From Planctomycetota bacterium (lineage in GTDB: Bacteria; Planctomycetota; Phycisphaerae; UBA1845): a stretch of DNA of 35,449 nucleotides. Shown piece after piece: positions 1 to 35,449 of the stretch (position 1 is the first letter of the stretch; each line of letters opens with the position of its first letter). Position numbers and translations under genes: made by a program. The notes under the pieces are model-generated. The model searched no databases, was not told where the DNA came from, and saw nothing but the letters and a program-made list of their open reading frames with translations. Location: assembly GCA_024276605.1 (NCBI GenBank), contig JAJRWX010000064.1, positions 1-35,449 on the forward strand. The letters are read 5' to 3'.

Positions 1-124
1 CCCGACTATACGTCGGGATACATCGGGACTTACCCGTGTAGCTCCGGTGGCCACCACGGGCAAAAAAAGCCTTGCCCATTCCACCCTCGATGAACCCGAA
101 AAATAAGCTGTGACACAGCACTAG
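1..124 (-). mobile_element. Partial MITE-like element, copy 1
   Basis: This is one end of a short non-autonomous element; the rest lies before the window. Read on the minus strand it begins at CTAG (121-124), followed by TGCTGTGTCACAGCTTATTT, and it matches 8234-8360 closely over its whole visible length. The window opens in the middle of the element's central hairpin (CCCGAC at 1-6, GTCGGG at 12-17). It contains no coding capacity. It abuts the stop codon of the PHP gene (TAA, 125-127). It is oriented opposite to copy 2. The transposase family that moves it cannot be named from the sequence; the CTAG target is compatible with several DDE families. Confidence 0.8.
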
Positions 125-862
125 TTATGCGGCTATAGATGGTTGAGTGACCGTAGATGTGGCGGCTTCGTGTATACGCTGGTAGTTGGTTCCAAAGTTG
201 CCACCTAATCGTAGGCCCAGCATGTGGCGGATAATGCGATATCCGGTTGCTGCAAAAAACGATAGTGAATGACGTCCGGTATGTAGCTGAGCGGTACGGA
301 GGGCATCGAGGAAATCCGCCGGGCCGTTGAAATCTCGCATGGTCTGATAGCTGGGTGCGATGCTCATACTCATGTGACTATCCGAACCAACATAGGCCGT
401 CAGCCCTGTTTGGGCAGCGAACTTCGCGGCTTTGTAATCCGGCCATGCAATGAAATTTTGTGCGTTGTTTATCTCGACCGCATCGACCAAGTCAACCATA
501 TCCCAAGACTTCTTCCCTACACCACAACCGAACGCCCGCACGAACGGATGTGGTAAAAAAACAAGCCCACCCTGCTCATGAATAGCCCGTGCCGTATCTC
601 TAGCTGTCATGCCCGGTCGAATATGCTGTTGGAGAAAAAGACCAATGAGATGACCATCACTAGTAGTGACCTCCTCACCTACGATAACCTTCATGTCCGT
701 CATTGATTTCAGACGCTTAGCCCCTTCGATGGTGTCGTGATCCGTGATGGCTACACAGCCAAAATTTTCACGCTTGGCAAAATCGAGCAGCGTTTCCAAG
801 GTGATATTGCTGTCGTACGAATAGTCCGTATGAAAATGAATAAGTGTTTTGATCTGATGCAC
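125..862 (-). CDS. PHP-domain metal-dependent phosphoesterase
   Basis: A 245-residue protein of the polymerase and histidinol phosphatase (PHP) superfamily. The metal-binding HFHTDYSYDS motif lies near residue 9, followed by AITDHDT near residue 38, a conserved HPF (about residue 105) and GSDSH near residue 160. These are the usual PHP metal ligands. Family members hydrolyse phosphoesters such as 3',5'-bisphosphates, RNA ends or histidinol phosphate; the substrate of this one cannot be told. There is no signal peptide, so it is probably cytoplasmic. The stop codon directly touches the CTAG end of the repeat element at 121-124, so the present C-terminus may differ from the ancestral one. It is monocistronic, running away from the alpha/beta hydrolase upstream. 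Confidence 0.85.
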   Translation of the reverse strand: MHQIKTLIHFHTDYSYDSNITLETLLDFAKRENFGCVAITDHDTIEGAKRLKSMTDMKVIVGEEVTTSDGHLIGLFLQQHIRPGMTARDTARAIHEQGGLVFLPHPFVRAFGCGVGKKSWDMVDLVDAVEINNAQNFIAWPDYKAAKFAAQTGLTAYVGSDSHMSMSIAPSYQTMRDFNGPADFLDALRTAQLHTGRHSLSFFAATGYRIIRHMLGLRLGGNFGTNYQRIHEAATSTVTQPSIAA

Positions 863-1050
863 GTTTTTCCCCCGTGGTATCCGCTGCGTTGAATCCCTCA
901 GCCGCGCCGCTGGATAGAGCCCTCACATGCCAATACCGGGATACTGTAGGCTGACGAAGGCAGTGATTCAAGGGCACAAAAAAAGTCCGATACTACATCG
1001 CCTAGGTCAACGGCCAAGCCATCGCGTAGGCTCCCGATAATGTTTGGTTG

Positions 1051-1923
1051 TCACGAACGTTGAGATTCACGAATAAACGAGACTAGTTGGTCCGTATATT
1101 TTGGGGAATAAGTGAATCCGGATTCGTTGTGATCGCCCGGCGTTTCGATGAAGCGTTTCGGTGCGTTGGCCGCTTCGTATAACTGACGGCCTAGGCTAAG
1201 CGGAATCAACGAATCCTGGCCACCATGGAGGAACAACTTAGGACAGGTGATTTGGGGAATTTTATCGACGGAGTCGTATCGGTCCCTCAACAATAGCCCG
1301 GAAGGGATAAGGGGATACAACCTTCTCGCCACATCAGCGAGGCGAGTGAACGTAGATTCGGCGATCAAACCTCCCGCTTGTACCTTGGTGGCCAATTCAA
1401 TCGCCACTGCCCCGCCCAAAGATCGCCCCAGCAGGACAATCCGATGAGCCGGAACACCTCTTGTTTCGATAAGATAGTTCCATGCGGTCATGGCATCGGT
1501 GTATAGGCCCTGCTCATCGGGGCTTCCCGTGCTAAGGCCGTAGCCCCGATAATCAAAAATGAACACGTTGAATCCTGCGTTGTGTAACAATTGAATACTG
1601 TGTAAACGGTGCGAAATGTTGCCGGCGTTCCCGTGGCAAAAAAGCACGGTCGTTTGGCTATTGAGTGCAGGCACGAACCAGCCGGTTACCGACTCGCCAT
1701 CACTGGTCGGCAGGGTCAAGTCTTCGAACACCATATTATAATCTTGCGGTGTGCCTACATAGTCCCGCGAGGGGTAGTAAATCATATGACGCTGAAAGGC
1801 CGCGAACATCATGCACATGAAAGCGTACGTGGCTATGGCTACTAGCACAAGTCGAAGTAGTCGGCGTCGCCAGTTTCGGCCTGCTCCGCCTGATTGGTTT
1901 AGTGGCTTTGTGGTGATTGGCAT
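1051..1923 (-). CDS. Membrane-anchored alpha/beta hydrolase (BEM46-like)
   Basis: A 290-residue serine hydrolase. An Arg-rich stretch (about residues 16-24) precedes one membrane segment (about 25-43), so it is probably anchored with the catalytic domain outside the cytoplasm. The oxyanion region is CHGNAGN (about 96-102). The nucleophile elbow is GRSLGG with Ser168. The likely acid is Asp237 (HGGQD) and the likely base His265 (PGDH). This is the layout of the BEM46/ABHD12-13 type hydrolases, which act on esters or lipids, but the substrate is unknown. A loose AT-rich stretch at 2010-2050 separates it from the divergent panD. The ATG at 1923 is used because the charged N-terminus and membrane segment follow it directly. 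Confidence 0.85.
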   Translation of the reverse strand: MPITTKPLNQSGGAGRNWRRRLLRLVLVAIATYAFMCMMFAAFQRHMIYYPSRDYVGTPQDYNMVFEDLTLPTSDGESVTGWFVPALNSQTTVLFCHGNAGNISHRLHSIQLLHNAGFNVFIFDYRGYGLSTGSPDEQGLYTDAMTAWNYLIETRGVPAHRIVLLGRSLGGAVAIELATKVQAGGLIAESTFTRLADVARRLYPLIPSGLLLRDRYDSVDKIPQITCPKLFLHGGQDSLIPLSLGRQLYEAANAPKRFIETPGDHNESGFTYSPKYTDQLVSFIRESQRS

Positions 1924-2141
1924 AAGGTGATATTCTCGCCTATCGGAGGGGAAGAATTTTGACTTTTCACAGCTTCATGGCAACAATAACACCGCGTGGG
2001 ACAAAGAACTAGAGTTGACTCTATATTTTTGTCGTAGCTGAATACTTTTTTTCTCTACATGGCGTGGTCAATGGACCATGACATGATGATTTAGTCGCTA
2101 CGGATAGCGTTAGATTTCCGTCTTAGTCGGAAGATAGCACA

Positions 2142-2537
2142 ATGGCCCAGATAGAAATCCTTAAATCGAAACTGCACCGGGCATGCATCACACATGCTGA
2201 TATTGATTACGAAGGCAGCTTTGGTATCGATACGGAGCTAATGGAGCTGGTCGGCTTTTATCCATACGAAAAGGTGCTGATCTCCAACATCAATAACGGC
2301 AGCCGTCTTGAGACTTATGTCATACCTGAACCCTTTGGCTCGCGGCGTATGGTACTCAACGGCGCTGCCGCCCATCATGGGGAAGCTGGAGATCGTATCA
2401 TCATTATGTCCTTTAATTTGGTGGAAGAGGCTATCATTCGTGAAGGTCGCTACCAACCCCGAATCGCTCGACTGGATGAAAACAATAATCTAGAAAAAGA
2501 TTGTACTATCATCTCGAAAAGCCCGTGCATCACTTAA
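2142..2537 (+). CDS. panD: Aspartate 1-decarboxylase (pyruvoyl enzyme)
   Basis: PanD makes beta-alanine from L-aspartate for pantothenate and coenzyme A synthesis. The 131-residue protein has the family's KLHRACITHADIDYEGS start; the proenzyme cleaves itself between Gly25 and Ser26, and Ser26 becomes the pyruvoyl group. The NGAAAH segment (about residues 72-77) and the GDRIIIMSF strand match the conserved core. Length is close to the usual 125-130. The C-terminus is slightly longer and more polar than in Escherichia coli. No other pantothenate gene is next to it. The start ATG lies only a few bases after an AGTCGGAAGA stretch that could serve as ribosome binding site. Confidence 0.95.
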   Translation: MAQIEILKSKLHRACITHADIDYEGSFGIDTELMELVGFYPYEKVLISNINNGSRLETYVIPEPFGSRRMVLNGAAAHHGEAGDRIIIMSFNLVEEAIIREGRYQPRIARLDENNNLEKDCTIISKSPCIT

Positions 2538-2705
2538 ATAAAACAGACCTTTCCAGTCATAAATGTGTTACATCTGCCGCGTACTCGTCGTGTAACTGCG
2601 TTGAGTGCCCCACCTGTCAAGCCTTGAACATTAGGCATTAATCACTATGAATAGCAGGCTGTTATTGATGGCGTCACTCGCCATGTTTGTCTGGCAAGGA
2701 AAAAG

Positions 2706-3125
2706 ATGTCTCGATCTACGATAAATTTTTTCTTTGATTTCTTTTTAGCCGGTTTGTTTCTGTCGGTGCTCACCATCGTGAGCATCGTACACTTTACCTT
2801 TCCAAACGCGGTTCAAGCAAGCGGATGGACGGTATGGGGCTTACCCTATGAAACGTGGTATGACCTGGAATTATTTTCGATCATCATCTTCGCCGTGTGC
2901 TTGATCGTTCATCTGATCCTCCACTGGACGTGGATCTATGGTTTCGTGGCCACCCGATTAGCCCGCCGCTTTAACACGCAAGCATCCATGGCCAGCAGTG
3001 TGAAAACCTTATATGGGGTCATGACGTTGATTATCGTATTGACCGTCCTCGGTGGCATATTGTTAGCCGCCGAATTTTCAGCTAAGCCACCGGCGCATGC
3101 AGTATTGACAAAACTCCAGTTTTGA
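2706..3125 (+). CDS. DUF4405-like three-helix membrane protein
   Basis: A 139-residue integral membrane protein with three predicted helices: about residues 7-31, 52-80 and 100-124. The second helix carries HLILHWTWI, a His-x4-HW pattern typical of DUF4405 and related cytochrome b-like proteins, and a further His lies at the end of the first helix (IVHF). These His residues could bind haem, but this is inference. AAGGA at 2697-2701 lies about five bases before the ATG and decides the start. The electron partner is not visible; neighbours are panD and a palindrome-rich gap. Confidence 0.65.
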   Translation: MSRSTINFFFDFFLAGLFLSVLTIVSIVHFTFPNAVQASGWTVWGLPYETWYDLELFSIIIFAVCLIVHLILHWTWIYGFVATRLARRFNTQASMASSVKTLYGVMTLIIVLTVLGGILLAAEFSAKPPAHAVLTKLQF

Positions 3126-3140
3126 AATCATAAGGCCTTG

Positions 3141-3258
3141 TCAGAGCACCACGGCGCAAGCCTGGTGACACGCTGACAAGATGGTGCGGGTGGTCTTGTG
3201 AATGTAAGTGAACTTGTTGACATGCGCTGGCCCGCAGGCTGGCGCCGTGCGGCTCTGA
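3141..3258. repeat. MITE-like long imperfect palindrome
   Basis: The left arm starts TCAGAGCACCACGGCGCAAG (3141-3160) and the right arm ends GGCGCCGTGCGGCTCTGA (3241-3258). The reverse complement of the right arm matches the left arm over about 27 bases with a few mismatches. A second, inner pair (CGCTGACAAG near 3171 and CTTGTTGACATGCG near 3213) extends the fold toward the centre. The whole unit could form one cruciform or RNA hairpin. No second copy is present in this window. Confidence 0.75.
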
Positions 3259-3306
3259 TTCTACTGTCCTGATGGGCGAGAGTAACAATCGTGGAGACAG
3301 ATCAAC

Positions 3307-3332
3307 CTTTCGCCAATTGGCATTGGCGAAAG
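3307..3332. repeat. Perfect 11-bp hairpin
   Basis: CTTTCGCCAAT (3307-3317) and ATTGGCGAAAG (3322-3332) are exact reverse complements with a TGGC loop. No T-run follows on either strand, so it is not a typical intrinsic terminator. It could be an operator, an mRNA end structure or a repeat remnant. Confidence 0.7.
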
Positions 3333-3367
3333 AACGACCTGCCCTATCCATATGTTGTACTCTATCA

Positions 3368-3381
3368 TTCCCGCGCGGGAA
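3368..3381. repeat. REP-like GC-rich palindrome
   Basis: TTCCCGCGCGGGAA is a perfect 14-bp palindrome set in CATTCCCGCGCGGGAACGACGG context. The same core, with an altered second half, recurs at 5806-5888, which suggests a dispersed REP-type family in this genome. Confidence 0.55.
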
Positions 3382-3637
3382 CGACGGTCTTATCAATTCG
3401 ATACTAAAATCCCCGGTCGCGATATGTATCGGACGCGTAAGGCTGTCCATTATAATGGCAGGGGCTACAATAGGGCATAATGTAGGTGTTTCTGGGCCAA
3501 CCGGCACGTTTTTTTGTATTCGCACCTATAAAAGTAGACCTTTGGGGTCAAAGTGGGAAAGATTACCTAGGGGAGCACTTCGATTTCGGGGGAACGTTGT
3601 GCGGGCTTGATAGCCAACCGCAAGAGGGGGCAGTTAC

Positions 3638-5764
3638 ATGAGACATCGTAGACTGATAAACATAGTGTTGGTTACCGTCGTAACCAGCCTATCGATCGTT
3701 TGGGTACCTATTGCTCTGGCAGAAGACCTGGCAAGTGCCAGTGTGGTCGGCACATTCCGTCAGGCGGGTAATTCGCTCATGCTCATCGAGCAGCGACCAG
3801 CAGAAACGATCACGCTATATGCCGACCGATCGAAGGTTACCTTACCTTCACACGCGCGATGGCGATACATGTGTGGAAGTGATACGAGTAACGCTACCGT
3901 CAACGACCTACAACAATTAGCGGAAATCACGCGAGGGGAGATTGCAGGGTTAGCTTCCAAGCGTACCGTCATCAGCGAAGCCGGGCTTCCCGGATCGCAA
4001 GGTCTTAACATTATCTTCGAGTCGCCATGCCCACTGCCACCGGCTGCAGCCGCAGCGCTGGAATCGGTAGCCACATACATTGAATCTCAATTTGGTGATC
4101 CTATTGAGGTACGCATTTTGGTGATATTCACGACACTTAACCCAGGAATCATCGGTTCGACGGGTAGCACTTTTTTCACCATCACCTATCCGAGTGTCCG
4201 CGACGGATTGATTGCCTCGATGGATGCGGACGATTTTATTCAAAATTTCCTACCTGCCGGTTTCACCATACCCGTTCGTTATACAACAAACCTCACGCCA
4301 TCTAACGAATCTACGATTTATATTACACGGGCAAACCTGAGTGCGGGCATCGGGCGCATCGACGGCCTAGCTGCGACCATGCAATTCAATGATACGATGA
4401 GTTTTGATTATGATCCCTCTAACGGCATCAGCGCTGGGCAATTAGATTTTCAATCCGTCGTCGCACACGAGATAGGTCATGTGATGGGCTTCACTTCCGC
4501 CGTGGATCCGGGTGGCTTTAGCATGGATGCCATGGACATGTTTCGATTTGAACGATTCGATGGTGCTGGCAACTTCAATCCTGATACAACTATTGAGTTC
4601 AGCACGGCTCCACGGAGCGTTGACGCAGGTATAGATGCCGTATCCGACGTTTTTGCACCGGGGGTATTCAATGGCGAATATCGCATGGCGAATGGGGTTT
4701 CACAGCAAGCCAGCCACTTCCGTGATAATCTGGGTATCGGCATCATGGATCCCACCTTCGCGACAGGACAATCATTTTGGCCGGATTTCTTTCAGGTACC
4801 GGATTTTGCCATGTTTGATGCGATAGGCTGGACTTATCCGAGAGTCACATCACCTGGCGGCTTGCCGCTCGGTTCTTGCTGCACCGCAAACGGTTGCATG
4901 GATGGCCTGTCGGAGCCGGCTTGTGAGGACAATATTTCTTTCTACGTCGATTGCCTGAGTGGTCCGGAAAACTTGATACCACCTGCGGGGTGTTCGGCTG
5001 GCCAATTCTTACGAGCAGACCTTGACCAGGATGGTGACGTGGACCATGAAGATGTAAGTTTGTATTTAAGTGATGTAGGTCAATCGAGAGGATTTAATGG
5101 TCACTTTATCCAAGGCACCGAATGCAGTAGCGGTTTCTGCGTGTGTATCAATGCGACCGGTTCGTGTGATACAGAGCATCCTACTAAGGGTTGCGATACT
5201 TTTGAGTGCTGCCAGAGCGTCTGCGCCTTTGATCCTTTTTGTTGCACGAACGGTTGGGATTTAGGCTGTGCCACTACTCGGGCTGGTGTCCAATGTTCAC
5301 TCAATGACGATTGTGATCAAGCGTCCGTTGTTTTTGACGGGATCACAGCCTACCGCACGGATTTCGCTACGACTGATGGTGAGCCGGATTGCTTAACTGG
5401 CAATTGCTTAGTCGGTACGAACGACATCTGGTTTCAATATACAGCTACGTGTACGGGTAACCTTACCGTCAGTACGTGCGACAGCAACTTTGACTCCACG
5501 ATACAAATCTATCAAGGCACGTCGTGCCCACCTACAGTACAGAGAATATGCGAGGATGATGATGTAAATTGCCCTAAGTGCGAAACAAGTTTTAGAGATT
5601 GCAGTGCCGGCGTTGTCTGCTCAGTGTCAGAAGGTCCATGCACAACGGTTGGGGTTCCTGGAACGGCGATCATTAGTGTGACAAATGGTATTGATTATCT
5701 TATTCGCGTAGGCGGATGGGGTGGCGCGTTCGGGTCTGGCAATTTGTCCATCACCTGTAATTAG
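3638..5764 (+). CDS. Secreted zinc metalloprotease with Cys-rich and dockerin-like regions
   Basis: A 708-residue exported protein. The signal peptide ends near AEDLAS (about residue 29). The catalytic motif HEIGHVMGF (His277, Glu278, His281) is of the HExxH class with the extended HxxGF seen in NF038122-type metalloproteases. Behind it comes GSCCTANGC, a Cys-rich loop, then one dockerin-type calcium loop, DLDQDGDVDHED (from Asp461). Next is a CCxxVCxxDPFCC...WD Cys cluster, and last a beta-rich domain (about 565-708) with many Cys. These C-terminal modules are typical of Planctomycetota/Phycisphaerae secreted proteins. The likely role is protein degradation outside the cell or at the surface. 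Only one half of a dockerin duplication is seen. The start has a GAGGGGG ribosome binding site at 3625-3631. Confidence 0.85.
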   Translation: MRHRRLINIVLVTVVTSLSIVWVPIALAEDLASASVVGTFRQAGNSLMLIEQRPAETITLYADRSKVTLPSHARWRYMCGSDTSNATVNDLQQLAEITRGEIAGLASKRTVISEAGLPGSQGLNIIFESPCPLPPAAAAALESVATYIESQFGDPIEVRILVIFTTLNPGIIGSTGSTFFTITYPSVRDGLIASMDADDFIQNFLPAGFTIPVRYTTNLTPSNESTIYITRANLSAGIGRIDGLAATMQFNDTMSFDYDPSNGISAGQLDFQSVVAHEIGHVMGFTSAVDPGGFSMDAMDMFRFERFDGAGNFNPDTTIEFSTAPRSVDAGIDAVSDVFAPGVFNGEYRMANGVSQQASHFRDNLGIGIMDPTFATGQSFWPDFFQVPDFAMFDAIGWTYPRVTSPGGLPLGSCCTANGCMDGLSEPACEDNISFYVDCLSGPENLIPPAGCSAGQFLRADLDQDGDVDHEDVSLYLSDVGQSRGFNGHFIQGTECSSGFCVCINATGSCDTEHPTKGCDTFECCQSVCAFDPFCCTNGWDLGCATTRAGVQCSLNDDCDQASVVFDGITAYRTDFATTDGEPDCLTGNCLVGTNDIWFQYTATCTGNLTVSTCDSNFDSTIQIYQGTSCPPTVQRICEDDDVNCPKCETSFRDCSAGVVCSVSEGPCTTVGVPGTAIISVTNGIDYLIRVGGWGGAFGSGNLSITCN

Positions 5765-5805
5765 TCGTCCCGTTATAACAATGATGTGACTATGCAGCCC
5801 TCTGT

Positions 5806-5888
5806 CGTTCCCGCGCAGGCGAGAACCAAGTGACATACGAGCGTGTATGACATTCGACTGTATATCCACCTGCGCGGATATGCGAACG
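5806..5888. repeat. REP-pair (BIME-like) inverted repeat
   Basis: CGTTCCCGCGCAGG (5807-5819 region) is mirrored by CCTGCGCGGATATGCGAACG (5869-5888). Between them lies a smaller hairpin, TGACATAC-GAGC-GTGTATGACA (5831-5852). The outer core resembles the palindrome at 3368-3381. It sits just after the metalloprotease stop, a usual place for REP pairs, where they can stabilise mRNA ends. Confidence 0.6.
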
Positions 5889-6020
5889 TCTGCGATGATA
5901 ACCTCGTGCTGTGCTGCGGAGTGATGGCGAAAAGAAGCGCCGCTTGCTACTATGGTAGCTTCGCGTACCTTTTGCGTTTCTAGAAACTAACAGAGACGCC
6001 TTTTCGTACCGAAGTTATCC

Positions 6021-8048
6021 ATGCAACGTAAGCGTAATACCAACAAACCTATCCCCAAGGGCGTCACTCAGAAGCCTTACCATGATGCAAGCACAGGTGC
6101 ATCAGATATAGGTATCCGTAGTCGCCCCCCATCGCACAAGCCTATGCTGTTTGCGATGGTGCTGGTGTTCGGACTCGCGCTAACGACGCGATTCATATAC
6201 ATCCATCAACTTAGCGACTCAGCATTGCTGAGTGTCCATATGGGCGACGCCAAGGTCTTCGATGAATGGGCACAACAAATCGCCCATGGCGATTGGCTTG
6301 GCACCGATGCCTTTTACCAGGCACCTTTGTACCCCTATTTTCTGGCGACATGCTTTACCCTTTTCGGCTATGACTATGACATCGTACGCATCGTTCAAAT
6401 TGTCGTGGGTTCGCTTTCCTGCGTTTTACTAGTTTTCATTGGGCGACAATTTGCAACGCTTACCGTCGGCCTTGTCGCTGGATTGATCATGGCCATCTAT
6501 CCCACGGCTATATTCTTCGATGCCTTGGTGCAAAAATCTTTCTTGAGCATGTTTCTTATGTGCGCCTATCTCGTTTTCGTGGGAAGTCATTTGTATCGTA
6601 GGCGATTGGGTATGTTATCGCTCTCCGGGATAGCACTGGGGCTAGCGTGCTTAACACGTGAGAATCTACTTGTCATCGTCGCTGTAACGGTGATTTGGTT
6701 ATCTCTTTATGAGCGTCGAATTGCATGGCGTCAACGTATGACCGCAATGTTGTGTTTTGCGGCAGGTTTATTGCTGGTCCTTGCCCCGGTGAGTCTGCGT
6801 AATTGGTATGTCGGCAGCGACATTTTTCTAACCACTTCCAATGTCGGTCCAAACTTTTATATTGGCAACGGTGCCCATGCGGGAGGCATATATAGGCCGT
6901 TAAAACCATTTCGTGGTGACGCTGTCTATGAAAGACAAGATGCGCGTGAGATTGCAGAATCGAAAACCGGGCGATCGTTAACTGATGCAGAGGTAAATCG
7001 CTACTGGCTCAAGCGAACATGGCAAGACATTGCTTCCTCACCTAGCCGCTGGGGCAGGCTATTGATTCGTAAATGGCGGATGTTTTGGAGCCCGACGGAA
7101 ATCGCTGACACCGAAAGCCTGGAAGCCTACGCTGACTCATCCACCCTGCTTAATATACTCCATCAAGCCATACACTTCGATACACTCCTATTCTTTGCCG
7201 CCATCGGCATATGGTATGCGCGACGTGATTGGCGAAAACATGCTTTGCTATATGGAACCGTGCTCGCCATGGCCCTGAGTATCACCCTCTTTTTTGTTTT
7301 TTCTCGCTTTCGTCATACGGCCTTGCCCATTGTGGTTTTCTTCGCTGCATTGGGTATCACTCATCTGACTCAATGTGTTTTATCGCGGAAATTTTCTGCG
7401 TGCGTAGTCCCGCTGATGATAGGTGTGTGTACATACCTAGTGGTCGGCATTGACGTGGTGCCCAAAGGGTATATGCCAGCCGCTTACACGTTCAGTAACC
7501 TTGGCCAAAGGCTAACAAAGACAGGTCGCTTGGAGGAAGCACTGGCTTATCATCAAAAAGCCTTATCACTGGCACCAAACCTTAATCAAGCGAAATTTGG
7601 TATCGCCGTCATCGAAGGGCAACGCGGCCACTACACGATCGCGGCAGATATGCTCAAGAAGGTCGTTGAGATAAGTCCGGGGCATGCGGATGCACATTAT
7701 TTACTTGGGCTTGCCTCGACAAAAACCGGCCATATGTCGCAAGCCCTGGCTGCCTATCAGACGGCTGTCCGGCTAGCGCCGGATCATGCTGATGCGCACA
7801 ACAATTTGGCGACGGTGCTGATGTACTTCGATCACATAGAGGCCGCCATCGCTGAACTGCAACAGGCGGTGGACCTTAGTCCGGACAATGTGCGAGCACG
7901 ATTCAACCTGGGCGTGCTCTATTTTCAACAGGAAAAGTTGGACTTAGCCTTGCAGCAAATCGAGCAGGTTCTCGTTCTTAGTCCTACAGACACATCCGCC
8001 CGCCGACTATATGAAGACATTCTCGCAGCTAAGAATAACAAACTATAG
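6021..8048 (+). CDS. GT-C membrane glycosyltransferase fused to TPR repeats
   Basis: A 675-residue protein. Residues about 43-485 form a polytopic membrane domain with ten or more helices, of the dolichyl-phosphate-mannose/ArnT-like GT-C type. The acidic SVHMGDAKVFDEWA loop after the first helix is the expected place of the catalytic Asp, and VSLRNWYVG and the outer loop NVGPNFYIGNG are typical. Residues about 490-670 hold four tetratricopeptide repeats (NLGQRLTKTGRLEEALAYHQ, HYLLGLASTKTGHMSQALAA, NNLATVLMYFDHIEAAIAEL, RFNLGVLYFQQEKLDLALQQ). It probably moves sugar from a polyprenyl-phosphate donor to a periplasmic acceptor, with the TPRs recruiting the acceptor. The N-terminus is basic and cytoplasmic. 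A similar enzyme without TPRs is at 28619-30037. Confidence 0.85.
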   Translation: MQRKRNTNKPIPKGVTQKPYHDASTGASDIGIRSRPPSHKPMLFAMVLVFGLALTTRFIYIHQLSDSALLSVHMGDAKVFDEWAQQIAHGDWLGTDAFYQAPLYPYFLATCFTLFGYDYDIVRIVQIVVGSLSCVLLVFIGRQFATLTVGLVAGLIMAIYPTAIFFDALVQKSFLSMFLMCAYLVFVGSHLYRRRLGMLSLSGIALGLACLTRENLLVIVAVTVIWLSLYERRIAWRQRMTAMLCFAAGLLLVLAPVSLRNWYVGSDIFLTTSNVGPNFYIGNGAHAGGIYRPLKPFRGDAVYERQDAREIAESKTGRSLTDAEVNRYWLKRTWQDIASSPSRWGRLLIRKWRMFWSPTEIADTESLEAYADSSTLLNILHQAIHFDTLLFFAAIGIWYARRDWRKHALLYGTVLAMALSITLFFVFSRFRHTALPIVVFFAALGITHLTQCVLSRKFSACVVPLMIGVCTYLVVGIDVVPKGYMPAAYTFSNLGQRLTKTGRLEEALAYHQKALSLAPNLNQAKFGIAVIEGQRGHYTIAADMLKKVVEISPGHADAHYLLGLASTKTGHMSQALAAYQTAVRLAPDHADAHNNLATVLMYFDHIEAAIAELQQAVDLSPDNVRARFNLGVLYFQQEKLDLALQQIEQVLVLSPTDTSARRLYEDILAAKNNKL

Positions 8049-8218
8049 ACGCAGTTTCTGAACGATTCACAGCGTACTCAAGCGGCTGTAAATGTCACGG
8101 GCACAATGAAAGGTTATTAAATCTAACGACTTGGCCCTATACCCGCCGAAAGATACAATCTCAGCCTACGTTGAACATGGTAGACGCGGCATAATGGAGT
8201 ACAACTTTCGTAATCGTA

Positions 8219-8839
8219 ATGATGTATAGGCTACTAGTGCTGTGTCACAGCTTATTTTTCGGGTTCATCCAGGGTGGCATGGGCAACGTTTTTTTTGCCC
8301 GTGTCGGCCTCCGGAACTACACGGGTAAGTCCCGATGTATCCTGACTTTACGTCGGGATACATCGGGACTTACCCATGCCACCCGAATTCTTAGCTGTGA
8401 CAAAGCACTAGTTTCATTATTGACGACATGCTCACTGACTATGTTAGCATCGTGCATATCAGCGCCTCAGTGGCAAGTCAGGTTAACCTCCGACGACCCC
8501 GCAGAGCGCATCCGTGCCATCCGCCACTTCACCCAGGCCGGCGATACAAAGTGCCTACCAAATCTAGTCACCTGTCTGGAAGATGAAGACACCGCCGTAC
8601 GTTTTTATGCCATTATCGGATTGGAGCGACTCACAGGTCGGCGTCATGGGTATACGTATTATGGTTCGCGTCGTGATCGCGCTATAGCCATTCGCACCTG
8701 GCGGCAGTATTTAGTGGATATTGGCGATGGCGCTGCAGCCAATCCAACCGATAAAACGACATCTGCACCGAAAGAATCTGCGCCGCGCGATCATGCGGCC
8801 AATCGGTTGCTTATAGAAGGTGAGAAAGAAAGTGGATGA
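8219..8839 (+). CDS. HEAT-repeat lipoprotein, signal peptide split by an insertion
   Basis: The open frame has 206 codons. Residues 8-65 are encoded by the small element at 8234-8411. Without it the N-terminus reads MMYRLLV joined to SLLTTCSLTMLASC: a positive charge, a hydrophobic stretch and the lipobox LASC with Cys21 (Cys79 now). The mature part has HEAT-like helices (DDPAERIRAIRHFTQAG, then DEDTAVRFYAIIGLERLTG) and an Ala/Pro-rich tail. It is the first gene of the STAS-MlaE-MlaF-MlaD operon and overlaps the next gene by eight bases, so it may be an outer-membrane partner of that transporter. With the insertion the lipobox is buried 79 residues in, so export and lipidation are doubtful unless translation starts inside (TTG at 8418). 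It may be a fresh pseudogene. Confidence 0.65.
   Translation: MMYRLLVLCHSLFFGFIQGGMGNVFFARVGLRNYTGKSRCILTLRRDTSGLTHATRILSCDKALVSLLTTCSLTMLASCISAPQWQVRLTSDDPAERIRAIRHFTQAGDTKCLPNLVTCLEDEDTAVRFYAIIGLERLTGRRHGYTYYGSRRDRAIAIRTWRQYLVDIGDGAAANPTDKTTSAPKESAPRDHAANRLLIEGEKESG
8234..8411 (+). mobile_element. MITE-like element, copy 2 (with CTAG target duplication)
   Basis: A 170-bp element (8238-8407) lies between two CTAG copies (8234-8237 and 8408-8411). The ends are inverted repeats: TGCTGTGTCACAGCTTATTT on the left and, reverse-complemented, TGCTTTGTCACAGCTAAGAA on the right; similarity continues inward as GGTGGCATGGG. The centre is a perfect 20-bp hairpin (8323-8342 with 8356-8375). It has no transposase gene, so it must be moved in trans. 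Element plus one target copy is 174 bp, a multiple of three, which keeps the lipoprotein frame open. Copy 1 is at the window start in the opposite orientation. Confidence 0.85.
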
Positions 8840-9170
8840 TTTAGTCGAGGAAGTTGTTCGTCAAGGTGAAGCGCTCATTATTCGTGCCGCGGGGGAATTG
8901 GACATCAATTCCGCACTTCAGTTTCATACAAGACTGCTGGAGGAATGCGCAGCCTCCGTGCCGCATATAGTGATTGATTTAGGCGGGCTTACGTTCATGG
9001 ATTCTACAGGCATTGGTACGCTACTGGAAATCATGCGACGCCAAACACGAGCCGGCGGACGTTTATCTCTGGTTAAGTTGACTGACCTTATCGCTAATGT
9101 GTTTGAGGTGACCAAGATGAACCAGGTATTCTCGATCTACACCACCGAGGAGGAGGCTCTGACTGCGTGA
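8832..9170 (+). CDS. mlaB: STAS-domain protein, probable MlaB-like subunit
   Basis: A 112-residue single STAS domain. The strand IVIDLGGLTFMDSTGIG carries Ser58/Thr59 at the position phosphorylated in SpoIIAA-type antagonists. By sequence alone it could be an anti-sigma-factor antagonist. It lies directly before mlaE, mlaF and mlaD with overlapping ends, and MlaB of the MlaFEDB complex is a STAS protein bound to the MlaF ATPase, so that role is favoured. The GTG at 8832 is chosen because GAAGGTGAG lies eight bases upstream; a GTG at 8820 would add four basic residues. The start overlaps the lipoprotein stop by eight bases and the stop overlaps the mlaE start. Confidence 0.8.
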   Translation: MDDLVEEVVRQGEALIIRAAGELDINSALQFHTRLLEECAASVPHIVIDLGGLTFMDSTGIGTLLEIMRRQTRAGGRLSLVKLTDLIANVFEVTKMNQVFSIYTTEEEALTA

Positions 9171-10033
9171 GCGACAACCCCACGGCCAATTCAAATCAGC
9201 CAAGATCGCTGGCTTCGCGCAGCGTTTCATCCATTGGCGCATTAGCCGAGCATCGTATCACCAAACTGCACGCCAGCGTAAGCCATGTTGGCGGTCTGGC
9301 ACAACTGCTTGGCCTTACACTGGGTTGGACGTGGCGCAGTATATTTCACTCCGGGGTTAGGCTACGAAAAAAAGCGTTCATAGAGCAAATGGTGCGAATC
9401 GGCGTGGAAAGTATCGCCATTGTGGTTCTGGTCCAAGCATTTATTGGGTGTATCCTCGCCCTTCAAATTGCGCCTACGTTGGAACGCTATGGACAGATCG
9501 ATAAAGTAGCGGACATCGTAGCCATCGCAATCGTTCGTGAACTCGGACCCATGCTCACCGCGATCGTGTTGAGTGGTTTCGCTGGTGCATCAATTGCCGC
9601 TGAGATCGCTGCGATGGTAGAATCAGAAGAAATCAAAGCCTTACGTGCCCACGCCCTGGACCCCATTCATTTCTTGATTGTTCCTCGTTTTTGGGCGTCG
9701 ATGCTGATGATTGTCGGCCTGACTGTCATAGCCAACGTGGTTGGCATGTGTGGTGGACTGGTCACAGCCTGGGGTATCCTCGACATCGCCCCGCATACAT
9801 ATATCGACGCAACCCAACAGGCGTTGGTATGGTCGGACCTCATCACCGGATTATTCAAAGCGGCGGTATTCGGCGGGTTGGTCGCCATGATTGCCTGCTA
9901 TGAAGGGCTTAACGTGCGCGGCGGCGCTGCCGGGGTCGGACGGGCGACGACGGTAACTGTTGTAAAATCCATCGTGGCGATCATCGGTACGGATGCGTTA
10001 TTTACGGCCATCTTCTATACGCTTGGTTGGTAA
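9167..10033 (+). CDS. mlaE: MlaE-family ABC transporter permease
   Basis: A 288-residue inner-membrane permease of the MlaE/YrbE family, which moves phospholipids between the inner membrane and an MCE-protein channel. After a polar N-terminus there are five to six helices. Family landmarks are VQAFIGCILALQIAPTLERY, the VRELGPMLTAIVLSGFAGAS segment, and EIAAMVESEEIKALRAHALD with the coupling-helix Glu residues that contact the ATPase. The GTG start overlaps the STAS stop as GTGA, the sign of translational coupling. Length is slightly above the usual 260 because of the N-terminal extension of about 60 residues. Confidence 0.92.
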   Translation: MSDNPTANSNQPRSLASRSVSSIGALAEHRITKLHASVSHVGGLAQLLGLTLGWTWRSIFHSGVRLRKKAFIEQMVRIGVESIAIVVLVQAFIGCILALQIAPTLERYGQIDKVADIVAIAIVRELGPMLTAIVLSGFAGASIAAEIAAMVESEEIKALRAHALDPIHFLIVPRFWASMLMIVGLTVIANVVGMCGGLVTAWGILDIAPHTYIDATQQALVWSDLITGLFKAAVFGGLVAMIACYEGLNVRGGAAGVGRATTVTVVKSIVAIIGTDALFTAIFYTLGW

Positions 10034-10040
10034 TACGGAC

Positions 10041-10946
10041 ATGGCAGGCATGACACAGACCCCAACATCCTCGAACGCACACCCCGATCAACATACGATT
10101 ATATCTCTGCGCGATGTACGTAAAACATTTACGAACGCTGCGGGTGACGACGTGACGGTTCTTGATTCCGTCTCCTTCGACGTCATACGCGGTGAAACAC
10201 TCGTCATCATGGGAGGTAGCGGCTGTGGCAAAAGCACCCTGTTGAATTGTCTTATCGGTGAATACGAACTAGACGGGGGGGAAATATTATTTCATACAAA
10301 AGATTTAAGCTCGCCCAAAAACATGGCCACCATGTCTCCGGATGAGAAAAATGCGCTACGCAAGCGTTTCGGCATCTTATTCCAAAGCGGTGCATTGTTT
10401 AACTCGCTGACCGTAAGTGAGAACGTCGCGCTTCCTTTATCAGAGCATTCCAACGTCAAACCGGAAGTGATCGATATGATCGTCGCACTCAAGTTGCAAC
10501 TCGTGCGCATGCTTCCCCATCGCGACAAAATGCCGTCACAACTATCCGGTGGACAAAAAAAACGTGCAGGGCTTGCTCGCGCGACGGCATTGGACCCGGA
10601 AATTCTTTTTTACGACGAACCATCCGCAGGGCTTGATCCCGTCACCTCGACCGCTATCGACGAACTGATGATGGATTTATCAAAAAAATTGTCTGTGACC
10701 AGCATTGTCGTCACTCATGAAATGGAATCCGCTTTTCGTATTGCGGATCGTATGGTCATGCTTGAAAAAGGGCGTGTATTGCATATCGGGGCGCGCCAAG
10801 AATTTGAAAAGCTGCGCGATGCCAACCCAGCATCACTAACTCGCGTCGAAGATCAACTCATGAATCAATTTCTCAACGGCTATAACGAAGGACCGTTAAC
10901 CAACGCCGAAGGTCTTAGTGAATTTGAAAAGCTCATCACCGGATAG
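10041..10946 (+). CDS. mlaF: MlaF-family ABC transporter ATPase
   Basis: A 301-residue ATPase that powers the Mla lipid transporter. Walker A is GGSGCGKST, the Q-loop LFQSGALFNSLTV is the typical MlaF form, the signature is LSGGQKKRAGLARA, Walker B is ILFYDEPSAGLDP, and the switch His is in VVTHEME. The C-terminal tail (about 260-301) is longer than in simple ATPases, as in MlaF. The ATG at 10041, seven bases after the mlaE stop, is used because the reading frame upstream (from 9993) would overlap mlaE and adds a non-conserved Arg/Ser-rich stretch. Confidence 0.93.
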   Translation: MAGMTQTPTSSNAHPDQHTIISLRDVRKTFTNAAGDDVTVLDSVSFDVIRGETLVIMGGSGCGKSTLLNCLIGEYELDGGEILFHTKDLSSPKNMATMSPDEKNALRKRFGILFQSGALFNSLTVSENVALPLSEHSNVKPEVIDMIVALKLQLVRMLPHRDKMPSQLSGGQKKRAGLARATALDPEILFYDEPSAGLDPVTSTAIDELMMDLSKKLSVTSIVVTHEMESAFRIADRMVMLEKGRVLHIGARQEFEKLRDANPASLTRVEDQLMNQFLNGYNEGPLTNAEGLSEFEKLITG

Positions 10947-10962
10947 GAGCGAGTACAAACAG

Positions 10963-12234
10963 ATGGCAAAAAAACACGACACTTTTCGATTAGGTGTAGC
11001 GGTGATTTCCATGTTCACGCTTTTTTTTGCGTTGATCATGTTCATCAGTAGTGGTCGGCTCAATGCACCGACCACCATGCCGCTGTGCGTACGCATCGCC
11101 TCAGGTTCTGCGATCCCCCAAATCAGTGTAGGCTCGTACGTCGTATACCTCGGTCAAAACGTCGGCCAAGTGATCGCTATTGACTTTATCGAAGACGTTG
11201 ACCCAATCGACTCGACTATCACCGATAGATCGTTTTTAGAAGTGAAAGCACAGGTACGAGATGATCTGGGGTTGCGCCAAGACTGTCGTGTGACAGCGTC
11301 CGGACCTCCCCTTGGCGGTAAAGGTACGTTGGCTATACTCGAACGTGGAAACGCCACAACAGCCCTCACCGAAGACCAGCCAATCTACGCCGATGTGCGA
11401 GGTTTCGACGCCGCGCTGGACATGATTTCACGTGAATTTAATCCAAACGTACCGGACACCCTACTGTGCAACCTGAAACAGCAGTTAAACGTTAATGTAA
11501 ACGAATCGCTCGTGGCCAAAATTCACGCATCGCTTGATGCGCTCAACGACATGACGCAATCACTTTCCGCTGAATTATCCCACAATACGGATGGACGCCT
11601 CTTGAAAAAAGTTCATACGGCACTCGACACACTCAATGTCGGCTTAAACGAAATGACTGTTGTGATCAAGGAAAATCGCAAGCCCATCGGCCAAGCAGTC
11701 TTATCCATGGAAAGTGCCATGGCCACATTTGACGAGGATGTCGCCAAGGTGCTCGCTAGTGAACTTGAATTGGAATCCAAATCGGACCAGAGTCTACTCT
11801 CAACCATCAAACAGTCTTTTAATAAACTCAACGAATCGCTAGCCGAAATAAAAACACTTTCAACAGAAGCCAAGGACGTTGTTGTGTTGAACAAGGATCG
11901 TATCAGTGAAATTGTGGAAAACGCTACCCAGGCTAGCATTCACCTCAAGCAAGGTATCAAAGACATCAAAACGCATCCCTGGAAAGTTCTATTCAAGCCT
12001 TCTGACGCGGAAAAACGAGAGCTGCACATTTTTAATACCGCGCGCGAGTTCGCAGACGCTGCCGCGGGCTTGGATGATGCGACGTCTCGGTTGCAATCAC
12101 TACTAAAAGCATATGATGGCCAAGTTGCGGTCGATGATCCGAATCTGATAAAAATCAATGAAGCACTAACCGCCGCCGCTGAGACTTTCACTAAAGCAGA
12201 GCAATCACTCTGGGACGCGTTGCAAGTACGCTAA
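10963..12234 (+). CDS. mlaD: MCE-domain (MlaD-family) substrate-binding protein
   Basis: A 423-residue protein anchored by one N-terminal helix (about residues 11-33). The MCE domain follows (about 40-125: VGSYVVYLGQNVGQVIAIDF ... GPPLGGKGTLAIL). The rest (about 130-423) is a long, mostly helical region rich in Leu, Asn and charged residues, likely coiled coil, much longer than in MlaD of Escherichia coli (about 180 residues). It resembles the longer PqiB/LetB or Mce proteins that build a tube or needle. An AGGAG about 13 bases upstream and the AAAAAAC-rich start support ATG 10963. The stop overlaps the stop of the convergent symporter gene, leaving no room for a terminator. Confidence 0.88.
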   Translation: MAKKHDTFRLGVAVISMFTLFFALIMFISSGRLNAPTTMPLCVRIASGSAIPQISVGSYVVYLGQNVGQVIAIDFIEDVDPIDSTITDRSFLEVKAQVRDDLGLRQDCRVTASGPPLGGKGTLAILERGNATTALTEDQPIYADVRGFDAALDMISREFNPNVPDTLLCNLKQQLNVNVNESLVAKIHASLDALNDMTQSLSAELSHNTDGRLLKKVHTALDTLNVGLNEMTVVIKENRKPIGQAVLSMESAMATFDEDVAKVLASELELESKSDQSLLSTIKQSFNKLNESLAEIKTLSTEAKDVVVLNKDRISEIVENATQASIHLKQGIKDIKTHPWKVLFKPSDAEKRELHIFNTAREFADAAAGLDDATSRLQSLLKAYDGQVAVDDPNLIKINEALTAAAETFTKAEQSLWDALQVR

Positions 12235-13703
12235 ACCTCAGTAGCTTCACTCATGTGTGGCTTTTTCGTATTTGCACATGCCCCCAAACCCAACGTCCAA
12301 GCGCAACCAATGACAACCCACCAAGGCCAGGCCACGTAGATAACACCTACATGCTCCTGGATACTTTTCAACGCAGCCAATCCAATGGCTGACGTCACCA
12401 TGACGAAACAATTGATCCGATCATTACCGCGCCCACGCGTTAACGTACCCAAAAGGAACACACCCAGCACGCCACCGAACATCACACTCACCCATCCAAA
12501 AGCATCCGTCAGTAAATCTTTCGAACCGGCAAAGGCCAAAGCGATCGACGCAAGTAATCCGCCAAAGCCTACTGAAAACCAGCGGGCCGCACTAAGGTAG
12601 TGACCCGCCGTCGCGTCGCGCTTGATGTAAAGTCGGTAGTAATCCGTCACGGCTGTCGACGATAAGGCACCCAGCGCAGAATCCAGACTCGACATAGCCG
12701 CAGCGACAACACCGGCAATAAGTAAACCCTTTAGCCCGATTCCAGGCGTCATCACATGACCAATGAAATAGGCGAAGACTTCATCGGCGGGTTGTTGCGC
12801 TAGGGCTGTTGACTCGAACTGGGCATAAACGTACATCATCGCACCGATCAACAAAAACATGCAGACAATCGGAAAGCCGACAATCGCGTTGAAAATCAAC
12901 GATCGCTGTCCTCGTTTCAAATCGGGACATGTCAGCATACGCTGCGTTAAGTCCTGGTCCGTACCCAGCGCAGCCATGTTTTGAACGATCGCATGAATGG
13001 CTAATACCCAAAAAAGTCGATCATTATTGAAATCCAACCCCCAATGCATGACGCGTAGACGCCCTAGCTTCATAGCTTCGTCAACATTGTCCGTAAAAGA
13101 GCCGGGAATGGACACAAACAAATAAATAATCGTGGCCAATGCCGCGACCATAAAAACCACAGCCTGTAGGGCATCCGTCCAGATGATCGATTTGATGCCT
13201 CCGAATGAAGAATAAGCCGTAACCAGTCCCGCCACGCCCAATACAACCCACACTAAGGGCCAATCAAAAATCATGGCCAGCGCTAACGATGCCGCGAGAA
13301 GCCTGATGCCACTTCCGATAATCCGGGAAGCGAAGAACATGAGCGAGGCTGTCATTCGTGTCCACGGTCCAAAACGAATGCCAAGATATTCATACACCGT
13401 CGTCACGTTAGAGCCGTAAAACGCCGGCAATAACAGGTATACGATCAACAATCTCCCTACGAACGCACCGGCATAAAGCTGCAAGTACCAACAGTTTTCA
13501 TGAAAAGACCTTCCCGGAACAATAAGAAATGTCAGGGCGCTGACCTCCGTCGCCACGATGGAAAGCCCGACAATGAGCCAATGCTGTTCACGCCCACCTA
13601 GAAAAAAATCGTGCGTACTGCGCTCTCGCCGCCCTACCCAAAAACCAGTAGCCGCTACGCCTATAAAATAGATGACCAGTACAACAACATCCGCCATACC
13701 CAT
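12231..13703 (-). CDS. Sodium:solute symporter (SSS family)
   Basis: A 490-residue secondary transporter with about 13 helices. It begins with VVLVIYFIGVAATGFWVGRR and the DFFLGGREQHWLIVGLSIVATEVSALTF helix typical of the SSS/SGLT family; sodium-site residues are expected in VATEVSAL (helix 1) and in MSSLDSALGALSS (helix 8). It probably imports a sugar with sodium. The GH20 gene lies 28 bases upstream on the same strand, so an amino sugar or hexosamine is the likely cargo (inference). GAGGTAGGG lies about 12 bases before the ATG at 13703. The last bases overlap mlaD's stop codon. Confidence 0.9.
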   Translation of the reverse strand: MGMADVVVLVIYFIGVAATGFWVGRRERSTHDFFLGGREQHWLIVGLSIVATEVSALTFLIVPGRSFHENCWYLQLYAGAFVGRLLIVYLLLPAFYGSNVTTVYEYLGIRFGPWTRMTASLMFFASRIIGSGIRLLAASLALAMIFDWPLVWVVLGVAGLVTAYSSFGGIKSIIWTDALQAVVFMVAALATIIYLFVSIPGSFTDNVDEAMKLGRLRVMHWGLDFNNDRLFWVLAIHAIVQNMAALGTDQDLTQRMLTCPDLKRGQRSLIFNAIVGFPIVCMFLLIGAMMYVYAQFESTALAQQPADEVFAYFIGHVMTPGIGLKGLLIAGVVAAAMSSLDSALGALSSTAVTDYYRLYIKRDATAGHYLSAARWFSVGFGGLLASIALAFAGSKDLLTDAFGWVSVMFGGVLGVFLLGTLTRGRGNDRINCFVMVTSAIGLAALKSIQEHVGVIYVAWPWWVVIGCAWTLGLGACANTKKPHMSEATEV

Positions 13704-13731
13704 AGTTACAGCATCCCTACCTCAATCACCA

Positions 13732-15564
13732 TCAGCAATCGCGCACCTCTTTTGCCACGCGTACTAGCGCAACGCGTATATCTGCCAAGCCCGACTCCTT
13801 ATTTCTCTCACGCCAACAGGCTTCATATTCGTGCAAACAGCGTTTCAGCTCATCAACCCATAGAATGCGCTCGTGATTAGCTGGCGCGGACTTACCCAAT
13901 CGACGGCGCACTTCCCATTGCAAGCGTCGCGCAGCCAATTTATTCACGCGACATGATACAGCCAATTCTCGAAGGTCCGCGACTGTACAATGGATCGTGG
14001 GCGACAACTTGTCAGCCAATTGTGTCGCGCGTTGCGAATTTTGAATGCACGCGATCAACTCGTCCTCTGACGGAAGCGAGGCCTGTGCTTCTAGCATCTT
14101 CGCAGGCTGCCATAAAAGTCGCCAAGTTTCATAGTCACCGGCCAAAGAACTTGTCCGGCGGAGTGCCGATAACAAGGCCCGCCCGTCGTCATCTGAAATA
14201 GTTTGCGTGAAATTTTCATCAAAGGTTTCACCGATAACATGATCTACATGCCACGCCAGCGACGCCCCAAGGGTTATGCCATGCCAGGAACAAGCGAGCA
14301 AATTAAAATGGCCATGATCTCCCCAATCAGTGGTGATGAGTCCATCAGCGCCGGCTTGTACACCCACTTGGGCGAATGTTTTGATGTTCCGCTCCGCCAA
14401 GTCCATCGCATTAATAATGCGTTTCCACCCGGATGTCCCCGGGCAGACCATAGTTGAATACCCGTGATCTACAAAGCGAGATGTGGCTTCATAATCAGCC
14501 GAATCGTCATAGCCCCAATGAAGTATGGAAATGTTTTCGGGCAACTGACTACATGCCGAGGGATAATGACGTAACACATCGCTCCATAATTGCACATGCC
14601 TCTCCTGGCTTTCACATAGTTTGGCTATGTTGCACACGTGACGAATATAGATGTCCATGCGCATCTGCTCAGTCAACGTTTCTCGATGTTTACCGCGACC
14701 TAAATCCCATGGTTCATCACCACATATATTGACGACCGGGCTGGAAAAAGCGGCGAGTATATCTCGCCACATGTTTTTGACCAGATCTAACGATGCTGGA
14801 TTATCCACATCGAGCGTCAAACCTCTGGCACGCTGAGGCCAAGTCATCTGCTCCCAATCCGAATCTGCCTCGATTTCTGCAAGCTGGTGATATTGTGGAA
14901 GCGATAGAATCCGACCCATATGCCCCAAATTCGCCACGGCAGGTACGAGGTCGATGAATCGCTCGTGACAATATTGATCTAATGTATGGACATCTTCGGG
15001 CGTTAGCCCTTCATCTGCACGGCAAATGCTCGGGTCAAACGAAAAAGCAAAGGCGTGCTCGATGTATAATTGTAGCTGGTTAATTTTGAGCTGTGCCAGT
15101 CTATCAACCAGCAGTAGTAACGTCTCAAGCGTGGGTACTTTGCCGCGCGTCACGTCATGCAGCACACCCCGCGTGGTGAAATCAGGCTCATCCTCTATTA
15201 CACAACAGGGCAACCCAATTTTTGATGTCAGACTTAATTGCTTGAGGGTTTGCAGTCCATAAAAGCAGCCAATAGCCGAGCCGCCTTCAAGCAAGATACG
15301 CTTGGGCATGATAGATAATGTATAACCCTGGGAAGCTAAACCAGAAGCAGTTTTGATAACCATACAAACCGGATCACTATTAGACACTTGACTATATGTA
15401 GACAACTTGCAAAGCCAAGCAGTGACATGTTCCGCAATGCGCTCGTCATTCACTTGTACATCAATCGATGTCCGCGATGAAACATAACACACACCCATCC
15501 GGCGCGTAATATGACGTGGCTGGGGTAATATGAACATGTTTTGCCGTGTTGACTCTTGGGGCAT
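13732..15564 (-). CDS. Glycoside hydrolase family 20 (beta-N-acetylhexosaminidase-like)
   Basis: A 610-residue protein. Residues about 1-125 form the alpha/beta GH20b-type domain (GYTLSIMPKRILLEGGSAIGCFYGLQTL split over the domain). The TIM barrel begins with TTRGVLHDVTRGKVPTLE and includes the LYIEHAFAFS strand. The catalytic Asp-Glu pair is in NICGDEPWDLG (Asp283, Glu284), matching the family's DE dyad where Glu is the acid and Asp orients the acetamido group of the substrate. The enzyme should remove terminal N-acetylhexosamines. No signal peptide is evident, so it may act in the cytoplasm on imported oligosaccharides. It is the first gene of a two-gene unit with the symporter. Confidence 0.85.
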   Translation of the reverse strand: MPQESTRQNMFILPQPRHITRRMGVCYVSSRTSIDVQVNDERIAEHVTAWLCKLSTYSQVSNSDPVCMVIKTASGLASQGYTLSIMPKRILLEGGSAIGCFYGLQTLKQLSLTSKIGLPCCVIEDEPDFTTRGVLHDVTRGKVPTLETLLLLVDRLAQLKINQLQLYIEHAFAFSFDPSICRADEGLTPEDVHTLDQYCHERFIDLVPAVANLGHMGRILSLPQYHQLAEIEADSDWEQMTWPQRARGLTLDVDNPASLDLVKNMWRDILAAFSSPVVNICGDEPWDLGRGKHRETLTEQMRMDIYIRHVCNIAKLCESQERHVQLWSDVLRHYPSACSQLPENISILHWGYDDSADYEATSRFVDHGYSTMVCPGTSGWKRIINAMDLAERNIKTFAQVGVQAGADGLITTDWGDHGHFNLLACSWHGITLGASLAWHVDHVIGETFDENFTQTISDDDGRALLSALRRTSSLAGDYETWRLLWQPAKMLEAQASLPSEDELIACIQNSQRATQLADKLSPTIHCTVADLRELAVSCRVNKLAARRLQWEVRRRLGKSAPANHERILWVDELKRCLHEYEACWRERNKESGLADIRVALVRVAKEVRDC

Positions 15565-15650
15565 GATCTGAGTCTTATAGCAATATCAATCCAATAACAA
15601 CTATCAAATAGTTAACCCATCCTCACTGTTCGTGTAGAAAAATAGCAGAT

Positions 15651-16832
15651 ATGATGGCGCATATGGGACGACGTGGAGATAAAGCCGCTTCATACGCATC
15701 GGCTGGTGAAACAACGGGGATGCGCGAAGCGCTTGAACGGCGGTGGTATGATCGCCTCACGTCCATGCCGCACCTAGCCACATTAGTGACCGGCGAACTG
15801 GCTCAACGTGAACCATTCCACCGCTGGATGCACTACAAACAAGGATTTTCGCCTGGTTTGGTTCGACTATTTCTCAAAGAAGTTGGCACGACGATCAGCC
15901 AACACGTTCAATACCAAGTGCTGGACCCATTTTCCGGATCGGGAACTACCGCGATCGAGTGCGCGCGACGCAAGGTAAATGCCATCGGTATTGATGCACT
16001 ACCCTGGCTAACTTTTCTTACTCGTATGACCGGGCAACGCACTTTCCCACCCATGCCCCAGCTTGATTTGAGTTTATCGTGGGCAAGTCTAGCTGATATG
16101 CTCAAAGAAGATATTCACCGCGCCACGCTGATGTTAGCTGTCGCACGTCAATACACTACCGCAGGGAAGCTCAACAAAGGTGCCGCACCGCTGGCGAATC
16201 TTTTCGAACAAACAGCTGCCATGATGCAAGAGGATTTGTCTTCTCCTTTGCCAATGCAAACTAGCTGCCACGTGGACGATGCCCAATCGCTGACGTCTCT
16301 CGACGATGACTCTTGCGGTAGCGTGTTGTGCTCCCCACCCTACTTATCACAACACAATTACCGAAAAATCACCGCACCATATGAAACCGTCTACAAACAT
16401 TGGTACGACAAAACGACTGACACTCTTCATTCGAATAGCCTCGTAGCCTCACATCCCCACGTGGCCTCAATAGGAAAAAAGAACGCCTCATCGCACCCAG
16501 CTGAATCAGAAGCCTGCGAATGGCTCATCAAAATGGGAGAGAAAAAACTCGCCCGTGTGACGCATGATTACTTCCACAATATGCAGCGTTTCCTCCTGGC
16601 TATGAGACGTGTCGTTGTTGATGGTGCTCCGTGTTGGATCGTCATTGGCGGCGCACGACCCAAAGGTGTCTATATTCCATCCGATTTGATCCTGGCAGAA
16701 TTGGCTGAAAAAAGTGGATATACCGTTGAGAGTATTTCCGTGGCTCGCGATCTTGTCTCATCTCGTAGAAAATTCGGCCTCATCGGCCACATCGCCCCGC
16801 GCGAATCGGTGTTAGCCCTAACCGCCAACTAA
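15651..16832 (+). CDS. Solitary site-specific DNA methyltransferase (amino-methylating)
   Basis: A 393-residue protein. The S-adenosylmethionine motif DPFSGSGTT (residues 92-100) is followed by GIDALPW (motif II/III area) and the catalytic SPPY (228-231), as in N6-adenine or N4-cytosine DNA methyltransferases with motif I before motif IV. SPPY rather than DPPY is often seen in N4-cytosine enzymes, but this does not settle the base. A target recognition region would lie between or after these motifs. No restriction endonuclease gene is nearby, so it looks like an orphan enzyme with a regulatory or housekeeping role. The ribosome binding site is weak and in-frame ATGs at 15654 and 15663 are alternatives. 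Confidence 0.8.
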   Translation: MMAHMGRRGDKAASYASAGETTGMREALERRWYDRLTSMPHLATLVTGELAQREPFHRWMHYKQGFSPGLVRLFLKEVGTTISQHVQYQVLDPFSGSGTTAIECARRKVNAIGIDALPWLTFLTRMTGQRTFPPMPQLDLSLSWASLADMLKEDIHRATLMLAVARQYTTAGKLNKGAAPLANLFEQTAAMMQEDLSSPLPMQTSCHVDDAQSLTSLDDDSCGSVLCSPPYLSQHNYRKITAPYETVYKHWYDKTTDTLHSNSLVASHPHVASIGKKNASSHPAESEACEWLIKMGEKKLARVTHDYFHNMQRFLLAMRRVVVDGAPCWIVIGGARPKGVYIPSDLILAELAEKSGYTVESISVARDLVSSRRKFGLIGHIAPRESVLALTAN

Positions 16833-17194
16833 GTGTGTTTAGCCGAGAAGCATATGTCTCATGCGTGCGGATGCAAGACATAATTGGCGGGTGGGTGGCA
16901 TGGACAAACGCCGCGGAATCGGGCTGTCGAATCTCCAATGGATGCTACGCGCGGCGTTTGCCCGTGCAAGCGCAACCGAGGAAAAGCACGGGCAAGCGTC
17001 GCCCCTACGCCTCGTTTCATCCGCGATCCCCTCAACGCGACGCTTGTCCATGCCACCCAACTCAAGCCCGCCTCATCTGTCTTGCACCTCATGCGTGCTG
17101 AACTATGCTTCCAGACTTGTTGGGTAAGTCGTTTCGCATCACAATACTGGTCGGGCACAGGTGTATCTCATATTTTCTTTTTGAAGGAAGCACG
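16833..17194. other. Intergenic region filled by a repeat element
   Basis: This 362-base gap is almost wholly taken up by the palindromic element at 16869-17087. Several overlapping open frames on both strands reflect its repeat composition and are not credible genes. The last 100 bases before the nitroreductase hold an AT-rich stretch and the GAAGGAAG ribosome binding site. Confidence 0.7.
16858..17098. mobile_element. Palindromic element, family B copy 1, with 11-bp direct repeats
   Basis: The direct repeat CTCATGCGTGC flanks the unit at 16858-16868 and 17088-17098, as a target duplication would. The element (16869-17087, 219 bp) has near-terminal inverted repeats TGCAAGACA (16872-16880) and TGTCTTGCA (17078-17086). 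A second inner pair matches at 17 of 18 bases: GGGTGGCATGGACAAACG (16893-16910) and CGCTTGTCCATGCCACCC (17041-17058). A third pair, GCCCGTGC and GCACGGGC, lies near the centre. It carries no gene. A degenerate copy is at 23170-23325. Confidence 0.75.
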
Positions 17195-17812
17195 ATGGAA
17201 TTTCGAGACATTGCACAACAACGAAGATCGGTGAAATCTTACAAACCCGATCGAGTTATCACAGACGACGAGCTACGCGCACTGTTCAATCTGGTCGTAT
17301 TATCACCCTCCTCGTTCAATTTGCAGCATTGGCGCTTTGTCGTCGTCCGAGACGCTAAAGGTAAAGCTGCGCTTCGCAAAGCCTCGTGGGACCAAGAGCA
17401 GGTCGAGCAAGCATCCGCGGTGATCATCGTAGCGGGCAAACTCAATGCCCACGAAGATGCTAATCAGATTTTCAGTGACTCACCGGAACAGATGCGCAAA
17501 CAGATGGTAGCGATGATACACGGCTTTTATGCAGACAAACCGCAGATGCAACGTGACGAGGCCATTCGATCCGCCTCCCTGGCAGCTATGTCACTCATGT
17601 ACGCCGCTACGGACCTCGGTCTGGCATCCGGCCCACTGATTGGATTTGACCCTGCACAGATTAGCCGCCTCATCAACTTGCCGGCATCTTTCGTGCCGGT
17701 AGTGATGATTGTGTTAGGAGAACAGGCTGATGACATGAGGCCTCGTGCCACACGCTTGCCTGTGGCAGAAGTGGTCAAGTTGGAATCGTTCGACGGTAAC
17801 GGGTTATCGTAG
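17195..17812 (+). CDS. Nitroreductase-family FMN oxidoreductase
   Basis: A 205-residue member of the nitroreductase superfamily, homodimeric FMN enzymes that use NAD(P)H to reduce nitro compounds, quinones or other electron acceptors. The FMN-phosphate motif RRSVKSYKPD lies at residues 9-18, SPSSFNLQHWRFVVV at about 42-56 forms the flavin pocket, and the C-terminal VPVVMIVLGEQ strand followed by a conserved Arg-rich turn (DDMRPRATR) is typical. The ATG at 17195 is preceded by GAAGGAAG at six bases; an upstream in-frame ATG at 17105 would reach into the repeat and is rejected. The physiological substrate is unknown. Confidence 0.9.
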   Translation: MEFRDIAQQRRSVKSYKPDRVITDDELRALFNLVVLSPSSFNLQHWRFVVVRDAKGKAALRKASWDQEQVEQASAVIIVAGKLNAHEDANQIFSDSPEQMRKQMVAMIHGFYADKPQMQRDEAIRSASLAAMSLMYAATDLGLASGPLIGFDPAQISRLINLPASFVPVVMIVLGEQADDMRPRATRLPVAEVVKLESFDGNGLS

Positions 17813-18041
17813 TTAAAAAACGCGAAGTGGTACCCTTTTCTCAGCCCTGAACCACTAATGCCGGTCTGGCATGAAAAATGCTTTTACACACTGTTGTGGT
17901 GGCGTTAGACTGCATACTGGTCCCGCGTCTCTTGAAAAGAGGATACTTTGTAGCCGAGCTGATATATAGCCGTCAGAATGCGAGTTTTCGGGCCTTAATG
18001 GTTTTGATTGGCGGAATTACAAAACGAAGGAGATTGTCCAC

Positions 18042-19052
18042 GTGTCCAATCCAATTAACCGGCTGGCCATGCAAACGGTGCAACAACACATCATTGAGCG
18101 TCAACGCCAAGAGCACCCCGATGCCAGCGGTGAATTCAGTTGGCTGCTCTCAGGAATCATTCTGGCCACGAAAGTCATCGCAGACCAAGTACGAACGGCT
18201 GGACTCAACAACTTGCTCGGCGCAACCGGAGAGGTAAACGTCCAAGGCGAAGTCGTACAGAAACTCGACGAATTAGCCAATGAGACAATCCTAGCTTGCC
18301 TGGGCTATCGCGACAGTGTGGGCATCATGGTCTCCGAAGAGGATGATGAGCCATATATTATCAAGGAACTCGACGGTCGTGCGAAATATATTGTTCTCTT
18401 CGACCCACTGGACGGTTCCAGTAATATCGACGTTAACGTATCAATCGGAACGATTTTCTCGATTTTACAGCGTCGCGATGGTATTCACTCCTCCAAAGTT
18501 ATGGACCACATCCTCCAGCCTGGTTACCGTCAGGTAGCTGCGGGGTATGTGATCTACAGTTCCAGCACAGTTATGGCTTACACCACTGGACAAGGTGTAC
18601 ACATGTTTACTTTGGACCCCACAATCGGTGCATTTCGCCTGAGCCGTGAAGCCATCACAATGCCTACCCAAGGTAAAATGTACAGCATCAACGAAGCCTA
18701 TCGATCTCAATTCCCACTTGGTGTTCAAAAGTACCTGGATTGGACCAAAACCGATGAAGCAGGTTATACCTTGAGATATATAGGCTCTCTCGTTGCCGAT
18801 TTCCATCGTACGCTACTCCGGGGTGGCGTTTTTCTATATCCACCCACAAAAAAAGCCCCTCAGGGCAAGTTACGTTTACTATATGAAGCCAATCCGTTGG
18901 CCTTTATCGCCGAACAAGCCGGTGGTGCCGCCACAGATGGCCGAGAACGTATGCTGGACAAAGTACCTACAGCTTTACATGAACGGACATCACTTGTTCT
19001 AGGAAGCAAAGATGAGGTTGAGCGAGTAGCTTCATTCTGGGATGCAGACTGA
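18042..19052 (+). CDS. fbp: Class I fructose-1,6-bisphosphatase
   Basis: FBPase hydrolyses fructose 1,6-bisphosphate to fructose 6-phosphate in gluconeogenesis. The 336-residue protein contains the metal-binding SEE (98-100) and the family signature DPLDGSSNID (121-130), with further active-site segments KMYSINEAYR, RYIGSLVADFHR and GGVFLYPP, and the late GRERMLD. Length and motif spacing fit the class I family. The start is GTG at 18042, with AAGGAG about nine bases upstream. A Fis-like regulator follows but is probably separately transcribed. No allosteric AMP-site prediction can be made. Confidence 0.95.
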   Translation: MSNPINRLAMQTVQQHIIERQRQEHPDASGEFSWLLSGIILATKVIADQVRTAGLNNLLGATGEVNVQGEVVQKLDELANETILACLGYRDSVGIMVSEEDDEPYIIKELDGRAKYIVLFDPLDGSSNIDVNVSIGTIFSILQRRDGIHSSKVMDHILQPGYRQVAAGYVIYSSSTVMAYTTGQGVHMFTLDPTIGAFRLSREAITMPTQGKMYSINEAYRSQFPLGVQKYLDWTKTDEAGYTLRYIGSLVADFHRTLLRGGVFLYPPTKKAPQGKLRLLYEANPLAFIAEQAGGAATDGRERMLDKVPTALHERTSLVLGSKDEVERVASFWDAD

Positions 19053-19237
19053 ACATGTAGCTTATATACGGTATGGGGCGATTTAGTCGCTCATTTGATC
19101 GAGACTACTAGCCACGGTACAATGTAGACAGTAATACAGTGCAAGTTCTGCGGCGACGGCGTTAATGGTTTATCCATATCATTGGTTAACGCTGGTCGGT
19201 TGATAGAAACAAGTCCAATCAGGTGGAGCAAGACATC

Positions 19238-19507
19238 ATGATGTCAGAAACCCCGAACGGGTCTTTCGCTGTCACTGCACAGGAGATCAACTCTAACGTT
19301 GATAAGGTGGGATCCGTCGCCCGTAAATCTTTGGATGAAATCCTTATGTCTATCGAGACGCGTGAGATCGTCGGTGCTCTAAAACAAGTCCACGGCCAGC
19401 GCACACAAGCCGCTAAACTGTTGGGGATTTCACGAAGCCGTCTTTATCGACGAATGGAAGCCCTTGGCATCGACCCTCGAACGGTCATTCACGATACGGA
19501 CGTGTAA
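19238..19507 (+). CDS. Small Fis-type helix-turn-helix DNA-binding protein
   Basis: An 89-residue protein. The C-terminal half (about residues 34-82) is a Fis/NtrC-type HTH: EIVGALKQVHGQRTQAAKLL then GISRSRLYRRMEALGI, in which the second stretch is the recognition helix. The N-terminal third is polar and unstructured. It lacks the receiver and AAA+ domains of NtrC regulators, so it is a stand-alone binding domain that could act as a nucleoid or local regulator. GGTGGAG lies ten bases before the ATG at 19238; a GTG at 19223 is an alternative. Confidence 0.75.
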   Translation: MMSETPNGSFAVTAQEINSNVDKVGSVARKSLDEILMSIETREIVGALKQVHGQRTQAAKLLGISRSRLYRRMEALGIDPRTVIHDTDV

Positions 19508-19562
19508 GGGAATCTCACACAGAATCTACGCTTCTACAAGAGCCTGTGCCTTGTAGCGCTCG

Positions 19563-20042
19563 ATGAACCGCACTACGCGTGTATCACCGCACACCTTGAC
19601 CCTCGATATAATATCGGTGGGACAAGGTGAAAAAAGTTGGATACTGATGATGACACTATGGGGATTACATCCAGAGGCGGGTATATGGCTGGGCGGTCAC
19701 GCGGTGGATAGCAAGCGACGGCTCCACCTTTTACTTATCGACCAGCCGCGATCACCGATCGGACCAATCGAGGCAGGGTTCATCACTCCGGCAAGTGTGG
19801 ATGAAGCCATTCACTTTGCTCAAAAATTAAGCAGCCGCCTTGGCCCGGGTAAACGGCTCTGGATACTCATTCCTTGCAATCATCAAACTGACAAGTCCGC
19901 GACTTGGCGCGATCTGGATAACCGCATGTTCGAACAGGGATTTACTAAAATTGCTTCAGTCGATGTAGACGAACTATATCAAACCATTGGATACACACAC
20001 ACATCCATTGCCTATGATAGTAGTGACAACACCCACCGCTGA
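19563..20042 (+). CDS. Uncharacterised protein
   Basis: A 159-residue protein that I do not recognise. It has alternating hydrophobic strands (LHLLLIDQP, KRLWILIPCN) and amphipathic helices (SVDEAIHFAQKLSSRL), so an alpha/beta fold is likely. There is no signal peptide or membrane helix. The amino-acid mix is protein-like throughout and no competing frame is better. It follows the Fis-like gene by 55 bases on the same strand. No strong ribosome binding site precedes the ATG. Confidence 0.55.
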   Translation: MNRTTRVSPHTLTLDIISVGQGEKSWILMMTLWGLHPEAGIWLGGHAVDSKRRLHLLLIDQPRSPIGPIEAGFITPASVDEAIHFAQKLSSRLGPGKRLWILIPCNHQTDKSATWRDLDNRMFEQGFTKIASVDVDELYQTIGYTHTSIAYDSSDNTHR

Positions 20043-20147
20043 GAATTCTCTTTTCATGTTTATCGTACGTTCGTGCATACCTTCCGGAAGAAACATACTC
20101 TTAGGTGTTGAAGATTAGCTTAGCTTGTGCTGAGATTTTGCCGCAAC

Positions 20148-20981
20148 CTATTCGACAGGTACTTGCTGTGGAGGTGCAATCAAACGAATGCGTGGAGCTA
20201 CATTCGACGCCCGTTCCACATATCGCTCAATCAGGCCGTCCTCAATCATGTGATACAATTGTACGACTTGTCGAGGATGGTAGTCCTTACGCAAGTATAA
20301 TCTCGCGCCTGGCTCATCCCACTGCAAAACAGGTGTAATCGTATCGTGTGCCAACTGAGACAATACCGCCGTCATCGCATCCAAACCAGCAAGAATCGCT
20401 TTACAACCAATCGTATGGGGCATGTCCTGGGCCACAATCGTCGGTCGAGCATGCGCGTAAATCGCACCGCGATCTATCCCGGCATCGATCGCGTGAATGG
20501 TCGCACCAATGTATTCCAACTCATCATTGAGTAGCGGATAAAAATTCGTGGCTGTCCCTCGGTAATAGGGAGAAAGACCAAGGTGCATGTTGATCATTTT
20601 TCCCCGCCACCGTTGCAATAAATCATCCTTGATAAGATTCGTTCCATAAACAACGATCACATCCGGTTCATAGCGATCCAGGAAGGTCAGCGTACTTTCA
20701 CTATTAAGACATCCCGGTGCGATATGAAGGATAGCCGGCCCGTCCGTTGATGTAAGAATTGACACATCATGACCAAAATATTTTTCTTCTTGGAGCGATC
20801 GCTGAACGAAATGCATAAGCACTGCATTTTTATCCGATGCGGATAGTTCGTCTATTCTTTCATCTATCGGGTGATACCCGGTTTGTTCGTACCCAACCGC
20901 TACGACATCAAACCGTTTAACCAAAGCCCGAGCTACAAAGCGGTGTCGAGTATCTATGCTTGTCAATATGGCCATCTTCAT
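20148..20981 (-). CDS. Formyltransferase-family protein
   Basis: A 277-residue protein with the folate-dependent formyltransferase fold. The active-site residues are visible as NMHLG (Asn131, His133), SPYYRG (from Ser137) and DAGIDRG (Asp170), the Asn-His-Asp set of GART, Fmt and sugar formyltransferases. The N-terminal part (KMAILTSIDTRHRFVARAL) replaces the usual GSG start and gives no clear substrate hint. It is too short and too different to be Fmt. It may formylate an amino sugar or another amine. It is third in a tight minus-strand unit, nine bases after the histidine kinase stop, with AAGGAG in front of the ATG. Confidence 0.8.
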   Translation of the reverse strand: MKMAILTSIDTRHRFVARALVKRFDVVAVGYEQTGYHPIDERIDELSASDKNAVLMHFVQRSLQEEKYFGHDVSILTSTDGPAILHIAPGCLNSESTLTFLDRYEPDVIVVYGTNLIKDDLLQRWRGKMINMHLGLSPYYRGTATNFYPLLNDELEYIGATIHAIDAGIDRGAIYAHARPTIVAQDMPHTIGCKAILAGLDAMTAVLSQLAHDTITPVLQWDEPGARLYLRKDYHPRQVVQLYHMIEDGLIERYVERASNVAPRIRLIAPPQQVPVE

Positions 20982-20990
20982 ATGTGCCGC

Positions 20991-22064
20991 TTACGCTCCT
21001 TGAATAATGGGCCAATACACACTTACTTGAGTACCTAACCCCTTGGAAGAGGTGACTTCAATCTTGCCTCCTATTGATGTGACAATGCCATGCGCCATCG
21101 CCAACCCCAAACCGGTCCCCTCACCTGCGGTGGTAGTAAATTGCTCTTTAGTGGTCCAAAAAGGCTCGAATATATGTGGCAGTACCTCGGCCTCAATCCC
21201 ACAACCCTGATCGATAATATTCAAAATAACCCAGCGCAATGTCGTGGTAGCACATACCCGCACGGTCCCACCTGTAGGTGTCGCTTCAATAGCATTTTTA
21301 AGTAGAATACTCAATACAGTGGTCAATTGTTGCGTGCCTGCTTCATATTCAATACGACACGACACCTCGTGATTGACCCGTACCTGAGCAGCCGCAAACT
21401 CATCCGCCATTTTTTCAATCGTATCATCAATGATATCCGATATACTGCGCAACTGTTGGCTACGCTGATCTCCAACTGCTAATATCTGTAAGCCACTGAT
21501 AATCGAGCCTGCTTTGACCATAAGCTGACTGGCCTGCATCAAAGTTTTTTGCATGCGCATCTCATCTCGACTTTCAAGGGCAAAGTCAATGCTCGTGAGC
21601 GCGCCGCCAATCACATTGTTCAAATGGTGAGATACGGAACCTGAAAGATTACGCAGCGCTGACATTTTAGTGTCAACCTCGGCTAACGCTGCCCGTTCTA
21701 CAACCTTCGTCACATCACTCAATACAAACCACAACGCAGCATACTCACCATCGGGGCGATGAAGCATCCCAGACCACCATCGCTTATTGCCGTTTGGCCC
21801 CATGCGCTCGGTCAGAAACGATCGGTTGTTATGGGAACATCCTTGTTGGCAGGCTTCAATGAAATCGGATCGTTCCGCTGGAGATACAAACTCAGTTGCA
21901 TCCATACCAATGATGGACTCAGCGGTTAAGCCCAGCATTCCGGCTCCGACCACACACGAAATCACCGTTTGATCATGGTCGATCGCAACGACAACAGTAC
22001 CGTTGTTTGAGAGAAGATCAAGTAACAAGGCCAGTAAAGAATCGCCATGTAGTGCCTTAAACAT
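20991..22064 (-). CDS. PAS-domain sensor histidine kinase
   Basis: A 357-residue cytoplasmic kinase without membrane helices. A PAS domain covers about residues 10-118 (VVVAIDHDQTVISCVVGAG, LTAESIIGMDATEFVSPAER, then a PAC-like part). The dimerisation helix has SVSHHLNNVIGG with His146 as likely phosphorylation site in the H-x-x-N-N form. The ATPase domain has the N-box LLKNAIEA (Asn257), G1 DQGCGIE, F-box EPFWTTK and G2 GEGTGLGLAMAHG. It must phosphorylate a response regulator encoded elsewhere. It starts one base after the lipoprotein stop and precedes the formyltransferase, implying one transcript. Confidence 0.9.
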   Translation of the reverse strand: MFKALHGDSLLALLLDLLSNNGTVVVAIDHDQTVISCVVGAGMLGLTAESIIGMDATEFVSPAERSDFIEACQQGCSHNNRSFLTERMGPNGNKRWWSGMLHRPDGEYAALWFVLSDVTKVVERAALAEVDTKMSALRNLSGSVSHHLNNVIGGALTSIDFALESRDEMRMQKTLMQASQLMVKAGSIISGLQILAVGDQRSQQLRSISDIIDDTIEKMADEFAAAQVRVNHEVSCRIEYEAGTQQLTTVLSILLKNAIEATPTGGTVRVCATTTLRWVILNIIDQGCGIEAEVLPHIFEPFWTTKEQFTTTAGEGTGLGLAMAHGIVTSIGGKIEVTSSKGLGTQVSVYWPIIQGA

Positions 22065-22065
22065 G

Positions 22066-23043
22066 TCACTTCCTGTGGTCGAGTTTTTTCCGCATAATCG
22101 GCGTAATCATATACAACACTTCATATCGGTCGCCACCACGTCGCTCCATGAAAAACCTGCTGCCTACAAGATATTCATTTTTCGCTTCATCGCTGGGACC
22201 GAGAATTAACATCGAACCGGGACTTATCGATACATTCGTCATCAAATCCTCAAAAACGTAACGATCAAACGCCGGAGCCGGGCTTATCACGCCATTGATA
22301 TTCTCCCAAGTCATCGTACCGCGATCGTGACGAATCTCGTAGGACAACTTTACATCTACAAGCCCACCCATCGCTGCGTACACTATGTAATCGAGTGTGA
22401 CTAACTTTTTACCTTGCGAGAACGATTTGCCGGTTAATCGATGACCGGCACCATAGGCAAAAAAGGATTCCATCTCCGTGATTTCGCTCGTCTCAATCAC
22501 TAGCGGTAGTCCGCCGTACGATTGAAACTGATCCTTGCGAATTTCCGCGTCACAGGCTACCAATACCGTCCGTATCGCTGGCCAAGCGTCCGGTGATGCA
22601 ACCCCCACACGCAAACCATTCCTGGCCAACAGAGCTATCCTTGTCGCATCAACAGCTAGCTCATCCACATGATTCCATATTTTGCGAGAATGGCTAAGCG
22701 TTCCAATCGGCAGCGCCACCCTCATGATATCAAATGTTAACTGGACAACCGTTATATCGGCACGTTTTCTGTTCACAATGTCATTGCCTGATGACGATCC
22801 GATCAGCGCACGAAGGGAAGCGTCTGCAGCGCCGGTATATGAAGCATCCCTGTTTTCTTGAGCGTTGCCTCGCAACGTAGATTGACACCCCGCCATACCA
22901 AGAATGCAAATCGCAACGACCCACGCGCCGTGAAGAAGCTGACATGTGTATCGCTTGCCCTTTTCATAAAAACAAGTACGACATCGTGTGATGTTTGGAT
23001 AACCAAGCACCGTATGTTCAGATTTGATCGCAGATAGATTCAT
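22066..23043 (-). CDS. Putative lipoprotein of unknown function
   Basis: A protein of up to 325 residues. The segment WVVAICILGMAGC is a good lipobox with Cys53 when counted from the ATG at 23043; that makes an unusually long leader. A GTG at codon 12 shortens it, and the true start is uncertain because no ATG lies closer. The mature part is alpha/beta. Its C-terminal quarter (ISPGSMLILGPSDEAKNEYLVG ... YEVLYMITPIMRK split here) recalls the end of secretin-type proteins, which is only a weak resemblance. It leads a three-gene unit with a histidine kinase and a formyltransferase. Confidence 0.6.
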   Translation of the reverse strand: MNLSAIKSEHTVLGYPNITRCRTCFYEKGKRYTCQLLHGAWVVAICILGMAGCQSTLRGNAQENRDASYTGAADASLRALIGSSSGNDIVNRKRADITVVQLTFDIMRVALPIGTLSHSRKIWNHVDELAVDATRIALLARNGLRVGVASPDAWPAIRTVLVACDAEIRKDQFQSYGGLPLVIETSEITEMESFFAYGAGHRLTGKSFSQGKKLVTLDYIVYAAMGGLVDVKLSYEIRHDRGTMTWENINGVISPAPAFDRYVFEDLMTNVSISPGSMLILGPSDEAKNEYLVGSRFFMERRGGDRYEVLYMITPIMRKKLDHRK

Positions 23044-23388
23044 TTGGCTACGCAAGGCTCGTATCAATTTCTTCCATCCATATACCAAGCAAACTGCCGG
23101 ATACAAACATCTCACTGCCCACATTGTATCTATTCGTAGGCGTCACCGGAAGCCATCGAGTTAAGCAAGGTGCATGACAAAACCTGCGGGTAGATGGCAT
23201 GAATAAACGCCGCTGAATCGGGCTGTCGAATGTCCAATGGATGCTGCTCGTGGCGTATGCCCGTACAGGCGTAACCAAGGAAAAGCACGGACACTCCACT
23301 CAAAACCGTCTAATCAGTCTTGCACCCGCGAATCCACAGTAGCCCCGTACCCTTGTCCGTCAGTTCAGCCTATGCTACAACCACAGGT
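23044..23388. other. Divergent intergenic region with degenerate repeat
   Basis: A 345-base gap between the minus-strand lipoprotein and the plus-strand ferritin-like gene. It must hold both promoters. Its centre is the family B repeat copy at 23170-23325. Open frames reading through it (for example up to 23124 on the minus strand) are probably just extensions of the lipoprotein frame. No clear -35/-10 pair was seen. Confidence 0.6.
23170..23325. repeat. Palindromic element, family B copy 2 (degenerate)
   Basis: It starts GTGCATGAC (23170-23178) and ends AGTCTTGCAC (23316-23325), the counterpart of the ends of 16869-17087. The inner parts align well with copy 1 (TAAACGCCGC, GAATCGGGCTGTCGAAT, TCCAATGGATGCT, GGAAAAGCACGG), but the right third of copy 1, including the CGCTTGTCC arm, is missing. 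No direct repeat flanks it. It is an older, partly deleted copy. Confidence 0.7.
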
Positions 23389-23853
23389 ATGGCCGATGAC
23401 GTTAAACATATTGTCCAGTCATTTTCTACGGAAAAAGCACTCGCTATAGCCGCTTATGGCGAATCTGTGGCTTCATACCGCTATCGAACGCTCGTCAATA
23501 AGGTGGATGACCCCGATCAACAGCGAACGCTGACGGAAATGGCCGACGAAGAACAAGAACACCACGAAATGATCCAAGGCCTGATCACACAACACTTCCC
23601 CCAGAGCGACTTCGTCCTCTCCGCGGCAGATAAAGAACTGGTCATTGTCGGAACACGGCAAATCCACGTCTCAAATAAACAATCCTTATCCAAAGCGATA
23701 GACACAATATACGAGTCTGAGTGTAGAACAGGACGCTATTATGCTGCACTGCACGACAGCGTGTCGATGGATAATCTCAAACCGTTACTTAAAGAAATGT
23801 CTGAAGAATGCTTTGAGCACGCAAAACGACTACAGGCTATCTTCCACAGTTAA
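23389..23853 (+). CDS. Ferritin-like / rubrerythrin-type diiron protein
   Basis: A 154-residue four-helix protein. Probable diiron ligands are Glu in AAYGESVASYRY, Glu and His in DEEQEHHEMI, Glu in IYESECRTGRYY and Glu/His in MSEECFEHAKRL. This matches the ferritin-like core of rubrerythrins; the rubredoxin domain is absent. Such proteins reduce peroxide or store iron. The ATG at 23389 (ACAGGT before it) is chosen since the reading frame upstream runs into the repeat. It converges on nadE with a 65-base gap. Confidence 0.8.
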   Translation: MADDVKHIVQSFSTEKALAIAAYGESVASYRYRTLVNKVDDPDQQRTLTEMADEEQEHHEMIQGLITQHFPQSDFVLSAADKELVIVGTRQIHVSNKQSLSKAIDTIYESECRTGRYYAALHDSVSMDNLKPLLKEMSEECFEHAKRLQAIFHS

Positions 23854-23918
23854 AACCACCATCATCCGCTTCCTCACAGTGGATAAACGATTCACCTGTA
23901 TAACTCAAATGACCGGCC

Positions 23919-25568
23919 TTATTGATACTTCGCAGCGATGGGCACACGCCGACCGGGGCCAAACGCGCGTGATGTAACCTTGATTCCCACCGGAGATTGT
24001 TTTCTTTTGTGTTCACTTTGACGCACCAGTCTGGCAACCTTGGCTACCATGTCACGATCAAACCCGACCTCGACAATTTGATCCACACTGCAATCTAATT
24101 CCACATACTGCTTTAATATGGCATCAAGTACGTCATAAGGAGGTAACGAATCCTGGTCGCATTGAGCTTCACGTAGTTCTGCTGAAGGGGGTTTGACAAT
24201 GGTACGCTCAGGAATCACTTCACCGTTACTAGCATTGTTTATATGTCGCGCCAGATCATAAACCATCATCTTCGGCACATCACTAATCACACCCAGGCCA
24301 CCACACATATCGCCATATAGCGTACAGTAGCCAACGGCTAACTCACTCTTATTTCCCGTCGTCAGTAACAATCTGCCGAACTTGTTAGACAGCGCCATCA
24401 GAATGTTGCCGCGCAGACGAGCCTGAATATTTTCTTCCGTTATATCTCTTCGGCGTCCACCAAAAAGTGGATCGAGCGTATGCTCCATGGCTGCGTGTAC
24501 TTGTTCGATCGGCACAATTGCCAACTCGATACCCAGATTCTTGGCTAACTGTTTGGCATCTTCGACGCTATGCTCACTGCTATAACGAGACGGTAACGCA
24601 ACACCAAAAACTCGCTTCGCCCCCAGCGCCTCGACCGCAATGGCAGCCGTAAGCGCAGAATCGATACCCCCGGATAATCCGATGACCACTTCCTCAAAGC
24701 CGCACTTACGCACATAATCTCGCACCCCTAACACTAAGGCGTTGCGGATACTTTCAATACGCGACGGGTACGCTTCCACACGAGAAGGTGTTCGAACATC
24801 CAAAGAAAAAAGCAGCATATCTTCATCAAAAGCTATAGCACGGGCCAGCGTCGATCCATCCGGTCCGAAAACCGCACCGGCCCCTTCAAATACCAGGTCA
24901 TCATTACCACCAACCTGATTAACATACACAACGTGCACGGCATGTTCACGGGCCTGTGATTGAAAAATCTCATCGCGGCGCTCTCGAAGGTCGGCACGAA
25001 ACGGAGAAGCCGAAAGATTGATAACAATTTTCGCGCCGGCATTGATCGTTTCTCTCACAGGATCGATCCCATAGACGCGACGCCCGTAAAACTGTTGGTC
25101 GTTCCACAGATCTTCACAAATCGTAACCCCAACCGGCACCTCAGACTCATTCCCTACCTGCGTCACAAGCACATCATGCCCGGCGTTAAAGTTACGAGAC
25201 TCGTCAAACACGTCGTAAGTTGGCAACAACCGCTTGCGGTATACACTGCGCACTCGACCATCAGCACATATGGCAGCAGCATTAAAAACACCCTTGCCCG
25301 CATGGGTAACATCCGGGTCTACATAGCCAATAACCGCTGTGATCCCCCGGCAGAGTTGGGATAATTGTTCAAGCTGCGCAACATTCTCCTCCACTAAATC
25401 AGCGCGAAAAACCAAATCCTTCGCCGGATAACCAAACAAGGCTAACTCAGGAAAGACAACCAAATCCGCCTGCCTGTCACGAGCAAGATTTATCTGCGCA
25501 GCGATGATGCGCGCATTCCCACCAATGTCACCAACCATTGGATTGATTTGAGCGAGAGCAATCAGCAT
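23919..25568 (-). CDS. nadE: Glutamine-dependent NAD+ synthetase
   Basis: NadE converts deamido-NAD+ to NAD+ with ammonia taken from glutamine. The 549-residue protein has an N-terminal nitrilase-type glutaminase domain with Glu41 (FPELALFGY), Lys112 (RKRLLPTYDVFDE) and Cys151 (VTICEDLW), and a C-terminal synthetase domain with the ATP P-loop SGGIDS (299-304), GNKSELAVGYCTLYGD and the ending KRKQSPVGIKVTSRAFGPGR. Length fits the shorter bacterial glutamine-dependent form. The ATG at 25568 follows GATCTTGGAACAACA; an upstream in-frame ATG at 25601 adds 11 non-conserved residues. Confidence 0.95.
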   Translation of the reverse strand: MLIALAQINPMVGDIGGNARIIAAQINLARDRQADLVVFPELALFGYPAKDLVFRADLVEENVAQLEQLSQLCRGITAVIGYVDPDVTHAGKGVFNAAAICADGRVRSVYRKRLLPTYDVFDESRNFNAGHDVLVTQVGNESEVPVGVTICEDLWNDQQFYGRRVYGIDPVRETINAGAKIVINLSASPFRADLRERRDEIFQSQAREHAVHVVYVNQVGGNDDLVFEGAGAVFGPDGSTLARAIAFDEDMLLFSLDVRTPSRVEAYPSRIESIRNALVLGVRDYVRKCGFEEVVIGLSGGIDSALTAAIAVEALGAKRVFGVALPSRYSSEHSVEDAKQLAKNLGIELAIVPIEQVHAAMEHTLDPLFGGRRRDITEENIQARLRGNILMALSNKFGRLLLTTGNKSELAVGYCTLYGDMCGGLGVISDVPKMMVYDLARHINNASNGEVIPERTIVKPPSAELREAQCDQDSLPPYDVLDAILKQYVELDCSVDQIVEVGFDRDMVAKVARLVRQSEHKRKQSPVGIKVTSRAFGPGRRVPIAAKYQ

Positions 25569-25814
25569 TGTTGTTCCAAGATCGGGTTTACCATGGTTCA
25601 CTCATTTTCGTATTCTGCGGGCGATGACAGTCGCCTACGCGAACTTCGTCAAATCAACCGTACGTAGGATGGTAGCAGAAGCACGGTCAATCGCCCAACA
25701 CTCACCACCAAGAAGTGATATTCTTGCCACATGTCCTACACTGGTCCAAATCCTTCAAACAACTACAATACTGAAGTTATGGAACATTAGGTACATTTTA
25801 AGAAACGCATCAAC

Positions 25815-26036
25815 ATGGCCCTGTCCACGCTTACAATCAACATCACCGGCATGCACTGCAACTCATGTATCCAGCAGATCGAATCCGCCTTGCGCGAAGT
25901 AGATGGCCTGAAATCAATTCAGGTCGCACTCGGCGAAGCTGTTGTTACACTGGACGATTCCCGCACTTCCAAACGTGAGATTATCACAGCCATTTGCCAA
26001 GATGGACGGTTTACCGTAGTGGGTTTTACCTCCTAA
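25815..26036 (+). CDS. copZ: CopZ-like heavy-metal-binding chaperone
   Basis: A 73-residue single HMA domain with the metal-binding motif GMHCNSC (CxxC) near residue 13 and the ferredoxin-like beta-alpha-beta pattern. Such chaperones carry Cu(I) to the N-terminal domain of the copper ATPase. It lies 28 bases before copA on the same strand, so the two are very likely cotranscribed. The ATG at 25815 has no strong ribosome binding site. No CueR or CsoR gene is visible nearby. Confidence 0.85.
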   Translation: MALSTLTINITGMHCNSCIQQIESALREVDGLKSIQVALGEAVVTLDDSRTSKREIITAICQDGRFTVVGFTS

Positions 26037-26064
26037 CCCAACACCTAAATGAAAGTACTAACAC

Positions 26065-28281
26065 TTGGTTTCTTCCTCTCCAACAAAACCTGATCTCATC
26101 CGCTTGCGTATCGAGGGGATGACTTGCGGTAGTTGTGTCGCACACGTTGAACGTGTTCTATCCAAAGCACCCGGCGTATCCTCCGCACAGGTTAATCTAA
26201 CCACCGAAATCGCCACGATTATCCCCGTCGACAATGATGTTAAAAAGCAGCCTCTCATCGAAGCAGTCCGCGGCGCCGGATACGACGCAGCGCCGTGTCG
26301 TCAAGACGACCGTTTCGCAACCGGTCTCGAACATACACAACAATCAAAACTTCGCCGACAACGGCAAGCACTGGTGCAAGCGATTGGCCTGGCGATACCG
26401 ATTTTCGCATTGCATTGGCTAGCGCCGATCCTTCAAGGTAACCAGCATGGTTCACACGTTTGGCCAAGCGTTGCGGAGGCCATACTTTGTACCATGCTGC
26501 TTGCTTCACCGGCTGGTGCACCAATTCTTGCAGGAGGTTTTCGCGCACTGATCTTGCGGTCAGCTAATATGGATCTGCTCATCTCGCTGGGTGTTTGCGT
26601 CGCTTTTCTTTCCGGCCTATGGGCACTTCTTATCACCCACTCACCGGCCATGCACTTCCACACGGCTGCCATGATTATGGCTTTCATCAACCTTGGCCGA
26701 TACCTCGAAATGCGTGCCAAAAACAACGCAACATCTTCCATAAGCGCTTTGGTTTCACGCATACCACTTACCGCATTACGCGTCGAAAAAGATGGCTCGC
26801 AAGAGGTGCGCGTTGAACAAATCCGCACTGGTGACCATATCCGCGTTGGTCAAGATGCTATCATGCCTGTTGATGGCCGTATAATCGAAGGCCAATGTAG
26901 CGTTGACGAAAGCTCTTTGACCGGCGAACCCGCAGTCAAACCGCGCGAAGTCGGCGATGAAATTCCGGCTGGCGCACGCATCGTAGAAGGTCTTGTGACC
27001 ATACAAGCGACGCGCGTCGGCGCGGATTCTGCCATGGGACGAATTATCCAAGCCGTAGAAGATGCCCAAGCCGGTAAGACAAAAATGCAGCGCATCGCAG
27101 ACCGCGTAGCTGGTGTGTTTGTCCCCGTGGTCGTGGCTATCACCATTCTTACCGTGGCAGGTCTACTATTGCTGACAGACAACACTTTAACGACAGTGAT
27201 TAACCGAGCCGTGGCCATACTCGTCATCGCCTGTCCCTGTGCAATGGGGCTGGCTACACCTACCGCAGTCATGGTCGCTACCGGCAAAGCCGCACTGAGC
27301 GGCATCCTGGTGCGCGATGCAGCCGGGCTGGAACGAGCCGGTACGATCGACTGTCTATTGTTTGATAAAACGGGAACACTTACGGCTGGCGCGCCTACCG
27401 TATCTACCATTGATGTAGTCGCCCCGGACGCTGCTATGTCGGAAAACGACATCTTGGCATTAGCCGCAGCCGCCGATCAATACGCACAACATCCCATCGC
27501 CAAATCTCTCGTAGACGAGACAAAAAAACGAAACCTAACGCTAACCGAGCCTGACACCTTCTCCTCCACACCTGGACGCGGCGCCGCTGCCACGGTTGAT
27601 TCGCGTGAAATTCTCATCGGCAGTGCACGATTTCTCAAAGAGAACCACATTGACTTAACCCGTGCCCAGACAATCGTAGACGCATGGGAAAACAAAGGTC
27701 AGACATCCATCTTCGTCGCCGTCGATAACAACTGTCTGGGCGTCATTGGCCTGACTAATCCGCTCGTCAAAGGCGCGGCCAGTGCCATCGCCGCCCTCCA
27801 CAAACGAGGTATTTCCACAGCTATGCTCACTGGTGACGTCACCTCAACGGCCCAGGCGACCGCCAATCAATTGGGTATGACCGACATCATGAGCGAAATG
27901 ACCCCCACCGACAAACTGAATGAAGTACACCGCAGGCAGGAAAACGGTCAACGTGTCGGTTTTGTGGGTGACGGGATCAACGACGCACCCGCCCTCACCG
28001 CCGCCCATGTCGGCCTCACGTTTGCAGGCGCTACGGATGTGGCGGCAGGCTCAGCCGACATCACCATGATGCATCATGATTTACGGAATATCTTAAGCGT
28101 CATCGAATTGGCACAGCGAAGCATGCGCGTCATCAAACAAAATCTCTTCTGGGCGTTTTTCTACAACTCATTAGCCATCCCCCTAGCCGCCCTTGGAAAA
28201 GTCCCACCCGGCCTGGCGGCTGCGGCGATGATGTTTTCATCCATCAGCGTCGTTCTAAACTCACTTCGTCTGCGTTCTTGA
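26065..28281 (+). CDS. copA: Copper-exporting P1B-type ATPase
   Basis: A 738-residue pump for Cu(I). One N-terminal HMA domain has GMTCGSC (Cys21, Cys24). Then come the P1B helices, the actuator motif LTGEP (about 286-290), the transmembrane metal site CPC (390-392), the phosphorylation motif DKTGT (Asp434), HP of the SERCA-like QHPIAKSL, and GDGINDAP (Asp636). The late helix carries YNSLAIPLA and MMFSSISVVLNSLR, which are the Cu+ (P1B-1) signatures. The start is TTG at 26065; no closer ATG would keep the HMA domain. It exports copper from the cytoplasm to the periplasm. Confidence 0.95.
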   Translation: MVSSSPTKPDLIRLRIEGMTCGSCVAHVERVLSKAPGVSSAQVNLTTEIATIIPVDNDVKKQPLIEAVRGAGYDAAPCRQDDRFATGLEHTQQSKLRRQRQALVQAIGLAIPIFALHWLAPILQGNQHGSHVWPSVAEAILCTMLLASPAGAPILAGGFRALILRSANMDLLISLGVCVAFLSGLWALLITHSPAMHFHTAAMIMAFINLGRYLEMRAKNNATSSISALVSRIPLTALRVEKDGSQEVRVEQIRTGDHIRVGQDAIMPVDGRIIEGQCSVDESSLTGEPAVKPREVGDEIPAGARIVEGLVTIQATRVGADSAMGRIIQAVEDAQAGKTKMQRIADRVAGVFVPVVVAITILTVAGLLLLTDNTLTTVINRAVAILVIACPCAMGLATPTAVMVATGKAALSGILVRDAAGLERAGTIDCLLFDKTGTLTAGAPTVSTIDVVAPDAAMSENDILALAAAADQYAQHPIAKSLVDETKKRNLTLTEPDTFSSTPGRGAAATVDSREILIGSARFLKENHIDLTRAQTIVDAWENKGQTSIFVAVDNNCLGVIGLTNPLVKGAASAIAALHKRGISTAMLTGDVTSTAQATANQLGMTDIMSEMTPTDKLNEVHRRQENGQRVGFVGDGINDAPALTAAHVGLTFAGATDVAAGSADITMMHHDLRNILSVIELAQRSMRVIKQNLFWAFFYNSLAIPLAALGKVPPGLAAAAMMFSSISVVLNSLRLRS

Positions 28282-28369
28282 CGAAGGCTGGAATTTGTTC
28301 TACTGATGTATTAGAATAGCTGCTCGGCAGTAGGTGGAAGTCGTAGAATTCTTAGACATAAGGTACCGT

Positions 28370-28609
28370 ATGAGTAAATTACCTTTTGAAGGCCCGCTAT
28401 TTTTCAAATGCTTGGTCACCGTTTTCATACTCGTCATCGTAACGTGGGTTGTTATCGTAAATATGACGGAGTATGAAATGATCGGCGCAGATTACGGCGG
28501 CTCATTCATCAGCGCCATCATCTTCTCATATTTAGTCCACCTCTGGTTACTTCCCGGCGAATATGAATACGAAGATGACTACGAAGATGAAGAACCCGGG
28601 GAAGCCTAA
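28370..28609 (+). CDS. Small two-helix membrane protein with acidic tail
   Basis: A 79-residue protein I do not recognise. Two helices are predicted (about residues 12-30 and 43-62), followed by a tail with thirteen Asp/Glu in its last 20 residues (EYEYEDDYEDEEPGEA). TAAGG lies five bases before the ATG at 28370 and decides the start. It follows copA by 88 bases on the same strand. The acidic tail could bind cations; a link to copper is only suggested by position. Confidence 0.7.
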   Translation: MSKLPFEGPLFFKCLVTVFILVIVTWVVIVNMTEYEMIGADYGGSFISAIIFSYLVHLWLLPGEYEYEDDYEDEEPGEA

Positions 28610-28618
28610 ACATACCCC

Positions 28619-30037
28619 CTATTTATCACGCACACTTACCGAGGCGTCCTCAACCTTTACAGTCTCCTCTGGAGCAATGGGCTTAAAGAATGCCAATACC
28701 AGTAACATCGGCATCATCGGCACACGAAAACGCGGATCAAATTGTGGTGTAGACATGATCAATAGCGCTAACAGTAGCAGCATAGGTATACACCAATCAC
28801 GCCAAGCCCGTCGCTGGCGAATAACCGTCCAAAGCACTAGAACCGTGATAATCAAATAAGGGAAAGATTTCACGAGCTGTCTTTCCCGAGATTCTTCAAC
28901 CCCAGCAGCGGGTTCAAGCACAAGGTTGAGAGGGAATGTCAGAATTGACCCGCACCGAGTTGTCAAACACGCCACAGTGCTCAACGGCGATTCTATCATA
29001 TATGATAAACCAATACGCATGAGTTGCTTTGAAATCAAAAAAGAATCCACATCGGTCTTATTCCCTTGCGCCAGATTAGCCCAATGCAGTGAATTCCGTT
29101 GAGACTCCGGCAAATAGTAGAGTTCTTTTCGAAGCCTTCGGTCAATTTCATCCCACACTGAATGAGGATAATCCGAACGTCTGGGATCAAGCGACGTCTC
29201 CAGGAACCGATCGGCTGACCGCCCCTGCCGCCATAAAACAACCTCCGCCGCCTTAAAATAAGCCATCACGACTCCGCTTTGATCTGACAAAGCGATTTGA
29301 TTCGCTACCCGTATATTGCGACCGATCCACGGACCAATCGTTGACATGGTCGCCACACAAAACCCGGCAAGCATGGGCCAAGTCCAACGAGATAGGCTAG
29401 ACGATGGACGCGACCAAGGCGAGACAATTCCAAGAAAGCCACGCAAGGCCAGTAAGACCGGAACCAAAATCCCAATAGGTCGAACCAATACCAACATACC
29501 GGACAATACGCCGGCTACGATAAACCACCAGACTGAATTCATCCGTTCTGCACGGCGCCAGCTAAGCCAAACCAATAGCAGCAATGTCACAAACAGCGTC
29601 GTCGCCATCAACCACAGTGAGTAGAAAAGATGGTAAGGCTCTAGCACAAAAAACCCCACCGCCAACATAGCGCGACCGGGTGACATATAGGATCGAACCA
29701 CAAACAAAAATAGCGCAGCATTTAGTACGCAAAGAAATTGCTGCGCAAGGATCAGCGCCGTGGGTATGGCACCAAATAGCCAGATGAACCCAGCCAGGAA
29801 GATCGGATACCCTGGCGTCCGCCATGTATCAGGCTCGAAAGGCTCAGTCACCGCTTGACTAAATGCGCCATGATCTACGACATGACGTGCGATTTGGTAA
29901 TACTCTTGCGCATCGAGCGACCGAAATGCGTAAACATCGACCCCACCTTTCACAACATGAACAAAGCCGATCAACGCGACATGAGCAATAACCGCCAGAA
30001 TGATAACGGTAAGAAGAGATCGCCGGTTGTCATGCAT
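28619..30037 (-). CDS. Polytopic membrane glycosyltransferase (GT-C, ArnT/PMT-like)
   Basis: A 472-residue membrane protein with about ten helices. The first outer loop has LDAQEYYQIARHVVDHGAFS, with the catalytic acidic residue expected there, and RTPGYPIFLAGFIWLFG, the usual GT-C motif. It probably transfers a sugar from polyprenyl phosphate to a lipid, glycan or protein on the periplasmic side. ATG 30037 is used, since MHDNRRS gives a basic end before the first helix; 30073 is an alternative. It lacks the TPRs of the enzyme at 6021. It is separated from the upstream ACT gene by about 90 bases. Confidence 0.8.
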   Translation of the reverse strand: MHDNRRSLLTVIILAVIAHVALIGFVHVVKGGVDVYAFRSLDAQEYYQIARHVVDHGAFSQAVTEPFEPDTWRTPGYPIFLAGFIWLFGAIPTALILAQQFLCVLNAALFLFVVRSYMSPGRAMLAVGFFVLEPYHLFYSLWLMATTLFVTLLLLVWLSWRRAERMNSVWWFIVAGVLSGMLVLVRPIGILVPVLLALRGFLGIVSPWSRPSSSLSRWTWPMLAGFCVATMSTIGPWIGRNIRVANQIALSDQSGVVMAYFKAAEVVLWRQGRSADRFLETSLDPRRSDYPHSVWDEIDRRLRKELYYLPESQRNSLHWANLAQGNKTDVDSFLISKQLMRIGLSYMIESPLSTVACLTTRCGSILTFPLNLVLEPAAGVEESRERQLVKSFPYLIITVLVLWTVIRQRRAWRDWCIPMLLLLALLIMSTPQFDPRFRVPMMPMLLVLAFFKPIAPEETVKVEDASVSVRDK

Positions 30038-30130
30038 AATTACGCCGACAATGGAAAAAAGTGCGCATACCAATCGACCGCGTGCGGGCGGGATCGAGGT
30101 ATCATAATTAGCGGTATCGAATCGGGGCCA

Positions 30131-30718
30131 TTACCACCACCACAATAGACCGGGTACTACGCGAAGCGGTGTGACCACTTGACCATTGTACTTTTTCACA
30201 ATGTCGCCAAGCTGTCGATTAAAACTACCATGATCGAATTCACTAGGGAGCATCACAATAAACTTCTGCCCACCCTGCACCAAAGGTCTTGGCCCAGGCA
30301 CGACCCGTCGCTCACCCGTATGCCCGACAATCAGCATCTCGTACGTATCAACAACTTCAGAAATCTCAGCGATCAAGCCCGCTCTGTCATCAGTGACGAT
30401 ATCAAATCCGTATAGGTCCGCCTGATACCCCTCCGGCACGGTAGGCTCTTGCATCGGCTGAAAAACAACCCCACAGCCGCTCGCATCCTTCAGCTCTCCC
30501 TTATTTTTATCCATACGCTCGATATCTTTGGGATCAGCCGTGACGCTCATAAACACGACGGCACTCTCCCCAAATTTATCCGCAATATCCTTATCGATAT
30601 TGCCGCCGTAATTTCGTACAAACTCCGCCCCCAAACGTAACAAGCCCGGCATATCGGCGCCAATTAGCCATAAAGCTGCATGCTGCTTGTCTTGATTCAC
30701 CGTCGGACTTGTCGTCAT
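30131..30718 (-). CDS. Tandem ACT-domain protein (GcvR-like)
   Basis: A 195-residue protein with two ACT-like units. The first (about 14-65) reads ALWLIGADMPGLLRLGAEFV ... IADKFGESAVVFMSV; the second (about 105-190) reads DIVTDDRAGLIAEISEVV and ends QKFIVMLPSEF. ACT domains bind amino acids or other small ligands, and the DxxGL turn is present in both. This is the plan of GcvR and similar regulatory proteins. The ligand and target are unknown. GCGAGG lies nine bases before the ATG. The odd C-terminus is LLWWW. Confidence 0.7.
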   Translation of the reverse strand: MTTSPTVNQDKQHAALWLIGADMPGLLRLGAEFVRNYGGNIDKDIADKFGESAVVFMSVTADPKDIERMDKNKGELKDASGCGVVFQPMQEPTVPEGYQADLYGFDIVTDDRAGLIAEISEVVDTYEMLIVGHTGERRVVPGPRPLVQGGQKFIVMLPSEFDHGSFNRQLGDIVKKYNGQVVTPLRVVPGLLWWW

Positions 30719-30856
30719 CGTAAATACCTCGCCTCAACATCAACGGCCTAATACCTCACTTACATCCCAAGCCACTAGTATACTGTCAGACTGATCCCCT
30801 ATTCAAGCGCTCTATGTAGTTACTGTCATCCGCTACATGTGGTGTCTTTGGAATAC

Positions 30857-31612
30857 CTATAACAGACCACGCGAGGCGAGTAAATCCAGATATGGCGATG
30901 CAGGATGAGGGTACCCGCCTGGCCCCGGCAAATCCCATTTGGCAAATAGTTTCGCATTATCCTTATCCCCACGCTCAAGATCCGCCGTCTTCCGCTCGTC
31001 AGGCAACTCGTCATGATGAATCAGAGCCTGACGACACCCTAAAACCTCCAACTTTTTCTCAATTTGCAAGGTCAGGGAAAGATCAGTATCAAACCCAAAA
31101 AAGTAATACCGCTCATCCGCATACCCCACTTCATGCAGTAAAGACCGGCGAAGTAGGCCAAAATTGGCATAAACATACCCACGAACATGACAAAGCTCGT
31201 AAGATTGCCCTCCATGCTCAATCCGGTCTATCACATTCCGTTCGCTATGCCAATTGTGGTAAAACGCCACCATCCCTAAATCAAGCAAATCAGGTTTTTC
31301 CAGCATATCCACTGCTGCTTCAACACTACCCGGCAACGGGTAGGCGTCGTCGTTGAGCCACATCACATAATGCCCTGTTGCAGCCCGGAACCCCTTATTG
31401 AACGCCCGTACCGCCCCTTCACGAGCGTCCTCTAGTATCACACAAAGATCATGCTGCTCCCCCAACCACTCCCGCGTACCATCTGTAGACCCGCCATCAA
31501 CCACCACCACCTCGTGGGGAATGCCAACACATTCTCGAATCTTTTCGATACACCGGCGCAATGTAACGAAGCGGTTGAATGTAGGGATCACAATGGAGAC
31601 AATACGCAACAT
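30857..31612 (-). CDS. Family 2 glycosyltransferase
   Basis: A 251-residue soluble GT-A enzyme. The N-terminal strand VSIVIPTFNR, VVVDGGSTDGT (nucleotide-sugar binding Asp) and VMWLNDDAYPLP (the DxD-like metal site) are all present. The C-terminal part (FDTDLSLTLQIEKKL ... IHHDELPD) recalls the EDxDL acceptor region with the catalytic base in the FDTDL segment. It transfers sugar from UDP- or GDP-sugars during cell-surface glycan assembly. It is the first gene of a minus-strand run with ACT and GT-C genes. Confidence 0.88.
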   Translation of the reverse strand: MLRIVSIVIPTFNRFVTLRRCIEKIRECVGIPHEVVVVDGGSTDGTREWLGEQHDLCVILEDAREGAVRAFNKGFRAATGHYVMWLNDDAYPLPGSVEAAVDMLEKPDLLDLGMVAFYHNWHSERNVIDRIEHGGQSYELCHVRGYVYANFGLLRRSLLHEVGYADERYYFFGFDTDLSLTLQIEKKLEVLGCRQALIHHDELPDERKTADLERGDKDNAKLFAKWDLPGPGGYPHPASPYLDLLASRGLL

Positions 31613-31701
31613 ATTGAGTCGATCCTACAAGATGGCTTTGACCGCCTCAAGTATCGGCTAGGCACAATACGAAACTCTCGTATGGAAGATGAAGCACGCC
31701 C

Positions 31702-32715
31702 ATGAAAAGCATAACGATTATTCTCTTTGCACTGGTAACAACCGCAAGCGCTCACGCACAAACTCAACAAGCGTCATCATCGAAACAGTTGCAACACACG
31801 CAACAATCGCGGCTACTCACCAACACTGGACACTTAGAGGGTATATGGCCCACGCCTAAACTCATGAATTCCCTGTTACTTCGCTGGGCTAATAAGATCG
31901 GCGATCAGTATGAACTAGATACTGCGCAGCGCAAACAGTTACGCGAGGCTGTCTTGAAGCGTTGGCCATCATTCCTTCAGGATAATCGCAGTAGGATTCA
32001 ACCTCTGATCAACCAATTCCTGGAAATGCGTATGGCACTCGAGACGCCGCCCAAAGAAAACGTGCAAGACTGGGCCAAGCGCGCACTACCCGTTTTAGGC
32101 GACATTACCCAGCAAATCACAGCAGGGGCCGATGACGTCCGAAGTTTTCTCACCCCCGACCAGCGTATTGTCTACGACGCAGATCGACTCAAACTATCGA
32201 TTGGCATGAAATTAGCCCGCGCTAAGGTACAAGCTTGGGAGAAAGGTGAATATCAACCAAATGATTTCTGGCAACCCTTGCGTAGCATACGACAAAGCTC
32301 AGACGATGACACTACTCATGCTCCCACGCCTGCGACGTTATCCACACCCGAAAACGACAAAAAACCCATGCTTGATCAGATTTCTATGGAACTATCCGGT
32401 TGGGACGAGTTTGTAGCCAATTTTATCAAACAATACTCGCTCAATGAAAGTCAACAAGACGCGGCACGCTCTGTTCTCGCTGAAATGAAACGGCGCGCTC
32501 TAGCCCATAGAGATCGTCACCGTGAAGAAATCAACATGTTAGAAGCATCGATACGCCATAATTCCGGTAGTGAACAAGAACTATTAGCTATCAAGAAGAA
32601 ACTGGTCACGCTATACGGACCAATCGACATCATGTTTGAAACCTTGCGCACACGTCTGCGCGCAATACCGACTCAAAACCAACTCCAGCACCCCCCCACA
32701 CCGGACGAACCTTAG
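31702..32715 (+). CDS. Secreted helical protein of unknown function
   Basis: A 337-residue exported protein. The signal peptide is MKSITIILFALVTTASAHAQ with cleavage after AHAQ or SAHA. The rest is nearly all helical, in two similar-looking halves (about 50-165 and 220-325), each rich in Arg, Gln and Leu and each with an LTxxQ- or LNESQQ-like turn (LTPDQRIVYDADR, SLNESQQDAARSVL). This recalls periplasmic Spy/CpxP-type chaperones, but the similarity is weak. A linker rich in Pro and Thr (about 205-220) joins the halves. It precedes the selenoprotein by 70 bases on the same strand and may be cotranscribed. Confidence 0.65.
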   Translation: MKSITIILFALVTTASAHAQTQQASSSKQLQHTQQSRLLTNTGHLEGIWPTPKLMNSLLLRWANKIGDQYELDTAQRKQLREAVLKRWPSFLQDNRSRIQPLINQFLEMRMALETPPKENVQDWAKRALPVLGDITQQITAGADDVRSFLTPDQRIVYDADRLKLSIGMKLARAKVQAWEKGEYQPNDFWQPLRSIRQSSDDDTTHAPTPATLSTPENDKKPMLDQISMELSGWDEFVANFIKQYSLNESQQDAARSVLAEMKRRALAHRDRHREEINMLEASIRHNSGSEQELLAIKKKLVTLYGPIDIMFETLRTRLRAIPTQNQLQHPPTPDEP

Positions 32716-32785
32716 TTTAGATTGGACAAAATGCCCCAGCCCGCACTATAAAGAGTTAGCTTAACCCATGATAGTTGGAGTCAGA

Positions 32786-34234
32786 ATGCATCTTCCTTTT
32801 CTCGGATCAATCGCCATCTTCGTGTCCACCTTTGCCATGGGACCAACATCCGTAGCAGAAGATGTGCTGCCAACCATTGGCACCGGCGTGGGAGACCTGT
32901 ACCCTGATTTTCTATTGCCCAGCCTAGACGGAAAGATGGGACGCCTGTCCGATTACCGCGGCAAAAAAGTTCTCCTTATCAACTTCGCATCCTGGTGAGC
33001 AGGTTGCCGTAGACAGCTGCCCGTGTGGCAGAAACTCGTAACACCATTAGTTAATAAAGGCGATTTAACTGTCATCGGCGTCGTGCAGGAACAACATCCC
33101 GAACGAGCCATGCTATACCGTCAATGGCGGCAGTTGGATTGGCCTATCTATGTCGATTCGTTAAACCTACTCAATGTGTCAGTCGTACCATGGCCCACAG
33201 CCATCGACGAATCCGGTGTGGTTCGGCACGCTTCTATTTCGCCAAACAATTTGAAGGTAGAGTTTCTCAATCAAAACTATCCCCACACGATCGTACCGGC
33301 GAACTATAACATTGCAGACCAACCGGACCTGTCTCAGCTGCGCCTTCGTAGTCGGCAACAGAGCAACGCATCTGCCTGGCGCGATCTCGGCGATGCGCTA
33401 TGCCTGTCCGACAATAAAGACAAAGAGACCCAAGCGATCGATGCTTATCGCCGAGCCATTACACTCAACCCCATGGATGGACGAGCTTATTTTAGAACAG
33501 GTGTAGCGTTACGCCGCCGCTTTGAGTCGCCCCAACGACAGCCTGGCGACGGGCAACGCGCTGTCCTCCAATGGGGCCGTGCCTTAAATGTCAATCCCAA
33601 TCAATATATATGGCGGCGACGCTTGCAACAATACGGACCTAGACTAGACAAACCATATAACTTTTATTTTTGGATCGACCAGGCTCGAACTGACATTCTA
33701 AACCGCGGTGAGGTTCCCGTTCAACTGCCCATAGAACCTGCCGGATCGGAATTAGCTGGTCCGACGGGTCCGGGTCACATCGCTCAACAGATCCACCCAA
33801 GACGAAATGTAGATCCCCAGGGTCGTATAACACGAGATAGTCAACATCTTGTCGACCTCGAAACAATCTTAACCCCGGCCCAAACCCAACCCGGTAGCAG
33901 CGTGCGCGTGCGATTTGTTTTCCGTTTGACAGATAACAAAGCAGTATGGAACAACGAGGCTGAGGATTTGTACGTCTGGTTGACACTCTCCGGAAGTATG
34001 CGTATCACTGAAGCACAATGGACTTACAAAAATCCCCCAACCCCCGAAAGCAATGAACGTCGTGTAGTTGATGTCGAGTTGGCTTTATCCCCCGAAATGA
34101 AGCGGGCAACATTTGGGATACCTGGATACGCCCTGTACTATGTTTGCGAAAAAACTGGTGATCGTTGCCAATACCTTCGTCATGATTTCACCGTACAATT
34201 GAGCGTTGATCCAACCGCCCCAAGCCTGCGATAG
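32786..34234 (+). CDS. Selenocysteine-containing TlpA-like redox protein with TPRs
   Basis: The frame crosses an in-frame UGA (32996-32998) that I read as selenocysteine. From ATG 32786 (GGAG five bases upstream) the protein has 482 residues; an ATG at 32768 adds six. A signal peptide ends near SVAED. The thioredoxin-like domain (about 30-170) has DFLLPSLDGKMGRLSDYRGK, then INFASW-U-AGC (U71, C74) where TlpA/AhpC relatives have WCxxC, and the cis-Pro strand WPTAIDESG. Two TPR-like repeats follow (about 196-285). The C-terminal beta domain (about 350-482) contains a CEKTGDRC pair (C454, C461), reminiscent of the Cx5C site of DsbD's N-terminal domain. It is probably a periplasmic thiol-disulfide or peroxide-handling enzyme. 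A conventional gene caller would split it in two. A Cys-to-stop pseudogene is the alternative. Confidence 0.82.
33017..33031 (+). promoter_or_regulatory. SECIS-like hairpin downstream of the UGA
   Basis: CUGCC (33017-33021) pairs perfectly with GGCAG (33027-33031) around the loop CGUGU (33022-33026). The loop has G in its first two positions and a GU, as bacterial SECIS loops do. The loop G (33023) lies 25 bases after the UGA, within the spacing usual for SelB-dependent decoding. The lower stem is imperfect. The function is inferred from position and shape only. Confidence 0.65.
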
Positions 34235-34600
34235 ACAAACGTTTCATCAAACCGACAAAAGAGTACCTCGTGATTGATTGTCTAGATAGGGATTTATAGC
34301 ACTTCTGATACTCATGCCGATAACAACGTGATATTCTCTAACTTATTACCATGAAAAGGGTTACAGACCTTACCCTATAGACCCTGAGCCTTTCTGGAAC
34401 ACCCAAACAAGGTAATTACTGCATTTTTTTCTTGCCGTATGGCTGGTATCATGGTACAAGTGTTAGCGGTGCTTATGTTTGCCGATAACTCGGCGAGCGC
34501 GCGGGATGTGCTTGTCAGCCATTCATCAATTTGGGTCTGGTGGAACGGTGATTGGTACAATTTACTTGTCTGGGGTTGTGTAGAACATAAGGAGTCAGAT
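34235..34600. other. Intergenic region before the cohesin-like gene
   Basis: A 366-base gap without a credible gene. A possible -10 box TACAAT (34556-34561) lies 40 bases before the start of the next gene; its -35 partner TTGGGT (34531-34536) is 19 bases away, so it is only a weak promoter candidate. An open frame entering from 34439 is the upstream part of the next gene's frame and has no export-like start. Nothing else stands out. Confidence 0.4.
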
Positions 34601-35182
34601 ATGAGGAACATGAAAGTAGCTTTGAATTTGGGATGTACGATGGTTTTTGTATTCGCCGTCACTTCGGCACATGCCCAGAGCGCAATTTCGCAGACCGAAC
34701 CCACCTATTTTGTGAAACCGAAACAAGCTTCAGTACTCCCAGGGAGTACGCTTGTTGTGGATGTCTTCCTAGCTAACGCTACTGATATTGGTGCTGTTCA
34801 AATTCAAGTAGTTGCCAACGATCAGCAAAACAACAAGCTCGCCATGACCAGCATCACTGTTGACGAGCAGTCGCCTCTTTTTCTGTTTGGTTCCGATCAG
34901 ATCGTCAAGGCTATCGACACAAAAGGTGAACGCATTGCTTTGGTGAAATATAACGGTGGCGTGACCGCCCCTACATCCAAGCCCAAGTATATATGTACAT
35001 TCTCTTTCGATGTGCCTGCCGATGCCACTGGTTCAGTCAGTGTTGGTGTAGCTGCAGGTCAAGAGACGATGCTACTTATTTCGAGTGGTGCGGAAAGAAC
35101 TTATACGGTCAGCAGCCCGGTAACTGTAGAGGTCGTCACGGATCGCGTACGTTCTATCAAAAAAGGTCGAAGCACACGATAG
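34601..35182 (+). CDS. Secreted cohesin-like protein
   Basis: A 193-residue exported protein. AAGGAG lies seven bases before the ATG at 34601. The signal peptide covers about residues 1-26 (VALNLGCTMVFVFAVTSAHA). The mature part is beta-rich and has the look of a cohesin domain: KPKQASVLPGSTLVVDVFLAN at the start, GAVQIQVVAND, and CTFSFDVPADATGSVSVGV at the third quarter. Cohesins bind dockerins; a dockerin-like loop is present in the metalloprotease at 3638. The tail is basic (RVRSIKKGRSTR). It may belong to a cell-surface assembly, but the domain assignment is tentative. Confidence 0.65.
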   Translation: MRNMKVALNLGCTMVFVFAVTSAHAQSAISQTEPTYFVKPKQASVLPGSTLVVDVFLANATDIGAVQIQVVANDQQNNKLAMTSITVDEQSPLFLFGSDQIVKAIDTKGERIALVKYNGGVTAPTSKPKYICTFSFDVPADATGSVSVGVAAGQETMLLISSGAERTYTVSSPVTVEVVTDRVRSIKKGRSTR

Positions 35183-35252
35183 CAGCGAAGTTATAATACA
35201 ACGCTGAAACGGCCATTCGTGGGTCGTTCTCAACCCAATGCAAGGAAATTCC

Positions 35253-35285
35253 AAGACTACCCCTTTTACGGGGTGGTCTTTTTTT
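35253..35285 (+). terminator. Strong intrinsic terminator
   Basis: AAGACTACCCC (35253-35263) pairs with GGGGTGGTCTT (35270-35280) through 11 base pairs, one of them a T-G wobble, with loop TTTTAC and a run of seven T (35279-35285). It ends the cohesin-like gene 70 bases after its stop. On the minus strand no T-run follows the hairpin. Confidence 0.92.
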
Positions 35286-35290
35286 AGTGC

Positions 35291-35310
35291 GCGCGTCATG
35301 CCTGACGCGC
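35291..35310. repeat. Perfect 8-bp hairpin beside the intron end
   Basis: GCGCGTCA (35291-35298) and TGACGCGC (35303-35310) are exact reverse complements with loop TGCC. It fills the space between the terminator and the start of the group II intron 3' end, so it may be part of the intron's insertion site. Confidence 0.75.
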
Positions 35311-35449
35311 CTCGGGTAGGAGGCGGGGTTGCCCCCGCCGTCCTCCCACACCACCGTGCGTACGGTTCCGTACACGGCGGTTCAGTTGGAACACGCCAAT
35401 CGCCGTGATTCCTGGATGAAGCTCACGAGACCAAGCTGACGCAGGTAGC
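35311..35449 (-). mobile_element. Group II intron, 3' end (domains V and VI), truncated by window
   Basis: On the minus strand, about 35383-35349 folds as domain V: AACCGCCGUGUACG, loop GAAC, CGUACGCACGGUGGUG. About 35348-35313 forms domain VI: GGGAGGACGGCGGGG, loop GCAA, CCCCGCCUCCUACCC, with an unpaired A near its 3' end as branch point, and CUACCCGA as the intron end. This arrangement is standard for bacterial group II introns. A minus-strand frame, YLRQLGLVSFIQESRRLACS, stops at 35382-35384 and could be the C-terminus of the intron-encoded reverse transcriptase; the rest is beyond the window. The intron class is not certain. Confidence 0.8.

Follow-up and report, generated by a model that had tools for sequence, protein, structure and literature searches.

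Thioredoxin-fold selenoproteins are a known kind of protein, as are TlpA-like and redoxin-like selenoproteins with a UxxC active site, where U is selenocysteine (Sec). We know of no described selenium-dependent relay of the DsbD type in which an alpha domain and a thioredoxin (Trx) domain work together without a membrane domain. TlpA, ResA and CcmG carry a WCxxC-type site on a Trx fold, and DsbD combines a Trx-fold domain with an Ig-fold alpha domain that holds a Cys pair on a hairpin. As described in PMC7347389, these two kinds of DsbD domain exchange electrons, the alpha-domain Cys residues lie on opposite strands of the hairpin, and the alpha domain receives electrons from the Trx-fold domain and passes them to DsbC, CcmG and DsbG. 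Three selenoprotein families also lie close: NCBIfam NF041054 (WAxxUGC_long, ResA-like selenoprotein), the "Redoxin family protein" with UxxC in Table 1 of PMC13188914 (HEU0032618.1), and TsoB (NF045694, rhodanese/DsbD fusion-like), which has a row in the same table.

The gene analyzed here lies in a 35,449-nucleotide stretch of Planctomycetota DNA (contig JAJRWX010000064.1), which as a whole we call the window. Its features, with the evidence for each in brackets, are as follows.

32786..34234, + strand: predicted selenoprotein gene, 482 residues and a TAG stop, with a single in-frame TGA (Sec71)
32786..32875, + strand: likely signal peptide region, residues 1-30 (hydrophobic N-terminus, AxA-like motif)
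32876..33286, + strand: ResA/TlpA-like Trx domain, approximately residues 31-167 (Pfam AhpC-TSA/Redoxin; structure matches)
32996..32998, + strand: TGA codon predicted to be read as selenocysteine, Sec71 (frame, homologues, Sec machinery)
33017..33031, + strand: SECIS hairpin, a 5-bp stem of 33017-33021 with 33027-33031 and a 5-nt loop, CGUGU (alignment of 80 sequences)
33326..33706, + strand: helical TPR region, approximately residues 181-307 (TPR Pfam families, model helices, alignment)
33833..34231, + strand: DsbD-alpha-like Ig-fold domain, residues 350-482 (AF2 model, profile-profile comparison, Foldseek)
34145..34168, + strand: codons of C454 (34145-34147) and C461 (34166-34168) (pair in 77 of 79 parsed loci)

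The encoded protein resembles TlpA, ResA and CcmG in having a Trx fold with a C/UxxC site after a Trp, and its Trx domain superposes on ResA and its relatives over approximately 130 residues with Z scores of 14 to 15 in the best rows (4nmu, 14.8; 3gl3, 14.7; ResA 1st9, 14.3), with CcmG lower down the same list. It differs from them in that the first Cys is replaced by Sec and in the addition of TPRs and a DsbD-alpha-like domain with a second Cys pair. Like DsbD, it joins a Trx-fold domain to an Ig-fold domain with a hairpin Cys pair, but it shows no sign of a membrane domain, places the Trx domain ahead of the alpha-like domain, links the two by TPRs, uses Sec, and has a Trx domain nearest to ResA and its relatives. 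The ResA-like Trx domain is shared with NF041054, whose model is matched by all 76 of 76 members of the window family at E <= 0.01, whereas the motif named for NF041054 is U-G-C and that of the window protein is U-x-x-C. We rejected membership in NF041054, since the window protein scores 73.3 bits against a cut-off of 300 and covers model positions 67-203 of 354. TsoB is likewise a selenoprotein with a DsbD-like part but, as its table row in PMC13188914 describes it, has two Sec residues (UxxxxU) and a rhodanese rather than a TlpA-like domain. The "Redoxin family protein" shares a Redoxin-type domain with UxxC and, compared by its table description only, could be related to the window family. 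None of the 119 families in Table 1 of this 2026 catalogue (PMC13188914) is described there as TlpA-TPR-DsbD-alpha, and our literature searches, in which HEU0032618.1 was compared by description only, returned no description of a UxxC-TPR-DsbD-alpha architecture. The first-pass annotation had called the architecture undescribed, a view that the literature searched supports, with the reservation that the "Redoxin family protein" may prove to be the same family.

The open reading frames 32768-32998 and 33023-34234 occupy one frame, as was first proposed from the sequence, and the TGA at 32996-32998 is the sole break between them. Read-through from the ATG at 32786 yields a 482-residue chain ending at the TAG at 34232-34234, with no second internal stop; we prefer this start because it is preceded by a GGAGTC motif, in the window as well as in L022 and L023, two homologues from the same genus. 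The TGA falls on the first residue of a ResA/TlpA-type active site (FASWUAGCR, with U71-A-G-C74 at its center), which agrees with the original reading of this codon as the first catalytic Cys of a WCxxC motif, and the Cys/Sec complement of the chain (U71, C74, C206, C454 and C461) includes all four positions assigned at that stage (U71, C74, C454 and C461). P135 is invariant and is assigned, by analogy, to the cis-Pro position. TGA terminates 5 of the 21 larger ORFs checked in the window and is therefore an ordinary stop here, as had been noted for the neighboring genes. The family is easily mis-annotated, because a standard ORF call cuts the first 70 residues from the remainder.

From the N to the C terminus the chain comprises a likely signal peptide, the UxxC Trx domain, the TPR region and a C-terminal beta domain, an order that the first-pass annotation had anticipated and that Pfam matches, homologues and the structural model all bear out; the full-chain AlphaFold2 model, built on a 76-sequence alignment, has a mean pLDDT of 92.1 and a pTM of 0.90. 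The 76 aligned rows were selected for having the C454/C461 pair. The N-terminus is hydrophobic in 73 of these 76 rows and carries a loose AxA-like motif in 72, with possible AxA-type cleavage near SVA-ED in the window protein and low pLDDT at residues 1-13 of the model. TPR Pfam families are matched in most members, the model helices span H182 to H306, and the region contains a conserved block, PNxYIxRRRxQQYGPxLxKPYxFYxW. The protein very probably leaves the cytoplasm by way of its signal peptide and acts as a thiol-disulfide oxidoreductase.

A contig scan of genomes recovered 192 relatives; we kept and named the best 80 loci, which come from several phyla. All 80 of these carry TGA at the Sec71 codon; 79 were parsed together, and the remaining one (L115) was inspected separately and has the TGA as well. 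TGA was also present in long homologues of 13 of 59 other relatives searched, a set that overlaps the named loci. In a phylum sample, 43 of 392 genomes carry the family (E <= 1e-30), with a TGA inside every listed match that covers the site, and in a class sample the family is carried by 30 of 397 genomes (E <= 1e-20), with eight listed site-covering matches lacking TGA; these eight are the Sec-less relatives discussed below. Within the 76 pair-selected rows, A68, S69, W70, U71, G73, C74 and R75 are invariant; Cys or Sec occupies positions 71, 74, 454 and 461 in every row and no other position throughout, Cys206 not being conserved. The C454/C461 pair is present in 77 of the 79 parsed loci, and the other two (L062 and L098) are cut short.

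The first-pass annotation had raised the question of whether homologues would match U71 with Cys or carry random residues there. The 80 of 80 TGA codons answer the second part, with Sec at the site; for the first part, the best 80 of 192 relatives and the listed phylum and class matches include none whose CxxC site is intact, and the sites of the Sec-less relatives are degenerate. Nearly all selenoproteins have Cys homologues according to PMC13188914, and families without them in the 2008 ocean survey comprise GrdA and a few others, as reported in PMC2398784. From the shared pfam08534 we infer that the "Redoxin family protein" continues the "Prx-like 3" of that survey (PMC2398784), which there has 2,608 Cys homologues. 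The fusion domain of Prx-like 3 (Unknown_3), as given in the same source, has three conserved Cys including a CxxC, whereas the window family has two (Cx6C) and, within the scope just given, no intact Cys homologue.

The genome of the window (110 contigs, 96% complete) encodes selA, selB and selD above curated cut-offs and a tRNA-Sec (selC) with a TCA (UCA) anticodon, so that all four genes for which the first-pass annotation had suggested a search are present. We note that its own selD match (L010, G000:C110:14656-15579) contains one in-frame TGA, and SelD is therefore likely itself a selenoprotein in this genome. Across the phylum sample, a selA match (E <= 1e-60) was found in 39 of 43 family carriers versus 203 of 349 non-carriers (Fisher p = 1e-5), and the remaining 4 carriers have selB. 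Of 50 host genomes chosen by hand among those of the 80 named loci, 45 have a SelB that passes its cut-off and 5 do not; such a SelB is also present in 10 of 14 Sec-containing relatives, and the four without it have genomes 63 to 81% complete. In one genome of the same class (L138, G362:C46), the family gene at 94168-95547 lies approximately 1.4 kb from selA at 96947-98314. A second, short TlpA-like frame (176 amino acids) with one TGA inside occurs elsewhere in the genome of the window (G000:C75:26861-27073), and similar frames occur in several relatives.

Downstream of the TGA, an alignment of 80 sequences anchored at this codon (79 loci and the window) reveals a hairpin whose loop is separated from the UGA by 23 nt. 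All five pairs are formed in 80 of 80 sequences, with standard pairs in 400 of 400 cells, and G is the second loop base in every sequence. The outer pair varies (GC 60, CG 15, GU 3, AU 1, UG 1), and compensatory changes occur at 2 of the 5 pairs; no shuffle among 500 attains the covariation score, nor does any slid version, although 21 of the 500 have at least as many pairs (2) that vary on both sides. An amino acid switch from Leu...Gln to Val...His tracks the pairing of the hairpin, and all 60 rows that have Val in the stem encode it by GTG, a codon whose share at 18 other Val columns peaks at 51%; from each gene's own codon use, GTG would be expected at the stem position in 24 of 63. The window sequence alone folds no better after the UGA than shuffles do, the hairpin being evident only from the alignment, and the minimum free energy of 32996-33036 is -7.9 kcal/mol. 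The bSECIS model, as set out in PMC13188914, calls for an upper stem of 4 to 16 bp, a loop of 3 to 9 nt, G within the first two loop positions, 16 to 37 nt from UGA to loop and a minimum free energy of at most -7.5 kcal/mol, and the values found here (5 bp, 5 nt, G second, 23 nt, -7.9 kcal/mol) all lie within those limits. Because the TGA recurs in all 80 named loci and the genome has the Sec machinery, the codon is not there by chance, and the locus has two marks of a bacterial selenoprotein, a conserved in-frame UGA at a redox position and the selA, selB, selC and selD genes. On this comparative evidence the gene is almost certainly a real selenoprotein gene in which the hairpin directs SelB and tRNA-Sec to read UGA as Sec.

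Modeled alone, the C-terminal domain forms an Ig-like sandwich (AF2 pLDDT 95.7) with C454 and C461 on a beta hairpin of strands 441-455 and 461-474. A profile of 74 family domains was compared in hhalign with a profile of 22 DsbD_N domains, drawn from 40 matches in the window's genome and its relatives, and aligned at a probability of 96.7% over 112 columns with both Cys residues aligned (E 4.5e-10, for a single comparison). As controls, the probability fell to 0.2% with the reversed profile and did not exceed 3.2% in 15 column shuffles; replacing every Cys by Ala left it at 95.9%, and removing the hairpin at 91.6%. From these profiles we conclude that the domain and DsbD alpha are homologous, their Cys pairs falling in register, a relationship that is new here. 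Single-sequence and structural searches gave a more mixed picture. Pfam DsbD_N (PF11412) is unmatched by the window's domain at its cut-off and weakly matched by 6 of 74 relatives (best E 0.0046), and another Ig-like family, NPCBM_assoc, is weakly matched by 23 of 74 (best E 5.9e-5). In Foldseek, 7 of the first 50 rows are Escherichia coli DsbD alpha, amid unrelated Ig-like folds; DsbD alpha is absent from 50 rows of VIA-align, and a PDB profile search with the domain returned two chance-level matches only. The domain thus has what characterizes the PF11412 type, a homologous Ig fold with a Cys pair on a hairpin, with the redox activity of the pair putative.

The central membrane domain of DsbD, with its own Cys pair, has no counterpart in the window protein as judged by hydropathy, Cys count and model: the peak 19-residue hydropathy beyond residue 45 is 0.93, and the secondary structure of the model contains no long helix bundle of the membrane-domain type. 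A 19-residue stretch with hydropathy above 1.6 beyond residue 45 occurs in 19 of 76 rows, the window protein not among them. A DsbD with two alpha domains is encoded separately in the window's genome, where visual inspection also points to a DsbD-type membrane part.

We propose, with a probability of roughly 0.6, that the protein is an exported Sec-dependent relay in which a TlpA-like UxxC domain and a DsbD-alpha-like domain are joined by TPRs without the membrane domain of DsbD. The signal peptide would export the protein, which would act outside the cytoplasm, and the TPRs would hold the Sec71-x-x-Cys74 domain and the C454/C461 domain together. Two electrons would then pass between the centers of one chain through thiol-disulfide/selenylsulfide exchange, a chemistry like that between the Trx-fold and alpha domains in DsbD and its clients, minus the membrane domain. 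In the direction we favor, the membrane DsbD of the genome would supply electrons to the DsbD-alpha-like pair, and oxidized extracytoplasmic substrates would receive them from Sec71; a flow the opposite way is nearly as probable. We infer the transfer within the chain, its direction, the partner and the substrate. The first-pass annotation had suggested that the second pair might pass electrons to the Sec site, and the homology to DsbD alpha and the joint loss described below lend this putative exchange support. The most conserved part of the TPR block (PNxYIxRRRxQQYGP) is not accounted for by the relay, and a docking role for it would be a guess.

In the strongest alternative, the Sec site functions independently, either as a TlpA/ResA-like reductase or as a thiol peroxidase, C454-C461 is structural or binds metal, and the TPR/Ig part docks a partner. 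The best Pfam score of the Trx domain is to AhpC-TSA, structural disulfides on hairpins are common, and the Ig-like fold matches many non-redox domains, all of which suit this alternative. Against it stand the alignment of the pair with the Cys pair of DsbD alpha, the near-universal presence of the pair in the parsed loci, with truncation of the two exceptions, and the behavior of the eight Sec-less relatives. The sites of these read WCEAS, WSKEC, WSRVC, WHAQS, WSTKS, WDSES and GHAAS (twice); one (L035) keeps Cys at position 71 without the second Cys, and two (L036 and L193) keep C74. Placed in a common alignment, the eight show no Cys at 454 and none at 461; the domain is retained in six and missing from two, and in L187 two Cys lie elsewhere near the hairpin. 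A structural disulfide need not go with Sec, and in the six domain-keeping relatives it is nevertheless gone from both positions. All eight relatives come from one family of bacteria, some on long branches; a quick tree requires at least two changes to the Sec-less state, and two of the Sec-less rows cluster with a Sec-containing one (SH-aLRT 99%). The joint loss of Sec and the C-terminal Cys pair suggests that the two centers belong together, though the events are few. We had expected Sec-less relatives to be confined to genomes without Sec machinery, which proved wrong: SelB is present in all five genomes tested out of the eight (G053, G059, G050, G042 and G046), so Sec loss was not forced by loss of the machinery. 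In one genome a Sec-containing copy of the gene coexists with a degenerate one that lacks Sec (L191, G667:C1414; STWSTKS, no pair Cys). We regard a Sec site acting alone as unlikely, if still a serious competitor to the two-center relay.

A role in cytochrome c maturation is compatible with the relay: the protein would be a CcmG/ResA-type reductase with CcmH/CycH-like TPRs and a DsbD-type domain that reduces apocytochrome disulfides. The nearest structures, ResA and its relatives with CcmG further down, point this way, as do weak matches to CcmH/CycH TPR families in 10 of 76 members (best E 0.0009), but such TPR matches are generic, and no widely conserved neighbor emerged when 555 ORFs near 80 loci (79 and the window) were clustered, the clusters being unannotated. 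This clustering gave no conserved operon and no pointer to a substrate, the largest clusters comprising five loci at scattered positions. We consider this role distinctly unlikely. Only one cluster keeps a constant position, that of the next gene downstream (34439-35182, + strand), shared by the window and three Planctomycetota loci (L051, L052 and L054), and this gene has no Pfam or NCBIfam match. Elsewhere in the window, 26065-28281 (+ strand) encodes a heavy-metal P-type ATPase with an HMA domain, and 35311-35382 (- strand), at the window's end, matches an Rfam group II intron at 41.4 bits (gathering threshold 40) and is probably part of such an intron at the contig edge.

Reading of the UGA as some other residue, through suppression or a local code change, would explain the open frame only and is very improbable given the TGA stops in the window, the full Sec machinery with a SECIS, and the placement of the codon at the catalytic Cys position of TlpA/ResA. 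A sequencing error or pseudogene stop is scarcely credible and, like a code change, was rejected: most of the genomes are MAGs and an in-frame stop does split the ORF call, but the TGA recurs in many assemblies, approximately 400 codons are kept downstream, and the hairpin covaries.

The family, which includes members from Planctomycetota, Acidobacteriota, Verrucomicrobiota, Gemmatimonadota and several other phyla, may be a Sec-only one with a full two-center relay in one soluble exported chain, in which Sec loss accompanies loss of the second pair; we advance this wider reading tentatively, as somewhat short of an even bet. The ~480-residue proteins occur in many mostly uncultured phyla, and every member seen has either Sec or a degenerate site, which opens to testing the long-standing question of why some redox steps shun Cys. 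The fused DsbD-alpha-like domain is a candidate partner in the same chain, and the effect of a U71C change should therefore be measurable on one defined step. If the proposal is true, these bacteria would possess a selenium-dependent DsbD-type alpha/Trx relay that works without a membrane domain.
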